Shown: piece by piece, positions 1-64,000 of the stretch
How the letters are laid out: each line of letters starts with the position of its first letter
How positions within the stretch are numbered: position 1 is the first letter of the stretch
Assembly (NCBI RefSeq): GCF_037076525.1
Contig: NZ_AP029018.1
Span: forward strand, 1,488,001-1,552,000
From: Selenomonas sp. TAMA-11512
Lineage (GTDB): Bacteria > Bacillota > Negativicutes > Selenomonadales > Selenomonadaceae
Reading direction: 5' to 3'
DNA length: 64,000 nucleotides
Program-made: the position numbers and the translations under genes
Notes under the pieces: model-generated
Told to the model about the DNA's origin: nothing
The model's database searches: none
Seen by the model: the letters and a program-made list of their open reading frames with translations, nothing else

Positions 1-515
1 TTATAGGTGATATGCATGCCGATCATCGTACGATACCGATTGATAAATTTATCTGCGGCAGCCTCCTTTTGTCTCTGCGCTACACCTACAATCGGAAATC
101 CTGCATGTGACAGTGCACCGCCCAGCAGCTCCCAATTCCCTGTATGTCCGGTAGCGATAATTCCTCCACGGCCGGCTGCTAACCCTGCGGCCATATGCTC
201 TTTTCCTTCAATCGTTACAAAGTCCTCCATATGTCGATTGATATAGGGAAACCGCAATACCTCCAGAAGCATGGAACCGAATCGCAGCGTACTTTCCTTA
301 GCGATATGTTTTGCCTCTGTTTCCGTGACACCCAGACAATCTATAATCTGTTTTACTGCAAGTTCTTTTCGTTTTTTAGGCAAAAAAGGCCACAGAACGA
401 GTGCTATGCTTCTTCCGACAGCATCTGCCAATCTTCCGGGCATCAGGCAAGCAATGTAGCTTACCGCTAAAATCATATAGTAAATCATACGAAATCCCCA
501 TCCGTATCCACTCAT
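1..515 (-). CDS. Lysophospholipid / late lipid A acyltransferase (LpxL/HtrB family), 3' end cut by window edge
   Basis: The first 171 or so residues of an inner-membrane acyltransferase that would add a secondary acyl chain to lipid A precursors. The start ATG overlaps the dnaE stop (ATGA at 515-512), indicating translational coupling. An N-terminal hydrophobic segment (about residues 9-25, MIYYMILAVSYIACL) would anchor it. The family's catalytic H-x4-D/E motif is present as HTGNWE near residue 123. The frame stays open to base 1, so the C-terminus and stop lie outside the window. In a genome with otherwise Firmicutes-type genes this implies an outer membrane with LPS, as in Negativicutes. 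The exact acyl donor and position cannot be told. Confidence 0.85.
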   Translation of the reverse strand, partial: MSGYGWGFRMIYYMILAVSYIACLMPGRLADAVGRSIALVLWPFLPKKRKELAVKQIIDCLGVTETEAKHIAKESTLRFGSMLLEVLRFPYINRHMEDFVTIEGKEHMAAGLAAGRGGIIATGHTGNWELLGGALSHAGFPIVGVAQRQKEAAADKFINRYRTMIGMHITY

Positions 516-3500
516 CGCAAGCGAATGCTTCCCTTGCCAAAAACGTCCTCCATTGCCGAAACAGCAGCCGGACTTACATCGATTGTAGCCTTTTCATCCA
601 GCTTGCGCCATCTTCCTTTCAGCTGTAAATAAATCTGTGCTTCTCCCGGATGCGCTGTACGAAGATTTTTCAATACACCGTCATAGAGCTGCTTTTCCTT
701 ATCCTCATGAACGATAATATAGCATCCCAACTTATACGCATCCAACGCACAGATTGTATTCGCAAGGAGTTTGACGCCTTCATCCGTATGATTGACTCGT
801 GCATCGATGACAAGTGCCGTATCCGGTACGAGCAGATTGACGTTCTCATAGAACACTTTCGGGAATACGACAACCTCCATGGTGTCGGTATAATCCTCCA
901 GTGTGAGGAAGCACATCGTATCTCCCTTTTTTGTCGTAAAGCGCTTTGCACTTGATACTAACCCGCCTACACGTACGATTTTTTCATCTTCATAGATACC
1001 GTCCGCGATATCATGCAGAGAAACAAGGTGTTCTATCGTGGTTCGATACACGTCGAGCGGATGTCCCGTTATATAGAACCCTGTTGTCTCTTTCTCCCAC
1101 TCCAAGAGAGTGTTTATAGAGACCTCGGCGATATTCGGCATCTCTATTTCGGTGCTCTTCATATCCTCTTCGCCAAAGAGCCCCATCTGCCCGCTGTTCG
1201 CATCCTTTTGCTCCTGTGCTGCCTGCGTCATAACGGTCTCAAGCACGGAGAGCAGCGCCGCTCTTGTATCACCTAAACTATCAAATGCACCGCATTTGAT
1301 CAAGCTTTCCAGCACACGCTTATTAACAGTCCTTGCATCCACTCGACTGCACAGGTCTGCCAGAGAAGTAAAGGGCGCGCCGTTCTCCCGCGCTTCACTG
1401 ATGGCACGGATCGCGTTTTCTCCTACGTTGCGTACAGCAGCAAGACCAAAGCGAATTGCACCGTCGACAGCGGTAAACTCTGCGTCACTGGCATTTATAT
1501 CCGGAGGCAGCACCTGTAAGTGCATCTTTTTGCACTGCTCAATATACGCACTGACTTTATCGTTTGTATCTTTGACACTCGAGAGTGTCGCCGCCATGAA
1601 TTCCGCGGGATAATGCGCCTTTAAATAAGCCGTCTGCCATGCCACCAGCGCGTAGGCGGCACTGTGGGACTTGTTGAAGCCATAGTCCGCAAAGTGCGTT
1701 AGCAGGTCAAAGATCTTTTCTGCCAAGGCCCGATCGATATGGTTGGCGTCCGTGCCTTTTAAATAGGTTTCTTTTTGAGACATCAGCACCGCATGCTTCT
1801 TTTTCCCCATAGCACGGCGCAGGATATCTGCCTGTCCGAGACTAAACCCTGCGAGAACCTGAACCACCTGCATGACTTGCTCCTGGTAGAGGACGACACC
1901 GAAAGTTTCCTTGAGGATAGGCTCTAAGGAGGGATGTAAATACTCTGCCACCTTCTTTCCATGTCTTCCGGCAATGAAATCCGTCACCATTCCACTTCCA
2001 AGAGGCCCCGGGCGATAGAGAGCAACGGTCGGAATCAGATCCGAGAACCGCTCCGGGCGCAAGTCCTTCACCAGATTCGTCATTCCTGCTGACTCCATCT
2101 GAAAGACGGCACTCGTATCGCCGGCGGTGAGCATCTCTGCTGTCGCTTTATCCTCCAGCGGAATCCGATCGATATCTATAGCAATGCCATGTGTCTTCTG
2201 AATCATCTTGACGGCATCCGCCATGACCGTAAGCGTACGAAGCCCCAGGAAGTCCATCTTTAGAAGACCCAACTCTTCAACGTGATCCTTATCGTATTCC
2301 GTAACCAACGTACCATCCGTAACCTGTACTGGAAGATACTCTGTCAGAGGGTCGCGAGCTATCACGACACCTGCCGCGTGCGTTGACGCATGTCGAGGCA
2401 AGCCCTCTAAAGCACGTGCATAGTCCACCAGCTCTCGATTCTCATCATTTTCTTCATAGATTTGGCGAAAATCCTGTGATTCTTTCATTGCTTTATCAAT
2501 GGTCATACCGAGTTCTGCAGGAATTGCTTTTGCCACTCGGTCGACCGCGGCATATGGCATATCGAGAGCACGTCCCACATCACGAATTGCACCTTTTGCC
2601 AGCATAGTGCCAAAGGTGATGATCTGTGCCACATGATCACTGCCATAACGACTTTTTACATAATCGATAACCTCTTCTCGACGAATATAACAAAAATCGA
2701 TGTCAATATCCGGCATCGTTATTCGCTCAGGGTTCAAGAATCGTTCAAAGAGCAAATCATATGCCAATGGATCAAGATTTGTAATCCCCAGAAGATATGC
2801 CACAATGCTGCCGGCAGCGGAGCCGCGCCCGGGACCAACGGGGATCCCCTGCTCACGTGCATAATTGATAAAATCCCAAACAATAAGGAAATAACTGTCG
2901 TACCCCATCTGATGAATGACAGACAACTCGTAAGTCAATCGCTTATCTATCTCTGCAGTTCTCTCGGCATATCTTTCCGGCAGCTTTTCTTCACATAGCT
3001 GCTTTAAATACTCTGTATCCGTCATTCCGGCAGGCAGTGGAAAGTTCGGCAAATGCAGCTGTCCAAAGGTGAATTCAACCTGACAACGCTTTGCAATTTC
3101 CTGTGTATTTGTTAAGGCTTCGGGATAGTCCGCAAATAACGCCTGCATTTCCTCCGGGGAACGCAGATAAAATTCTCCTTCAGCATAGCGCATTCTCGTA
3201 GGATCGTTGATCGTTTTTGCCGTCTGGATGGCAAGCAGAACATCATGTGCCTCACTGTCGGATTTATGAATATAGTGAATATCATTGGTTGCCACAAGCT
3301 TGACATTGTATTTTTCAGCCAACTCAACAACACCGGTAAATGCTTCTTTTTCTTCCGGAAGTCCATGATTTTGAATCTCTAAGAAGAAGTTTTCCTTCCC
3401 GAAAATCTCTTGGTACTCTTCAATCAACACCTCTGCCCGTTCCGTATTTCCACGCAAAATCATCTGCGGTATTTCTCCGGCAATACAAGCGGAGAGACAT

Positions 3501-3901
3501 ATTAGTCCCTGATGATACTTCCGAAGCAGTTCTTTATCTATACGCGGTTTATAATAATACCCTTCCATGTTGGCAAGAGAAATCAATTTAGAGAGGTTTC
3601 GATATCCCTCATTCGTCTCCGCCAAAAGAATCAAGTGATAGTAACGTGTCCCTTGTATTTCTATGCGATCGTGACGAGATTCCGGAGCCAAGTAGACTTC
3701 ACATCCTATGACGGGATGTACGCCTTGTTTCTTGGCTTCCTTGTAAAAATCAATGACACCATACATCGCACCATGATCGGTAATGGCAATCGAATCCATA
3801 CCCAACTCTTTTGTTCTGCTGATGAGCTCAGGAATACGACTTGCACCGTCCAGCAAGCTAAAGCATGTATGGACATGTAAATGGGCGAAGTTTGCAGACA
3901 T
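512..3901 (-). CDS. dnaE: DNA polymerase III alpha subunit DnaE
   Basis: Replicative C-family polymerase, 1129 residues, normal for DnaE. The N-terminal PHP domain begins HLHVHTCFSLLDGAS (residues 8-22). The polymerase core carries GPGRGSAAGS (356-365) and the catalytic acidic motif PDIDIDF (397-403). A helix-hairpin-helix segment and an OB fold (about 975-1050, VRVGGLVSSAKRFTTKKGD) complete the usual order. The start ATG follows a purine-rich AGAGAGG. It is the first gene of a two-gene unit with the lipid A acyltransferase, whose start overlaps the dnaE stop. No PolC-type exonuclease insertion is seen, so this is the DnaE rather than the PolC form. Confidence 0.97.
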   Translation of the reverse strand: MSANFAHLHVHTCFSLLDGASRIPELISRTKELGMDSIAITDHGAMYGVIDFYKEAKKQGVHPVIGCEVYLAPESRHDRIEIQGTRYYHLILLAETNEGYRNLSKLISLANMEGYYYKPRIDKELLRKYHQGLICLSACIAGEIPQMILRGNTERAEVLIEEYQEIFGKENFFLEIQNHGLPEEKEAFTGVVELAEKYNVKLVATNDIHYIHKSDSEAHDVLLAIQTAKTINDPTRMRYAEGEFYLRSPEEMQALFADYPEALTNTQEIAKRCQVEFTFGQLHLPNFPLPAGMTDTEYLKQLCEEKLPERYAERTAEIDKRLTYELSVIHQMGYDSYFLIVWDFINYAREQGIPVGPGRGSAAGSIVAYLLGITNLDPLAYDLLFERFLNPERITMPDIDIDFCYIRREEVIDYVKSRYGSDHVAQIITFGTMLAKGAIRDVGRALDMPYAAVDRVAKAIPAELGMTIDKAMKESQDFRQIYEENDENRELVDYARALEGLPRHASTHAAGVVIARDPLTEYLPVQVTDGTLVTEYDKDHVEELGLLKMDFLGLRTLTVMADAVKMIQKTHGIAIDIDRIPLEDKATAEMLTAGDTSAVFQMESAGMTNLVKDLRPERFSDLIPTVALYRPGPLGSGMVTDFIAGRHGKKVAEYLHPSLEPILKETFGVVLYQEQVMQVVQVLAGFSLGQADILRRAMGKKKHAVLMSQKETYLKGTDANHIDRALAEKIFDLLTHFADYGFNKSHSAAYALVAWQTAYLKAHYPAEFMAATLSSVKDTNDKVSAYIEQCKKMHLQVLPPDINASDAEFTAVDGAIRFGLAAVRNVGENAIRAISEARENGAPFTSLADLCSRVDARTVNKRVLESLIKCGAFDSLGDTRAALLSVLETVMTQAAQEQKDANSGQMGLFGEEDMKSTEIEMPNIAEVSINTLLEWEKETTGFYITGHPLDVYRTTIEHLVSLHDIADGIYEDEKIVRVGGLVSSAKRFTTKKGDTMCFLTLEDYTDTMEVVVFPKVFYENVNLLVPDTALVIDARVNHTDEGVKLLANTICALDAYKLGCYIIVHEDKEKQLYDGVLKNLRTAHPGEAQIYLQLKGRWRKLDEKATIDVSPAAVSAMEDVFGKGSIRLR

Positions 3902-3965
3902 TATTTTCCTCTCTTTCCAAGGCTACTTCTCTTTATTTTATCACATTATGTTTGATACTTCTATC

Positions 3966-3994
3966 TTTACATACATAAGCAAATCTCCTATAAT
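3966..3994 (+). promoter_or_regulatory. Sigma-70 type promoter for the SpeD-like gene
   Basis: -35 TTTACA (3966-3971), 17-base spacer, -10 TATAAT (3989-3994). It lies about 65 bases upstream of the TTG start at 4059 and points towards it. Confidence 0.75.
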
Positions 3995-4058
3995 GAAAGT
4001 GGATATACGCCCAGCCTCTGACGGGCTAATGTATACATGAAAAAGGAGAGAGTTTCTA

Positions 4059-4517
4059 TTGAAGATTATTGCCCGCCATTTAACAGCTGATTTGTTTTCA
4101 TGTCAGGACAGCAAGCTATACGATATGGAATCACTTTGTCGACATCTTCAAAAAATGGTCGAGGCCATTGACTTCCACCTTTTGAAGAGTGAAACGGTAA
4201 ATATTGAAGATGGTCATTTTCTGATATTTCTTGCCCTTCGTGAGGGGCATTGTGCCGTACATGTCTATCTGGATAAGCGTTATGTAGCCTGCGATGTCTT
4301 TTTAGGCGTAGCGGAAAAGGAACCGACGCCTCTCTTAAAGGCACTAAAAGACTATCTGAAGCCGGAAAAATTCCGTACGACCTTCTTAAAGCGCGGTGAC
4401 ATTGCCGCTCCCAAAGATCTCAAGCCGAAAGTGAAAACACAAATCGCACCCCTGCGGCGCACGATCAATACCGGTGCAAAAGTCATTCGCCTCTTAGCGC
4501 AGCGCAGGCGGAAATGA
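4059..4517 (+). CDS. SpeD (S-adenosylmethionine decarboxylase) family protein lacking catalytic residues
   Basis: A 152-residue SpeD-fold protein. The start is TTG, preceded by AAAAGGAGAG at 4041-4050; an upstream ATG at 4037 runs quickly into a stop. The N-terminus (RHLTADLFSC, residues 6-15) resembles the RHV-ADL-GC opening of bacterial AdoMet decarboxylases. The core reads REGHCAVHVYLD then CDVF (61-81). In active enzymes this is ESH-x3-H-T-W-P-E with a Cys after DVF. Glu62 and His68 are kept, but the pyruvoyl-forming Ser63 is Gly and the catalytic Cys83 is also Gly (Thermotoga maritima numbering matches directly). Self-cleavage to the pyruvoyl form is therefore not expected. The basic C-terminus (RRTINTGAKVIRLLAQRRRK) is an addition. 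No speE lies nearby. Family membership is fairly sure, function unknown. Confidence 0.75.
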   Translation: MKIIARHLTADLFSCQDSKLYDMESLCRHLQKMVEAIDFHLLKSETVNIEDGHFLIFLALREGHCAVHVYLDKRYVACDVFLGVAEKEPTPLLKALKDYLKPEKFRTTFLKRGDIAAPKDLKPKVKTQIAPLRRTINTGAKVIRLLAQRRRK

Positions 4518-4529
4518 TTATTTCATCTA

Positions 4530-4557
4530 AGAAAAGAATTTTCTAAATATTTTTTTG
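4530..4557 (+). terminator. Weak A-U terminator after the SpeD-like gene
   Basis: AGAAAA (4530-4535), loop GAA, TTTTCT (4539-4544), followed by a run of seven T at about 4550-4556. The stem is only A-T rich, so efficiency is doubtful. Confidence 0.3.
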
Positions 4558-4705
4558 AAATAAAGAGGATTTCCATAGTCGATGTCAAAAGAGTAAGTGA
4601 CTGCATATATGTCATTTATTTCCATCGTAACGATGTAAAAATACATATCGTGGCTATCCGAAATAAACGGTCTTTCTGCATGTGAATGCATCCGTTGCGG
4701 TTATT

Positions 4706-4737
4706 GCGGCTCGCTTGGTAAGGCGGCCGCTTTTTTT
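4706..4737 (+). terminator. Strong hairpin plus T-run upstream of the MupG-like gene
   Basis: GCGGC-T-CGC pairs with GCG-GCCGC across an 8-base loop (4706-4730), then seven T (4731-4737). It sits 190 bases past the SpeD-like stop but only about 50 bases before the next start. It could end read-through or act as an attenuator in the leader of the gene at 4790. A small hairpin with a GTGA tetraloop (about 4677-4690) lies just upstream. Confidence 0.65.
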
Positions 4738-4789
4738 GTAAGTACAATCATATATACATCCGTTTCATTTTCCAGGAAAGGAGGTTCAC

Positions 4790-5869
4790 ATGAAAACCGG
4801 CATCTCCATATATCCCGGTGTAGATAATACATCCGAAGAGAATTTACGACTGTTGGACAGTGCGGCACATCTCGGTATTTCTCGCCTTTTCATCTCCTGT
4901 AACACAAATCTTAAGAATTTTGACGATTCCAAGGAAATCTTCTCAAAGGTAGTGCAGCGAGCTCGTCAATTAAATTTTGAGATTATCTTGGACATGACCG
5001 ATTCATTGCTGTCGTTGTTTTCCATGCGCACATTGTCCTTATCGGCCTTTCAATTCCTCGGTATACACACGCTGCGTATGCCCTATGACTACAACGCTAA
5101 GGAAATTGCATCGCTGTCACATAACACGCAGGGAATACGCATCGGGCTGCACGCATCCTCTGTCTCGGGACGATTTTTGGGCGAGCTTTTGGATGCGAAG
5201 GCGGATTTTGATAACATAGACGCTTTTCATTCCGCCTATGCGCATGAAGGAACAGGCCTTTCCGAGTCAACACTTGTACGAAAAACAGCTATGCTGCACA
5301 AAGCGGGAATACATGTTTCCGCCTTTATACCAAGCCAGGAGAGAAGACGCTCCCCCCTGCGCCGTGGAATGCCCACACTGGAAATGCACAGGGATATTTC
5401 CCTTTCTTTAGCGGCACGCCATATGGCGGCAGTCGGTTTGGATTCAGTTTTTATAGGTGATTCCCTTCCGTCTAAAGATGAGCTTACAACCATTACCTCC
5501 ATAAAACCGAATCTCATTGTGCTCAGGGCGCAGCTTCTGCAAGAAGATTCCATTCAAAATGAGCTGCTGCATCAAACATATACAGCTCGTTTGGACGAGG
5601 CGCGTGATGCCGTGCGAGCTGTAGAAAGCAAGCAATACATACAGGAGCAAAGCCTTGTTATTGAACCGACAGAGCCTCATGTACGACCCTACGGCTCTGT
5701 CACCATTGACAATAAGAACTATGGTGAATACATGGGAGAGCTGCAAATCTTAAAACGGCCGCTGCCGGCTGATCCCAGAGTAAATATAGCAGCTCATATC
5801 CCGGAAGAAGAACAATTTTTAATCAATTACATAATTCCCGGAAAGAAATTTTCTTTCCTTATACAGTAA
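4790..5869 (+). CDS. DUF871 / MupG-type 6-phospho-N-acetylmuramidase family protein
   Basis: A 359-residue cytoplasmic protein with a very strong ribosome binding site (GGAAAGGAGG ending 8 bases before ATG). It opens GISIYPGVDNTSEEN (4-18), the signature start of the DUF871 TIM-barrel family. That family includes Staphylococcus aureus MupG, which cleaves MurNAc-6-phosphate-GlcNAc during cell wall recycling. The FHSAYAHEGTGLS block (about 145-157) and PTLEMHR (about 195-201) fit the family, and the C-terminal small beta domain is present. No MurNAc PTS or murQ etherase is adjacent, so the recycling role is inferred from the family alone. It is transcribed alone, with a hairpin on either side. 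Confidence 0.8.
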   Translation: MKTGISIYPGVDNTSEENLRLLDSAAHLGISRLFISCNTNLKNFDDSKEIFSKVVQRARQLNFEIILDMTDSLLSLFSMRTLSLSAFQFLGIHTLRMPYDYNAKEIASLSHNTQGIRIGLHASSVSGRFLGELLDAKADFDNIDAFHSAYAHEGTGLSESTLVRKTAMLHKAGIHVSAFIPSQERRRSPLRRGMPTLEMHRDISLSLAARHMAAVGLDSVFIGDSLPSKDELTTITSIKPNLIVLRAQLLQEDSIQNELLHQTYTARLDEARDAVRAVESKQYIQEQSLVIEPTEPHVRPYGSVTIDNKNYGEYMGELQILKRPLPADPRVNIAAHIPEEEQFLINYIIPGKKFSFLIQ

Positions 5870-5871
5870 AG

Positions 5872-5892
5872 GACGCCTGCAGGGCGTCTTTT
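5872..5892. terminator. Bidirectional terminator between convergent genes
   Basis: GACGCC (5872-5877) pairs with GGCGTC (5883-5888), flanked by AAA and TTTT. It lies between the plus-strand MupG-like stop and the minus-strand SDR stop. Confidence 0.7.
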
Positions 5893-5897
5893 ACTTG

Positions 5898-6650
5898 TTA
5901 AGCGGTCAGCCCTCCATCCACGGTCCAGCATGCGCCGGTTATAAAGGCAGCTTTGTCGGATGCCAGGAACGAAATCACATCTGCCACCTCTTCGGGTCTC
6001 CCAATTCGTTGCAACGGATATACGCTTTCCATCTCTCGAAGTGCCTGCTCTCTATTGCCCTGTGCCTGCAGCTGAAATTCTGTCATAGGTGTAAGAATAT
6101 CTCCCGGGCACACCGCATTGACGCGAACGCCAAAAGAGGCCGCCTCCAGCGCAAGCGAGCGAGTAAAAAGATTGACAGCGCCTTTCGAAGCGGAATAGAG
6201 TGAACAGAAATAATTCCCATGCACTCCTGCATCCGAGGAGACATTGATGATATTTCCTCGTGATTCTTTTAAAAAGGGAAGCGCTGCCTGACACATAAAG
6301 ATCGTCCCTTTTACGTTAGTAGACATAATCTGATCGTAGTCCGACTCACTCACCTCCTCTAAGGCCCCTTCATGATATACACCGGCAGCATTGACAAGAA
6401 CATCCAGTTTGGAAAAGCGCTCTATAACTTTATTTATAATAGATATACAGGAGTTCCGTGAGCGTACATCCGCCTGCATATAGTGACTGCCCATATTAAG
6501 TGCAAGCGTCGCCTTGTTTCCCATATCTTTTGATCGTCCGATAAGAATAACCGTATTTCCTTCCTTCAAAAAGCAATCGGCTGCAGCAAGACCAATTCCC
6601 GACGTCCCACCTGTAATAAGTACAACACGGTTTTTGATGCTCTTTTTCAA
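5898..6650 (-). CDS. Short-chain dehydrogenase/reductase (SDR) family oxidoreductase
   Basis: A 250-residue NAD(P)-dependent reductase of the classical SDR type. The cofactor motif TGGTSGIG is at residues 14-21, NAAG follows at about 87, and the catalytic Ser (NVSSDAG) and YSASK (about 152-156) are present. The C-terminal PEEVADVISFLASDKAAFITG and VDGG resemble FabG and glucose-1-dehydrogenase relatives. The start is TTG at 6650 with GAGGAGG seven bases upstream. It stands alone, with the repeat element behind it and a terminator after it. The substrate cannot be deduced; with no fatty acid synthesis genes near, a FabG role is not favoured. Confidence 0.85.
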   Translation of the reverse strand: MKKSIKNRVVLITGGTSGIGLAAADCFLKEGNTVILIGRSKDMGNKATLALNMGSHYMQADVRSRNSCISIINKVIERFSKLDVLVNAAGVYHEGALEEVSESDYDQIMSTNVKGTIFMCQAALPFLKESRGNIINVSSDAGVHGNYFCSLYSASKGAVNLFTRSLALEAASFGVRVNAVCPGDILTPMTEFQLQAQGNREQALREMESVYPLQRIGRPEEVADVISFLASDKAAFITGACWTVDGGLTA

Positions 6651-6706
6651 ATTGTTGCCTCCTCTGTCTCACCTCGCTATATCTGCTACATGGTAAAGCA
6701 TATAGC

Positions 6707-6872
6707 TAGGGAAGCACTGATAAATGCAGCACAGCCATCTTGGCGTATCTTTTCCGCCCTCTCTGCGTCGGCAAATCCTCCACAGAGCACCACTCTGTGT
6801 CCGGGTTGCCTCCTTGATAGAACGAAAAATCTACACCAATCTGACAGACTTCATTTTATCAGCGTTTCCCTA
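6707..6872. repeat. MITE-like element, copy 1, with terminal inverted repeats and an internal hairpin
   Basis: About 166 bases bounded by near-perfect 18-base inverted ends: 6707-6724 against the reverse complement of 6855-6872, 16 of 18 matching. Both ends begin with TA, which suggests a TA target site. Inside is a perfect 7-bp hairpin (CACAGAG 6781-6787, CTCTGTG 6793-6799). There is no transposase. A diverged second copy in the opposite orientation starts at 19845. It fills much of the space between the SDR start and the HU terminator. Confidence 0.75.
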
Positions 6873-6885
6873 AACGAGGACAAAA

Positions 6886-6915
6886 AGAAAAGACTGAGAA
6901 TCCCCAGCCTTTTCT
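6886..6915 (-). terminator. Terminator after hup
   Basis: On the minus strand AGAAAAGGCTG pairs with CAGTCTTTTCT (one G-T pair), loop of about 8 bases, followed by TTTTTG. It lies 26 bases past the hup stop. Confidence 0.75.
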
Positions 6916-6940
6916 TTACGCGCCCCTTGGCACAAATAAA

Positions 6941-7219
6941 TTATTTCTTGTTTACAGCATCCTTCAGAGCCTTACCGGCTTTGAACACAGGATTTTTGGA
7001 AGCAGGAATCTTGATTTCCTTACCCGTCTGCGGATTGCGGCCAGTGCGTGCAGCACGAGCCTTGACTTCAAAGGTGCCAAAGCCGATGAGCTGAACCTTG
7101 TCCTTCTTAACAAGAGCCTGCTGAATGCTTTCAATCACTGCACCTAAAGCCTTCTCTGCATCCTTCTTTGTAAGCCCCGCCTTTTCGGCAACTTTAGCCA
7201 CTAATTCCGTTTTGTTCAC
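6941..7219 (-). CDS. hup: DNA-binding protein HU
   Basis: Ninety-two residues, typical for HU. It opens [21 protein letters not shown] and carries the beta-arm signature [21 protein letters not shown] (about residues 46-66), ending [12 protein letters not shown]. It compacts and bends DNA as a dimer. The start is GTG at 7219 with AAAGGAGG nine bases upstream. It lies downstream of the methylase gene, from which it is separated by about 110 A/T-rich bases, and has its own terminator. The strong binding site and separate unit suit an abundant nucleoid protein. Confidence 0.96.
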
Positions 7220-7317
7220 GTTTTTAGCCTCCTTTAGAATTATTACTATGCTCTATTTCGCCTTTTCCGTTGGGAATCCTCTTTATTTCCGAAAAAAAAT
7301 ATAAAAAAATTGAAAAA

Positions 7318-7336
7318 AAGTGGTTTTTCCCTACTT
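7318..7336 (-). terminator. Possible terminator overlapping the YabN-type stop codon
   Basis: On the minus strand AAGT(A)GG pairs with CCACTT around a GAAAAA loop, followed by seven T. The stem is short with one bulge and includes the stop codon. Confidence 0.35.
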
Positions 7337-8014
7337 ATTTACAGGTTTTGGGATATAAATACTCGTCAAATGGTCGATATCCGACTGTCTGTCCAATTCA
7401 TAGAGCGGAATCTTCCGTACCGACACATCCGGCAAACCAAGGTTGTGTATATACCAGATTTCCGTATCATCCCCTAACCCTTCCATTAAATTCAGCTTTA
7501 AATCCGAAGCCACCTGCTGATCATAGACCTGCGTGATGACAAGGTGGAGAGTCGGAAGTATTTCAGGCAGAGTAACCGCATCCAGTATAGCCACGCCTTC
7601 CACGGGATCCAATTGCATCGTTGTACATAAGAGTTCAAAAAAACTCAATCCCGCATATACCTGTATGTCTAAGTTTTCCCGACACCCGCACGCACGAAGG
7701 AGGCGCACGGTTTTCTCGGCTACAACAGGGCTTCCCGGTACAGCGTAAACAATATCTGCCCCGTCTTTTACACGAGCGATCAAGTCTTCAACAATCCTTT
7801 GATACAACGTCTCAAAATCTTGGGCGGCTTCATAGAGATGGTCATAGCTCTGATATCGAATACCTTCTTTATTCAGCGATTCTACGGTAGGGTGTATCTC
7901 GGTACGCAAAAATAGAGAATCGCTCTTCGCCGCCTTTAAGACTTTCCACGTCTCCCGCGTAATGTAGCCTGCCTCTCCCGGTCCCAACCCGACGATTTTT
8001 AAAGTCCCTTGCAT
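7331..8014 (-). CDS. Tetrapyrrole methylase domain protein (YabN N-terminal half only)
   Basis: A 227-residue protein matching the SAM-dependent tetrapyrrole methylase domain that forms the N-terminal half of Bacillus YabN. The opening GLGPGEAGYITRE (residues 9-21) and YAVPGSPVVAEKTV (about 90-103) are the family's glycine-rich motifs. YabN normally continues into a MazG nucleotide pyrophosphohydrolase domain. Here the frame stops just after the methylase, and only about 110 bases remain before hup, so MazG is absent rather than frameshifted. The gene follows mfd by 17 bases, the arrangement also seen around Bacillus yabN, so it probably shares the mfd transcript. Its biochemical role is unknown. 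Confidence 0.8.
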   Translation of the reverse strand: MQGTLKIVGLGPGEAGYITRETWKVLKAAKSDSLFLRTEIHPTVESLNKEGIRYQSYDHLYEAAQDFETLYQRIVEDLIARVKDGADIVYAVPGSPVVAEKTVRLLRACGCRENLDIQVYAGLSFFELLCTTMQLDPVEGVAILDAVTLPEILPTLHLVITQVYDQQVASDLKLNLMEGLGDDTEIWYIHNLGLPDVSVRKIPLYELDRQSDIDHLTSIYIPKPVNK

Positions 8015-8031
8015 GATTTTATCAGCCCCTC

Positions 8032-11000
8032 TTAACCCGCCTTTTGAGCAAAGGCGTTCGCATTTCCGGACAGCAGCAGCAGCAGCCTTGTCACAAAGTT
8101 CGTTATATTTTTCTTATACTGTGATGCCAATCGTATACGAAGCAAGGATGTCGGCGGCGGCAGCATCTTAGCTCCTCGTCCAAAGAGCTCCATGCACTTC
8201 AATATGTTCTCCGGCTTTATTTGCACGGGTTCAATGAACGACAGTTCTACAAATTGCGGTTTCTCTACAATCGCTCGTATGCCTAAGCGACGCGCATATG
8301 CTCGAATACGGGCTATTTCCAGCAAGCGCATTACAGGTGGTGTAGGATCCCCAAATCGATCTAAGAGCTCATCTAAGAGTTCCTTCACTTCATTCGGCTC
8401 ACGAATGGCAGCTATGCGCTGATATACCTCAATCTTATGCATGGCATCATCAATATAATCGGCATCAATATAGGCTTCAACGTTCATATCCACAACCGGT
8501 TCCGGAGGCTCCGGTGCTTTCTTTTCTCCCGTCTTTCGCTCCGTTATAGCTTCATCCAAAAGCTTTGTATACATCTCAAAGCCCACACTTGCAACGTGTC
8601 CATGCTGCTCTGCACCAAGCAGATTGCCTGCTCCTCGGATTTCCAAGTCGCGCATGGCAATTTTAAAACCGGCCCCCAGTTCGGCAAATTCTTTCAACGC
8701 CTGTAATCGCTTTTCAGCCGTCTCGGAAAGCACCTTATCCTTTTGGTAGACAAAATAAGCAAACGCCATATGATTGGATCGTCCTACTCGACCGCGCATC
8801 TGGTAGAGTTGTGAAAGCCCAAAGTAATCGGCATTGTAGACAATAATCGTATTCGCGTTTGAAACATCCAACCCATTTTCAATGATGCTCGTCGCGAGCA
8901 GGATATCATATTGACCTTCATAAAAATCCATCATGACTCTTTCGAGAAGCTCTTCCGGCATTTGTCCGTGTGCCGTCTGTATAGAGGCTTCGGGGACAAG
9001 ATTCTCCAAACGAACACGCATGCGATCAATTGTATCAACGCGATTGTATATAAAGTATACCTGTCCGCCGCGTCTCATCTCTCTGCGTATGGCAGAGGCA
9101 ATCTGTGCATCATTGTTTTCCATAACATAAGTCTGCACCGGAAATCTCTCTGCGGGCGGCGTTTCAATGATACTCATATCACGAGCTCCTACCAACGACA
9201 TATGGAGAGTTCTTGGTATGGGCGTTGCAGAGAGTGTTAGAACATCTACGCCTGTTGCAAATTGCTTAATCTTTTCCTTCTGTTTGACACCGAAGCGCTG
9301 TTCCTCATCAACGATCAGCAGGCCTAAGTTTTTGAATTGTATGCGTTTCTGATTTAAAATGGCATGCGTCCCAATGAGAACGTCCACCTTACCCGCTTCT
9401 GTACGAATGATAGTCGAGCGTTGCTCCTTGGCGGTACGAAAGCGGCTTATTACATCGACTTCCACTCCGAATTCCTGAAAACGACTGCTGAAGGTTTGAA
9501 AATGCTGTTGCGCCAATACGGTTGTGGGGACGAGTACCGCCACCTGTTTATGGTCCAAAACCGCCTTGTATGCAGCTCGAATGGCAACTTCCGTCTTTCC
9601 GAAGCCGACATCTCCACAGAGAAGTCGGTCCATAGGTCGCGGACGCTCCATATCCTGCTTGATTTCCTCAATCGCCGTAAGCTGATCCGATGTCTCCTGA
9701 TATGGAAAGGCATCTTCAAACTCCCTCTGCCAAGTAGAATCCTCTGTGAATGCAAAGCCTTTCTCTTCACGTCTTTTTGCGTAGAGATCAATAAGTTCAT
9801 CTGCAATATCCTCCACCGACGCCTTTGCCCGAGCCTTCGCCTTGCCCCACTCGGCACCGCCCATCTTATGCAGCCGAGGCGCGACGCCTTCAGAGCCGAT
9901 GTACTTCTGTAAAAATCCGACTTGATCCGTTGGAAGAAAAAGCTTATCATCGCCTCCGTATTTGATATGCAGATAATCTCTTTTTATCCCGCCTACATCA
10001 AGTGTTTCGACGCCCATATACTTACCGATACCATGGTTGACATGGACGACATGGTCTCCTTCACGTATCTCTCTGAAATGAGCAATGCGGTCTCCCTTGG
10101 CAGCTTTAACCGCTGTTCTCTTTTTCTGACGGCCAAATATATCCTTTTCCGTTATAACGACAAGATTTGCAGAAGGCAATTCAAATCCGTTCAGCAAAGT
10201 CCCTTTTCGGACATTAATGTGTCGTTTCGATAGAGGTTCGTCTACCTCTTTAACAAGAGACGCAATGCGATCTTTTGCTAAAAGCTCACGAAAGCGGATT
10301 ACCTTTTCCGTATCACCAAGAAGAATAAGCACGATTCTATTTTCTGTCAGGTAACGAGCGACATCCTCACGCAAGAGTTCCAGCTGTTTTTGATAAGGGG
10401 CTACCGCTTGAACAGAGACACTGACCAATTCTTTAGGCTCTGCTTCATGTATTTTTTGCAGCATCAACGCAGCATAGAGAACCGTATTTCCCTTCGCAGA
10501 TGACAGCAGCTCTTCCCAAGAAAAGCTTCTTCCCTTAAAATCCGGATTTTCTTTCCGCATCGTCAAAATTTGTTCGCGAATACGCATGGGTTCATCAAAG
10601 AGTACAACGCCCTCTTTGTCCATATGGGAAAAGAGCGTATCCGACATGCCCGCCGCACCGGATTCCGCCAACGGGAGAATCATAACCCGTTCCATAGCGT
10701 GCAGCGATCGCCGTGTTTCTAAATCAAAGCGCCGAATGGAGTCCACTTCATCATCAAAAAACTCGATCCGAATCGGTTGCTCCTCCTGAATTGGAAAAAC
10801 ATCAATGATTCCGCCGCGCGCCGCAAATTGGCCACGCCCTTCGACTTCCGGCGCAGCCTCATAGCCCAGACCGGCCAATTGCTTCAAAAAAGGATTGCGG
10901 CCAAGATTTTCACCAATCGAAACAGAAATGCTGAACCGTTCAAATGCCTGCTTTGATAATCCGTGCTGCATGACAGCAGCAGGTGTAGCAAGTACAACCA

Positions 11001-11346
11001 TATGTTCCTGCTGCGCGAGTGCAGCCAGCACCTCCATTCGGGCGGCTTGTCTTTCTATGCTTTTCGCCGTTGCTTTAACGCTGAGCATATCAAGTTCAGG
11101 ATACTCTCGCACCTTGATGTTCGGGAGCAGCGTATGGATATCTTCTTTCCAGTTAGAAAGAAGCTCTCTACTGTGTGTCACAATAATCAACGGTCGATGA
11201 TCTTCCGCAAAGGCCCCTGCAAAAACGGCGGCCTTTTGTGATCCTGATAAGCCATAGATAAAACTATCTCTATTTTTTTTCCGATATATATCGTAAATAT
11301 TTTGGACAGAGGCATCCTGCCTCATTACGTCAAACAGCTCTTTCAT
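8032..11346 (-). CDS. mfd: Transcription-repair coupling factor Mfd
   Basis: A 1104-residue ATP-dependent translocase that removes stalled RNA polymerase from lesions and recruits UvrA. In order: a UvrB-like N-terminal region, the CarD-like RNA polymerase interaction domain (about 430-490, GDHVVHVNHGIGKYMG), then the RecG-like motor with Walker A GDVGFGKT (578-585) and DEEQ box (680-683), and the C-terminal TRCF domain. All conserved motifs are intact. The window also holds uvrA and uvrB, its partners, at 33-38 kb. The methylase gene follows 17 bases downstream. Confidence 0.97.
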   Translation of the reverse strand: MKELFDVMRQDASVQNIYDIYRKKNRDSFIYGLSGSQKAAVFAGAFAEDHRPLIIVTHSRELLSNWKEDIHTLLPNIKVREYPELDMLSVKATAKSIERQAARMEVLAALAQQEHMVVLATPAAVMQHGLSKQAFERFSISVSIGENLGRNPFLKQLAGLGYEAAPEVEGRGQFAARGGIIDVFPIQEEQPIRIEFFDDEVDSIRRFDLETRRSLHAMERVMILPLAESGAAGMSDTLFSHMDKEGVVLFDEPMRIREQILTMRKENPDFKGRSFSWEELLSSAKGNTVLYAALMLQKIHEAEPKELVSVSVQAVAPYQKQLELLREDVARYLTENRIVLILLGDTEKVIRFRELLAKDRIASLVKEVDEPLSKRHINVRKGTLLNGFELPSANLVVITEKDIFGRQKKRTAVKAAKGDRIAHFREIREGDHVVHVNHGIGKYMGVETLDVGGIKRDYLHIKYGGDDKLFLPTDQVGFLQKYIGSEGVAPRLHKMGGAEWGKAKARAKASVEDIADELIDLYAKRREEKGFAFTEDSTWQREFEDAFPYQETSDQLTAIEEIKQDMERPRPMDRLLCGDVGFGKTEVAIRAAYKAVLDHKQVAVLVPTTVLAQQHFQTFSSRFQEFGVEVDVISRFRTAKEQRSTIIRTEAGKVDVLIGTHAILNQKRIQFKNLGLLIVDEEQRFGVKQKEKIKQFATGVDVLTLSATPIPRTLHMSLVGARDMSIIETPPAERFPVQTYVMENNDAQIASAIRREMRRGGQVYFIYNRVDTIDRMRVRLENLVPEASIQTAHGQMPEELLERVMMDFYEGQYDILLATSIIENGLDVSNANTIIVYNADYFGLSQLYQMRGRVGRSNHMAFAYFVYQKDKVLSETAEKRLQALKEFAELGAGFKIAMRDLEIRGAGNLLGAEQHGHVASVGFEMYTKLLDEAITERKTGEKKAPEPPEPVVDMNVEAYIDADYIDDAMHKIEVYQRIAAIREPNEVKELLDELLDRFGDPTPPVMRLLEIARIRAYARRLGIRAIVEKPQFVELSFIEPVQIKPENILKCMELFGRGAKMLPPPTSLLRIRLASQYKKNITNFVTRLLLLLSGNANAFAQKAG

Positions 11347-11388
11347 ACAGATAAATCCTTATTTTCTCACGTTGCATTATCTTTCGTT

Positions 11389-11397
11389 ATTTTAGCA
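11389..11397 (-). promoter_or_regulatory. Possible extended -10 element for mfd
   Basis: On the minus strand TGC directly precedes TAAAAT, about 43 bases before the mfd start. No convincing -35 is seen 17 bases upstream, so this is tentative. Confidence 0.35.
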
Positions 11398-11439
11398 CAA
11401 ACCACCTGATTTAGACAGCACATATTCATAGATTAGCCT

Positions 11440-11468
11440 TTGACGCATCCCTTTTGACATGATATTAT
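11440..11468 (+). promoter_or_regulatory. Sigma-70 type promoter for the AI-2E family gene
   Basis: -35 TTGACG (11440-11445), 17-base spacer, -10 TATTAT (11463-11468), about 28 bases upstream of the start codon. Confidence 0.75.
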
Positions 11469-11496
11469 CTAAGGGTACGACATGGAGGAAACATAC

Positions 11497-12567
11497 ATGG
11501 ATTTCAAAAGCTATCGAACTTCAATCATATTAGCACTCGTCTCCGGATTGTTGCTCTCTACCTTTTGGTTTTTCCCCGATTTTGCCTTTATTATCTTTTT
11601 ATCCCTGTTGCTGCAGCTTGTACTGCGTCCTGTCATGAATCTTATTTTGCGTTTTATGCGTTGGCGTTTTAGTAACGGTATTGCAGCGGGCATTACAATG
11701 ATTCTTTTTATCGCCTTGCTCATTCTTTTTTTGACCTTGCTGTCAAGAAGCTTTTTGCCAACCTTCACTCGTTTTATCAGTGATTTACCGAATCTGACGT
11801 TGAACTTACAGGATATTCAAATCTTCAATGATTCACATTTCCTGGCCACAGAGATTGATGCCCTGCTCATTGAGATGCGCAGCTTTTCAGCGCAAATACT
11901 TCGATCTTCACTGTCCATCGCTCTTTCCATCTTTAGTAAATTTATTGACTTTGTTATCATCATCTTTGTCACATTCTATTTATTAAAGGATGGTCATCTC
12001 ATCCAATCCTATCTTGCGGGCCTTTTTCCACATGCATCCTATACTCGCATTATGACGCTTTTTGATCGAATCTTGGACGGACTAAGAGCATATATTTTCT
12101 CTCAGCTCATCATGTGTTTGATTACGGCAGTCGTTGTTTTTATCTACTTTTCGATGCAAGGCCTCCCTTATGCTTCTGTCTTTGCTTTCCTTTCCGGCTT
12201 AGCCGAATTCATCCCTGTCTTGGGTCCGACAATTGCATCTGCCTTTGGCACGATACTGACAATTCCCACGGCCCCCTCCCTTGTTTGGCAGACACTTGCT
12301 TTCTACATCATCCTGACACAGGTCAATCATAACATCATCTATCCTGCCATCATAGGAAAAGCGGTCAATCTGCATCCGATCGCTATTATATTAGGCGTCA
12401 TCTTGGGTGACGAGCTTCTGGGCGGTGCCGGTATGTTTCTGGCCGTCCCTTTTATCGTCATTCTCGGTATTATCATTGACGATATTTACAAGGATCGCAT
12501 GATTGTAAACCACGCGAAAAATCTTGCTAAGACTGTTCTTCCTTCCAGCACGGAAACAAAAAAATAA
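11497..12567 (+). CDS. AI-2E family transporter (PerM/YtvI type membrane protein)
   Basis: A 356-residue polytopic membrane protein. It has an N-terminal pair of hydrophobic helices, a further pair (about 45-85), a soluble stretch, then the conserved C-terminal block with LPYASVFAFLSGLAEFIPVLGP and a final run of helices around HPIAIILGVILGDELLGGAG. These blocks define the AI-2E exporter/PerM family; members include autoinducer-2 exporters and Na+/H+ antiporters, so the substrate is uncertain. An ATG at 11482 is in frame, but the binding site GGAGG sits inside that extension (11484-11488), so the ATG at 11497 is the better start. It is transcribed alone, divergently from mfd. Confidence 0.85.
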   Translation: MDFKSYRTSIILALVSGLLLSTFWFFPDFAFIIFLSLLLQLVLRPVMNLILRFMRWRFSNGIAAGITMILFIALLILFLTLLSRSFLPTFTRFISDLPNLTLNLQDIQIFNDSHFLATEIDALLIEMRSFSAQILRSSLSIALSIFSKFIDFVIIIFVTFYLLKDGHLIQSYLAGLFPHASYTRIMTLFDRILDGLRAYIFSQLIMCLITAVVVFIYFSMQGLPYASVFAFLSGLAEFIPVLGPTIASAFGTILTIPTAPSLVWQTLAFYIILTQVNHNIIYPAIIGKAVNLHPIAIILGVILGDELLGGAGMFLAVPFIVILGIIIDDIYKDRMIVNHAKNLAKTVLPSSTETKK

Positions 12568-12568
12568 C

Positions 12569-12617
12569 GCAAAGAGGCTGTTACATCCTTCTACGGATTT
12601 TGTAACAGCCTCTTTGC
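12569..12617. terminator. Bidirectional terminator, 17-bp perfect stem
   Basis: 12569-12585 is an exact inverted repeat of 12601-12617, with a 15-base loop. On the minus strand it runs into a T-rich tract. It separates the AI-2E gene from the convergent ispE-to-rdgB cluster. Confidence 0.85.
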
Positions 12618-12632
12618 ATGATAAGCCGGAAC

Positions 12633-13217
12633 CTATTGCTGCAGCTTTTCCTTAAGTAAACGAATCGCCGAACCGCGATGGCTGACAGTTTCCTTCTCTT
12701 CCAATGTGAGCGCTGCCATGGATCGCCCGTCGGACAGGTAGAAGTAGGGATCGTAACCGAATCCTCCGCTTCCCCGCGCCGTCGTGCGTACCTCCCCGAC
12801 ACAGCTGCCCTCTGCAAAGAGAATCGTGCCGTCCGGCTCGCGATAGGCAAGCACACAGCGATACGCTGCCGGCGATGCGGATAGTCCACGCTTTCGAAGC
12901 TCTTCGACAAGCTTTTTATTGTTGTCTTCATCCGTCGCATGCGCACCCGCAAAACGCGCGGAATGAACGCCCGGGGCCCCGTTGAGCGCTTCTACCGTCA
13001 ATCCGGAATCATCTGCCAAAACAGGCAGGTGAAGTTGTTTGCCATAGAAACATACTTTGATTTCAGCATTTCCCTGAAAAGTATCCGCATTTTCGACAGG
13101 CTCCCCTTCAATCACTTCTTTTGGCATGGTCAAAATGCGGATGCCGATATCTGAGAAGGCTTCTTGAAATTCTCTGACCTTCCCCGCATTGGTCGTCGCT
13201 ATAATGACTTCCTTCAT
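12633..13217 (-). CDS. rdgB: XTP/dITP diphosphatase (RdgB/HAM1 family)
   Basis: A 194-residue house-cleaning pyrophosphatase that removes non-canonical purine triphosphates (XTP, dITP, ITP). The family opening [12 protein letters not shown], the [25 protein letters not shown] block and the closing VSHRGSA are all present. The ATG at 13217 overlaps the rph stop (ATGA), so this is preferred to an in-frame start at 13238 that would lie inside rph. The rph-rdgB pairing is common in Firmicutes. It is the last gene of the cluster, followed by a strong terminator. Confidence 0.95.
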
Positions 13218-13960
13218 CCGACTCTCCCCACTCTCCAAACAAGCTCCATTCCGAGTGCATCCTTTTCATAGGCAATGAGCTCCCGGATTCCCTTTTGTGC
13301 TAAATCCAAAAGCGTATTGAGTTCCGAGCGGCTGTATGTGCGGCCTTCTCCCGTCCCCTGCAGCTCAATGAGTTCAAGGTCTTCACGCATAACAATATTC
13401 ATGTCAACGAGAGCCTCACTGTCTTCCTCATAGCATAGATCAAGAACGGGTTCATTTGCCTGATTGATACCGACGCTGACGGCTGCCGCATACCCTGTCA
13501 CGGGGAAAATATCGCCTTTTTTATAGATGCTGTCGCACGCCTCGACGAGAGCGATAAACGCCCCTGTAATTGCAGCCGTTCGCGTTCCGCCATCCGCCTC
13601 TATAACGTCACAATCTATGGTCACGGTACGCTCACCCAGCGCGGAGAGGTCCATTACGGCGCGAAGAGATCGACCGATCAAACGCTGTATCTCCTGGGTG
13701 CGCCCATTTTGCTTTCCTTTTGCCGCCTCCCGCGGCGTGCGGGTCTCCGTTGCGGAGGGCAGGAGAGCATACTCGGCCTTGAGCCATCCGGTTCCCGTCC
13801 CACGCAAGAAAAAAGGGACACGATCTTCTATGCTTGCAGCGCATATAACGCGTGTCCTGCCTATTTCTATGAGGACAGAGCCCGCCGGACCATGCTGAAA
13901 ATGACGCGTGATCTTAATCGGACGCAAAGCATCATTAGCTCGACGGTATTGTCTAGCGAT
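13214..13960 (-). CDS. rph: Ribonuclease PH, apparently with an ATC start
   Basis: Phosphorolytic 3'-to-5' exoribonuclease that trims tRNA 3' ends. The core motifs are intact: [13 protein letters not shown], the [11 protein letters not shown] region, [16 protein letters not shown] and [19 protein letters not shown]. The first conventional start in frame is TTG at 13927, but this would remove [10 protein letters not shown], which matches the family's R-x3-R-x2-D-x-LRP N-terminus. The open frame continues upstream to an ATC at 13960 with GGAGG eight bases before it. From there the protein is 248 residues, the normal family length. Its stop overlaps the rdgB start. The ATC start is inferred from homology and the binding site; a base-call error making ATG into ATC is the alternative. 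Confidence 0.9.
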
Positions 13961-13975
13961 ATGGCTCTCCTCCCT

Positions 13976-14638
13976 TTATCCCTGATACTGTTTAAAATTC
14001 TTTATGATACAGATCGGTGTTTTTTGTGAGGCGTTGCCAAACGGATTATCGATGAGCAGATTTGCAACCTTTTCACCGTCCGTTCCCGCCGTACATCCGA
14101 CGATACGGGAACGTTTGAGATCATTGACATCCGCAATGACTGCTCCGAAGCACCGAAGGCGCTCTTTCAGCTTCATCACAACCTTATCCGGCTCTGCAGG
14201 TCCATAGACAATATGCTTGTCAAAAGGCGGCATGGTACCCGTAACATCATCAATAAGGGCCGTCTGTTCTCCTCCCCATTTATAAAAAGCACCGCTCTGT
14301 CCGAAGAGTTTGGCAAAAAAACCGAGGAAAAGAGCCCCGGCTACACGCCATTTTCCCTCCACATCCATGAGGGACTGCATGCCATGCGGACTGGCAAGAC
14401 TGCCATAGTCCGGGATAAATCGGCAGCAGAACTGTGCCACGCGAGATATCTTTAAATCCTCCGGACGCACAATGCGTCCCTGCGTAATAGCGACAACGCT
14501 TTCAGCGACCGTAATGACATCGTTCTCACCGATGGTATTCTTTGTATAGCGTTCAATGACATCAACGATATCATCCTTGTCTGTCAATATACGTGTCGGG
14601 ACAGGAATGATTTCCGGTTTTGCTTCTGTACACTCCAT
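13976..14638 (-). CDS. F420-0:gamma-glutamyl ligase (CofE)-like protein
   Basis: A 220-residue protein of the CofE-like ligase family. The segment [18 protein letters not shown] (about residues 37-55) is the family's conserved ESxVAIxQGR block, and later [14 protein letters not shown] fits the family's C-terminal part. In methanogens and actinobacteria CofE adds glutamates to coenzyme F420. No other F420 gene is seen here, and F420 is not expected in this group, so the true substrate is probably another carboxylate. It lies between rph and an unknown membrane-anchored protein, with short gaps (15 and 17 bases) that indicate one transcript. Confidence 0.7.
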
Positions 14639-14655
14639 ATCAATAACCTCTCCCC

Positions 14656-15225
14656 TCAGTCAAAACGATATTCGACGCCGGCCAGCTTCGCGACCTCTTT
14701 CCCTGCAATGTGAAGGCTGACCTTTTCATAGTGCCAAGGCGTACGCCCTGTCTCTTCCCAAATGAGCTCCGCAAGAAAATCCGGCACAGCTGCAAGAGCC
14801 TCGTCAATGGGCTTTCCGTTCCGCGGAATGAACGTAATTTCCACGCGAACGGACATCTTATCTCCGCGCTCGATAAGCACAGCCTCAAAGTAATCGTCCT
14901 CACGCTCCGCGTCATGACGCACAACGCGACCGCGGACAAATACGCCGTCGTATTGCTCCGAAGGCAGAAGCGGACGCACAAACGCATCCATAATTGTGCA
15001 GCACTGCTTTCCCTCGTTTGCAATGACAATGTCCGTTGCAATCGTCATCGATTCTTCATCCTTGTGATGTAAGGAAAAAGGTGTACGATCGTTTTCACAG
15101 ACGACTACTTTTTCCTTCCCCAGGTAGTCAAGATAAGCACGCGTAAAGAAATAGACAATTCCCGCGACGACAAGAATCGTTGAAACCAAGTGCCAAATGA
15201 ATGGATCATGATATGGCTGATGCAT
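14656..15225 (-). CDS. Unrecognised protein with one N-terminal membrane helix
   Basis: A 189-residue protein I cannot assign. Residues 9-28 ([20 protein letters not shown]) form one strong membrane helix, so the rest probably faces the cytoplasm or periplasm as a single domain. The remainder is mixed alpha/beta with two Cys (KQCCTI, about 73-77) and many acidic and basic residues. It sits between a thioesterase and the CofE-like gene inside a tight minus-strand cluster, which makes it a real gene. A partner role to the CofE-like protein is possible from position only. Confidence 0.6.
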
Positions 15226-15256
15226 ATGTGATTAAAACCTCCTCAGCGCAATATTT

Positions 15257-15667
15257 TCATCGGTTCATCGCAGCTTGCAGTTTAGCCGCATAGACTTCAG
15301 GAAGACGCGTGATCTTGCCCGACGCCTTATCCGTAAAAACATTTTGCGTAAAACCTGTCACGCAAAGCGTATTATCCTCTTTCCTGCGGATCTCATAGGA
15401 GAATGCCATTTTTGCCTTTGTCAATGCCTCCGGATGCGTAATGATAACGAGCTCATCGTCAAACTGCGCGGGCGCATGATACTTTGCCTTCACTTCCGTA
15501 ATCGGAAAGACAAAACCGGCTTCCATGAGTTCATTCAGCGTGATATCGGCAGAGCGAAGGAACTCCACTCTGCCTATCTCAAACCAACGAATATAGTTGG
15601 AGTGATGTACGACTGCCATCGTATCCGTATCGTAGAAATGAACACGTATATCCGTTCTCGTATCCAT
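15257..15667 (-). CDS. Acyl-CoA thioesterase, YbgC/4HBT hotdog family
   Basis: A 136-residue hotdog-fold thioesterase. The catalytic motif reads HFYDTDTMAVVHHSNYIRWFE (about residues 10-30), matching the D-x-D-x3-V-HH-x2-Y pattern of the 4-hydroxybenzoyl-CoA thioesterase family. It hydrolyses acyl-CoA or acyl-ACP thioesters; the chain length preference cannot be read. It lies 9 bases after prs, so it is almost certainly co-transcribed with it. Confidence 0.88.
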   Translation of the reverse strand: MDTRTDIRVHFYDTDTMAVVHHSNYIRWFEIGRVEFLRSADITLNELMEAGFVFPITEVKAKYHAPAQFDDELVIITHPEALTKAKMAFSYEIRRKEDNTLCVTGFTQNVFTDKASGKITRLPEVYAAKLQAAMNR

Positions 15668-15676
15668 AGTCTTACC

Positions 15677-16621
15677 TCAGCGGAAGAGCTGGCTGACGGA
15701 ACGATGCGCCTGAATACACAGAATAACATCGCCAATCGCATCCGCCATTGTCAGTACGGCAATCTTATCCGACCGCTTTTCCTGCGGTAAGGGAATTGTA
15801 TCTGTGATAATCAGTCTTTCAAGATCCGAATTGTTGATTCTTTCGACAGCAGAACCGCTTAGGATGCCATGGGAACAGGCAGCATAGATTTTCTTTGCCC
15901 CAAATTTTTTGAGCGCCCGTGCCCCCTCGCAAAGAGAACCCGCCGAATCGACAATATCATCAATCATGATGGCTGTCTTTCCCTCCACGTCGCCAATGAG
16001 GTTCATGACTTCAGCGACCCCCGGCTCCGGACGGCGCTTTTCAATGATGGCAATCCCCGTATGCAGACGATCCGCCAGAATGCGCGCACGTGTAACACCG
16101 CCAAGATCGGGCGATACAACAATGATATTCTCCAGATTCTTCTTTTTAATGTAGTTTGCGATGACGGGTGCAGCCGCCAAATGATCTACCGGAATATCAA
16201 AGAATCCCTGTATCTGCCCTGCATGCAAATCAACCGTAACAACACGCGTAATACCGGATTTTTGCATCAGGTTGGCAACCAGCTTAGCGGAAATCGGCTC
16301 GCGTCCGCGCGTCTTACGATCCTGACGGGCATAAGCATAGTAAGGAACAACCGCCGTGACGCTGTGTGCAGAGGCCCGCTTACAGGCATCCGCCATGATG
16401 AAGAGCTCCATCAAATTGTCGTTGACCGGCTGGCTCGTCGGCTGAATGATGAACATATCCTTTCCACGAATACTCTCATCTATCATGACCTGAATTTCAC
16501 CATTGTTAAACTGTCCAATAGTTGCATCACAAAGCCCGATACCGACATGGGCGGCGATTTTCTTTGCAAGCTCAGGATTTGCATTGCCTGCCAGAATGCA
16601 AAGATTATCAATGTTTGACAT
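15677..16621 (-). CDS. prs: Ribose-phosphate pyrophosphokinase
   Basis: Makes PRPP from ribose-5-phosphate and ATP for purine, pyrimidine, NAD, histidine and tryptophan synthesis. At 314 residues it has normal length. Key blocks: FNNGEIQVMIDESIRGKDMFIIQ (about 37-59), the flexible-loop region YAYARQDRKTRGREPISAK (about 96-114), and the PRPP-binding motif AIMIDDIVDSAGSLCEGA. Gene order glmU-prs is classic for Firmicutes, with a 31-base gap here. Confidence 0.97.
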   Translation of the reverse strand: MSNIDNLCILAGNANPELAKKIAAHVGIGLCDATIGQFNNGEIQVMIDESIRGKDMFIIQPTSQPVNDNLMELFIMADACKRASAHSVTAVVPYYAYARQDRKTRGREPISAKLVANLMQKSGITRVVTVDLHAGQIQGFFDIPVDHLAAAPVIANYIKKKNLENIIVVSPDLGGVTRARILADRLHTGIAIIEKRRPEPGVAEVMNLIGDVEGKTAIMIDDIVDSAGSLCEGARALKKFGAKKIYAACSHGILSGSAVERINNSDLERLIITDTIPLPQEKRSDKIAVLTMADAIGDVILCIQAHRSVSQLFR

Positions 16622-16652
16622 GATTGAGATCCTCCATCAAATATTTTACTGC

Positions 16653-18023
16653 TTATTTCTTGGTCTTTCCTTTTGCCCAGCCGGGGATAGCCGATTGACG
16701 GGCGCGTGCAATTGCAAGCGATTCCGGCTCGACGTCCTTTGTAATGGTTGAACCCGCACCGATATAAGCACCTTCGCCTACTGTGACAGGCGCAACCAAA
16801 TTTGTATTGCACCCGACAAAGGCATGGTCTCCCACAGTCGTACGATGTTTTTCTCTGCCGTCATAATTAACCGTAATCGTACCGCAGCCCATATTGACAC
16901 CACAGCCCATATCCGTATCGCCGATATACGAAAGATGCGGCAGCTTAGATCCGGCACCGATGACTGAATTCTTAACCTCAACGAAATTGCCTACGTGAAC
17001 ATCTCTCTTAAGATGTGTATTCGGTCGAATGTGTACATAAGGGCCCATCGTGACGCCAGAATCAATCTCGCAATCGTGTCCATAGGAGAATACGGCTATA
17101 ACATCGTCACCGATTTTCGCATTTGTAAAACGTGTATGGGGCCCAATCTCAGACCTCTCTCCAATCGTCGTATTCCCTTCCAGCCAAGTCCCGGGATACA
17201 GAATCGTATCACGTCCCACCGTAACCCCTGCATCAACATATGTCGTTCCGGGATCCATAATCGTAACGCCCGCATTCATCAATTCAATATTTTTCCGCTG
17301 GCGCAGGATCTTTTCTGCACCGGCAAGCTGCACACGTGAATTAATTCCAAGCGTTTCCTCGTAATCATCCGCCTCAACAGCCCGGACTTTTTCCCCGCGG
17401 TCTTTTAGAATCCAAAGAACGTCCGGCAGGTAGTACTCTCCCTGTGCATTGTCTGCCGTGACTTCAGAAAGTGCGGAGAAAAGTGCCTCTGCATCAAAGC
17501 AATAAATACCCGAGTTTACTTCACGCACCTTGCGTTCAGCTTCTGTGGCATCCTTGTGCTCGACAATTTTCTCAACGGTTCCGTCCGATGCACGAATAAC
17601 TCGTCCATAGCCGGCTGCATCCGGCATGATTGCTGTAAGCACAGTCGCCGCTGCACCGGATTCTTCATGTGCCACAGCAAGGTTTTCAAGGAGTTTTGTC
17701 GTCAAAAGCGGCGTATCTCCGCAAAGCACCATGATCGAGCCCTTCTCATTTTTCAACAGGCTTTCCGTCTGACGGACAGCGTGTCCTGTACCGAGCTGCT
17801 CTGCCTGTGTGACAAATTCAGCGCGTTCGCCCAATGCCTCTTTGACCACATCACCGCCAAAACCGACGACAACCACCTTGCGTTTTGCACCGGCTCCTTC
17901 CGCTGCATCAAGGACATGCTCCAACATGGATTTTCCGCCCACCTTGTGCAGCACCTTCGGCAGGGATGACTTCATACGCGTTCCCTTACCTGCTGCTAAA
18001 ATCACGGCTGTTAAATTCTGCAT
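16653..18023 (-). CDS. glmU: Bifunctional UDP-N-acetylglucosamine pyrophosphorylase / glucosamine-1-phosphate acetyltransferase
   Basis: A 456-residue enzyme making UDP-GlcNAc for peptidoglycan and lipid A. The N-terminal nucleotidyltransferase starts LAAGKGTRMKSSLPKVLHKV (residues 10-29). The C-terminal half is a left-handed beta helix (hexapeptide repeats from about 255), with YIGDTDMGCGVNMGCGTITVNYDG containing the acetyltransferase site. The start ATG overlaps the TAA of the upstream GntR gene (TAATG), so the regulator and glmU are translationally coupled. Confidence 0.97.
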   Translation of the reverse strand: MQNLTAVILAAGKGTRMKSSLPKVLHKVGGKSMLEHVLDAAEGAGAKRKVVVVGFGGDVVKEALGERAEFVTQAEQLGTGHAVRQTESLLKNEKGSIMVLCGDTPLLTTKLLENLAVAHEESGAAATVLTAIMPDAAGYGRVIRASDGTVEKIVEHKDATEAERKVREVNSGIYCFDAEALFSALSEVTADNAQGEYYLPDVLWILKDRGEKVRAVEADDYEETLGINSRVQLAGAEKILRQRKNIELMNAGVTIMDPGTTYVDAGVTVGRDTILYPGTWLEGNTTIGERSEIGPHTRFTNAKIGDDVIAVFSYGHDCEIDSGVTMGPYVHIRPNTHLKRDVHVGNFVEVKNSVIGAGSKLPHLSYIGDTDMGCGVNMGCGTITVNYDGREKHRTTVGDHAFVGCNTNLVAPVTVGEGAYIGAGSTITKDVEPESLAIARARQSAIPGWAKGKTKK

Positions 18024-18739
18024 TATAACGTCCCTTTACTTTCCAGTTTCTTTCTCGTCTTTTCTACTTCCATGCTATTTAAAAGCGTCTGCTCTGATTT
18101 TTCCATATGCGTCTTCGCTGCTTTTTGTGCATCCTTTACATTGCCCTGGGCAATAGCTTCAACCATGGCTCGGTGCTCCTTGAGCGTCTCCTTCAAACGG
18201 CCGGGGTACGACATGGATGTCGTCCGAAAACGAGTCAGCTGTTCACGGAGATTATTGATAACACCGACCAAGCGAGAATTACGACTCGCCTGATAGAGCA
18301 AATCGTGAAACCGCATATCTGTCTCAACAATTTTTTCCATGTCGCCCTCATCGATGTATCTGCCGATCTCGACGAGAAGTCTTTGCAGCGTCTCTAATTC
18401 CTCTGCCGTTATTCGCTCTGCAGCAAGTCCGCTTGACAAAGTCTCTAAGGAAGTACGTATTTCAAAGACCTCATTGATATCTCGGATGGAAATCTCTGAT
18501 ACATAGGTGCCGCGGCGCGGCATCATAACGACAAATCCTTCCAGCTCCAGCTTTCGTATAGCTTCACGAACAGGCGTGCGCGAGACCCCCAGCTCCTCCG
18601 CCAAATTGATCTCCATCAGGCGCTCACCGGGCTCCAATATTCCCTTACGGATCGCCTCTCGCAAAGCATCCGCAACAACTTCGCGCAATGGCTGATAGCT
18701 ATCCAATCGAATAGGAGCAAGCTTTCTTTCCTTTACCAC
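18023..18739 (-). CDS. GntR-family transcriptional regulator, FadR/FCD subfamily
   Basis: A 238-residue regulator. The N-terminal winged helix-turn-helix (about 15-80) includes ELGVSRTPVREAIRKLELEGFV, and the C-terminal all-helical FCD ligand domain (about 95-225) has the metal-binding pattern of Asp (around DMRFHDLLY) and later His. It lies between ispE and glmU with overlaps or near overlaps at both ends (3-base gap to ispE, TAATG with glmU). This placement is common in Negativicutes and clostridia. The ligand is unknown; small organic acids are usual for FCD proteins. Confidence 0.9.
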   Translation of the reverse strand: MVKERKLAPIRLDSYQPLREVVADALREAIRKGILEPGERLMEINLAEELGVSRTPVREAIRKLELEGFVVMMPRRGTYVSEISIRDINEVFEIRTSLETLSSGLAAERITAEELETLQRLLVEIGRYIDEGDMEKIVETDMRFHDLLYQASRNSRLVGVINNLREQLTRFRTTSMSYPGRLKETLKEHRAMVEAIAQGNVKDAQKAAKTHMEKSEQTLLNSMEVEKTRKKLESKGTL

Positions 18740-18742
18740 AGA

Positions 18743-19666
18743 TTACCCTCTCTCCTCTATTTTCGCTGTGGACGACTGCGTTTCAGCAGGCGGTGCTTTT
18801 GGTATCGTCCAAGAAAGAAAACTCTCCGTACCAGGAAATTCATGCCGCAATTTCGTCAAAAGCACTTCCGCTTCTGCGCGTCCCTCCAGTAATCCAAAGA
18901 CCGTAGGACCGCTTCCTGACATCAGCGCTGCTGCGCCATGCATCTCCATAAAGTCTTTCAATCGTCTGATTTCCGGATATTCTTCTATCGTAACAACTTC
19001 AAGCACATTTTTCAGATGCTTCTTTATACTTTCCACATCCTGTGAACGTATGGCTTCCAGCATTGTCTCCGTTGCCGGGTGAGGCAAAGCTCCGAACGCA
19101 TCTGCCCTCTTGTAGACCCATGCTGTCGAAACCGCCGCTTTCGGCTTGGCCAAAACAACAAAAAACGCAGGCGCATCCGGAAGTCTCTCCAGAATTTCCC
19201 CACGTCCCGTCGCCAACATGGTACCTCCTTCATAACAAAAGGGGACATCCGAGCCAATCGAGGCGCACATATCCAAAAGGTCTTGCCTGCAAGGAGTCGG
19301 CTGGTAAAGAATCGACAGCCCTTTGATTACCGCAGCTGCATCCGTTGATCCTCCTGCGAGACCGGCAGCCATTGGAATCCTCTTCATCAGATGGATGTGA
19401 ACACCACCGGTGACCTTCTGTGTCTGAAAGAAATGTTTTGCAGCACGATATGCAAGATTTGTCTCATCGGCCTCCAGAGCAACATTTCCATCTATCGATA
19501 GTGATATCCCTGACGCACGCTTCTCCAGTCGTACTGTGTCGACGAGTGAAACGGTCTGCATGACCATCGTGACCTCATGATATCCATCCGGACGAATACC
19601 GAGGACATCCAGTGTCAAATTGATTTTCGCAGGGGCATCTAAGGTCACCGACCTCAATGTGTGCAA
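18743..19666 (-). CDS. ispE: 4-diphosphocytidyl-2-C-methyl-D-erythritol kinase
   Basis: GHMP-family kinase of the MEP isoprenoid pathway, 307 residues. The N-terminus APAKINLTLDVLGIRPDGYHE (about 11-31) is diagnostic. The ATP loop reads PMAAGLAGGSTDAAA (about 96-110), slightly divergent from the usual PxGAGLGGGSSDAA. LMSGSGPTVFG is the C-terminal GHMP motif. The start is TTG at 19666 with AAGGAGAG eight bases upstream. It heads the cluster and is preceded by a good promoter. Confidence 0.95.
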   Translation of the reverse strand: MHTLRSVTLDAPAKINLTLDVLGIRPDGYHEVTMVMQTVSLVDTVRLEKRASGISLSIDGNVALEADETNLAYRAAKHFFQTQKVTGGVHIHLMKRIPMAAGLAGGSTDAAAVIKGLSILYQPTPCRQDLLDMCASIGSDVPFCYEGGTMLATGRGEILERLPDAPAFFVVLAKPKAAVSTAWVYKRADAFGALPHPATETMLEAIRSQDVESIKKHLKNVLEVVTIEEYPEIRRLKDFMEMHGAAALMSGSGPTVFGLLEGRAEAEVLLTKLRHEFPGTESFLSWTIPKAPPAETQSSTAKIEERG

Positions 19667-19714
19667 CGGTCAATCTCTCCTTTTTCCCATGTCGTTCTAT
19701 AGATTTGCAAATAA

Positions 19715-19743
19715 ATTTTAGCATTTTTTTAAGATTACTTCAA
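19715..19743 (-). promoter_or_regulatory. Sigma-70 type promoter for the ispE cluster
   Basis: On the minus strand: -35 TTGAAG (19743-19738), 17-base spacer, -10 TAAAAT (19720-19715) with an extended TGC just before it. The start codon is about 48 bases downstream. Confidence 0.75.
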
Positions 19744-19844
19744 TCCTTCCACAGAAAATGGTAGGAATTAACCACAGAAAAGACGAATATGCATAAAGAC
19801 AAATGCGAATATGGCTGAAAATCATAAATCGTATACCGACATTT

Positions 19845-19970
19845 GGGAATCGCTGATCGAATGAAGTCTGTTCGATCGGTACAAATTTTTCATCCGAACG
19901 AGGCGGCGAACCGGACGCAGAGCGGCTCTCTGCGGATGATCCGTCAACAACAAGGCCAGGAAAGGGTTTT
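19845..19970. repeat. Diverged second copy of the inverted-repeat element
   Basis: From 19845 the plus strand matches the reverse complement of the element at 6707-6872 without gaps for about 90 bases, at roughly three-quarters identity. The hairpin is kept with a compensatory change: CGCAGAG (19916-19922) and CTCTGCG (19928-19934) here, CACAGAG/CTCTGTG in copy 1. Similarity fades after about 19970, where the coding region of the next gene begins, and no far terminal repeat is seen. The region between the ispE start and 19977 holds only this copy and the ispE promoter. Confidence 0.7.
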
Positions 19971-19977
19971 TACAATT

Positions 19978-21786
19978 ATGAAGCTTGAGGAGTTTGAATC
20001 CGTTGCTGCAGCTATGGGGGAACCGCCCCACGCAGAGGAGGATGCTATCTCTGCCGCGCATCGCAAAGAGAATGGCGAGCCGGTCACAGAAGAAACTCGT
20101 CCCCCAAAAAATACAATGCACGTTCTCTCTACCATTCTGCTCTTTTTTATCTTTCTCTTTGCTCTTCCAATTTCCATTGCACCGTTTTTTCTGCCGGATT
20201 TATTTGCAAACCTCGGCATTCCGAAAGAAATTTCTTTCCATCTTTGGACAGGTGCCGAGTGGCTTTTACTCCTCTTGAGTCTCGGATTATCCTTTCCCGT
20301 GTGGATGACCGGAGCCGGTGACCTTGTTCAGCTTCACTCGACAAGCAGAGGTCTCTATATTTGTACACTTGGCACTTTGACACTTCTGGCTGTTTTGATG
20401 AGCATTCACCGGTTTTTTTCCGCCATGCCGACGCATCATCTGCTGCCAACGGTGGTAATTGCCTTCTACGCCTTTGTTATCAGCTTTGGCAGTCTTCGCG
20501 AAAAACGTATTGCGTCTGCCGCTTCTGCGTCCATTCCTCCGATGCATACAATCCGTTCACTGGCTGCTCGTTTTATTGCATTTTCACTGCTGCTTGCATT
20601 TGCAGCTTCTCTCTGCTGGTTTGTTGTAGGACACATCGATATTACCGAAGCTATCATTCTCTTCTTCGCTTTGGCGGCGCTCGCGACACCGGCTGCTTTT
20701 CCTCTTGCTCTGCCGCTCGCCTGCAGCCTCTTTCAAAAGATGGCAAAACTTCATCACATGGAAATTAAAACGCCGCGGCTATTTGAATTACTGTCAGATG
20801 TCAGCGTTGTTGTTTACGATCGAAGCGGTACAGTTACAGAAGGGCGCCCTTTTTTGTCTCAAATCATTACAGAGGGTCTTTCGGAGAGCACGCTCATCGG
20901 GCTTGCCGCAAGTTTGGAAAACGGAGAGGATCACCCGCTTTCTCCCATTATCATGAATGCCGCCATCGAACGAAATGCGCGGCTTTCCAGAACGTCTGCG
21001 AGAAACTGCTTCCCCGGTCTCGGCATTGAGGCGATTATCTCCGGCCGCCCTGTTCGCCTCGGGAAACGTGCCTGGCTGGACGATGAAGGCGTGACGACAA
21101 GCGCGTCTCTTATTACACAGGGAGATCAGGCGGCTTCAAAGGGAAAAATCTGCGTTTATCTTGCCACCGATAAATCAACAAAAGGGATCCTCGTCTTTAC
21201 AGATGAGATACGCCATGACACAAGAAGAGCCATTCGCTTAATGTCAAATATCGGAGTCAAATCCCTGCTGCTCACAGGTGACTGCAAGCAGACCGCGAAG
21301 CGTCTTGCGCGTGATGCAGGCATACAATCGGTGCGCTTTGATCTCGCTCCGGAAGACAAGGTACGCGAGATACAGCTCTTAAGCACTCGCGGTCATACAA
21401 GTCTGATGCTTGCTGCAGGAAAAAGTGATGTAAAGGCACTGGCAGCAGCGGATATTTCCGTCCAATGCAAAAAGGGGATGTATCGCACGGCATCCGATGA
21501 TTTTACACCGGATGTTGTACTTATGAGTGATACAACCGCTGATTTGCCTAAACTCGTTGCCCTTGGAAAGGGAACTCGAAAAATTTTCCGGACAAGCCTT
21601 ATCACGGCCTTTATTGTTCAGCTCTTCCTTTTCCTTTTGGCCAACTTCGAGCTTGCCGCAACGCATTCTCTGACATTTTATCCCATGTATTTGTTGATTG
21701 GTGAAGTTTTGGGCATTTTCCTCTGCACACTGCAAATGCAGAGATTACGATATCTGGAGCTTCCCGTTTACGCCATTGACAGATAG
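19978..21786 (+). CDS. Degenerate P1B-type ATPase homologue, lacking the actuator domain
   Basis: A membrane protein of 602 residues from the ATG at 19978. Frame stays open upstream to a TTG at 19843, but that part is the repeat copy, and AGGAAAGGG lies 11 bases before 19978. There are about three pairs of membrane helices. The soluble part resembles the P and N domains of metal-pumping ATPases, but with altered motifs: DRSGT (from residue 281) for DKTGT, ATPAAFP (236-242) for the CPC helix, AGKSD (480-484) for GDGIND. EDHP, LTGD and PEDK are kept. The loop between the second and third helix pairs is only about 30 residues, so the actuator domain with TGE is missing. Pumping is unlikely. It lies 140 bases upstream of cydABDC, hinting at a role with cytochrome bd, though cydA has its own promoter. 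Confidence 0.75.
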   Translation: MKLEEFESVAAAMGEPPHAEEDAISAAHRKENGEPVTEETRPPKNTMHVLSTILLFFIFLFALPISIAPFFLPDLFANLGIPKEISFHLWTGAEWLLLLLSLGLSFPVWMTGAGDLVQLHSTSRGLYICTLGTLTLLAVLMSIHRFFSAMPTHHLLPTVVIAFYAFVISFGSLREKRIASAASASIPPMHTIRSLAARFIAFSLLLAFAASLCWFVVGHIDITEAIILFFALAALATPAAFPLALPLACSLFQKMAKLHHMEIKTPRLFELLSDVSVVVYDRSGTVTEGRPFLSQIITEGLSESTLIGLAASLENGEDHPLSPIIMNAAIERNARLSRTSARNCFPGLGIEAIISGRPVRLGKRAWLDDEGVTTSASLITQGDQAASKGKICVYLATDKSTKGILVFTDEIRHDTRRAIRLMSNIGVKSLLLTGDCKQTAKRLARDAGIQSVRFDLAPEDKVREIQLLSTRGHTSLMLAAGKSDVKALAAADISVQCKKGMYRTASDDFTPDVVLMSDTTADLPKLVALGKGTRKIFRTSLITAFIVQLFLFLLANFELAATHSLTFYPMYLLIGEVLGIFLCTLQMQRLRYLELPVYAIDR

Positions 21787-21851
21787 GTCTTTATGCCCTG
21801 TTTTTTGAACTCGTTTTTTGTTGTGATTTTATATTGGGCATTTATGCCTTA

Positions 21852-21880
21852 TTGCAAATCACAGACTATCGTTTTATAAT
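21852..21880 (+). promoter_or_regulatory. Sigma-70 type promoter for cydABDC
   Basis: -35 TTGCAA (21852-21857), 17-base spacer, -10 TATAAT (21875-21880), about 46 bases upstream of cydA. The sequence TTTATGCC occurs twice just upstream (about 21788 and 21841), and TTGTGATTTT (about 21819) looks like half of a Rex site, but no full palindrome is seen. Confidence 0.8.
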
Positions 21881-21926
21881 GAGCAAGAAATAGATATTAT
21901 TCAGTTTATGAAAGGAAGGGATACCT

Positions 21927-23294
21927 ATGAGCACAGCTGTCCTATCACAGTGGCAGTTTGCCATTACATCCATCTATCATTTCCTCTTTGTCCCTATTAC
22001 ATTGGGTCTCACTTTTTTCCTAGCACTTCTTGAGACCTGTTATGTTCGCACAAAGAATGAGGAATGGAAAAAACAGTGTCGAATTCTCTTACAGTTTTTC
22101 AGCACGGTCTTCTTGATCAACTTCGCCATGGGCGTCGTCACAGGTATCGTTCAGGAGTTTCACTTTGGCATGAACTGGTCGGAGTATTCTCGTTTTATGG
22201 GTGATATCTTCGGTGCACCGCTTGCCCTCGAAGCACTCACGGCATTCTTTCTTGAGTCTACCTTCCTCGGCATTTGGATCTTCGGCTGGGATAAACTCTC
22301 GCCAAAGGTACATTGCATTGTCATGTGGCTGGTTGCTTTGGGCAGTAATCTATCGGCGTTTTGGATTCTCGTTGCAAACTCTTTTATGCAGAGCCCGCTC
22401 GGTTTCTCCATTGAAAACGGCCGTGCAGTCATGACGGATTTCGGGGCCCTTGTCACCAATCATTATGTCGTTGGAGAGATGAGTCATACCTTCTTTGCCG
22501 GCATGACGACCGGCGGCGTTCTCATTGTCGCAATTTCCGCATACAAAATTCTCCAAAAAGGTGAGCACGTTGATGCTTTCGTCAAGATCATCAAAGGTGC
22601 CGCACTTTATACCCTCATCGGCTCTGTCCTCCTCATTGCCAGCGGTCACTTCCATACCCAGTATCTTGCAAAAGCCCAGCCCATGAAGCTTGCTTCCATG
22701 GAGGCTCTGTGGCATACGGAAGATCCCGCTCCATTTGCAGTGCTTGCTCTTCCGAATGAAGAGAAGATGGAAAATGATTTTGAAATTACCATTCCCTTCC
22801 TCTTTTCTTTTTTGGTACATGACTCTTTTTCCGGCGAAGTCAAAGGCATTTCCGACTTGCAGCAGGAAGCCGTTCAGATGTATGGCCCGGGAAAATATAT
22901 CCCGCCTGTCATGACGCTCTTCTATGCCTTCCGTGTCATGGTCGGCGCCGGCGGACTCATGTTGCTCTTGATGTTTGCTGTATACATGGCGGCACGCAAG
23001 GGTGTTATTCAGAAGTATCCGCTTTTCTTAAAGGTTCTTCTCTTCTCTCTGCCATTGCCGTTTTTGGCGAATTCAGCCGGCTGGATTGTCGCGGAGGTCG
23101 GCCGTCAGCCTTGGCTGGTGGTCGGGCTGCAGCAAACGGTTGACGGGGTCTCTCCAAATCTCACAGCAATGGATATATGGATCACAATGATCGGATTCAC
23201 GCTCATCTATCTGGTCCTCATTGTTCTTGCGCTTGGTGTTGCCATTCGATTTATTAAAAGCAACCCGGTATCCCATGAAAGGAGTGAAGCATAA
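21927..23294 (+). CDS. cydA: Cytochrome bd ubiquinol oxidase subunit I
   Basis: Haem-bearing subunit of the bd-type terminal oxidase in the cytoplasmic membrane; reduces oxygen to water with quinol and no proton pump. At 455 residues it is of the short Q-loop type. Conserved blocks: the N-terminal RWQF-like SQWQFAITSIYHFLFVPITLG with haem ligand His, the GRQPWLVVGLQQT block (about 390-402) of the haem b558/quinol region, and NHYVVGEMSHT. The binding site GAAAGGAAGG precedes the start. It heads cydABDC and shares TAATG with cydB. Confidence 0.97.
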   Translation: MSTAVLSQWQFAITSIYHFLFVPITLGLTFFLALLETCYVRTKNEEWKKQCRILLQFFSTVFLINFAMGVVTGIVQEFHFGMNWSEYSRFMGDIFGAPLALEALTAFFLESTFLGIWIFGWDKLSPKVHCIVMWLVALGSNLSAFWILVANSFMQSPLGFSIENGRAVMTDFGALVTNHYVVGEMSHTFFAGMTTGGVLIVAISAYKILQKGEHVDAFVKIIKGAALYTLIGSVLLIASGHFHTQYLAKAQPMKLASMEALWHTEDPAPFAVLALPNEEKMENDFEITIPFLFSFLVHDSFSGEVKGISDLQQEAVQMYGPGKYIPPVMTLFYAFRVMVGAGGLMLLLMFAVYMAARKGVIQKYPLFLKVLLFSLPLPFLANSAGWIVAEVGRQPWLVVGLQQTVDGVSPNLTAMDIWITMIGFTLIYLVLIVLALGVAIRFIKSNPVSHERSEA

Positions 23295-24304
23295 TGGAGC
23301 TCCAAATCTTATGGTTTGTCTTGATCGTCGTCCTCTTCACAGGGTTCTTCTTCCTTGAGGGTTTCGACTATGGCGTCGGTATGCTTCTTCCCTTTGTCGG
23401 CAAGTCGGACATCGAACGCCGTCAGGTGCTTCGAACCATCCTGCCCGTATGGGACGGAAATGAAGTCTGGATGATTACCGCCGGCGGCGCTTCATTTGCC
23501 GCTTTCCCGCATTTCTATGCAACGATGTTCTCCACCTTCTATCTCGCACTTTTCTTGATGCTTGTCTGCTTGATCTTACGAGGTATCGCTTTCGAGCTTC
23601 GTGACCGCAGTGAATCGCTTACATGGCGTAAAAACTGGGATAAAGCGATTGTCTTTGGCAGCACGGTGCCTGCTCTTCTCTGGGGCATTGCTGTGACTGA
23701 TCTCATTGCCGGGCTTCCCATCAATGCGAACATGACCTACATGGGCGGCTTCTTCGGTCTCCTTTCTCCATACTCCGTGATTGGCGGTCTCACATTTGTA
23801 TTCGTCTTTGCATTCCATGGGGCGGCCTTCCTTTCACTGCGCCTTGCTAATCAATCTCTGATTGATCGCGCGCAGTCGATTGCCAAAAAAGCAGGTGCAC
23901 TTGCTGTTGTTTTCTTTGTACTCTGCATGGTACTTACTTACATGTATACGGATCTTTACGACAATACGCTCGCAGCGGCTGCACTCATACTGGCTGCCGT
24001 CTTCTTCCTCATCGGCTATTTTTCCCTTATGGTCGGCGCTTCAAAGCGCGCTTTTATCGGCTCCTCACTTGCCATCGTCTGCACGACGGTTGCTTTTTTC
24101 GCAGGACTTTTCCCCCGCTTGATGGTATCCAGCTTTGATCCCGCCTATAGCCTTACGATTTACAATTCCTCATCGACACCTTACACGCTCTTTATCATGA
24201 CGATTGCAGCCGGCATTCTTGTCCCGATCGTACTTGCATATCAGATTTACACCTATTACATCTTCCGTAAACGTGTAACGGAAAAAGACCTCGGACACTA
24301 TTGA
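23294..24304 (+). CDS. cydB: Cytochrome bd ubiquinol oxidase subunit II
   Basis: A 336-residue polytopic membrane protein pairing with CydA. The start FVLIVVLFTGFFFLEGFDYGVGMLLPFVG and the block ILPVWDGNEVWMITAGGASFAAFPHFYATMFS (about 47-80) are the classic CydB signatures. About nine membrane helices are visible. It overlaps cydA by one base and is followed after one base by cydD, so the four cyd genes form one translation-coupled operon. No cydX-like small gene is evident between them. Confidence 0.97.
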   Translation: MELQILWFVLIVVLFTGFFFLEGFDYGVGMLLPFVGKSDIERRQVLRTILPVWDGNEVWMITAGGASFAAFPHFYATMFSTFYLALFLMLVCLILRGIAFELRDRSESLTWRKNWDKAIVFGSTVPALLWGIAVTDLIAGLPINANMTYMGGFFGLLSPYSVIGGLTFVFVFAFHGAAFLSLRLANQSLIDRAQSIAKKAGALAVVFFVLCMVLTYMYTDLYDNTLAAAALILAAVFFLIGYFSLMVGASKRAFIGSSLAIVCTTVAFFAGLFPRLMVSSFDPAYSLTIYNSSSTPYTLFIMTIAAGILVPIVLAYQIYTYYIFRKRVTEKDLGHY

Positions 24305-24305
24305 T

Positions 24306-25970
24306 ATGAAGCACGCCTTTCTCTCATCTTTCTTAAAATCGGAAAAGCATTGTCTCCTTAAAATTGCCGGTATAAAGTTTCTTGCAGCCGCTGCGGCTGC
24401 CTCAGCGGCCTTCATGACGGCCGCAATAATTAACGGCGTCTTCTTAGAGGGAATGGATATCGAGAAAGCAGCACCTCATCTTGCGGTGCTGCTTTTTCTA
24501 CTGTCCTTCCGCCATCTTCTGACAGGACATGCCGGAATCATGGCCGATGCCCTATCTGCAGCTCTGCGGCAAACAACACGCAGGAGACTGCACAAATCCT
24601 TACTCGACGCATCTCCGCTTGACGGGAAAATCGCAGGCAATCGACATCTCTTCGCACTATTTACAGAAACCGCGGACGGTCTGGATGATTTGGCGCGTCA
24701 GCTGATTCCGCTTGTGCTGGAGATCCTTGTAACGCTGCCTTTTTTCTTTTTCCTCGCACTCTTTATAGATCCGTGGACTGCGGGACTGTTCTTTTTGACG
24801 TTTCCCATCACCCCCTTCCTGCTTTATCTGATTGGGCGTGTGACAGGCAAGGCAAGCGCCCGCGAATGGAACCATCTTTCAAAATTAACAGCAAATTTTT
24901 CTGAACTCCTTGCAGCCATTCCTTCCTTGAAAATGTGGAATCAAACAGAAGGACAGATTACAAGGCTTTCAAAACTCAGTGATGACTTTTCCTCTTCTTC
25001 CCTTTCTGTTCTGCGGCTGGCCTTTGTATCCGCCTTTGTATTGGAACTCATCACGACACTTTCCATTGCATTGATTGCTGTCAGTATCGGCTTGCGGCTC
25101 ATCAATGGCATGATCACGTTTTTCCCCGCCTTCTATGCACTTCTGCTGGCTCCACTTTTCTACCAACCCCTGCGTGAAAGCGGACTTGCTTTTCATGCAG
25201 GAGTCCATGCCATAGCTGCCTACAAAGAGCTTGCACTCTTTTTGGATGACCATCCAGCGGAAAAGCCGCGCTATACAGCGACAACACAAATGCCTCCCGG
25301 ATTCACATTGGATCATGTTTCTTTTTCCTACACGAACCGAGCATCAAAAGCTCTCTATAATATCTCCCTGCACATCCCTGCCAATCGAATAACTGTATTA
25401 ACAGGTACGAGCGGTATCGGAAAATCAACCGTTCTTCGCCTTTTAGCGGGATTTTCCACACCTACGGAAGGCGTGATATACTTAAATGACCTTCCGCTTC
25501 ACTCCATCGACCCGGAGTTCTATACTTCCAGGATTGCTTATATTCCACAAGATCCATACATCTTTCGTGCCACCTTGCGTGAGAACATCACAATGGAGTT
25601 TGGACAGGATGCCTCCTCTATGCCATGCGCACCCACAGATGAAAAGATTCTATCCGCGCTGCAGGACGCCTCACTTTCCTACTTAGCCACCCCCAGAGGA
25701 CTCCAATCTCGTTTAGGGCAGGGAGCCGTCACACTCTCCTTTGGCGAGCGGCGCAGACTGGGACTTGCCCGCGCTATATATCAAGATGCTCCGATTTGGC
25801 TTTTAGATGAAATCACCGCCGGCCTTGACCGTGAAAACGAAGCTATGATTCTGTCCACACTTGAGGCCTACAAGAAGTGTCGAACCATTGTAATGACAGC
25901 GCATCGACCGACTGTTCTTGCCATTGCCGACACGATTATCAATATCGAAGCAGAGGTGAGCCATGCATAA
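24306..25970 (+). CDS. cydD: ABC transporter CydD subunit (thiol exporter for cytochrome bd assembly)
   Basis: A 554-residue fused membrane/ATPase half-transporter. Six helices (about 15-300) include VLELITTLSIALIAVSIGLRLINGM, a CydD-typical helix. The ATPase has Walker A TGTSGIGKST (about 366-375), a signature LSFGERRRLGLARAIY (C-loop LSFGE rather than LSGGQ), and Walker B IWLLDEITAGLD. CydDC exports cysteine or glutathione and is needed for haem insertion into cytochrome bd. The start lies two bases after the cydB stop; the end overlaps cydC by eight bases. Confidence 0.93.
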   Translation: MKHAFLSSFLKSEKHCLLKIAGIKFLAAAAAASAAFMTAAIINGVFLEGMDIEKAAPHLAVLLFLLSFRHLLTGHAGIMADALSAALRQTTRRRLHKSLLDASPLDGKIAGNRHLFALFTETADGLDDLARQLIPLVLEILVTLPFFFFLALFIDPWTAGLFFLTFPITPFLLYLIGRVTGKASAREWNHLSKLTANFSELLAAIPSLKMWNQTEGQITRLSKLSDDFSSSSLSVLRLAFVSAFVLELITTLSIALIAVSIGLRLINGMITFFPAFYALLLAPLFYQPLRESGLAFHAGVHAIAAYKELALFLDDHPAEKPRYTATTQMPPGFTLDHVSFSYTNRASKALYNISLHIPANRITVLTGTSGIGKSTVLRLLAGFSTPTEGVIYLNDLPLHSIDPEFYTSRIAYIPQDPYIFRATLRENITMEFGQDASSMPCAPTDEKILSALQDASLSYLATPRGLQSRLGQGAVTLSFGERRRLGLARAIYQDAPIWLLDEITAGLDRENEAMILSTLEAYKKCRTIVMTAHRPTVLAIADTIINIEAEVSHA

Positions 25971-27666
25971 AAGACATCCCCTTTGGGCACTTCTTCGCAT
26001 GATGCATCTTTCTTCTTTCATCCCGGCTGCAGCTTCCTCTTTTTTATCTTCTCTTTCATCCGTTCTTTTGATGGCTTCTTCTGCCTGGTTGATTGCAACG
26101 GCGGCTCTTCTTCCTCCGCTGGCCGAGCTATCCGTTGCAATTACATTTGTGCGCGCTTGCGGTATTTTCCGTGCTGTATTTCGATATTTGGATCGCTGGC
26201 TTTCCCATCAGGCAACGTTTCGCCTTCTAACGAGCCTTCGACTGGCAGTTTATCGCCTTGCGGTACATCATCTCCCTATCAAGGATACCCCCATAAGTCA
26301 AGGAGCTTTTCTCAATGACCTCACCGTCGGCGTCGATGTCCTGCGCGACTTTTACCTTCGCGCTGTTGCTCCGCCTCTCTTGGCTCTTTTCCTTGCCGTC
26401 CTTGCAAGCCTGTGCCTATATACCGTCTCTTCGTATGCGGCATGGATCCCTTTTTTCCTCTTTATAAGCTCGCTTCTCATTCCCTGCCTCACTCTGCGCT
26501 GTTACGGATTTGACGAGCAGATGACAGCGGCCGATACAAACTATCGAGATACCCTTATCGATGCAAGTACCGGACTCTCTGATCTCCGCACAGGGCGAAC
26601 AAAGGCTTGCCCTGCAGCGGGTGCCGAAAGTTTTTTCACCCGGCTTGAGTCGGCTTCCCTGCAAAGGAACGACCTTGAACAGAAAAAGCGACGTATCGAA
26701 CGGCATAGCGATACCCTGCTGCACATCGTTCACTCCGCTCTTTTTGTCTCCCTTTTTTATATCTTAGTTGAAGCCGGTACACTCAACGGGATATGGCTTG
26801 CTGTCTATATCTTAGCTGCCGAAACTCTTTTCCAGGAATTTTTGGCACTGCCGGAAGCCGTCCGAGCCTTCTATCGAACAATACGTGTAACTGAGAGACT
26901 CCTTGGCACCTCGTCGCCCGGTTCTCCCTTGGCGGAGTCCGCCGGAGATCGTGCAGCAAAAATGCCGCTTCAAGAACAGATACATTTTTCTGCGGCGTCA
27001 TCCAATACGGATTCATCTCCTATTCTTGCCTCTTCTCAACTTACTTTTGCCTATTTGAAGACTGCTCCCATATTCTCCGACTTATCTTTCTCAATACAAG
27101 CCGGTGAACATGTCGCACTGATTGGCGAGAGCGGCACAGGCAAGACGAGCCTATTTCATCTCCTGCTGCGTCTCTACGAACCGGACAGCGGTACGTTGCA
27201 GCTTGCAGGCAAGGATTATTCAAGCTATACGGCAGAAGACATACGGGCCCATTTTGCCGCGTCTACACAGGCAAGCTATCTCTTTTCGGAAAGTATTCGC
27301 GCAAATTTTGAGCGATTCCATCCAGGGCTTTCCGATGACGCCATCCTAACTTCTCTTCAAAAAGCCTTCTTTACCGATACATTGGATGCACTGCCTCAGT
27401 CGCTTGATACGCCGATTGGCGAGGATGGCTCTCTCTTATCCGGCGGACAAAGGCAGCGTCTGCTCCTTGCCCTTGCCCTTGCAGCGAAAAATCGTCCGAT
27501 TCTCCTCTTGGATGAGCCAACGGCCGGACTGGACCGCCAAACGACAAATCGGGTCCTTACGTTCATACAACAGGAAAGTCAGTCTCGCACACTTCTCCTC
27601 ATCAGTCATGACGACTCCGTTATCGCACATGTATCACGGACAATCCGTCTCCATTTTACAAAATAG
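25963..27666 (+). CDS. cydC: ABC transporter CydC subunit (thiol exporter for cytochrome bd assembly)
   Basis: A 567-residue partner of CydD. The N-terminal helices carry LMASSAWLIATAALLPPLAELSVAITFVRACGIFRAVFRYLDRWLSH, matching the ALSGWLI...GI/R...YLER-SH pattern specific to CydC. Walker A is GESGTGKTS, the signature LSGGQRQRLLLALALA is intact, and Walker B is ILLLDEPTAGLD. It overlaps cydD by eight bases. No terminator is obvious after it; the next gene, sstT, has its own promoter. Confidence 0.93.
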   Translation: MHKRHPLWALLRMMHLSSFIPAAASSFLSSLSSVLLMASSAWLIATAALLPPLAELSVAITFVRACGIFRAVFRYLDRWLSHQATFRLLTSLRLAVYRLAVHHLPIKDTPISQGAFLNDLTVGVDVLRDFYLRAVAPPLLALFLAVLASLCLYTVSSYAAWIPFFLFISSLLIPCLTLRCYGFDEQMTAADTNYRDTLIDASTGLSDLRTGRTKACPAAGAESFFTRLESASLQRNDLEQKKRRIERHSDTLLHIVHSALFVSLFYILVEAGTLNGIWLAVYILAAETLFQEFLALPEAVRAFYRTIRVTERLLGTSSPGSPLAESAGDRAAKMPLQEQIHFSAASSNTDSSPILASSQLTFAYLKTAPIFSDLSFSIQAGEHVALIGESGTGKTSLFHLLLRLYEPDSGTLQLAGKDYSSYTAEDIRAHFAASTQASYLFSESIRANFERFHPGLSDDAILTSLQKAFFTDTLDALPQSLDTPIGEDGSLLSGGQRQRLLLALALAAKNRPILLLDEPTAGLDRQTTNRVLTFIQQESQSRTLLLISHDDSVIAHVSRTIRLHFTK

Positions 27667-27696
27667 TCCGCGATCAAAGGACATGCATATATACTC

Positions 27697-27725
27697 TTGC
27701 AGAATTCCTCCTTTTAGGATATACT
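27697..27725 (+). promoter_or_regulatory. Sigma-70 type promoter for sstT
   Basis: -35 TTGCAG (27697-27702), 17-base spacer, -10 TATACT (27720-27725), about 56 bases before the TTG start. Confidence 0.75.
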
Positions 27726-27781
27726 ATTTTTTGTCGCGCTTATCGGCACAACAAAGTAGCTATCCGTAAGGAGGAATTTTT

Positions 27782-29029
27782 TTGCTTTATAAACTCGGTA
27801 AAAAATATGCTGAAACAGCTCTCATCAAGCTCATCATTGTTGGTCTTATTATCGGCATCGGCATTGGTATGTATGCGCCCAATCTCGTTCCGGCTGTCTC
27901 CGTTTTCGGGGATATCTTTGTTCGTGCACTAAAGGGCATCGCACCTGTTCTCGTATTCATTCTTGTCATGAATGCACTTGCGCAGAAGAACTCGGATGCG
28001 AGCTCCTCCATGAAGCCCATCGTCCGCCTTTATATACTGGCGACCTTTGCGGCTTCTATTGTTGCTGTCGCGTTCTCTTTTCTCTTTCCCTCCGTACTGC
28101 ATTTGCAGGCGACTGCATCGGATATTGCCCCTCCGTCCGGCATCATTGAAGTTCTGCACACGGTCATTCTAAACGTCGTTGATAACCCGATTCACGCACT
28201 TGTCAATGCGAACTACATAGGCATCCTCTGGTGGGGCGCACTGGCAGGCATTGCACTGCATGATGCCGCGGATGAGACAAAAGAGATGCTGTCTGATTTT
28301 GCTCGCTCCGTCATCAAGCTTGTCCGTTGGGTCATCCGCTTTGCGCCTTTCGGTATCATGGGGCTTGTCGCCGACTCCGTCGGTACGAGCGGCATTGACG
28401 CGCTTCTCTCCTACATCCATCTTTTAGCCGTCTTGATTGGTGCATTCCTCTCCGTTGCTCTTATCATGAATCCGATTATTGTCTTTTTTCACATTAAGCG
28501 CAACCCATACCCACTTGTCTGGACCACCATCAAAGAGAGCGGTATGTACGCCTTCTTTACACGCAGCTCCGCGGCAAATATCCCAATCAATATGACCCTC
28601 TGCAAGCGTCTCCGCCTCTCGGAGGACACGTATTCTCTCTCCATCCCCCTCGGCGCAACCATCAATATGTCCGGTGCCGCAATCACCATTGCCGTCCTGT
28701 CTCTGGCTGCGGCGCATACCCTCGGCATACATGTGGATCTGCCGACAGCCCTCCTTCTTTGTGTCGTTTCCACCATAGGCGCCTGCGGCGCTTCCGGAGT
28801 TGCCGGCGGTTCGCTTCTCTTGATTCCGGTCGCCTGCTCGTCCTTCGGTATACCCAATGACATTGCCATGCAGGTTGTAGGTATCGGCTTCATCATCGGC
28901 GTACTGCAGGATTCCACGGAGACAGCGCTCAACAGCTCTTCCGATGTCCTTTTCACGGCAACGGCTGAGTTTCACGAGCGATACAAGGCAGGTACATTAA
29001 AGGCAGAAGATCTTACACCAAGAGATTAA
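27782..29029 (+). CDS. sstT: Serine/threonine:Na+ symporter SstT
   Basis: A 415-residue member of the dicarboxylate/amino acid:cation symporter family. It imports serine and threonine with sodium. Blocks typical of Sst[33 protein letters not shown] (re-entrant loop and helix 7), [16 protein letters not shown] and [27 protein letters not shown]. The start is TTG, with AAGGAGG seven bases upstream; no ATG lies close in frame. It is a single-gene unit with its own promoter and terminator. Serine can be a main fermentable amino acid for such anaerobes, an inference only. Confidence 0.95.
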
Positions 29030-29036
29030 GAAACAT

Positions 29037-29073
29037 AAAAAGGATTCTTGTACGCTGTACGAGAATCCTTTTA
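29037..29073 (+). terminator. Terminator after sstT
   Basis: A 16-bp stem with one G-T pair and a GCT loop: AAAAGGATTCTTGTAC against GTACGAGAATCCTTTT. Confidence 0.8.
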
Positions 29074-29102
29074 TATCTTTAACTTACAAAGGAGAACACG
29101 AC

Positions 29103-29810
29103 ATGAATTCCGAACAGTTCCACCAACTCACACATCTCGTCATGGATAGTCCTGCCAAGCCGCCGGAGGCACTCTTTGCAGGCGGATTCGATGATTGGCA
29201 CGCGCGTGCTCACCTTGCCCATCTCCTATCCGATCCTCAATTCGAGCACCTTGCAGAGGCAAAGGAGCTCTTCCGATCCATCGTCGATCAGGAAGTCAAT
29301 CCGGATTTCGCTCTTGATGTCGAGACAAAAGCCTATGCGCTCCAAAGGCTTTCCGCACTCGAAAAAAATGACAATGAATACGAAAACGCCCTGTATCATA
29401 TCAGTCTTTCCATTGAGACGGCAGAGGAAAGCGACTTTCTATACCACTATCTCCTGCGCGGAGAGCTGTGGGCAGACCGCTGGTCCATCCTCCATGCCAT
29501 GGGCAAAACGCAAGATGCCGAATCCGAATGCGATGAGCGCATCGATATCTACAAAAATCTGCCTATCGAACACAACAGCTACCTTTATTACGGATATCGC
29601 TTCAAGGCGCAGCTTGCTGCGGAGCGTGGAGATATCACCTTTATTGTCAAAGATTATATGCGCATGGCGCTTTCTTTTATGGATATCCCGGAGTCGTATC
29701 GAGACGACTTAGAGAGCGCCTTTTCCATCGATCATGAAGGTTCAACCTTTATTCTGCGCGCCATTGACCTTGCTACCCCCAATCCGGACAATCTGCATTG
29801 GGATATCTGA
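29103..29810 (+). CDS. Unrecognised helical protein, possibly TPR-like
   Basis: A 235-residue soluble protein I do not recognise. It is rich in Ala, Leu and acidic residues with repeated helix pairs: AHLAHLLSDPQFEHLAEAKELFRSIV, YALQRLSALEKNDNEYENALYHISLSI and RWSILHAMGKTQDAESECDERIDIY. These resemble tetratricopeptide helices, which suggests a protein-binding scaffold, but no repeat fits the consensus well. No signal peptide or membrane helix is seen. It starts after a good AAAGGAG binding site, directly behind the sstT terminator, and converges on the lipid kinase gene. Confidence 0.6.
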   Translation: MNSEQFHQLTHLVMDSPAKPPEALFAGGFDDWHARAHLAHLLSDPQFEHLAEAKELFRSIVDQEVNPDFALDVETKAYALQRLSALEKNDNEYENALYHISLSIETAEESDFLYHYLLRGELWADRWSILHAMGKTQDAESECDERIDIYKNLPIEHNSYLYYGYRFKAQLAAERGDITFIVKDYMRMALSFMDIPESYRDDLESAFSIDHEGSTFILRAIDLATPNPDNLHWDI

Positions 29811-29837
29811 CAGGCGCATACAGGTGGTATAAGGCCG

Positions 29838-30710
29838 TCAGTAAAACACGCGAATTGCCTTCGGTATTGCCTCAATGGTCAAGGGGAGCTTCGGTCCTTT
29901 TTCACCGTCCAAATCGCTGTCGAGTTCCGTGTCGGCTGAAATGACAAATTTTTTGCCCTGTAAGTAGAGGATATTTTTCTCCAATACACCTTTTCCTGAG
30001 ACAATCTCGGCAGTCAATGTCATAAGCTTTGCCACATTGGACTTCTTGATGAGCAGGAGATCCAGCTTTCCATCATCGAGTACAGCCTTTGTAGCAACGT
30101 TGTTAAAGCTTCCGACGACACCGCTGTTGACCACTACAAAAAGATACCCATCCTGCTCAAGTATGCGTCCGTCAACATCAATGGTAAAATGCACACTCTT
30201 GAAATTTGGAATCTCTGTGACACCCTTCATATAATATGCCATTTTGCCAAGGACATTTTTCAGTCTCGCATCGACCTCGTGAGCAATGTTGGTCAACACA
30301 CCTGCACTTGCGACATTGATGAAGTACGTATCACCGATACGACCGAGATCGATTGCCATTGTACGCCCTGCCATGATTTGCTCAATGCACCTCTCCGGAT
30401 GCGATGAGAGCCCCAGAAACGTAGCAAAATCGTTCGAAGTGCCGCTGCCGATAATCGCAATCGGAATATCCATCTTTGCCGCCACCAGACGATTGACAAT
30501 CTCATGTACCGTTCCGTCGCCGCCTGAAATGATGATGCCGTCCGGACGCAGCAGCTCTACACAATGCAGAAAATCAGCATTATCACGTTTCGTCCGATAG
30601 ATCGTCAAAAGGACATTGTATTCTTGAAACTTTGCAATGACGGCATCAAGTTTACTTCGAAAGGAAGCTGTCCCGGACACCGGATTATAGACGAGCAGAA
30701 ATTTTTTCAC
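29838..30710 (-). CDS. Diacylglycerol kinase family lipid kinase (DgkB/YegS type)
   Basis: A 290-residue soluble lipid kinase. It begins FLLVYNPVSGTASFRSKLD (the NP-x-SG-x nucleotide motif) and carries IISGGDGTVHEIVNRL (about residues 58-73), the diagnostic GGDGT ATP-binding motif, then IGSGTSNDFATFLG. It phosphorylates diacylglycerol or related lipids, recycling them into phosphatidic acid. The ATG overlaps the stop of the upstream flippase gene (ATGA at 30710-30707), so the two are coupled. The exact lipid is unknown. Confidence 0.9.
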   Translation of the reverse strand: MKKFLLVYNPVSGTASFRSKLDAVIAKFQEYNVLLTIYRTKRDNADFLHCVELLRPDGIIISGGDGTVHEIVNRLVAAKMDIPIAIIGSGTSNDFATFLGLSSHPERCIEQIMAGRTMAIDLGRIGDTYFINVASAGVLTNIAHEVDARLKNVLGKMAYYMKGVTEIPNFKSVHFTIDVDGRILEQDGYLFVVVNSGVVGSFNNVATKAVLDDGKLDLLLIKKSNVAKLMTLTAEIVSGKGVLEKNILYLQGKKFVISADTELDSDLDGEKGPKLPLTIEAIPKAIRVFY

Positions 30711-32383
30711 TTGTCCTCTACCTTTCCTTTCTCGCGGAAAAAGCCAATCTTCTCAAAGAAACGAATCGCATGCCGGCCGATGAAAGGGATCTGCAGAAGA
30801 TCATACGCTTCAATACCGCCTAATGCCAAAAGAACAGCTAAGTAAATGAGAAGACCGAGGAAAATGGATGCAAAAATCGAAACCACCGTGCTGGAAAGCA
30901 TCACATAGCTCATATCATAAGAAAAATACATCACGCCTGCCATCACGGCTGCGGATACGATTGTTTTGAAGAGCTGACCGAGCTCCATACGATATCGAAT
31001 GTAATGATGAATAAAGTATAGGTTGATGAGCGCCGCAACCGCCATATCGGCAACGGTCGCCCATGCCGCGCCCATGATACCGAGCGCCGGAATCGCGGTC
31101 AGTGTCCAGTTTAAGATGACTTTGACGACAGCGGCTAAAATCATATTGACGACAGGAATTGTCGGGTGTCCGAGACCTTGGAGAACTGCCGTCGTCACTT
31201 GATGCAGTCCGAGGAAGACGATAGAGACTGCCGAGATAAGCACGGCCGGTCCAGCGCCGGGTGCATTGTAGAAAAGCGTTGCAAGAGGCGTCGCCAGAAT
31301 AAACATCACTATGAACGCAGGGAAGCTTACAAAGTTCGATATGCGCACCGCCGCTGCCGTCTGCTCATAAACCCCTTTTTTATCCTTGAGAACATTTGCC
31401 TCCGTAATGGCGGGGACAATGGAGACCGCCATGGATGCCGTCAGGATGGTCGCAAGATTGACAAGCGGCACAGCCATACCGGTCAGGTAGCCAAAGAGCT
31501 CGGTTGCCTGCGGAACACTAAAACCCGCCGCCCCCAAGCGCTGCGGCACGATGAAGAGATCCAGATTACTGACAACAGGAAGCATGAGACTTGCCGCGGA
31601 AACAGGAAGCGCCAGTTTGAACATGCGGATAAGAAGCTTCGAAAGAGGCTCCTTGCCTTCAGCCGTCGGCACTTTTGCCGCCTCACCGTAGTCGCGTTTG
31701 ATATCACGATCGAGCTGCCAATGAAAGTAGACAAGAGCGAGAAGACCTGCCGCGGCGCCGGCAAAAGCACCGAAGCTCGCACCTGCCGCCGCATAGGGAA
31801 GTCCATAGGGGAGAAGCAGCGCGGCCAGAACGACCATCGCTACGACGCGAAAGATCTGCTCCGAAATCTGCGAAACCGCGGTCGGTGTCATCCTCTGCCA
31901 TCCCTGCAAATAGCCGCGGGATCCTGCGAGCATGGCAACGAGGAATACAGCGGGCGACAGGACCTGTATCGCATACTTCGCTCGTCCGTCCAAGACAATA
32001 CCGCTATCGATAAGCCAATCTGCCCCGAAGAAAGTCAACAGTGCAAAGAACAGTCCTGTCATGAACATCAGCGAAATGGCAACACGAAACACACGCCGAG
32101 CGCCATAGACGTCCTTGAGTGCCACACGCTCCGCCGTAATGATCGCAATCGCTGTCGGCACACCGGCCTGTGAGACGGTCATTGCGAGGAAATAAATCGG
32201 AAAGGCCATCTGATAGAGCCCTATTCCCTCGCCGCCCAGAATACGCGATACAAATATCCAGTTTAAAGAGCCGATGACTTTGACAACAAAGCCTGCAATC
32301 GTCAAAATCAACGTGCCCTTGATGAGTTTTTCCGTCTTACTGCCGTCCTTTGCTGCAGCACCTTGACTATCGATTGGAAACAC
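30707..32383 (-). CDS. Polysaccharide/lipid flippase of the MOP superfamily (SpoVB/MurJ-like)
   Basis: A 558-residue integral membrane protein with about 14 helices. The start LIKGTLILTIAGFVVKVIGSLNWIFVSRILGGEGIGLYQMAFPIY resembles SpoVB/YtgP-type flippases of Firmicutes, thought to move lipid-linked wall precursors. The start is GTG at 32383 with only a weak binding site. A possible extended -10 (TGATATAAT) lies about 105 bases upstream on the minus strand (32491-32486 for TATAAT). It could serve as a lipid II flippase; no other murJ is in the window. Confidence 0.85.
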   Translation of the reverse strand: MFPIDSQGAAAKDGSKTEKLIKGTLILTIAGFVVKVIGSLNWIFVSRILGGEGIGLYQMAFPIYFLAMTVSQAGVPTAIAIITAERVALKDVYGARRVFRVAISLMFMTGLFFALLTFFGADWLIDSGIVLDGRAKYAIQVLSPAVFLVAMLAGSRGYLQGWQRMTPTAVSQISEQIFRVVAMVVLAALLLPYGLPYAAAGASFGAFAGAAAGLLALVYFHWQLDRDIKRDYGEAAKVPTAEGKEPLSKLLIRMFKLALPVSAASLMLPVVSNLDLFIVPQRLGAAGFSVPQATELFGYLTGMAVPLVNLATILTASMAVSIVPAITEANVLKDKKGVYEQTAAAVRISNFVSFPAFIVMFILATPLATLFYNAPGAGPAVLISAVSIVFLGLHQVTTAVLQGLGHPTIPVVNMILAAVVKVILNWTLTAIPALGIMGAAWATVADMAVAALINLYFIHHYIRYRMELGQLFKTIVSAAVMAGVMYFSYDMSYVMLSSTVVSIFASIFLGLLIYLAVLLALGGIEAYDLLQIPFIGRHAIRFFEKIGFFREKGKVEDK

Positions 32384-32418
32384 CGCCTATCGTCATCCAT
32401 CCGTTTGGACGGCAACCT

Positions 32419-32447
32419 TTGCAAAATATAGGAATTACCTTTATAAT
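32419..32447 (+). promoter_or_regulatory. Sigma-70 type promoter for the DUF4931 gene
   Basis: -35 TTGCAA (32419-32424), 17-base spacer, -10 TATAAT (32442-32447). The start codon lies about 92 bases downstream. Confidence 0.7.
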
Positions 32448-32538
32448 AGAAACAGTCATAAAAAGACAAACATACCCATTTAGGCATTATATCATTTTTG
32501 CCTGTGATATACCAGTCCAAAAAGATAGAAGGTGTAGG

Positions 32539-33297
32539 ATGAAAATCAACCTGATTCCATTTGATATGCGTATCGGCCGACAAAAACCGGAAACCATTAT
32601 TCATAAAAACAACGCCTGCCCCTTTTGCAATGTTTCCTCTCTGACCGATATCATTGCGCGGGAAGGCAGCATCATTCTCCTAAAGAACAAATACAACGTC
32701 GTCATCGGTGCCGACCAATTTGTCCTAATCGAGAATAACATCTGCGAAAGCGATACACCCGACTATACGAGAGAGCATCACCGCCGTATCATCCGTATCG
32801 GCATCGAGTTCTGGCGATCTCTCCAGCGAAGCGGAAAATACAGGTCCGTGCTTTTCTTCAAAAACCATGGTCCCTTCTCCGGGGGCACGATCCGACATCC
32901 GCACAGTCAGATTATCGCCTTCCCGGATGTCGATCCGTCACTCACCTATTTCCTGGATGAGTTTGAGGGCATTCCGATTGATACGCGCTCCGGTGTACGC
33001 TTTAACATTTCAACAACACCGCGCATGGGCTTTGGCGAGCTCAATATCTGCGCGGAAAATGATAACGCACTCGATATCGTTGCCGACTACATTCAGATTG
33101 CCGTCGACTATCTGACAAAATACTTTTCTAAGAGAGAGACCAGCTACAACATCTTTTTTTACCCCATCGAAGATCGTCTGCGCATCAAAATTCTCCCCCG
33201 ATTCGCCACTCCGCCGCTCTTTGTCGGCTACAATATCCGATTTCGCCCGTCGAATATCAACGCGCTGGCGGAAGATATCAAAAAGAAATACTTTTAA
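32539..33297 (+). CDS. DUF4931, GalT-like HIT-superfamily nucleotidyltransferase homologue
   Basis: A 252-residue protein. An open frame continues upstream to 32350 but overlaps the divergent flippase start, so the ATG at 32539 (GAAGGTGTAGG before it) is chosen. The N-terminus has RIGRQKPETIIHKN then ACPFC (26-30), a likely zinc site. GGTIRHPHSQIIAFP (116-130) contains the HPHSQ motif, close to the HPH-Q active site of galactose-1-phosphate uridylyltransferase, whose His attacks the nucleotide. The family is shorter than GalT (about 350 residues). The substrate is unknown. It is a single-gene unit ended by a strong hairpin. Confidence 0.75.
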   Translation: MKINLIPFDMRIGRQKPETIIHKNNACPFCNVSSLTDIIAREGSIILLKNKYNVVIGADQFVLIENNICESDTPDYTREHHRRIIRIGIEFWRSLQRSGKYRSVLFFKNHGPFSGGTIRHPHSQIIAFPDVDPSLTYFLDEFEGIPIDTRSGVRFNISTTPRMGFGELNICAENDNALDIVADYIQIAVDYLTKYFSKRETSYNIFFYPIEDRLRIKILPRFATPPLFVGYNIRFRPSNINALAEDIKKKYF

Positions 33298-33303
33298 AGC
33301 TTT

Positions 33304-33331
33304 ACAGCCCGCTCCAATCGGAGCGGGCTGT
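33304..33331. terminator. Bidirectional terminator between DUF4931 and uvrA
   Basis: A 12-bp GC-rich perfect stem (33304-33315 with 33320-33331) and an AATC loop, between two convergent stops. Confidence 0.75.
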
Positions 33332-33344
33332 GCCTATTCTCATA

Positions 33345-36170
33345 TTAAAACTTCTCTTCCAAAACGGGCTTCAGGAACTTGCCCGTATACGACTCTTTGA
33401 CTTTGACAATATCCTCCGGGCGCCCCTCGGCAATAATCTCCCCGCCCCTGCTTCCTCCCTCGGGACCGAGATCAATGATGTGATCTGCCGTCTTGATGAC
33501 ATCGAGATTGTGCTCAATGACGACAACCGTATCTCCCCCATCGACGAGACGATGCAGGATCGAGAGAAGCTTATCGATATCTGCGGTGTGCAGGCCTGTC
33601 GTCGGCTCATCGAGGATGTAGAGCGTGCGCCCCGTTGCGCGCCGTGCGAGCTCTGTAGCAAGCTTGACACGCTGCGCCTCTCCACCCGACAGCGTCGTTG
33701 CTGACTGTCCGAGCTTGATGTACCCAAGACCGACATCCTGTATAATCTGGAGGCGATTTGCTATGCGCGGCACGTTTTTGAAAAAATCGACCGCTTCATC
33801 AACAACCATATCAAGAACATCGGCAATGGTTTTTCCCTTATAGCGGACTTCCAGCGTCTCACGATTATAGCGCGCCCCCTTGCATATCTCGCAGGGCACG
33901 TAGACATCCGGCAGAAAGTGCATTTCAATCTTGATGATACCGTCGCCGCGGCATGCCTCACAGCGTCCCCCTTTGACATTGAAGCTGAATCGTCCCGGCT
34001 TGTAGCCTCGTATCTTTGCTTCGGTCGTCTGAGAGAACAGCTCACGTATGATGTCAAAAACGCCCGTATACGTCGCGGGATTGGATCGTGGCGTCCGCCC
34101 AATCGGCTGCTGGTCGATATCGATAATCTTATCGATGTGCTCAAGTCCGACAATCTTCTTGTGCTTGCCCGGTTTGCCCTTCGCACGATACAGCCTTGAT
34201 GCGATGCCTTTGTATAAAATCTCGTTGACAAGCGTCGATTTTCCTGATCCGGAGACGCCCGTGACAAGGATCAGCTCGCCGAGGGGGAACTTTGCCCTGA
34301 TATTTTTCAGGTTGTTTTCGCTTGCGCCGACAATCTCGATGACATTGCCGTTCCCCTTGCGCCGCTTTGACGGAACGGGGATAAATCGCTTGCGGCTGAG
34401 GTACTGACCGGTGACGGATGCAGGGACAGCTTTTATCTCCTCTGCCGTTCCCTGTGCTACAATTTGACCGCCGGCGGATCCCGCTGCAGGACCGATATCA
34501 ATGATGTGATCTGCAGCATACATTGTGTCCTCATCATGCTCGACGACAATCAGCGTGTTGCCCAGGTCGCGGAGGTGCTTAAGCGCATCGAGAAGACGGT
34601 TGTTATCCCTCTGATGGAGACCGATGGAGGGCTCATCCAGGATGTATAGAACGCCCATCAGACCCGATCCGATCTGCGTAGCGAGACGGATGCGCTGCGC
34701 TTCCCCTCCGGAGAGCGTCCCGGCGGCACGCGAGAGCGTCAGATAGTCAAGGCCGACATGCAGCAAAAAGCCCAGGCGCGCATGGATTTCTTTTAAAATT
34801 TGCGCGGCGATCTTTGCCTCGCGCGCGTTGAAGTCGAGGTGAGAGAAAAACGCCTCCGCTTCACTGATGGTGAGATCCGTGACCTCGTGGATGTCTTTCT
34901 CCCCGATTTTGACGGAAAGCACCTCAGGCTTCAGACGTGCCCCGTGACAAGCAGGGCATGGCGTAATCGTCATGTAGTTTTCGTAGTCTTCACGCATCGC
35001 ATCGGAATCCGCCTCCTGATAGCGGCGCGCGAGAAGCGGCATCACACCCTCAAAGGCGGAATTGTGTATCTTGTACTCTCCGAACATGTTCTCATAACCG
35101 AACTCGTACTTCTCATCTCCTGTACCGTAGAGAAGAAGGTTTCTTACGTCTTTTTTGAGCTTTTCCCACGGCGTATCGACAGAGGCTCCATGCTTTTCCA
35201 AAATAGCGGCCATCTGACAATTCGCATATGTGTTGAGATTTTTGGACATCGGCGCAAAGACGCCCTCGGCAAGACTGAGCTTGGGATTCGGCAGGACGAG
35301 CTCGAAGTCGAACTCCATGTTGCTTCCGAGACCGCTGCACACGGGACACGCGCCAAAAGGGCTGTTGAAGGAAAACATACGCGGCGTAATCTCCGGCAAG
35401 CTGATGCCGCAGTCAACGCAGGCAAAATTCTCACTGAACATGAGTAATTCTCCATCCACGATCTGCACATAGGCAACGCCGTCCCCCATGCGGAGCGCCG
35501 TCTCCAGAGAATCCGCCAGACGCTGCTCGATTCCCTCCCGAACGACAAGGCGATCGATAACAACCTCGATCGTATGCTTCTTCGTCTTCTCAAGCTGTAT
35601 TTCTTCACCTAGATCGTAGACCTCTCCGTCAATGCGGACTCGAACATAGCCCTCGTGACGGATGTGATCCAATATTTTTTTGTGCTCACCTTTCTTTCCG
35701 CGTACGACCTGCGCCATGATGAGAAGCTTTGTGCGTTCTTCCAGGTCTTTGAGCTGATCCATCATCTGATCGATGCTCTGCTGCGCAATCGGCTTGCCGC
35801 AGTTCGGACAATGCGGCCGCCCTGCACGCGCAAAGAGGAGCCGCAGATAGTCATAGATTTCCGTAACTGTCCCGACCGTCGATCGCGGATTACGGCTCGT
35901 CGTCTTTTGATCGATGGAGATGGCGGGAGACAGACCTTCAATGTAGTCGACGTCCGGCTTGTCCATCTGCCCGAGAAATTGACGCGCATAGGACGACAGC
36001 GACTCAACGTAGCGACGCTGCCCTTCGGCGTAGATGGTGTCAAAGGCAAGCGATGATTTTCCAGAACCCGAAAGCCCCGTGATGACAACAAGTTTGTCAC
36101 GAGGGATTTCAACATTTATGTTCTTGAGATTATGAGCCCTCGCCCCCCGAATTTTGATGTTACTTTCCAT
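33345..36170 (-). CDS. uvrA: Excinuclease ABC subunit A
   Basis: Damage-sensing ATPase of nucleotide excision repair, 941 residues. The first ATP site is [29 protein letters not shown]; the second is [16 protein letters not shown]. Zinc modules: CPNCGKP, CVDCG with CPVCSG, and near the C-terminus [11 protein letters not shown] with CEICKG. Two [12 protein letters not shown] signatures are present. The start ATG at 36170 lies one base after the uvrB stop and gives the usual [17 protein letters not shown] beginning; an in-frame ATG 39 bases further upstream would extend into uvrB. uvrB and uvrA form an operon. Confidence 0.97.
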
Positions 36171-36171
36171 T

Positions 36172-38217
36172 TTATACCTTTTTCCTTGTTTTCTTGGCGG
36201 GCAATTCACCCTCCAACTCGATAATCATATCACGAAGCTCGGCGGCGCGCTCAAATTCCAGCGCACGCGACGCTGCCTGCATCTCGAAAAGCAGCGACTT
36301 AAGAAGCGACTCTCGCTCCTTCTTTGTAAGCTTTTTCTTCTTGCTTCCGGTCTCGTATGCGCCCTTCGTCTCGGCAACAAGCGTCATTTCGATAAGAGGT
36401 TTGACAGGTTTCCGTATCGTCTGCGGCACCATGCCGTGTTCCTTGTTAAATGTCTCCTGCACCGCGCGGCGACGCTCTGTCTCATCGATGGCTCGGCGCA
36501 TGGAGTCCGTGATGCGATCGGCATACATGATGACCTTGCCGTTCGCATTGCGCGCGGCGCGTCCGATGGTCTGTATAAGAGATGTATCCGATCGCAGAAA
36601 TCCCTCCTTGTCCGCGTCAAGAATGGCAACGAGCGAAACCTCCGGCATATCAAGTCCCTCGCGAAGGAGATTGATGCCAACGAGCACATCGAACTCTCCT
36701 GCCCGAAGATCATGAATGATCTCCGCACGCTCAATGGTCGCAATATCGGAGTGCAGATAACGCACGCGCACCTGCATTTCTTTTAAATACTCGGTCAGGT
36801 TCTCCGCCATCTTCTTCGTCAATGTCGTGACGAGAACACGCTCATCCTTTTGTGCACGAACACGTATTTCCGAAAGAAGATCATCCATCTGCCCGGCAAG
36901 CGGGCGGACTTCAATGTTCGGATCGAGGAGCCCCGTCGGCCGAATAATCTGTGACACCACCTGCTGCGCCTGCTCCAACTCATACTTTGCCGGCGTCGCC
37001 GAGACGTATATAATCTGATTGATGCGTTCGACGAACTCCTCAAAGGAGAGCGGGCGATTATCAAAGGCGGACGGCAGACGAAACCCGTTGTCCACGAGGG
37101 ACACCTTGCGCGAACGATCGCCGTTCAGCATGGCACGAATCTGCGGCATCGTAACGTGCGACTCATCTATGACGATGAGAAAATCCTCCGGGAAGTAGTC
37201 CAACAGCGTATACGGCGCATCCCCTGCGTTCCGATGTGTGAGGTGCCGTGAATAGTTCTCGATGCCGGAGCAGTATCCCATCTCCTGCATCATCTCCAGA
37301 TCATAGTGCGTACGCTGCTCAATGCGCTGCGCCTCCAAGAGCTTTTCTTCGGAACGAAACTTTGCGGCCTGTGACTCGAGTTCCGCCTCGATATCCCGCA
37401 TAGCGATTTCCATATCTTCCCGCTTCGTGACATAGTGCGATGCGGGAAAAATCATAGAGTGTGTTCTCTCGCCGTAAGTCTCTCCCGTCACAACGTCAAA
37501 CTCAACGATGCGGTCGACCTCATCCCCAAAGAGTTCAATCCGAACAGCTCGTTGATTATATCCCGCGGGAAACACCTCGATGACATCACCGCGCACGCGG
37601 AAGCGGCCGCGCTCAAAGGCAATATCATTTCTCTCATACTGTATCTGGACGAGCTTGCGCAGAATAAAATCCCTCTCAACCTCTTGCCCCTTGTGAAGTG
37701 ACAGCACCATTTCATAGTAGCTCTCCGGAGAACCCAGACCGTAAATGCACGATACCGAGGCGACGATGATGACATCCCTTCGCTCAAAGAGCGAGCACGT
37801 CGCCGAATGGCGAAGCTCATCAATCTCATCATTGATCGACGCATCCTTCTCGATGTAGGTATCCGTCTGCGTGACATACGCTTCCGGCTGGTAGTAGTCG
37901 TAATAACTGACAAAGTAACCGACATAGTTCTTCGGAAAAAAAGATTTGAACTCACTGGCAAGCTGCGCTGCAAGTGTCTTGTTGTGCGCAATGACGAGCG
38001 TGGGCTTTTGCACCTTCTCAATGACCTTCGCGATGGTATACGTCTTTCCGGTACCGGTCGCACCGAGAAGCACCTGTGCTTCCTGCCCGTTCTCTATCCC
38101 CATGGCGAGATCTTCAATTGCCTTCGGCTGGTCGCCCATCGGCGAAAAAGGCGCCACGACCTCGAACGGCACCTCTGTATCAAATTGCATTGTATTCAGC
38201 TTTGGAACCATAGCCAT
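36172..38217 (-). CDS. uvrB: Excinuclease ABC subunit B
   Basis: Helicase-like damage-verification subunit, about 681 residues. The start [19 protein letters not shown] and Walker [15 protein letters not shown] are standard, as are the beta-hairpin [20 protein letters not shown] and the helicase motif near RYLHSDI. The C-terminal UVR motif for UvrC binding ([24 protein letters not shown]) is present. Candidate starts are GTG 38226 and ATG 38217, 38211 and 38190; AGGTGA stands best before 38217. UvrA lies one base downstream. No convincing LexA box was found upstream. Confidence 0.96.
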
Positions 38218-38540
38218 CGTATTCACCTGTGTGTCTATAACTCAAAAAAATATTCTCCCCTATAAGGATGAAGGCAGACAAGTAACAGTCGGTGCGTATA
38301 ATCTTTCGCTTTACCCTTCAGGAGTATTGCCTGCGGCAATATTTCCGAACACGCGCGTTATAAAAATATCACTTTATTATAGTCTATAAAATGGATTTAG
38401 GCTAGAGAAAAACATGGATTATTCCGCCTCATCTTCCTGCATGTCCACTCACCATCGGTTCTCTATTCGTCTTCTCGTGAACAGAAGACAGTAAAAAACC
38501 GTCGCTGAACACGACAGTTCTTTCACCATATTCTCTTTCA
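38218..38540 (-). other. Gene-free stretch between patatin and uvrB
   Basis: About 320 bases without a supported gene. It holds the patatin terminator, a second perfect 7-bp hairpin at 38469-38489 (GTCTTCT/AGAAGAC), a hairpin TATTGCC-TGC-GGCAATA at 38325-38341 followed by TTT, and an A/T-rich tract (about 38355-38390) with a minus-strand TATAAT that may promote uvrBA. No clear -35 element accompanies it. Confidence 0.5.
38497..38519 (-). terminator. Terminator after the patatin gene
   Basis: On the minus strand AACTGTCG pairs with CGACGGTT with one T-G wobble and a loop of 7 bases, followed by TTTTT. Confidence 0.65.
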
Positions 38541-39356
38541 TCACCTAAATAAGCCCGATTGAATCTTTTCCTGCATTGCTTGTTTGCCCAATGCGATCCG
38601 ACGCTTTTGCGTCTGTTTTGTAAAGTCAAGTCTCCCCGGGAGATCATACTCCTCCATGGGCGGCCGTATCTCAACGATATCCGCATCCGGATAATCACTC
38701 GTCTTGATTTCGCTCGTCGGCGTGGCATGTATGACAACGATGCGGCGTAATCCCGCCTCTTCGTAGATCATATTGATGGGCAGAGGCTGTGTCAGCACAC
38801 CGTCCCAATATACACGCCCATCCGCAAAGTGCATAGGTGCAGACAACACAGGCAGGCTTATGGATGCAGACAGCAGCACTCGTCGCATCTCCGCCGGATA
38901 GGAAAGAACGTTGACGGTCATCTCTTCTCCATTCGGGAAACCGGTCAAAGCAAGACCGCAAGTCCGGACAAGACTCACCCGAGCAAAATCCGCCCCCTGC
39001 ACGAGTCGGTCAAAGGACGCGCTTGATACGATGCCATGCTGCGTACGCGCTAAAAACTCTTCAAGCGACAAGTTTCGCAGGCCGGACATTTGCAGCAGGG
39101 AATAAATCTTCTCCAGTTTTTTGTTCGGCGGATTTTGTACCAGTTCAGGCATGCGTTCAAGCCAGATTTTCTCCGCCAGCTCCAACTCATCCAATGAAAA
39201 GAGCAGCGCATTGAGCCCGCCTAAGGAAGCACCGGCTGCCGCCTGAACGCTTCCATATAGACCGGCATCGACAATTGCTTGGCACGCGCCCAGCTGAAAA
39301 GCCAGGTTGCCGTTTCCGCCTGCAAATATTAAACCGAATTTCTCCTGTGGATACAT
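38541..39356 (-). CDS. Patatin-like phospholipase family protein
   Basis: A 271-residue serine hydrolase of the patatin/RssA type. The nucleophile elbow GASLGG (about residues 37-42) holds the catalytic Ser; YWDGVL (about 160) supplies the Asp of the dyad in the DG motif. The oxyanion-hole stretch is AGGNGN rather than the usual G-G-x-R/K-G. No signal peptide or membrane helix is seen, so it is probably cytoplasmic, acting on membrane lipids or acyl esters. ATG at 39356 is chosen; the frame continues to a TTG at 39389 with no binding site. It lies just behind the malic enzyme stop. Confidence 0.85.
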   Translation of the reverse strand: MYPQEKFGLIFAGGNGNLAFQLGACQAIVDAGLYGSVQAAAGASLGGLNALLFSLDELELAEKIWLERMPELVQNPPNKKLEKIYSLLQMSGLRNLSLEEFLARTQHGIVSSASFDRLVQGADFARVSLVRTCGLALTGFPNGEEMTVNVLSYPAEMRRVLLSASISLPVLSAPMHFADGRVYWDGVLTQPLPINMIYEEAGLRRIVVIHATPTSEIKTSDYPDADIVEIRPPMEEYDLPGRLDFTKQTQKRRIALGKQAMQEKIQSGLFR

Positions 39357-39392
39357 TGCTTCGTCACTCAACTTATTCACACAAATCAAAAA

Positions 39393-40628
39393 TCAATTCT
39401 GCACCGTAAGCTCTATGGTATGCTTCTCAACATCCTCCGGCGAGATATCCGTGCGCTGCGCAATCCCTGTATCCAGGGCAGCCTTCGCAACGGCTTTGGC
39501 GACAGCCGGCGCCACACGACGGTCAAGAGCACTTACAATCACGTGCTCTTCATCAAGCTCTTCCTCTCGGATAAGGGATGCGATGGCATGCGCTGCCGCC
39601 ACCTTCATCTCCTCATTGATGTCGGCAGCACGCACATCCATAGCGCCGCGGAAAATACCGGGAAATGCCAAGAGGTTATTGACCTGATTCGGGAAATCGG
39701 ATCGTCCTGTACAAACGACACGAGCACCGCTTTTCTTTGCAAGGTCCGGCATGATTTCAGGCGTTGGATTTGCCATGGCCATGATGATAGAATCCTTCGC
39801 CATGGACTTGACCATTTCCTCGGACAAGACATTGGCCTTTGATACTCCTATGAAAACATCCGCGCCCTTGAGGACATCGGCAAGAAGCCCTTTTTCCCGA
39901 CGAATATTCGTAATGGCCGCAATATCTGCCTTGTAGGGGTTCATATTCTCAGGGCGATCCTTATATATTGCACCCTCCGTGTCACAGAGTATAATGTTCT
40001 CCGCCCCCGTGCTCCGCACGAGCCGAGCAATCGCCATACCGGCTGCGCCGGCGCCGTTGATGACCACTTTCGTCTCAGGGAAATTCTTGCCCACAAGACG
40101 AAGCGCATTGATGAGTGCCGAAACAACGACAATCGCCGTGCCATGCTGATCATCATGCATGACAGGAATATTCATCGTCTTTCGGAGGCGCTTTTCGATA
40201 TCAAAGCACTCCGGGGCCTTGATATCTTCCAGATTGATCCCGCCAAACCCCGGCTCCATCATTTCAACCGCACGGCAAATCTCATCGACACTCGCGGATG
40301 CAAGACAAACAGGTACAGCCTCCACCCCGGCAAAGCCCATGAAAAGAGCCGCCTTTCCTTCCATGACGGGAAGACTGGCAGCCGGTCCGATATTGCCGAG
40401 TCCGAGAACAGCGGTGCCATTCGTCACAACAGCAACAAGATTACCCTTACCGGTATAGTCAAAGACTTTATCCGGATCTTCCTTGATGGCAAGGCAGGGT
40501 GCCGCGACACCGGGTGTATAGGCAAGCGTTAAATCGTGGGGAGAATTCAGCGATACGCGACTTTGCATGTCAATCTTTCCACGAAATTTTTTATGAAACT
40601 CCAGCGCTTCTCTATCTATATTTGTCAT
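39393..40628 (-). CDS. NAD(P)-dependent malic enzyme
   Basis: A 411-residue short-form malic enzyme converting malate to pyruvate and CO2. AYTPGVAAPCLAI (about 33-45) and DYTGKGNLVAVVTNGTAVLGLGNIGPAASLPVMEGKAALF (about 53-92) are the family blocks. VMHDDQHGTAIVV holds the metal-binding acids, and the nucleotide-binding motif is VINGAGAAGMAIARL (about 188-202). There is no C-terminal phosphotransacetylase-like domain, unlike MaeB of E. coli. Cofactor choice (NAD or NADP) cannot be fixed. A terminator precedes it, so it probably has its own promoter, with the patatin gene 36 bases downstream. Confidence 0.95.
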   Translation of the reverse strand: MTNIDREALEFHKKFRGKIDMQSRVSLNSPHDLTLAYTPGVAAPCLAIKEDPDKVFDYTGKGNLVAVVTNGTAVLGLGNIGPAASLPVMEGKAALFMGFAGVEAVPVCLASASVDEICRAVEMMEPGFGGINLEDIKAPECFDIEKRLRKTMNIPVMHDDQHGTAIVVVSALINALRLVGKNFPETKVVINGAGAAGMAIARLVRSTGAENIILCDTEGAIYKDRPENMNPYKADIAAITNIRREKGLLADVLKGADVFIGVSKANVLSEEMVKSMAKDSIIMAMANPTPEIMPDLAKKSGARVVCTGRSDFPNQVNNLLAFPGIFRGAMDVRAADINEEMKVAAAHAIASLIREEELDEEHVIVSALDRRVAPAVAKAVAKAALDTGIAQRTDISPEDVEKHTIELTVQN

Positions 40629-40665
40629 ATACTGCTTCCTTCCTCAAATAAGATAAAGTAAAAAA

Positions 40666-40696
40666 GAGAAGTTACAATTATTTATTGCAACTTCTC
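40666..40696 (-). terminator. Terminator after the DUF5348-like gene
   Basis: On the minus strand GAGAAGTT-G-CAAT pairs with ATTG-T-AACTTCTC around a 5-base loop, followed by TTTTTT. It lies between the small gene and the malic enzyme start. Confidence 0.75.
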
Positions 40697-40766
40697 CCTA
40701 TGATAATATAGACCTATTTTGTTTGTCAAATCCTATCGTACACAAATACTGTATACAAATTATCGA

Positions 40767-40985
40767 TTAGACATCAACACGAGCCGTGCAGCCAACTCCA
40801 TCACCGTAGTTGATTCCCTCCATGATCGGCTCCCCGTTCTTCTCTCCTATTCTTGCCTTGATCCATGTGTCGTTCAGAAAGATCTCCAACGCATCACCGA
40901 CATGGAGCGGATGCAGTTTATCCTTACCATTCTCAAAATACTGAAACATATACTGGTTTTTCTTCCAAACAATACTGCCTTCCAT
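40767..40985 (-). CDS. Small DUF5348-like protein
   Basis: A 72-residue acidic-to-neutral protein. The ATG at 40985 has GGAGGG seven bases upstream; a longer frame to 41096 overlaps the addA stop region without a binding site. The sequence MFQYFENGKDKLHPLHVGDALEIFLNDTWIKARIG resembles small beta-rich DUF5348 proteins, in which a GD-x-IEV strand precedes W-x-x-x-RI. No catalytic motif is seen. It follows addA by about 110 bases and has its own terminator. Confidence 0.6.
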   Translation of the reverse strand: MEGSIVWKKNQYMFQYFENGKDKLHPLHVGDALEIFLNDTWIKARIGEKNGEPIMEGINYGDGVGCTARVDV

Positions 40986-41092
40986 GTTCCATCCCTCCAA
41001 CCATAATGCGACATACCATACTGTACCTACACTAAGTATAGCACGACTTGCAAAAAACCGCCACATATCCGAATCATTTCGTTTCATACGCA

Positions 41093-44000
41093 TCAAAGCT
41101 GCACAGTCGTGCCGTCTTTCAACAAAACCAGGTAACTTTCACTGACACGGACGCCCAGCATATCTTCCACCGCTTCTCGATAGAGGTCTACCTGCACACG
41201 GTACTTCTCTTTGATATGACCGGGCTCGGTGTTCCAATCCGTCTTGTAATCCAAGAGGATATACTGTCCGTCCGTTTCTTGAAAGAGCACATCTATAACA
41301 CCTTGCAGAAATACTGTGGTCTTTTCATCGGCTGTATCGTAAAAGCGATTTGCCGGCAATGTACGGCTGAAGGGAAGCTCTCTCCATACGCGTTTTGCCT
41401 TCTGCAGACGATGTCCGACAGGCGATGAAAAAAATCTCTCCAGCTCACCAATCTTGACAGCGGCCAATTGTTCCTCCGTAAGGAACGCCTCCTGCTTAAG
41501 CCGCAGTAGCTCTTCCCGCAATCCGGCCTCATCCAGCTTGTGCTGTAAAGATATATGCTGCAGCACGTTATGAAGCAAGCTGCCGTATTCATCTGCGCGC
41601 ATTCCGCTTTTTTCCTGTAAAAAGGCAGGTCGGCGAAAATCCTCTTCCGTCTTCGGTTTTGGAAGATTCATGGTCATTGGAAAGAGACTCCATAGGTCCT
41701 CATCCGGAGACTGCTCCCCTTGTCCGGCAGCACGCCGTTTGATCTCTGATACCGTAATCTTAGAGGCGATCTCTCCGCTCTCTTTATACGGATACTGCCA
41801 GGACAGAATCCTTGTGATTGAATCCATATCCGCATCTTGCAAGGGCGTCCGATGCTCCATTGCCCGCAGCGTGTCATCGGCTTTATGATCTTCTATGGTC
41901 TCCGGCTTCACCTCTATTGCGGGAATAATGTCGACCTTCCACCGGCAATCATCCACATCCTGCACACGCGCATATTGCATCACATCTGCAGATAATTTGC
42001 GGAGGGGCTCTCCGTCCTCATGACGGACAACGCACATCCCAATCCAGTCCAGATAGCTCCTTGCATCAAGCACCGCATAGCCGGGCAATTCACGCGCACT
42101 CCGATCGGCAAAGCGGCACCAACGCGTCGCCCTTTTCCCCATCTTTTTTAAAGATCCGACAAGGATGAGTTTTTCCCGAGCACGCGTCAAAGCAACATAG
42201 AGAATGCGCAGCTCTTCCGCTTTGCTTTCCTCCATGATTTTCAATGCCACGGCTTCTCTTGCAATTGTCGAATACTGCATCGATTTTTTCCTGTCGGTTA
42301 TATAACACCCCAACCCAAGCTCGCGATGAAGGAGAAAGTCACCCGTTGTATCCTGCAGGTTAATCCTTTTATCTAAATCTGCCAAGAAAACGATTGGAAA
42401 CTCCAGCCCCTTACTCTTGTGTATCGTCATGACGCGGACGACATCCTCTCCTTCTCCGAGCGTTCTTGCCGACGAAAGATCGGTATCCAGCTGCTGCAGC
42501 CGCTCTACATAGCGAAGAAAGCGGAAAAGTCCTCGATAATTTGTGTCTTCATAATCCGCTGCGCGGTCTGAGAGCATGCGAAGATTCGCCTGCCTCAGCA
42601 ATCCGCCGGGGAGTCCGCCGGCATATTCATAGTACCCCGTATCCCGATAGAGCTGCCAGATGAGTTCCGGCACACTGACACGCCGCGCAAGAATACGCCA
42701 TGTTCTCAGCTGCCTTAGGAATGCCCCGATTTTTTCCCGCGCCGATTCCTCTATTGTGCTTCCCACACCTCCGGCTTTGATGAGTGCGGCAAAAAGATCA
42801 TCTTCTCGCTCCTCCATGCGGATGACGGCCAATTCTTCCAGTGAAAGTCCTACGATCGGAGAGTGCAGAACTGCTGCCAACGGAATATCTTGACGGGCAT
42901 TGTCGATAACCGCCAGGAGAGCGAGCATAATACGAACTTCTGTCTGCTCAAAATAGCCGCCGTTTGTCACGGCAAAAGCAGGGATACCAAAGCCCCGCAG
43001 GGCCTCTATCAGGATTTCCCCTTTGTCCTTCACAGATCGTAAGAGAATCGCCACGTCGCGCCATACCATAGGGCGATACGATTCACTGCGCTTATCATAG
43101 ACTTGCGTTCCCCTACACTTCAAGTCATACAGTCGCTTTGCAATCTCTACGGCCTCAAGCTCAAAGCCTTCCAGATCCTCTCCATTCGTATCCTCCTGTG
43201 CAGGAGACTGCGGGCTCTCTGCCTCCTCCGACGATGACCTCTCTGCCGCAGTTTCATTGTCCTGATCAATCAGGACAAGCTCCGCTTCCGGCGGCAGCAA
43301 GCTGTCGCCGGCCGGATATTCAAGCCCCGGATGAAGCGATGCGGCATCGTCGTATGCAAGTTCCATCGTTTCTTCCTGCATCAGCTGCGCAAATAGAAAG
43401 TTGACAGCTCGCAAGACATCGCTTCGGCTTCGAAAATTCTCCTTTAACACAATGCGCTTGGAGAGCTTCTCCTCTTGCGGATACCGCCGGTACTTATCCA
43501 AAAAAAGGCTCGGATCCGCCAAGCGGAAGCGATATATACTCTGCTTTACGTCACCGACCGTGAACAGGTTATCGCCTCGTGTAACAAGCTGCAAAATCGC
43601 TTCCTGCACACCATTTGTATCCTGATATTCATCGACCATGACCTCTTGGTACTTCTCTCTCAGTGCCAATGCCGCCTTCGACGGCTTCAGTCCGTCCGGT
43701 GCGCTGCTTTCATCGAGTAAAATCGCAAGCGCGAAATGCTCCAAATCGCCGAAATCCGCTACACCTTTTTCCTGCTTTTTGATTCGGTACGCATGGCGGA
43801 AGTCAATGACAACCTTAACAACTGCCGAGGCGGTTGACTGCAGTGCACGCAGATCATCTAAGAGCTCTTCTTCAGATGTGCAAAAATAACGCTTGACAAG
43901 ACTGTCAAAGGTCTCTTTAATATTATCTTTCAGCGCCTTAAAAGGTTCCTTGAGCTCATCCGGAGTTCCCTTTGGAGCCCCTTTCAATGCGGGAAACTTC

Positions 44001-44821
44001 CTTTTAAAAACACTGCCGATCGCGTCCCATTTTCCGTCGTACAATGCCGATTCCGCGTCACGAATCAACATCTCAATTTCGACGCGGGTGTTCTCATAAA
44101 AGTTCGCATTGAGGAGCGACGCCTTCTCCTTCCACGCATCATGTTCTCCCCGTATGCGCTCCATGCTCAGCTTCAAATCGCGAAGAATACTCTCTCCCCA
44201 CGCAGTGTCGAAAATGGTGACATCCTCCGCCAGCGAAAAGCGGGTGCTTAACGACATAAGCCACGCCTCCAGAAACGGCTGACTTTCGGAGAAGGTGAAG
44301 AGACGATTGACGAGCGCATGGAGCCTGTCATCCCCGCGCTCTGATCCGTATGTCTCCGCAAGGTACAGGAAATCGCTGTCGCATTCCTCGTAATAGCGTT
44401 CAAAGAGCTCTTCCATCGTCTCCTGCTTTAAAAGACGTATCTCCTGCTCTCCTGCCAGGCGGAATTTGGGATCCATGTGGATCGAAGCAAAATTTCTCCG
44501 TATCACGGTTTGGCAGAAGGAGTGCATGGTGGAAATGGAGGCATTTGATAAAAGAGCCAGCTGTTTTTTTACGTTTTTATCCCCGGGATTCTTTTCCTGC
44601 TCCTTTACAAGCGCAGCCTCGATGCGCTCACGCATTTCAGCTGCCGCTGCATTCGTGAACGTAACGACAAGCAGCTTATCCACATCCAGCGTTCCATCCA
44701 TGATTTGGCGTATGATGCGCTCCACGAGCACAGCTGTCTTTCCGGAGCCTGCCGCTGCTGCGACTAACAGATTCTTTCCTTTTGTTTCAATGGCGTCCCT
44801 CTGTGCATCCGACCACCTCAT
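41093..44821 (-). CDS. addA: ATP-dependent helicase/nuclease subunit A
   Basis: A 1242-residue subunit of the AddAB double-strand break processing complex. N-terminal UvrD-type helicase: Walker A AAAAGSGKTAVLVERI (about 17-32), VDEYQDTNGVQ (motif II), VMTIHKSKGLEFPIVFLADLD (motif V) and ALTRAREKLILVG (motif VI). The C-terminal RecB-type nuclease carries YILLDYKTDW near residue 1190, with the conserved acids and Lys. The start overlaps the addB stop by four bases. Length matches Firmicutes AddA. Confidence 0.97.
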   Translation of the reverse strand: MRWSDAQRDAIETKGKNLLVAAAAGSGKTAVLVERIIRQIMDGTLDVDKLLVVTFTNAAAAEMRERIEAALVKEQEKNPGDKNVKKQLALLSNASISTMHSFCQTVIRRNFASIHMDPKFRLAGEQEIRLLKQETMEELFERYYEECDSDFLYLAETYGSERGDDRLHALVNRLFTFSESQPFLEAWLMSLSTRFSLAEDVTIFDTAWGESILRDLKLSMERIRGEHDAWKEKASLLNANFYENTRVEIEMLIRDAESALYDGKWDAIGSVFKRKFPALKGAPKGTPDELKEPFKALKDNIKETFDSLVKRYFCTSEEELLDDLRALQSTASAVVKVVIDFRHAYRIKKQEKGVADFGDLEHFALAILLDESSAPDGLKPSKAALALREKYQEVMVDEYQDTNGVQEAILQLVTRGDNLFTVGDVKQSIYRFRLADPSLFLDKYRRYPQEEKLSKRIVLKENFRSRSDVLRAVNFLFAQLMQEETMELAYDDAASLHPGLEYPAGDSLLPPEAELVLIDQDNETAAERSSSEEAESPQSPAQEDTNGEDLEGFELEAVEIAKRLYDLKCRGTQVYDKRSESYRPMVWRDVAILLRSVKDKGEILIEALRGFGIPAFAVTNGGYFEQTEVRIMLALLAVIDNARQDIPLAAVLHSPIVGLSLEELAVIRMEEREDDLFAALIKAGGVGSTIEESAREKIGAFLRQLRTWRILARRVSVPELIWQLYRDTGYYEYAGGLPGGLLRQANLRMLSDRAADYEDTNYRGLFRFLRYVERLQQLDTDLSSARTLGEGEDVVRVMTIHKSKGLEFPIVFLADLDKRINLQDTTGDFLLHRELGLGCYITDRKKSMQYSTIAREAVALKIMEESKAEELRILYVALTRAREKLILVGSLKKMGKRATRWCRFADRSARELPGYAVLDARSYLDWIGMCVVRHEDGEPLRKLSADVMQYARVQDVDDCRWKVDIIPAIEVKPETIEDHKADDTLRAMEHRTPLQDADMDSITRILSWQYPYKESGEIASKITVSEIKRRAAGQGEQSPDEDLWSLFPMTMNLPKPKTEEDFRRPAFLQEKSGMRADEYGSLLHNVLQHISLQHKLDEAGLREELLRLKQEAFLTEEQLAAVKIGELERFFSSPVGHRLQKAKRVWRELPFSRTLPANRFYDTADEKTTVFLQGVIDVLFQETDGQYILLDYKTDWNTEPGHIKEKYRVQVDLYREAVEDMLGVRVSESYLVLLKDGTTVQL

Positions 44822-47800
44822 TGACTCACCTTCTTTTTCTCCTTAAGCGATGTCATAATTTCCTGATCCGTAAGAGATACACATTCCTTGTACTGCATAC
44901 CCGGCAGGATCGGATCAAAACCGCACAGCACCTGATAGGAACAATGCGCACACGGCGTTTTGCCCTTCAATCGATACGGCTCCGCTTTCACCTCGCCGGA
45001 CAGGATACGATTGCCTATCCTTTGCAGGAGATTTTCCGTATAGTCCAACAGCATTGCAAACTGTTCCGTCGTTCGTATGCTTGGTGCGCTTCGAGCGTCA
45101 ATCCCGCCATGGACTTTTAATGCAACGCGAATGTATTTCTGATCCGGGTCGATGGAACGAATGACCTCTTCATCTGCTGTCACCCAGCCGGGCATACGCA
45201 ATTCCTGCATCAGTTTTTTCTCAACCTCTCCGTCACTGAGGCGGTATGGGTTCGTTATCAACGGATTTTTCAGGAAACAGTACAGCATTGCCGCCGGCAG
45301 GATCTCACCTTCTTCTCGCTTTAAATACGACCACTCAACCAGCAGGTAGGTAAGCAGCTGCAGCTTCAAACCGTAGTAGACCTCTAAGAGGTTGATGTAT
45401 GCCTGCCCTGTCTTGTAATCGATGATCATGAAGTAACGTCCGTCCTCGCTCCGGTCCACGCGATCGATCTGCCCGCGGATTTCCAATCGATAGCCGGCCT
45501 CAAGCCGATAGGAAAGCGGCGGCAGCCCATGAATCCCCATACCGAAGGATTGCTCAAATGCCGTCGGGTGAAACTTGCTGACGCGGTCAAACGAAATCAA
45601 CCGTAAAACGGCACGCTCCGCCAAGATTTCAATGCGTGTCAGCAAATGTTGATACTGGGCTGTGCTCAACAGCAATTCATTCTGCAGCTTGGGCGCCAGC
45701 TCACGAGTCAGCCGCGCGGACAGTTCAGCCCCTTCCGCATCGCTGAGCTCCCCCCAGCTTCGCCCCGTCATCGCCAGCTCTTCGCCGAAGGATTTTAGCA
45801 CACCGTGCAAAAGCACGCCCAGGTCGGGCGCCTGAAATGTCCTCTCCTGCCGCTCCTTTAAATCCAATCCATACCGGGCAAAGTGACGAAACGGACACGC
45901 TTGAAAGGCTTCGAAACGCGTCACGCTCCCGCCAAGCTTTCCATTCTTCGTGTAAAGCGCAGAGGCCGTCTCCGGCAACAGCGCGGATGCGTCGCCGCGA
46001 GAAAAAAATCCTTTCAACACCTGCTCCAAAAGTGAGCGCCGGTCACTCGCAAGCCCCCAATTATAGACAGCCTTCCACACAGGGTCTAAAACGCGTGCCT
46101 CGCGGCAGCCTCTGAGAGCGGAGGCAAAAGCCGAAATTGCCTGCCGCCCTTCGGCGACGCGCAGCACATCCTGTCTTTCCGCGACATCCAGCTGCAGCGA
46201 CAAGAAGCTTACCCCAGGCAGCAGCTTACGGATACGATGAATGAGTGAAGACGGCAAGAGAGCCCCGCCCTCACTGTCTGCCAGGGCATAGGAAAACGCC
46301 GTGTACTCTCGTCCGGCAGTAAAGGCATCGTAGACAGCGAATCGTTCACCCAAGCTTGCTTCCGCCGCTCCCGTCGGCAGCTCGAATCCCGCCTCGGACA
46401 GATGCAGCCGATCCGCGTCGGTTAGAAGCCCCTTCTCATGCATGCGTCGAGGCATAATCCCTTCATTGACGCCTAAGATATAAACAGCGCGCGCGTTCTC
46501 TATGCTGTGCTGATCAAAAGGTGCAACCGTCACATAGTCAATGCCCGGAGGTATCATCGAAATCATAAGACCATCCAGACCGTCCTCCAGGATTTCGAGA
46601 TACATCCTGCAGGAAATTTCTTCATCACCGGCAGTTTCCACCAGCTGATCAAAAAGCTCCATCACCTTATTCCACATCTGCCGATGTTCTCTTGCCTCCG
46701 CAAGCTTTCCCTCTTTCTCTGCCGTCTCAGCCCACCCGGACAGTATCTCCGGCACCTTTAGACTGCAAATATATTGATAGAGCGCATGCGTTCTTTCACG
46801 TACCGTCTTGGCTTTCTGCATCCCCTCCTGTAATTCGGCAAGCGGCTTAACCACCTTGCGACGAAGGTAATTAACTTCCGTGAGACGCTCATCGGATGAT
46901 GTCTCCTCCAGTGTATCCTCATCGTCCAAGCTGTATCTCGTTTTCCAATACCACGGCTCTTCCATCGTCCACCGTTTGCCGCGGATACCGAACGTAATGG
47001 CATAATTTTCGAGACGGTCGATCTGCTCTCGTGTCAGTGGGAAGAAGTCCGTTTTCAACGCACGGAACACAGCTTCGTATGGCCATCTCTGTATGACCTC
47101 GAAGCTCGATCGAATCAACTCCGAGAGCGGATGGTGCACGACGGCGCGTTTTTTATCCTCATAGAAGGGAATACTGTAATCCTCCAGAATAAAAGGCAAT
47201 GCCGCATAGACAGCGTCATCCCGCACAAGAATTGCAATATCTTGATACCGAAATCCGTTCTCTCGCACAAGTCGCAGTATATCTGCAGCAACCGTCTCCA
47301 ACTCAAGCCTGCGTGTAGCCGTCTCAAAAATCTGCACGCCCGTCGTGTCAGACGCCTTCGTACGCACACTGTAGAGCTGTTCTTCCACAGCTCGCAAAGC
47401 AGGTGCGGTAAATCGCCGTATGCTTTTGCACACTGTCTTTTTTGCAGGTATTTGAAGCTCCTGCGCCAGCTTCTCCAAACTCTGCAGCGTTCTCCACTGA
47501 CGAAAGAACAGACCGGCTTCCCGATCTTCCGGCAAATCATTCGGATCCAGTGTCAGCGCAATGTGTACAGCCTTGGCTCTTTTACACAGCGCTGCAAGCA
47601 CACGTCTCTCCATCGGATTGAAAAAAATAAAACCGTCAACCCATATTTCTACATTTTTTAAGAGTTCAGACTTCGGTATTTGCTTGATTAAGAGCTCAAA
47701 GAGATCTGTACTGTCATCAAAATGTCCCTGCATCTTCTCGCGAAAACAGCGATACAGCAAAGCAAAATCCGCCAATTTTTGCTTCAGATAATCATCCTGA

Positions 47801-48237
47801 ACAGCGTCAATCGCCTTCTCAAAGTTCTCTTCATTGAATCCGCAGCTGCAGAATTCATCCAGCATTTCTTCCAGAGATTCAGCAAACCCTCGCTGTTTTG
47901 CCGCTTTTTGAAAGACCTGCAGCGCATCACCTTTCTCTTCCAGAATCTGCTTTAAAAAAATTCGACGACCTATGGCTGAGACCTGCGGTCGATTCGCTCC
48001 CCCGGTATCCTGCAGGACATGCTGTGAAAGGCGCCGAAATCCGGACACAATAAGTCGGAAATAGCCGCCGTTCTTCGCCTTCTCCGCAAGACGCTGTTCC
48101 AGTTTGTACGTTTCATGCTCCGGTACTAAATAAAGCAGTGTATCGCCAAGCGGATCTTTCGCTATTCGCTGACACATCGTCTCCAGACACAGCTCTGTCT
48201 TTCCGCTTCCGGCTCTTCCCAGGATAAACTCTATCAT
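44818..48237 (-). CDS. addB: ATP-dependent helicase/deoxyribonuclease subunit B
   Basis: A 1139-residue partner of AddA. Walker A is GRAGSGKTELC (residues 7-17), and the inactive helicase fold follows. The C-terminal nuclease has FMIIDYKTGQ (about 950). The Fe-S cluster cysteines are visible: CPFRHFARYGLDLKERQ near 790 and CAHCSYQVLCGFD near the C-terminus (C-x2-C-x5-C), which staples the nuclease domain. It precedes addA, the usual Bacillus order. A minus-strand TATAAT lies about 55 bases upstream (48297-48292); TTGACA is 23 bases away from it, so promoter strength is doubtful. Confidence 0.97.
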   Translation of the reverse strand: MIEFILGRAGSGKTELCLETMCQRIAKDPLGDTLLYLVPEHETYKLEQRLAEKAKNGGYFRLIVSGFRRLSQHVLQDTGGANRPQVSAIGRRIFLKQILEEKGDALQVFQKAAKQRGFAESLEEMLDEFCSCGFNEENFEKAIDAVQDDYLKQKLADFALLYRCFREKMQGHFDDSTDLFELLIKQIPKSELLKNVEIWVDGFIFFNPMERRVLAALCKRAKAVHIALTLDPNDLPEDREAGLFFRQWRTLQSLEKLAQELQIPAKKTVCKSIRRFTAPALRAVEEQLYSVRTKASDTTGVQIFETATRRLELETVAADILRLVRENGFRYQDIAILVRDDAVYAALPFILEDYSIPFYEDKKRAVVHHPLSELIRSSFEVIQRWPYEAVFRALKTDFFPLTREQIDRLENYAITFGIRGKRWTMEEPWYWKTRYSLDDEDTLEETSSDERLTEVNYLRRKVVKPLAELQEGMQKAKTVRERTHALYQYICSLKVPEILSGWAETAEKEGKLAEAREHRQMWNKVMELFDQLVETAGDEEISCRMYLEILEDGLDGLMISMIPPGIDYVTVAPFDQHSIENARAVYILGVNEGIMPRRMHEKGLLTDADRLHLSEAGFELPTGAAEASLGERFAVYDAFTAGREYTAFSYALADSEGGALLPSSLIHRIRKLLPGVSFLSLQLDVAERQDVLRVAEGRQAISAFASALRGCREARVLDPVWKAVYNWGLASDRRSLLEQVLKGFFSRGDASALLPETASALYTKNGKLGGSVTRFEAFQACPFRHFARYGLDLKERQERTFQAPDLGVLLHGVLKSFGEELAMTGRSWGELSDAEGAELSARLTRELAPKLQNELLLSTAQYQHLLTRIEILAERAVLRLISFDRVSKFHPTAFEQSFGMGIHGLPPLSYRLEAGYRLEIRGQIDRVDRSEDGRYFMIIDYKTGQAYINLLEVYYGLKLQLLTYLLVEWSYLKREEGEILPAAMLYCFLKNPLITNPYRLSDGEVEKKLMQELRMPGWVTADEEVIRSIDPDQKYIRVALKVHGGIDARSAPSIRTTEQFAMLLDYTENLLQRIGNRILSGEVKAEPYRLKGKTPCAHCSYQVLCGFDPILPGMQYKECVSLTDQEIMTSLKEKKKVSQ

Positions 48238-48333
48238 GCCGTCACCTCATATATGACAACCGTTCAATATCATCCGAAAATCTACAAATATATTATAATC
48301 AAACCAAATTTTTCCTCTTTTGTCAAAAAGTTA

Positions 48334-48362
48334 TTGCGCGAAAAGCTTATTCACGATAGACT
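48334..48362 (+). promoter_or_regulatory. Sigma-70 type promoter for the flavodiiron gene
   Basis: -35 TTGCGC (48334-48339), 17-base spacer, -10 TAGACT (48357-48362), 50 bases upstream of the start codon. Confidence 0.6.
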
Positions 48363-48411
48363 GTATCTATGGTTTATCATATTTTCTATTTACAAGAAAG
48401 GCGGTACCCGT

Positions 48412-49581
48412 ATGCAAGCAGAAAAAATACGTGACAATATCTATTGGGTCGGCGCAGTTGACTGGTCCATGCGCAATTTCCACGGCTACGAGACACGCCG
48501 AGGATCGACTTACAACGCATACCTGATCCTTGATGAAAAAGTAACGCTCATCGATACGGTGAAGCATGCCTTTACTGCAGAGCTGATCGACCGGATTCAC
48601 TCTGTGATTGATCCGTCCAAAATCGATATCATCGTCTCTAATCATGTCGAGCCGGATCATTCAGGCGCTCTTCTTGATCTCCATGCGCTTGCCCCGCAGG
48701 CAATTATCTATACAAGTGATCCCAACGGTCTCAAAGGACTCAAAGGGCGTTATGGAGAGCTTCCCTATCAGCCGGTTAAATCGGGTGATTCGATATCCCT
48801 CGGCAAGCGCACACTCTCCTTTATCCCCACACCTCTGCTTCACTGGCCGGACAGTATGGTCACGTACTGCCCCGAGGAAAAAATCCTTTTCTCCAATGAC
48901 GCCTTTGGGCAGCACTATGCTTCAAGCAAGCATTTCGATGATGAAAACGACTTCTACATCGTCATGGAAGAAGCAAAAAAATACTACGCAAATATCCTGA
49001 TGCTCTATGGCCGTCAAGCACAAACGGCGCTCAAGGCACTCGCCTCCATCGATATAGATCTCATCGCCACAGGGCATGGAATCATATGGAGATCGAATAT
49101 CAAAGAGATCTTCGATGCCTATCAGCTTTGGAGTACAAATACGCTGGAGGATCGTGCCGTTGTTGTCTTCGATTCCATGTGGCATTCAACGGAAGCGATG
49201 GCGAAAGAGATTGCGGAGACCTTCACTGAAGCAGGAATTCCGGCAGCGTTCCACGACTTAAAAGGGGATCATATCTCCGATATCATCACGGAAATCTTAA
49301 CCAGCCGTTATATCGCTGTAGGCTCTCCGACAATCAACAACCAGATGCTGCCCACAGTTGCCGCTTTCCTCTGTTACCTGAAGGGTCTCACTGCCAAAGA
49401 GCACAAAGCCTTTGCATTTGGCTCCTATGGTTGGGGCGGACAGAGCATTGCGCAAATCGAGGAAGAACTAAAGGCCTCGGGCTGCGAAATCATTTTGGAC
49501 AAACAGCGTATTCTGAACGTTCCGTCCGAAGACAATCTTGCCGCACTGCGCAAGGCCGTTCACGAGGCTGTAAAGGGGTAA
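48412..49581 (+). CDS. FprA-family A-type flavodiiron protein
   Basis: A 389-residue oxygen/nitric oxide reductase for anaerobes. The N-terminal metallo-beta-lactamase-like domain carries the di-iron motif NHVEPDHSG (H78, E80, D82, H83), and the C-terminal flavodoxin domain starts VVFDSMWHSTEAMAKEI. No rubredoxin domain is fused. The ATG at 48412 has GAAAGGCGG before it; the frame is open farther upstream but homology begins at QAEKIRDNIYWVG. The stop shares TAATG with the next gene. With cytochrome bd it gives two oxygen-removing routes. Confidence 0.93.
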   Translation: MQAEKIRDNIYWVGAVDWSMRNFHGYETRRGSTYNAYLILDEKVTLIDTVKHAFTAELIDRIHSVIDPSKIDIIVSNHVEPDHSGALLDLHALAPQAIIYTSDPNGLKGLKGRYGELPYQPVKSGDSISLGKRTLSFIPTPLLHWPDSMVTYCPEEKILFSNDAFGQHYASSKHFDDENDFYIVMEEAKKYYANILMLYGRQAQTALKALASIDIDLIATGHGIIWRSNIKEIFDAYQLWSTNTLEDRAVVVFDSMWHSTEAMAKEIAETFTEAGIPAAFHDLKGDHISDIITEILTSRYIAVGSPTINNQMLPTVAAFLCYLKGLTAKEHKAFAFGSYGWGGQSIAQIEEELKASGCEIILDKQRILNVPSEDNLAALRKAVHEAVKG

Positions 49582-50498
49582 TGCCGCAAGAAGATCGCCA
49601 TAAGCAATCGAAGACAGTGCGTCGAACCATGCACGTCAGGGACATGGATGCACCAATCCCGCTGAAGGAATACCTGATGATGTACTGCGGTTTTTCTCGA
49701 AGCCAATGGAAAGCGGTAAAAAAGGTGGAAATCTTTTACTTAAACGGATGTGACTCCATTGCATCGCGTACTATGGTTTCAAACGGTGATGTCATTTCTT
49801 GGGATGTATCCGCTCCTCGCTTTATTCCCGCCGATATGCCTCTGACAATTTATTACGAAGATGACGCCCTTGTTGTTCTTGAAAAGCCTGCGGGAATTGT
49901 CGTCCATCCGACGAGCGGTGATCATACGCGCACCATTGCAAATGCACTCGCCGCGCACTGGCTGAAACAGGGCGATGAAGCAGCATTTCACCCGGTACAT
50001 CGTTTGGATCGATATACAAGCGGACTTCTGCTTGTGGCAAAGCATCCGGAAACACAGCATCTCCTGCAGCAGGCCGGAAAAAGCAGCTTCCAGCGTCAAT
50101 ATGCAGCCATCTGTGAAGGCATTTTACTGGGCGAGGGCGTATTTGATGCCCCCATCGGCAGAAAGGACGGCAGCATCATCGAGCGAGAGGTGCGTCCCGA
50201 CGGAAAAGCCGCCAGGACACACTATACGGCGCTTGCGCACGAAAACGGATGCACGCTCCTTCGCCTCCGGCTTGAAACGGGCAGAACACACCAGATTCGT
50301 GTTCATCTTTCCCATGCGGGTCATCCGCTTCTCGGCGACAGTCTGTATGGAGGTACTTCGTCTATCCTTACGCGCCAGGCACTTCATGCATACCGGCTTG
50401 CCTTTACGCATCCGCATACAGGAAAACGCCTCTCCTTTTGCTCACCGCTCCCTTCCGATATGCGAGCCCTTTTTGACACTTTCGATACAGATATTTAA
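49581..50498 (+). CDS. RluA/RluD-family pseudouridine synthase
   Basis: A 305-residue RNA modification enzyme. An N-terminal S4-like segment (about 25-80, LKEYLMMYCGFSRSQWKAVKK) precedes the catalytic core. The active-site motif HPVHRLDRYTSGLLLVAK (about 135-152) contains the catalytic Asp. YYEDDALVVLEKPAGIVVHPT and GRTHQIRVHLSHAGHPLLGDSLYGG complete the family pattern. It starts at ATG 49581 overlapping the flavodiiron stop (TAATG, AAGGGG before it), so the two are coupled, which need not imply a shared function. The target base (rRNA or tRNA) is not evident. Confidence 0.9.
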   Translation: MPQEDRHKQSKTVRRTMHVRDMDAPIPLKEYLMMYCGFSRSQWKAVKKVEIFYLNGCDSIASRTMVSNGDVISWDVSAPRFIPADMPLTIYYEDDALVVLEKPAGIVVHPTSGDHTRTIANALAAHWLKQGDEAAFHPVHRLDRYTSGLLLVAKHPETQHLLQQAGKSSFQRQYAAICEGILLGEGVFDAPIGRKDGSIIEREVRPDGKAARTHYTALAHENGCTLLRLRLETGRTHQIRVHLSHAGHPLLGDSLYGGTSSILTRQALHAYRLAFTHPHTGKRLSFCSPLPSDMRALFDTFDTDI

Positions 50499-50542
50499 AA
50501 CGAGGGAATGCTGCCCGAAATTGCGCAGCATTCCCTCGTTTT
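50497..50542. terminator. Bidirectional terminator between the pseudouridine synthase and copA
   Basis: An 18-bp perfect stem (50497-50514 against 50525-50542), A-rich before and T-rich after, separating two convergent genes. Confidence 0.85.
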
Positions 50543-50558
50543 GCACTTCATAATATAA

Positions 50559-50768
50559 TCATTCGATGCTCGTCACTTCATATCCGGCTTCCACGATTGC
50601 CTCTTTGAGTGCCGCATCCTTAACACGGTCATCCACAGTCACAACCGCGTGATTGTTTTCAAGACTTACCTCAACGGATTCCACCCCGGCAACGCCGTTG
50701 AGCGCCTTTTTTACATGCTTGACACAATTTTGGCACATCATACCTTCGATCGAGATTGTCTTTTTCAT
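50559..50768 (-). CDS. Possible free CopZ-like chaperone from an internal start within copA
   Basis: The last 69 codons of copA begin [15 protein letters not shown], exactly like a stand-alone CopZ (about 68 residues, MxCxxC copper site). Directly before this ATG, on the minus strand, is AAGGAG (50785-50780), 11 bases upstream. This could allow internal initiation and release of a soluble chaperone as well as the fused domain. E. coli makes a free chaperone from copA by frameshifting; here the frame is the same. Production of the short form is inferred, not shown. Confidence 0.4.
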
Positions 50769-53159
50769 AATTTTCTCTGCTCCTTTTTCACTTTGTACTT
50801 CTTTTACATCTATTTGAGCCGATGCTGTCAAAAAGCCCGGCAGCTCAACAGGATCCTTCGTCCGCTTCGACCTTTGATTTGGGTCGTAGAGATTCAGCCG
50901 AAGCGCGTTTGTCACAACGCAGAAGCTGGACAACCCCATTGCCGCGGCTCCCACAACAGGACTCATCGTCCATCCGAAGAGGGGAATATAGACACCCGCT
51001 GCCAAAGGAATGCCGATGACATTATAGAAAAATGCCCAAAACAAGTTTTCCTTGATATTTTTGATGGTCTGTCTCGATAGACGTATCGCGGCAGCAATAT
51101 CCAACGGTGTCGACTTCATCAAGACGACGTCCGCCGCATCGACCGTCACTTCCGCTCCGGCACCTATAGCGATTCCAACATCTGCACGCGTCAACGCAGG
51201 CGCATCGTTGATCCCGTCGCCAATCATGGCAACCTTTCCGTACTCTTGCAGCTTTCGGATAATCTCGTCTTTATCTCCGGGCAATACATCAGCCGCAATT
51301 GCCGTGAGCCCGACCTCTCTTCCGACAGCTTCTGCGGTCTTCCGATTATCTCCCGTAAGCATGACCGGCTGCAGCCCCATCTCCCGAAGCATTTCTATCG
51401 CCGTCTTGCTGTCCGCTTTCACTTGATCGGCGACGGCAATGACACCGATGATATGATATTCTTCCGACTGCTTCACGGCAAAGAACATAGGCGTCTTTCC
51501 GGCTGCAGAAAGAGCGTCTGCCGTCCCGCGGACAGCGGATGTATCCGCCCCCATCTCCTGCATGAGCCGCAGATTCCCCGCAATGGTTTCATATACCGTT
51601 CCTGCCGCAGAAACCTGACCGGAAACACCGTGCCCCGGCAGCGCACGGAAATTTTCTGCAGCCGTAACAGGCCCGTGCAAATCAGCTGCTTCACGAATCG
51701 CGACTGCCAACGGATGCTCGCTTCGGGCTTCTATAGAGCCTGCAAAAGAAAGCAGCTCCCGCTCCGTCTGCCCGTCCAATGGTATCACGTCGGTGACCTG
51801 CGGCTTTCCTTCTGTAATCGTACCTGTTTTATCCAGCACGACAAAGTCAACTTTTCCGGCATTTTCAAGAGCGCCGGCTGTTTTGAATAAAATTCCCTGC
51901 TTGGCTCCCCGACCGGATCCCACCATGATCGCAACGGGCGTTGCAAGCCCTAAAGCACACGGGCAGCTGATGACCAGCACACTGATCGCTCTTGCCAATG
52001 CAAAGCTCGTACTCGCTCCGGAGAGCAGCCAGGCAGCACCTGTCACGACAGCTATGCCTATAACTACGGGGACAAAGATTCCGGCGACACGATCTGCCGT
52101 ACGGGAAATCTCCGCTTTTGAACCCGCCGCATCCTCGACCATTTTAACGATTTGATGCAGGGTCGTATCACTTCCGACACGTGTAGCTTCCACCGTCAAT
52201 GCACCGTTTTGGTTGATGGTCGCCGCACTGACAAAATCCCCCTTCGCCTTATCTACAGGGACACTCTCACCTGTAAGCGCAGATTCATTGACCGCACTTT
52301 CACCGGACAGGACTCGACCGTCGACGGGAAAACTTTCTCCCGGACGCACGATGAATGTATCGCCTACGACAACTTCACACACATCCACAGTGATTTCTTC
52401 ACCGTTTCGAACGACATGCGCTCTCTTTGGAGATAAGTCTAACAGCGCACGAATGGCGTTCGTCGTTTTCCCTTTACTTCTTGCCTCAAGATACTTTCCC
52501 ACCGTGATGAGCGTGAGTATCATTCCGCTTGTTTCAAAATAAAGATCGCCGCTGCGGCTTGTCATTCGAGCAAGATCGCCAAGTCCTGCGGCTTCCATCA
52601 TCTCGAAGCAAACGGCCGTACTGTATACAAAACCGGCGCCGGCACCCAGTGCAACCAATGTATCCATATTCACTCCACCCGAAAAGGCGTTTTTGAATCC
52701 GGATACAAAGAATTTCTGATTGATGATCATGATAATGACCACTAAAAGCAATTCGTAAAGTGCCGCGATCATCGGATTGGAAAATACAGCTGGAAGCGTC
52801 CACCCGCCCAGACCGGACATCGATACATACAGCAGCGGCACGAGGAACACCACTGATGCAATTAACCTTTTCCTGATGACAGGGGATTCCTTATCCTCTA
52901 ATGCCGCGCGGTCATTTACTGCATCATATTTTGCGGACGCGTTCTCATTATTCGCCAGCGATGATCCATAGCCCGCCTTTTCAACCGCCTCTGTGATCAT
53001 GCTGCTGTTCGTACGTTTGTCATAAGAGACAAGCATCGAATTTGTCAATAGATTGACAGCGACCATATTCACGCCGGGCACAGCCCTGACTGCTTTTTCA
53101 ACGCGTGCAACACAAGCAGCACACGACATCCCTGTTACATTATATTTTTCGTTATCCAT
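50559..53159 (-). CDS. copA: Copper-exporting P1B-type ATPase CopA with a C-terminal CopZ-like domain
   Basis: An 866-residue Cu(I) exporter of the cytoplasmic membrane. The N-terminal metal-binding domain has GMSCAAC (10-16). The pump motifs are complete: TGES (296-299), CPC (399-401), DKTGT (443-447), SEHP (480-483) and GDGIND (647-652). After the last helices comes a linker and a second metal-binding domain from residue 798 with GMMCQNC. That tail is the size of a free copper chaperone CopZ, and its own Met has a binding site (see 50559-50768). It lies 163 bases after csoR in a copper-responsive operon. Confidence 0.97.
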
Positions 53160-53193
53160 ACATTCTCCTTCCCAAAAAAGGCTTTATTCGAAG

Positions 53194-53319
53194 TCACAAA
53201 ATAACCCTCACAGACATGCATCTCAAGGCTTTCCCCATCTTTTCACAAGAACAAATCCATGCCGCATTTGGCTGCTTGCTTTTCACAGTAAAGGCGGGCG
53301 CGGCGCCTTCTATTTCCAT
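53194..53319 (-). CDS. Tiny open frame between csoR and copA, uncertain
   Basis: A 41-codon frame whose ATG lies four bases after the csoR stop. The peptide includes WICSCEK and LRCM, so three Cys and some Met that could bind copper. There is no ribosome binding site other than possible coupling to csoR, and the region also contains a GC-rich hairpin (AAGGCG against CGCCTT) that could be an attenuator. It may be nothing but leader sequence. Confidence 0.2.
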   Translation of the reverse strand: MEIEGAAPAFTVKSKQPNAAWICSCEKMGKALRCMSVRVIL

Positions 53320-53322
53320 CTG

Positions 53323-53691
53323 TTACTTTAACTTCTTTATCAAATCCACCGTTTCCGCAATGATCTCCGTATGTCCCGCCTTAATCTCATCTGCAACACA
53401 TGATTCCAGGTGGCTCTCTAAAACAACATATCCGAAATTTTGCAGCGCACTTTCAACAGCAGAAACCTGTATCAATATATCCCCGCAATAACGTCCGTCA
53501 TCAATCATCTTTTTGATACCGTTCATCTGCCCGATGATACGGTTTAATCGATTCTGTAACGACTTGATTTGCACCGCTCCGCGAGACTTGTTTCTGTAGC
53601 GGACTTCACACAGGGGACATTCTCTTCGGTCCGCAGACAGTAGCGTGCGCTCGTTTTCTCTATCAAGGGCTTTGTTTTCTTTTGTATTCAT
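53323..53691 (-). CDS. csoR: Copper-sensing transcriptional repressor CsoR
   Basis: A 122-residue all-helical repressor that leaves DNA when it binds Cu(I). The three Cu ligands of the family are in place: C69 (GRYCGDI), H94 and C98 (ESHLESC). QNRLNRIIGQMNGIKKMI is the DNA-binding helix. The N-terminal extension has CPLC (C25, C28), not part of the usual Cu site. GGAGG lies six bases before the ATG. It sits behind a promoter that contains its likely operator, followed by copA on the same strand. Confidence 0.95.
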   Translation of the reverse strand: MNTKENKALDRENERTLLSADRRECPLCEVRYRNKSRGAVQIKSLQNRLNRIIGQMNGIKKMIDDGRYCGDILIQVSAVESALQNFGYVVLESHLESCVADEIKAGHTEIIAETVDLIKKLK

Positions 53692-53704
53692 CTCCTACCT
53701 CCAA

Positions 53705-53721
53705 ATACCCCATAGGGGTAT
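53705..53721 (-). promoter_or_regulatory. CsoR operator 1
   Basis: ATACCCC-ATA-GGGGTAT, a perfect 7-bp inverted repeat typical of CsoR sites. It lies just downstream of the predicted transcription start, between the promoter and csoR. Confidence 0.8.
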
Positions 53722-53731
53722 TATATGGACA

Positions 53732-53760
53732 AGAATATACCTCTGTGGGGTATTTGTCAA
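53732..53760 (-). promoter_or_regulatory. csoR-copA promoter
   Basis: On the minus strand -35 TTGACA (53760-53755), 17-base spacer, -10 TATTCT (53737-53732). The spacer is almost filled by the second operator, so bound CsoR would block RNA polymerase directly. Confidence 0.85.
53737..53753 (-). promoter_or_regulatory. CsoR operator 2, inside the promoter spacer
   Basis: ATACCTC-TGT-GGGGTAT, one mismatch from a perfect inverted repeat, in the same form as operator 1. The centres of the two sites are 32 bases apart (about three helical turns). Confidence 0.8.
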
Positions 53761-53774
53761 GTTCCTGCATAAAA

Positions 53775-53807
53775 AATATCCACGAGAAGCACTCACTCAT
53801 GGATACT
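53775..53807 (-). terminator. Terminator after the adenosyltransferase gene
   Basis: On the minus strand AGTATCCA-T-GAG pairs with CTC-G-TGGATATT (two G-T pairs), followed by TTTT. It lies just past the stop at 53824. Confidence 0.65.
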
Positions 53808-53823
53808 TTTTATATGCTCTTTT

Positions 53824-54318
53824 TTATTGCTCCTCTAAACGCATCAACAGGAAACAATAGTCCGACAGGCGGTTAAGATATCTTCGGTTGCTGGTATGTA
53901 CCGCCTCTTTCTCCGCGAGGTCGAGTACACGTCTCTCTGCCTTTCGAAGTATTGTTCTTGCAAGATCAAGCATCGCGCCGCAGGGACTGTCTCCCGGAAT
54001 TAGGAATGCGGTCAGCTTCGGCAGCCGATTTTCCAGTTCTTGAATATCCTTTTCGATTGACTGTACCTCGGCATCATCGACCATGGCAGGCTTATTCAGG
54101 CTGGCTAAATCCGCCATCAGAAGTGACAGTGATTTTTGCAGGGATAGAATTTTTTCCTTGACCTCATCCTTCTTCGAAAAAGCTCTTGCCATCGCGAGAG
54201 CGGAGCCGGCTTCATCAACGGTTCCGTAAGCTTCAACCCGCAGGCTGTTCTTCCCTACCCGTTCTCCCGTGTATAGGCTTGTCTCGCCTCCATCACCGGT
54301 TTTTGTTGTGATACTCAT
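53824..54318 (-). CDS. PduO-type cob(I)yrinic acid a,c-diamide / cob(I)alamin adenosyltransferase
   Basis: A 164-residue trimeric helical enzyme transferring the 5'-deoxyadenosyl group of ATP to cobalt to make adenosylcobalamin. The N-terminus TKTGDGGETSLYTGERVGKNSLRVEAYGTVDEAG is diagnostic. The later ARTILRKAERRVLDLAEKE and NRRYLNRLSDYCFLLMR hold the conserved Arg and Asp of the nucleotide/cobalamin site. No other B12 genes are in the window. It follows ndk by 11 bases and is the last gene of the unit starting at the carbonic anhydrase. Confidence 0.93.
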   Translation of the reverse strand: MSITTKTGDGGETSLYTGERVGKNSLRVEAYGTVDEAGSALAMARAFSKKDEVKEKILSLQKSLSLLMADLASLNKPAMVDDAEVQSIEKDIQELENRLPKLTAFLIPGDSPCGAMLDLARTILRKAERRVLDLAEKEAVHTSNRRYLNRLSDYCFLLMRLEEQ

Positions 54319-54329
54319 GACAGCGCACC

Positions 54330-54752
54330 TCAGTCAAAAATCTCTGCAGCAGAGAAAAACAGCGGTATCTCTCGAGCAGAAGATGCCGGGCTGTCTGAAG
54401 CGTGAACCGCATTTCGGCTGCCGCTGAAGGCGTACAGCTTACGAATGGTTCCCTCGTCCGCTTCTGCCGGATTTGTCTTTCCGTTGATTGCGCGCACCCG
54501 CGCAATCGCATCCTCCCCCTGCAATACCATTGCAACTAATGGGCCGCTCGTCATAAATCCGACTAAATCTTCATAATAGGGGCGCCCGATATGCTCTGCA
54601 TAATGTTTAGAAGCAAGCTCCCTCGTCATTTTCATCATGCGCACGGCAATCACCGTAAGGGATTCCGACTCGTAACGCTTGATGATATCCCCAATATGAT
54701 GTGCAGCCGTTGCGTCCGGCTTGATCAATACAAGTGTTGCTTCCTGTGCCAT
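54330..54752 (-). CDS. ndk: Nucleoside diphosphate kinase
   Basis: A 140-residue enzyme balancing NTP/dNTP pools with ATP. The N-terminus EATLVLIKPDA and the active-site segment NAVHASDS (phospho-histidine H117) are standard, as are GPLVAMVLQGEDAI and KTNPAEADEGTIRKLY. Length is as usual. It lies between a gamma-carbonic anhydrase (12-base gap) and the adenosyltransferase (11-base gap) on one transcript. Confidence 0.96.
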   Translation of the reverse strand: MAQEATLVLIKPDATAAHHIGDIIKRYESESLTVIAVRMMKMTRELASKHYAEHIGRPYYEDLVGFMTSGPLVAMVLQGEDAIARVRAINGKTNPAEADEGTIRKLYAFSGSRNAVHASDSPASSAREIPLFFSAAEIFD

Positions 54753-54764
54753 ACAGATGCCTCC

Positions 54765-55280
54765 TTATTCTGCGTCTTTATAGAAGTTGGCCAAATTGAA
54801 ATAGCGCTCCGCGGACTTATGCACGGCTTCCTTTTCATCGTCACGCAAGGCACGAATAATCTTGGAAGGATTGCCATAAATCATCTGATTACGAGGAATC
54901 TTTTTATGCTGTGTAACCATCGTACCCGCACCAACAATGACATTTTCGCCGATTTCCGTATATCCGAGTACAATGGACCCCATGCCGATAAGGCTGTTGT
55001 TCTTGATGTTTCCGCAGTGAATAATACAGTTATGACCGATGGTGACATAATCGCCGATAATGGTCGGCCGATCCCCCATGACATGGATCGTCGTATTATC
55101 CTGTATGTTCGTATACTTACCGACAACGATTGGCTGCAAATCCCCGCGCAAGACGGTATTAAACCATACACTGGAGCCCTCGCCTATCGTCACGTCTCCT
55201 ATGACGGCTGCATTCGGTGCAAGATACACACTCTCATGGATGGTCGGCATGATGCCCTTATAAGGCAGAATAATTGCCAT
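54765..55280 (-). CDS. Gamma-carbonic anhydrase family protein (YrdA/CaiE type)
   Basis: A 171-residue left-handed beta-helix protein built of hexapeptide repeats (VYLAPNAAVIGDVTIGEGSSVWFNTVLRGD, about 18-47). Candidate metal-binding His residues lie at TTIHV (about 70), VTIGHNCIIHC (about 85-94). This matches the family of zinc or cobalt gamma-carbonic anhydrases, many of whose short members lack measured activity. The C-terminal helix AERYFNLANFYKD packs the trimer. It heads the unit with ndk and the adenosyltransferase. Confidence 0.88.
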   Translation of the reverse strand: MAIILPYKGIMPTIHESVYLAPNAAVIGDVTIGEGSSVWFNTVLRGDLQPIVVGKYTNIQDNTTIHVMGDRPTIIGDYVTIGHNCIIHCGNIKNNSLIGMGSIVLGYTEIGENVIVGAGTMVTQHKKIPRNQMIYGNPSKIIRALRDDEKEAVHKSAERYFNLANFYKDAE

Positions 55281-55379
55281 AGTAATTCCTCCTAACCACG
55301 AAGTATATCATCATTATAAAACAGATTTATCTGAAAATCAAATACAGTCAAAAGAAAAGCCGTCTTCTACAAGCCCAAA

Positions 55380-55410
55380 AGAAGAGCCGTCTCCGAAAAA
55401 CGGCTCTTCT
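55380..55410 (-). terminator. Terminator after the secreted protein gene
   Basis: An 11-bp perfect stem (AGAAGAGCCGT against ACGGCTCTTCT) with a 9-base loop, then CTTTT-like T-rich sequence on the minus strand, within 6 bases of the stop at 55416. Confidence 0.7.
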
Positions 55411-55415
55411 CTCGT

Positions 55416-56006
55416 TTATTCTTCCTGAAATGTCGCAAGTCCCATCTTGTATGCGGAAACCGCTTCCTGCGTAAGCTCCGGATTATCGATGAGCTCCATT
55501 GCATATCGTGTTCCCTTTGGCGAACGGAAGAATGTGATCACCATCTGTGTATCTGCCTTGGCAACCTCATCCGTTACCCCATCGCCATCGGTATCAATTT
55601 CAATTTCCTTTGCCGTTACGGCTAGTATCCCACGCGTCTTTACAGCGATAGGCAAATAATCGACAAATTCGTATGCGCTGTTTGCACGAAGTGTAGCTAA
55701 CAGCTTGTCCACCTCATTTTGCTTGAGGTTATCCAAGTCCGGCAACGCACTGTTCTCAAAGCCGTCCGGCAGGATGATCCACGCCCGATTAATAGCGTAG
55801 CCATCATTTGCAAAGACGAGCACCTCGCCCTTGCGATCATCATGATAGAACACGGATGCCGGAATGACTCCGACAGGCTTCTCGGGGCACTGTAAACTAT
55901 ATCCGAGAGAACTCTTATAGAGATAGTTTGCACTCGTGATATTCGTGATACCAAACAGGGTGACAAGTGTGCATACGGCAATGTAAATAAATCTGCGTAA
56001 CTTCAT
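55416..56006 (-). CDS. Unrecognised secreted protein with an EF-hand-like calcium loop
   Basis: A 196-residue protein with a clear signal peptide (RRFIYIAVCTLVTLFGITNITSAN, cleavage near residue 26), so exported to the periplasm. I do not recognise the family. EIDTDGDGVTDEV (about 136-148) has the D-x-D-x-DG-x3-D/E spacing of a dockerin/EF-hand calcium loop. Two hydrophobic beta-rich stretches suggest a small folded domain. Cys40 is the only Cys after the signal. It lies 36 bases after the DEAD-box helicase gene and may share its transcript. Confidence 0.7.
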   Translation of the reverse strand: MKLRRFIYIAVCTLVTLFGITNITSANYLYKSSLGYSLQCPEKPVGVIPASVFYHDDRKGEVLVFANDGYAINRAWIILPDGFENSALPDLDNLKQNEVDKLLATLRANSAYEFVDYLPIAVKTRGILAVTAKEIEIDTDGDGVTDEVAKADTQMVITFFRSPKGTRYAMELIDNPELTQEAVSAYKMGLATFQEE

Positions 56007-56042
56007 GGCTGTTTCCTCCTTTAACGACTGCCGGGAATCGGA

Positions 56043-57629
56043 CTATTCATCCTTTTTCTTTGCAGGCTCAACATTTACCTTATAGCCCTTCATCGTGTTG
56101 CGGTGCATGACCGATAACACGCGTTCTGCAAGATCCTCAGGCACCTCAACGAACGTGAATTTCTCATATATATTGATGACCCCGATAACATCGCCCGGTA
56201 TATCCGCCTCACTGGAAAACGCGCTGACGATGTCCTGCGGTCGAATCTTCTGCGCTCTGCCGACATTTAAGAATAATCGTACCATGCCCGGTGCGCCGCC
56301 TGTATCGGCAAAGCGTGCATCCCCGCTCGGTCCGTTCACTCCTTCGAGCGCGAGCTTCAAGGCTGCCGCGGCAACATCCGCATAGTTATAATCACCTTCT
56401 ATGGAAATATCGGATACAATTGCATGATATTCGGCGTACTTGTTTTGCTGCAGCACCTTGCCAAGCCGTTCCTTGATGAGCTCCTTCTGTCGCTCTAAGA
56501 GCTCCGTTGCCGACGGCAATGGACGACGGACGATCTTCGTCTTGGCAAGCTTCTCAATCGTACGCAGCTGCCGATATTCACGCGGCTCAATAAAGGTCAT
56601 CGCAACGCCTTTTCGTCCGGCGCGGCCGGTACGGCCGATACGATGCACATAGGATTCATGATCTTGCGGAATGTCATAGTTGATAACGTGCGTAATATCG
56701 TCGATATCAATGCCCCGCGCCGCAACATCCGTGGCAATCAGTGTGTCCATCCTGCCCTCACGGAACTTCTTCATCACACGGTCACGCTGTGATTGACTGA
56801 GGTCTCCATGCAGCCCTCCGGCAAGATATCCTCTTGACTGCAGTGATGCCGTAAGATCGTCTACGCCGCGCTTTGTACGGCAAAAAATGATGAGTTTCCC
56901 TGTTTCTTCTACATCCAAGACACGGCAAAGGGATTCAAATTTCTCACGCGTCTCATAATAGACCTGCGTAATCAATGGAACCGTGAGATTTTCTCGACTG
57001 ATAGCCACCTTCTTCGGATGCTTCATATAGCGAGCCGCCAGCTTCTCAATCGGCGCCGGCATCGTCGCGGAAAAGAGCAGCGTCTGTCGATCCTCTGTAC
57101 GAATATTGGACAGGATCTCCTCGATATCATCGATGAACCCCATATCGAGCATCTCATCCGCTTCATCCAAAACAAGCGTCCTGACATGGGCAAGCTGAAT
57201 CGTTCCTCGATGAATATGGTCGATCAGACGTCCCGGCGTACCGACAACAATGTGCACGCCGTTCTTAAGCGCGCGTATTTGCCTGTCAATTGCCTGACCG
57301 CCGTAGATCGGCAGTGTCCGCACTCTTTTATGACGACCGATTTTATTCAGCTCTTCTGCCGTCTGTATGGCGAGCTCACGTGTCGGCGTCAGAACAAGCG
57401 CCGTGAGACGAGGCTTTCCTTCCGGCAGGAGCTCGATGGTCGGGATGCCGAACGCGGCTGTCTTCCCTGTGCCGGTCTGTGCCTGTCCGATGACATCATG
57501 CCCTTCCAAAACAAGCGGAATTGTCTGCGCCTGTATTGGCGAAGGCTCTTCAAACCCCATGTCATTAACTGCTGCCAAAAGCTTTTTGCTCAATGCAATC
57601 GAGCCGAAAGACTGTATATCTTTTTTCAA
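56043..57629 (-). CDS. DEAD-box ATP-dependent RNA helicase with a DbpA-like RNA-binding domain
   Basis: A 528-residue helicase of the CshA/DeaD type. Motifs: Q motif GFEEPSPIQAQTIP, motif I AQTGTGKT, DEAD as VLDEADEMLDMG, SAT as LLFSATMP, and HRIGRTGRAGRKG. Residues from about 445 resemble the DbpA-type RNA-binding domain (VRLFLNVGRAQKIRPQDIVSAF and an FTFVEVPEDLAERVL strand-helix pair). The start is TTG at 57629, overlapping the pncC stop (TTGA), with GAGGAAAGGA upstream; a longer frame would run into pncC. It acts in ribosome assembly or RNA turnover. Confidence 0.94.
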   Translation of the reverse strand: MKKDIQSFGSIALSKKLLAAVNDMGFEEPSPIQAQTIPLVLEGHDVIGQAQTGTGKTAAFGIPTIELLPEGKPRLTALVLTPTRELAIQTAEELNKIGRHKRVRTLPIYGGQAIDRQIRALKNGVHIVVGTPGRLIDHIHRGTIQLAHVRTLVLDEADEMLDMGFIDDIEEILSNIRTEDRQTLLFSATMPAPIEKLAARYMKHPKKVAISRENLTVPLITQVYYETREKFESLCRVLDVEETGKLIIFCRTKRGVDDLTASLQSRGYLAGGLHGDLSQSQRDRVMKKFREGRMDTLIATDVAARGIDIDDITHVINYDIPQDHESYVHRIGRTGRAGRKGVAMTFIEPREYRQLRTIEKLAKTKIVRRPLPSATELLERQKELIKERLGKVLQQNKYAEYHAIVSDISIEGDYNYADVAAAALKLALEGVNGPSGDARFADTGGAPGMVRLFLNVGRAQKIRPQDIVSAFSSEADIPGDVIGVINIYEKFTFVEVPEDLAERVLSVMHRNTMKGYKVNVEPAKKKDE

Positions 57630-58168
57630 ATGTTTTTCCTTTCCTCTGTAGCGGATTCCCCTGCAAACATCTCCATGAGCATTTGAAGCGCTTTTTCCGT
57701 CGCTTGATATCGCACCGAAGCACGATTCCCCGTAAAGACATTCTTTGTAATCATCGTATTCCATGCGGAGGCAACCCCTATATAGACAAGCCCTACCGGT
57801 TTTGTCTCTGTCGCGCCGCCCGGGCCGGCTATCCCGGTAATGCCTACGCCGTAATCCGTATGAATGCGTGTACGGATTCCTTCCGCCATCTCCCGTGCTG
57901 TCTCCTCCGAGACAGCGCCGTGCGCATCCAGCGTAGTCTCCTGCACACCTACAAGAGAAACCTTCACCGCATTTGTATAGGAGACAACGCCCCCCATCAT
58001 GTAGAGAGAGCTGCCGGCACGATCCGTCAGTCGCGCGGAAAGAAGACCGCCTGTACAGGACTCGGCACAGGAAATGCTCTTCCCTGTCTGAATAAGATGC
58101 GTTGTCACCTGTCGGATTCGATCATCACTGTCCTTTGAGACAAATATCTCTGCACCTTCATACATCAT
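57626..58168 (-). CDS. pncC: Nicotinamide-nucleotide amidohydrolase, CinA C-terminal domain only
   Basis: A 180-residue enzyme deamidating NMN to NaMN in the pyridine nucleotide cycle. SISCAESCTGGLLSARLTD (about 31-49) carries the catalytic Ser and Lys/Tyr region, and GVVSYTNAVKVSLVGV and GITGIAGPGGATETKPVGLVYIG are diagnostic of the CinA C-terminal domain. The N-terminal CinA (MoaB-like) domain is absent, as in E. coli PncC. It starts overlapping the rimO stop (ATGA) and ends overlapping the helicase start, so the three are tightly coupled. Confidence 0.94.
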   Translation of the reverse strand: MMYEGAEIFVSKDSDDRIRQVTTHLIQTGKSISCAESCTGGLLSARLTDRAGSSLYMMGGVVSYTNAVKVSLVGVQETTLDAHGAVSEETAREMAEGIRTRIHTDYGVGITGIAGPGGATETKPVGLVYIGVASAWNTMITKNVFTGNRASVRYQATEKALQMLMEMFAGESATEERKNI

Positions 58169-59499
58169 GTGATTCCCTCATCCATACGCTCCCCAACGGC
58201 ATCGTATGTAAACCCTTGCAGAATGCGCACCGGTACAATTGACCCGATCGAGCTCTTCATATCGTTTTCAATGAAAATCTGACCATCGATCTCCGGCGCT
58301 TCTCGGTATGAGCGTCCGTAGGCAAGATCCTCATTACGCCCTTCGACTAAGACATCAAGAACCTTCCCCTCCATGGATTGATTGAGCTCTTCCGATATCT
58401 TCGACTGCAGACTCATAAGATCATGGAAGCGTTCCTGCATGATATCCTCAGCAACTTGTGTCGTCATACTGTAGGCAGGGGTATTCTCTTCGTGTGAATA
58501 TGTAAATACACCCAGCTTATCAAAGCGCTCCGTCTCGATGAAATTACGCAGTGTCTGATACTGTGCATCCGTCTCTCCGGGGAACCCGACAATAAAGGTA
58601 GATCGAATTACAACCCCCGGAATACGCTCGCGCAGCTTCCTTAAGAGCGCCTTGATCTCCGCCTGCGTATCCGGACGGCGCATGCTTCTCAACATCGCAT
58701 CATGTGCATGCTGCAGAGGCAGGTCGACATATTTGCAGATCTTCGGTTCGGTGCGGACAAGCTCAATAAGCTCATCCGTATAATTCCTCGGATAGCTGTA
58801 GAGAATACGAATCCACTCCACACCTGCAACGCGCACAAGCTCGCGAAGAAGGCGTACTAAAGCAGGCTCTCCATAAAGATCTTTCCCATAGTAGGTTGTG
58901 TCCTGTGCAATGAGATTGAACTCTCGTACACCGTGGGCGGCAAGATTTGCCACCTCGTCTTTGATATCCTCTATCGCACGGCTCTTATAAGGGCCGCGTA
59001 TCAACGGGATGGCGCAAAAAGCGCAACTGTGATCACATCCCTCCGCAATCTTGACATACGCTGAATAAGAAGGCGTCGTCTGTATACGCGGTGTTTTCGC
59101 ATTATAGAGAAGACATTTTTCATCCGTGATGAGAACACGATTTCCCTTGAGTGTCTCCTCGACTGCCTCCATGATTCGATCCCATGTTCCCGTCCCGAGA
59201 ATGGCATTCGCCTCCGGGATATCCTGCAGAAGCTCCTCACCATAGCGTTGTCCAAGACATCCGGCAATGATGAGCGACCGACAGCATCCCGTCTCCTTGT
59301 ACTCCGCCATATTTAAAATGGTGGTGATGGACTCCTCCTTTGCCGACTGGATAAATCCGCATGTATTGACAATGATGATATCCGCTTCACTCGGATCCGC
59401 TGTAATCTCGACTTCATTTTCCTTCAATATGCCCAGCATGACCTCGGTATCGACCAGATTCTTCGCACACCCGAGGCTGATGAAACCTGCTTTTAGCAT
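58165..59499 (-). CDS. rimO: Ribosomal protein S12 methylthiotransferase RimO
   Basis: A 444-residue radical SAM enzyme adding a methylthio group to Asp of ribosomal protein S12. The N-terminal UPF0004 domain holds Cys in ISLGCAKNLVDTEVMLG and VNTCGF, then GCLGQRY; the radical SAM cluster motif is CDHSCAFCAIP (C-x3-C-x2-C), and a TRAM domain closes the protein. RimO rather than MiaB is indicated by GCAKNLVD. The ATG at 59499 has TAGGAGG six bases upstream; a GTG farther on is not used. It overlaps pncC. Confidence 0.95.
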   Translation of the reverse strand: MLKAGFISLGCAKNLVDTEVMLGILKENEVEITADPSEADIIIVNTCGFIQSAKEESITTILNMAEYKETGCCRSLIIAGCLGQRYGEELLQDIPEANAILGTGTWDRIMEAVEETLKGNRVLITDEKCLLYNAKTPRIQTTPSYSAYVKIAEGCDHSCAFCAIPLIRGPYKSRAIEDIKDEVANLAAHGVREFNLIAQDTTYYGKDLYGEPALVRLLRELVRVAGVEWIRILYSYPRNYTDELIELVRTEPKICKYVDLPLQHAHDAMLRSMRRPDTQAEIKALLRKLRERIPGVVIRSTFIVGFPGETDAQYQTLRNFIETERFDKLGVFTYSHEENTPAYSMTTQVAEDIMQERFHDLMSLQSKISEELNQSMEGKVLDVLVEGRNEDLAYGRSYREAPEIDGQIFIENDMKSSIGSIVPVRILQGFTYDAVGERMDEGIT

Positions 59500-59679
59500 G
59501 TTTTTCCTCCTAAGTATAAGCACACACGGTTAAAATCTGCTAAAAAAATGATTATGTTCTGATAGTAAACCACATACACAAAACGTCACTTTGTGCAGAT
59601 GTACCCCTTTCTTGCATAAAGCGAACCAGTCCGCCTGGTTCCTTTTCCCCCTGACTTCTTGGAGTTTCAAAGAAAAAGA

Positions 59680-59705
59680 AAGGAGCCAACACTCTGTGGC
59701 CCCTT
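59680..59705 (-). terminator. Terminator after the solute-binding protein gene
   Basis: On the minus strand AAGG-G-GCCA pairs with TGGC-T-CCTT (G-T tolerated) with an 8-base loop, then TTCTTTTTCTTT. A second perfect 7-bp hairpin GAACCAG/CTGGTTC lies at 59623-59641. The 220 bases between rimO and this gene hold no open frame of note. Confidence 0.55.
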
Positions 59706-59719
59706 ATATATGTACGTCC

Positions 59720-60754
59720 TTATTCCACACTTCCCAGACGCACTTCTTTGACCCAACGATCCAGCAGCTGATGACGAACTTCAGGGGAAAACTCCTGTGG
59801 CTTCCCATAGAGGACTATATTCTTGCCGGCAAAAGACTTATACGCATTGGTCAACGGATTGACCGGCACAAAGAAAAAAAGTTTCTTCTGTAATGCGAGC
59901 TGTGCTTCATCGGATAGGAGCCACTCAACGAATGCCTCCGCGTCCTGCTTGTGCGCGGTCTCCCGCAATATACCTACACCTGTCAATGTATACGCGGTGC
60001 CGTCCTCCGGATATACAATCTGTAACGGGTATCCCTGTGCAATATATCGAAGCGTCTCACTCTCGACTGCAATGGACAGATCCGTTTCCCCCATCCCTGC
60101 CATTCGAACAGGTGTGGAAAGGTATTTCGCATACTGCACGACCTTCGGATGCAGGCGGAACAACAGCTGATATGTCACTTCATCCCCATATTGTGACATC
60201 ATGGAAAAAAAGAGATTTTTTGCAGCATCTGCCGCCAGGAAATCCGTGATCCCCAGACGCAGATCGCCTGCAAAGTAGGACAGCTCCTGCCACGTATTCG
60301 GAACGCGAACAATCCCTCTCGCAAAATCTCGATTGACTGCAAAGACAATAGGATCGTACCATATCCCCGTCCAGAGACTTTCCGTATTCTTAAAGACCGG
60401 AGCCACCGCGTCCGTACTCTCCGAGTCATAGGGCTTCAGCATATTTTCCCCGGCCATGATTTCCAATGTCGGTTGATCCGCTAAAACAATATCCGCCGCA
60501 TTCCCGTTCTTGACCTTTTTTATAAGGGCTTCGCTCGAAATCGGCAGGAAGTTCAACCGTACTTTACGATCACGCTCATAGCCGGAAGATATAATGTCTG
60601 CCGTTTCAGCAGGAAGCGTCGTGTACACAGTCAATGTCTGCAGCGGTTTTTCCCGCCGCGTGCGATCAGCATATCCGGCTAAATGATCTGACAGAATGGC
60701 AAACAACAAGAGCAACACAAATGCGGTGATAAAAAGAGGTGTATATCTTCGCAT
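59720..60754 (-). CDS. Periplasmic solute-binding protein, Fe3+-type (family 1) without partner genes
   Basis: A 344-residue protein with one N-terminal helix (PLFITAFVLLLLFAILSDHLAG, 5-26) that acts as an uncleaved anchor or signal; no lipobox is seen. The rest looks like a ferric iron or sugar-type extracellular binding protein: LTVYTTLPAETADIISSGYERDRKVRLNFLPISSEALIKKV, NAADIVLADQPT, FLAADAAKNLFF and a C-terminal WLLSDEAQLALQKKLFFFVPV. No permease or ATPase gene adjoins it. It lies between the rimO and pyr genes and has its own terminator. The ligand is unknown; ferric iron is a guess by family. Confidence 0.8.
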   Translation of the reverse strand: MRRYTPLFITAFVLLLLFAILSDHLAGYADRTRREKPLQTLTVYTTLPAETADIISSGYERDRKVRLNFLPISSEALIKKVKNGNAADIVLADQPTLEIMAGENMLKPYDSESTDAVAPVFKNTESLWTGIWYDPIVFAVNRDFARGIVRVPNTWQELSYFAGDLRLGITDFLAADAAKNLFFSMMSQYGDEVTYQLLFRLHPKVVQYAKYLSTPVRMAGMGETDLSIAVESETLRYIAQGYPLQIVYPEDGTAYTLTGVGILRETAHKQDAEAFVEWLLSDEAQLALQKKLFFFVPVNPLTNAYKSFAGKNIVLYGKPQEFSPEVRHQLLDRWVKEVRLGSVE

Positions 60755-60958
60755 CCTTTCCTCCTTATGTGCATTCCTGATTAATATTTCTGTTTATTAT
60801 AGCGGAAAAACCGCCGCTCTGCAAGGCTTAACCGTGAAAAGAACGCACAAGCGTGCAGATTTACGATAAATATGTGATACGCAATTATTTTTCCCTATAC
60901 TGAAAGATCACTTTTGTCCGCAGCATAAGGACACCGCTTCTGCCATGCGAGCATCGTG

Positions 60959-60993
60959 AAAAGAGAACCTCCAAATCACATGACGATTCTCTT
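60959..60993 (-). terminator. Probable terminator after pyrE
   Basis: On the minus strand AAGAGAATC pairs with GGTTCTCTT around a loop of about 15 bases, then TTCAC. The T-run is short. The roughly 250 bases up to the solute-binding gene contain no gene. Confidence 0.45.
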
Positions 60994-61004
60994 AAACTAT
61001 ATTC

Positions 61005-61580
61005 TTATTTCCCGGTTCTTCCGCGCTTCGTCATAGGCAGACCCTGTCGGCACAGAGGGCACATCTCCGGCTTATAGGTCTCCACGTCCATGCGCAAGAG
61101 CGCCGTATGGGGTATATCGCCAAAGTCCGCCTTGCCGCCGCTGCGGTCAACGAGCATACTGACAGCGACCGGCACCCCGCCGAACTCCTTGACGACTTCA
61201 ATGACCTCTTTGATGGATCCCCCCGTCGTCACAATATCTTCGACGATCAGAACCCGCTCTCCCGGCTTTAAGGTGAACCCTCGGCGAAAGGTCATTTTCC
61301 CGTTCTCACGCTCTGTAAAAATCGCACGTGTACCGAGTGCCTTTCCCGTTTCATGCGCAAGCAGGATGCCTCCTGTCACAGGACCGACAACCGTGTCGAT
61401 ACGCTGATCCATGAACTTTTCCGCCATTGCCTCGCAGAGCTTCTGTGTATGCTTCGGATGCTGCAGGACGTTGAATTTCTCCACATAATGCGGACTATGC
61501 AGTCCGGAGGTCAAGAGAAAGTGTCCGTGCATAATGGCATGCGTCTCGGTTAAGAGGACCTTTACTTCCTGTTCCGTCAT
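61005..61580 (-). CDS. pyrE: Orotate phosphoribosyltransferase
   Basis: A 191-residue enzyme converting orotate and PRPP to OMP. HGHFLLTSGLHSPHYVEKF, VVGPVTGGILLAHE and the PRPP-binding motif VLIVEDIVTTGGSIKEVI (about 110-127) are conserved. FTERENGKMTFRRGF is the usual catalytic loop. The C-terminus has an extra CPLC pair (about 174-177), which may bind zinc. It overlaps pyrF by four bases and is the last gene of the pyrimidine unit. Confidence 0.96.
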   Translation of the reverse strand: MTEQEVKVLLTETHAIMHGHFLLTSGLHSPHYVEKFNVLQHPKHTQKLCEAMAEKFMDQRIDTVVGPVTGGILLAHETGKALGTRAIFTERENGKMTFRRGFTLKPGERVLIVEDIVTTGGSIKEVIEVVKEFGGVPVAVSMLVDRSGGKADFGDIPHTALLRMDVETYKPEMCPLCRQGLPMTKRGRTGK

Positions 61581-62296
61581 ATGTGCACACTCTCCATTTC
61601 CTTCAATATATTCTCTGACGCATGTCTCGGATTCATCGCCGTGTAAATCGGGCGGCCAACGACAAGATGCGTGGAGCCGCTCTCCAGTGCAATCGAGGGG
61701 GTCGTAATGCGGCTCTGATCATTGATTGCCGCACCGATAGGACGTACGCCCGGCGTGACTATGAGGAAATCCTTTCCGCATGTCTCACGAATGGTCTGCG
61801 CTTCCATCGGAGAGGCAACAACTCCGTCAAGCCCTGCACGCTGTGCGAGCTTTGCCAAATGAATGACGTGCGTATCCAAGTCGACTTGGTACCCCATCTC
61901 TTTCCACTGCTCTTTGGACGTGCTGGTCAAAATCGTTACAGCGACAATTTTAGGAGGCTCTATACCGCGATTCACAGCCTCATCTTGGATGGCTGCAGCC
62001 GCCTTTTTCATCATCTCCGCTCCGCCTGTCGCGTGCACATTGATCATATCGACACCAAGACTCGTCAGTACACGCAGAGACTTCGCTACCGTATTCGGAA
62101 TGTCATGCAATTTTAAATCCAGGAAGATTTTCTTCCCCTGTCCCTTGAGATAGGTGATTACCTCCGCTCCTACCGCATAGAACAGCTCCATGCCGACCTT
62201 ATAGTATACGACGGTATCCCCGATTTCCTCGACGAGTTTTTTCACTTCGTCCATCGCAGACACATCAAGTGCCACAATCAAACGTTCATCTGCCAT
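61577..62296 (-). CDS. pyrF: Orotidine 5'-phosphate decarboxylase
   Basis: A 239-residue TIM barrel enzyme giving UMP from OMP. LIVALDVSAMDEV at the start, FLDLKLHDIPNTVAKS (about 60-75) with the catalytic Asp-Lys-Asp residues, and the phosphate-binding stretch VTPGVRP and LVVGRPI are all intact. Starts 29 bases after the carB stop and overlaps the pyrE start, so carB-pyrF-pyrE is a single operon. Confidence 0.97.
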   Translation of the reverse strand: MADERLIVALDVSAMDEVKKLVEEIGDTVVYYKVGMELFYAVGAEVITYLKGQGKKIFLDLKLHDIPNTVAKSLRVLTSLGVDMINVHATGGAEMMKKAAAAIQDEAVNRGIEPPKIVAVTILTSTSKEQWKEMGYQVDLDTHVIHLAKLAQRAGLDGVVASPMEAQTIRETCGKDFLIVTPGVRPIGAAINDQSRITTPSIALESGSTHLVVGRPIYTAMNPRHASENILKEMESVHI

Positions 62297-62325
62297 TTTG
62301 CTTCCTCATTTCTTCCAACGACACC

Positions 62326-64000
62326 TTATGCCAGGTCATCACCGGCACCGACATAATCCTGCAGCGCCAGCGTATAGACTAGTCTGCGGTCATGCATGAA
62401 GGACAGTACGCTCAAAACCTCCCAAGCCGTGTCCAGCGAGGTAAGGCAGACAATTCCATGCTCCACGGCCGCGCGGCGAATCTTAAATCCGTCGCGTGCC
62501 GATCCCTTGCCTTGCGTCAATGTGTTGATGACCATCTGTATCTGCCCGGTCTTGATCATCTGTATGATATCGACACTGCGCTCATGAACCTTCCCTACGA
62601 CATCCGCTGCAAGCCCTACACTCTGCAGCGCCTTTGCCGTACCGGATGTCGCTGCAATCTTGAATCCCAAATCCGAAAATGCGCGAGCAAGCTGCTTCAT
62701 CTCGTCTTTGTCTTTATCCGCTACTGTAAAGAGTATGCGTCCTTCCAACGGCACATTCATGCCGGAGCCCGTGATTGCCTTATAAAGCGCGCGCGCATAG
62801 TGATAATCGATTCCCATGACTTCGCCGGTAGACTTCATCTCGGGACCGAGTGAAATATCCACGTCCTGCATCTTTGCAAAGGAAAATACAGGTGCTTTGA
62901 CCGCCACATACGGTTTCGAATGTACGAGGCCGTCATGATAGCCCATGGCTGACAGGCTATGTCCCATAGCGGCATGTGTAGCCAAATTGACCATCTTGAT
63001 ATCCGTGATCTTGGATAGAAACGGTACGGTACGACTGGATCGAGGATTGACCTCAATAATATAGACTTCATTATCGGAAACCACAAATTGAATGTTTAGA
63101 AGCCCTTTCACATGGAGCTCCTTTGCCAGGCGTTTTGTGTAGTCAATCATCGTATATATGACTTTCGCATGCAGCGTCTGCGGCGGATAGACGGCAATAC
63201 TGTCACCCGAGTGGACCCCCGCACGCTCTATATGCTCCATGATGCCCGGAATAACCACGATCTCCCCGTCTGAGACGGCATCCACCTCGACCTCCGTCCC
63301 CTGCATATAACGGTCGACAAGGACCGGATGATCCGGTGTGACTTTGACCGCACGTGTCATATAGTCCTTGAGCTCGTCTTCATTGTAGACAATTTCCATG
63401 GCCCGCCCGCCGAGCACATACGAAGGGCGCACCATGACTGGATACCCGATCTCGGCAGCCCCCCGGATGGCATCCTCCGGATTTGTAATACTGATACCCT
63501 GCGGCCTTGGAATCCCCGTCTTCGTCAAAACCTCATCAAATCGTTCGCGATCCTCGGCGCGATCGATATCATCCACCGTCGTTCCGAACACACGAACACC
63601 GGCTGCCTCAAGTCCGGCCGCGAGATTGATCGCGGTCTGCCCGCCAAACTGGACAATGACGCCCTCCGGCTTTTCCTTGTCAACAATATTGAGAACATCC
63701 TCGATCGTCAAGGGTTCGAAGTAGAGTCTGTCGGAGATATCAAAATCCGTCGATACCGTCTCCGGATTGTTGTTGATGATGATGGCCTCATAGCCCATCT
63801 CCCGAAGAGCCCAGACCGAATGCACGGAGCAATAGTCAAATTCCACGCCTTGTCCGATACGGATTGGACCTGAGCCCAGAACAATGACCTTTTTCTTGTC
63901 ACTGTTTATCCGCACTTCATCTTCCGCCGCGTTGAACGTCGAGTAATAGTATGGCGTAACGGCCTCAAACTCCGCAGCGCAGGTATCAACCATCTTGTAG
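62326..64000 (-). CDS. carB: Carbamoyl phosphate synthase large subunit, 5' end cut by window edge
   Basis: The C-terminal half (about 557 residues) of CarB; the frame is open to base 64000. It starts inside [21 protein letters not shown], which in full-length CarB joins the first and second ATP-grasp halves. [43 protein letters not shown] and [18 protein letters not shown] are diagnostic of the second ATP-grasp unit. The last 130 residues form the MGS-like allosteric domain. It is the first of carB-pyrF-pyrE in this window; the carA gene should lie outside. Confidence 0.97.

Follow-up and report, generated by a model that had tools for sequence, protein, structure and literature searches.

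A copper-pump remnant of the Selenomonadaceae under purifying selection focused on its nucleotide-binding domain in most genera

Among described systems, the protein examined here stands closest to CopA, the Cu+-exporting ATPase of type P1B-1 (structures 3rfu, 7r0g and 3a1c), with which it shares descent, the fold of the P and N domains and the order M3-M4-P-N-P-M5-M6, the nucleotide residues of the N domain being largely kept. Unlike CopA, this remnant has no HMA domain, no A domain (except in genus g6), no CPC motif, no phosphorylated Asp (except in the protein that gave rise to this study) and no accompanying csoR or copZ, its GDGxND motif is degraded, and its shortest versions, hereafter mini-forms, also lack MA-M2. 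Two further systems bear comparison: CcoI, which acts on cbb3 oxidase by moving copper, and human TMEM94, also named ERMA, for which we know of no close kin. P1B ATPases of the CcoI/FixI type resemble the present case in that a P1B ATPase is considered beside a terminal oxidase, CcoI serving the biogenesis of cbb3 oxidase according to the available part of PMC8475189; they differ in that the remnant looks dead as a pump, its neighbour is cytochrome bd and the link to bd is loose. Going by the accessible portions of PMC12134183, TMEM94 is the nearest analogue in kind, with a P-type-like A/P/N architecture devoid of TGES, no nucleotide at the proposed site and no phosphorylation cycle, yet micromolar affinity for AMPPCP; in the same portions it differs from the remnant in being eukaryotic, in keeping an A-like domain and in having ten helices. 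ERMA has been called an ER Mg2+ ATPase (PMC13322241, as far as available, which carries the name TMEM94). The preliminary description of this DNA knew of no family with such a form, and indeed no described family of P1B remnants devoid of both A domain and phosphorylated Asp was found in the domain libraries and the literature searched, which lay mostly outside subscription papers and included the available part of a 2023 review (PMC10654040).

The window gene and its product

In the window, that is, the whole stretch of 64,000 nucleotides analysed, an open reading frame starting with ATG encodes a product of 602 residues (Table 1). P and N domains are present in it and HMA is absent. Using Pfam, a HAD Hydrolase domain is found over the cut-off at residues 276-492 (52.6 bits), and E1-E2_ATPase is matched at residues 178-251 with 20.6 bits, below its cut-off of 28.1; since this match is confined to the membrane tail, the A domain is considered absent. 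A simple hydropathy scan predicts 8 helices, arranged like those of P1B pumps as four, two, P-N-P and two, and by alignment and hydropathy a gap of ~ 15-20 residues between M2 and M3 stands where the A domain belongs. Among NCBIfam models, TIGR01525 (heavy metal translocating P-type ATPase) matches best; its 202 bits stay below the cut-off of 346, which was likewise reached by none of seven other degenerate members tested. TIGR01494, the 'HAD-IC family P-type ATPase', is passed by the window protein (102.7 bits against a cut-off of 62.3) and missed by three of the same seven (L161, L038 and L147). Through TIGR01494 the window protein would probably be annotated automatically as a P-type ATPase, and such labels on many remnants would distort estimates of how many metal exporters the Selenomonadaceae of rumen and mouth possess.

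The motifs were aligned to P0002, the product of the intact copA that the preliminary description had reported elsewhere in the window and that was confirmed there, with CPC, DKTGT and GDGIND. At the CPC position the window protein reads TPA. In DRSGT, Asp281 and the Thr are kept, the Lys being replaced by Arg and the first Thr being changed as well; Ala takes the place of the first Asp in GDGxND, and TGD and the lysine of PxDK are retained. Asp281 is the window protein's exception within its own family, and its closest relative, L120, reads SKSGG at the phosphorylation motif. The nucleotide residues of the N domain are all found (E314, H319, G347, G349 and G362).

Structure modelling, which had been proposed beforehand, was performed using AlphaFold2. 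The window protein gave a mean pLDDT of 79, with P and N mostly at 84-96 and the N-terminal helices at low confidence, and a mini-form from Selenomonas ruminantium gave a mean pLDDT of 84. In Foldseek, copper ATPases are the best match of both models (7r0g, TMq 0.59 for the window protein and 0.85 for the mini-form), and the CopA P-N fragment (3a1c-e) matches the models with TMt of 0.89-0.91. From these matches the CopA P/N fold is predicted to be kept despite the lost chemistry. Pfam, alignment, hydropathy and the AlphaFold2 and Foldseek results thus bear out the earlier account of a protein which retains the P/N outline, lacks the actuator domain and carries changed CPC, DKTGT Lys and GDGxND motifs relative to P0002.

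Table 1. Features of the window discussed in the text
Feature	Coordinates	Strand	Basis or remark
Divergent neighbour, presumably ispE	18743..19666	-	commoner syntenic partner across genera
Degenerate P1B-type (CopA-derived) ATPase, 602 aa	19978..21786	+	ORF, profile searches, alignment, tree
Short M2-M3 linker replacing the CopA actuator domain, residues 178-195	20509..20562	+	alignment, Pfam, hydropathy
ATPAAFP in M4, replacing the CPC metal site, residues 236-242	20683..20703	+	alignment to P0002
DRSGT, altered DKTGT phosphorylation motif, residues 281-285	20818..20832	+	alignment to P0002
N (nucleotide-binding) domain, residues 300-409	20875..21204	+	conservation, substitution rates
AAGKSD, degraded GDGxND of the P domain, residues 479-484	21412..21429	+	alignment to P0002
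Sigma-70-like promoter TTGCAA-17-TATAAT (10 of 12), between remnant and cydA	21852..21880	+	weak: 6 such sites against 3.0 expected by chance
cydABDC	21927..27666	+	profile searches; functional link not supported
235-residue protein, no Pfam match over cut-off	29103..29810	+	homologues in 101 of 189 family genomes
Intact CopA of other lineage (P0002), two HMA domains, one of them C-terminal	50559..53159	-	ORF, Pfam, genome comparison
CsoR-like repressor upstream of intact copA	53323..53691	-	judged by eye, Cys-His-Cys pattern

Distribution, descent and grades of degeneration

A first search of 41 genomes showed that many genera of this family possess relatives, which are divergent and in many cases shorter. 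Searching with an alignment of 15 relatives (A2) and accepting E 1e-83 or better, we counted an orthologue in 171 of the 189 family genomes; this threshold was chosen post hoc in the gap between genomes G136 (1.4e-84) and G163 (3.2e-81). The degenerate form is carried by 165 of the 189. In total 80 loci were read, namely 6 intact and 74 degenerate ones (23 genera, window included), the other genomes being counted by score and listed frame length; L047, another metal ATPase caught by the first search, is excluded from all counts. The 20 lowest-scoring genomes above the threshold were searched again (G005, read as L042, apart) and gave 19 frames of 351-493 residues and, in the g6-type genome G078, one of 757. 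When 380 genomes of the class were searched, the matches listed from beyond the family fell in five places, where every frame is full-size (758-842 residues). Relatives from named species that lack DKTGT or CPC include Selenomonas ruminantium, S. ruminis, S. noxia, S. infelix, S. flueggei, S. felix, S. massiliensis, S. artemidis, Centipeda periodontii and Anaerovibrio lipolyticus; a relative from a Megamonas MAG, cut by the contig end, carries HMA, TGES, CPC and DKTGT. Both Anaerovibrio and Megamonas belong to the Selenomonadaceae according to NCBI.

The degenerate frames are open in 72 of 74 loci. One in-frame stop each is seen in L080 and L112, which could be sequencing errors or real loss, and in L092 and L131 the frame lacks the usual C-terminal helices in a frameshift-like manner; in L092 the downstream cydB was also matched in two pieces. 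With orthologues in that many genomes and frames this largely open, sequencing error or a lone pseudogene, raised at the outset as possible refutations, can be set aside. The same goes for homologues with intact motifs and for homologues scattered at random in genomes: the gene is retained along descent and stands opposite ispE in 39 of the 69 degenerate loci with upstream room, from 18 of 23 genera.

The phosphorylated Asp is missing in 61 of 62 aligned degenerate proteins. In the same set the first Cys of CPC is lost in 53 and the second in 59, its Pro being kept in 55, and the Asp of GDG is lost in 45. Neither a full CPC nor TGES at the A-domain position occurs in any of the 74 degenerate loci, and the A domain itself survives only in four loci of genus g6. 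These losses of phosphorylated Asp, CPC, GDG and TGES show, on the grounds of sequence, a remnant that would not pump.

Several grades can be distinguished. All of HMA, P1B helices, A, P, N and every motif are found in L031, L033, L037, L099 and L111, and in L032 up to the contig end. In grade one (genus g6; L042, L096, L097 and L098) HMA and the Asp are lost and the A domain is kept, with TGES altered to TGKK, TGDS or TGIK; among living forms, this full-length one comes nearest to a transition from pump to remnant. Grade two, in which the A domain is lost and the N-terminal helices are kept, comprises the window protein, L120, L034, L036, L038, L040, L044, L088 and L116-L119. Most other loci fall into grade three, the mini-forms, with frames of ~ 365-495 residues starting near M3, and forms of ~ 400 residues make up the majority of the remnants. 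Long insertions before M5, after the P domain, occur in the mini-forms L010, L035, L041 and L046 and are partly rich in Pro, Glu and Ala.

The final tree was built from 74 rows and 258 columns covering the P and N domains, without the outgroup loci L025, L029 and L030 (wrong frames) and ten near-copies; L080, L082, L112 and L114, which are interrupted, near-copies or located on short contigs, entered none of the trees. All 62 degenerate rows form one clade (support 100/99), outside which branch the intact L031/L032, then L033, then L037, with ordinary CopAs as outgroup. The window protein and L120 are sisters (100/99). The deepest branching order inside the clade is weak (90/74), so that the grades of loss need not be successive steps and the A domain may have been lost once or repeatedly. 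The degenerate clade is of single origin and shares common descent with CopA, as follows from the tree together with synteny with the intact copA loci.

The gene goes back to an operon for copper export. A CsoR-type repressor, read by eye from sequence, lies directly upstream in four of the six intact loci (L031, L032, L037 and L099) and a copZ-like frame lies downstream in five (L031, L033, L037, L099 and L111), the sixth contig ending first. By tblastn neither csoR nor copZ was found at any of the 74 degenerate loci, of which some lie on short contigs. Furthermore, the six genomes with an intact locus lack a second CopA: in each of them P0002 matches the locus gene itself best, followed by a different metal ATPase at E 2e-91 or weaker. 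Among the 165 genomes bearing the degenerate form, another CopA (P0002 match at E 1e-140 or better) is present in 153; the 12 without a strong match are 59-94% complete. Another CopA is thus at hand and the old pump has been converted, not lost; the second CopA would have taken over its copper work, and in the window P0002 probably replaces the lost pump. P0002 carries HMA at both ends, a CopZ-like domain being fused to its C-terminus.

Selection on the N domain

In intact CopAs the P domain is more conserved than the N domain, which is the fastest part in pairs of intact pumps. Indeed, the ratio of P2 to N identity among intact CopAs (n = 14, both lineages) has medians of 1.76, 1.50 and 1.51 at N identities of 0.25-0.35, 0.35-0.45 and 0.45-0.6, compared to 0.72, 0.61 and 0.59 in the degenerate clade, and the 5-95% ranges of the two sets do not overlap in any of these three bands. 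At N identities of 0.6-0.95 the medians are 1.08 (intact) and 0.75 (degenerate) and the ranges just touch.

Substitution rates were examined in 68 close pairs of degenerate proteins. For the aligned core, dN/dS lies between 0.04 and 0.23 in 58 pairs and is not computable in 10, the ratios being rough because dS is often near or above 1. The dN of N is lower than that of P2 in 64 of the 68 pairs, and after pooling in 15 of 16 groups, that is, in all six genera pooled first, which were hand-picked, and in nine of ten groups added later, the source of the exceptions. Among the five segments compared, N evolves most slowly in 12 of the 16 groups; P2 is slower in g19, and P1 is slower in g15 and in two groups of g13. 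Pooled dN for N and P2 amounts to 0.012 and 0.121 in g9 and to 0.039 and 0.248 in g7, with a small difference in g21 (0.106 and 0.139). At synonymous sites N changes about as much as the other domains, which leaves a DNA-level effect behind the conservation of N unsupported, and in g9 and g7 N is nearly unchanged although synonymous sites have turned over. The remnant is under purifying selection which is inverted relative to intact pumps and focused on N in most genera. The preliminary description had suggested nucleotide binding without pumping, and motif losses and rates together support a selection-maintained remnant, unfit for the normal pump cycle, whose nucleotide-binding domain is the most protected part.

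Which residues are kept was considered next to the known contacts. In P1B N domains the nucleotide is contacted by a Glu, the His of an HP motif and three Gly, according to the available part of PMC5089723. Among the 62 aligned remnants the Glu is retained in 57, the His in 55, the first Gly of GxG in 45, and the second Gly of GxG and the Gly of GN in all 62; the replacements of the His (7 of 62) and of the first Gly (17 of 62) mean that nucleotide binding may not be universal. In the pair L106 and L107 (g13), one of the 4 exceptions among the 68, the nucleotide His is absent and N differs more than P; judging from this pair, the constraint on N could follow nucleotide binding.

N holds 29 of the 47 positions conserved at 75% or more. 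The most clade-specific of its positions are E351 (62 of 62), R360 (94%), T380, D383 and Q384 (90-97%), which exceed their conservation in the 14 intact CopAs, are not classical ATP contacts and are partly present already in the intact sister pumps. They could form a protein-binding face. In the model, E351 and R360 would face each other on the G349/G362 side of a predicted hairpin (349-354/357-362).

Genomic neighbourhood and proposed role

In the window cydA begins 140 bases past the stop codon of the remnant on the same strand, and the preliminary description was correct in placing the cytochrome bd genes there, in the order cydABDC. It had asked whether homologues with the same losses stand beside cydAB, and this holds for part of the family: of the 68 degenerate loci with downstream room, 24 (8 of 22 genera) are directly followed by cydA and the others are not. 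In L037 and L099, which come from one genus, cydABDC also trails a pump that is intact, so that the neighbourhood may predate degeneration. The commonest neighbour cluster is that of ispE, near the gene in 42 of 80 loci, and no neighbour follows the gene into all its contexts. Of the 189 genomes, 143 have both orthologue and cydA, 28 the orthologue only (26 remnants and 2 intact pumps), 12 cydA only and 6 neither (Fisher p = 0.10; 14 of the 34 genomes without cydA were assigned by elimination from the hit list), and genomes of 99-100% completeness are found on both discordant sides.

We tentatively favour, at somewhat less than an even chance, a former copper pump that no longer pumps and is built around its N domain, acting as a sensor, a regulatory subunit or a scaffold. 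The starting point was a csoR-copA-copZ copper-export operon. In lineages with another CopA, the old pump shed its regulator, metal-binding domains, metal site and phosphorylation chemistry; all but one genus also lack the actuator domain, and in most loci the part ahead of helix M3 is gone altogether. What is left is a membrane anchor and the N domain on a remnant P domain. Phosphoryl transfer would play no part: the N domain would bind either an adenine nucleotide or, on the same face, a partner, and its state, occupied or empty, would be relayed to a membrane or cytosolic partner, no obligatory tie to cytochrome bd being required for this work. We infer from residue conservation that N binds a nucleotide or a partner; a nucleotide is preferred given that some nine in ten members retain the contact Glu and His, and the conserved non-contact residues would also suit a protein partner. 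Isolated P1B N domains may bind ATP poorly, as those of HMA6 and HMA8 did not bind it (PMC5089723, in its available part). It is possible but doubtful that the remnants constitute a family-wide class of pseudo-P-type ATPases in bacteria, with the one-time copper pump's ATP-binding domain, anchored by four to eight helices, serving as a nucleotide sensor or allosteric subunit.

A regulatory partnership with the replacing CopA, in which N would dock onto the new pump, or onto the HMA domains of that pump, with nucleotide binding in a secondary role, seems unlikely. It would explain why the degenerate form co-occurs with another CopA and is not found in the six intact-locus genomes, and why the clade-specific conserved positions lie outside the ATP contacts; however, such co-occurrence is expected without any interaction, as every genome needs some CopA, genera g8 and g11 possess the other CopA although the remnant is missing there, and the 12 remnant-bearing genomes mentioned above (59-94% complete) lack a strong match to it. 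Some members, foremost the window protein, might still perform chemistry, such as a slow phosphatase or an autophosphorylation signal, since DRSGT keeps Asp and Thr and both TGD and the PxDK lysine are in place. We regard this as improbable, considering the Ala at the first Asp of GDGxND and the Arg at the Lys of DKTGT in the window protein itself, the SKSGG of L120 and the loss of the Asp in 61 of 62 proteins, by which the family would stay unexplained.

A helper in cytochrome bd assembly or in haem or metal delivery, a role put forward in the preliminary description, we judge quite improbable. The 24 of 68 loci with cydA next, in 8 of 22 genera, and the same strand and short distance in the window speak in its favour; against it stand the 28 genomes with the gene and no cydA, the 12 with the reverse, which leave an assembly role unsupported, and the two genomes of one genus in which cydABDC adjoins an intact copA. 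A weak promoter-like site also lies ahead of cydA, so that cyd may not depend on read-through, and bd oxidase is not known to contain copper. Metal cargo as such is unlikely because CPC, HMA, csoR and copZ are all lost. A copA pseudogene decaying on its way out would fit the progressive domain loss, the absence of the gene from some genera, the in-frame stop in 2 of 74 loci and the aberrant C-terminal ends of L092 and L131, but it is very hard to reconcile with an orthologue in 171 of 189 genomes, dN/dS of 0.04-0.23 in 58 of 68 close pairs and an N domain near-static in g9 and g7 despite synonymous turnover; decay would not spare one domain across 23 genera.

Under the favoured reading of a non-pumping protein built around N, one bacterial family retains a dead-looking copper pump, seemingly with a new job, and guards chiefly its ATP-binding part. 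If N has a job of its own, the remnant shows what this domain can do without phosphoryl transfer; and if the living series from intact pump to mini-form is true, the conversion of a pump into a regulator is traceable grade by grade, the intermediates making the loss of pumping testable. Remnant-free genomes also occur in nature, in g8, g11 and g22 (G007, G073, G010, G074, G075 and G021), with cydA and the other CopA kept; the five from g8 and g11 are 99-100% complete and G021 is 91% complete. They are useful as natural deletions of the remnant.

The 235-residue protein encoded downstream of cydABDC was considered as an obligate partner and rejected, its homologues being present in the remnant-free g8 and g11 and none being found at E 1e-15 in g13 and g7, which mostly bear the remnant. 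Its homologues often adjoin the remnant or sit a few genes away.
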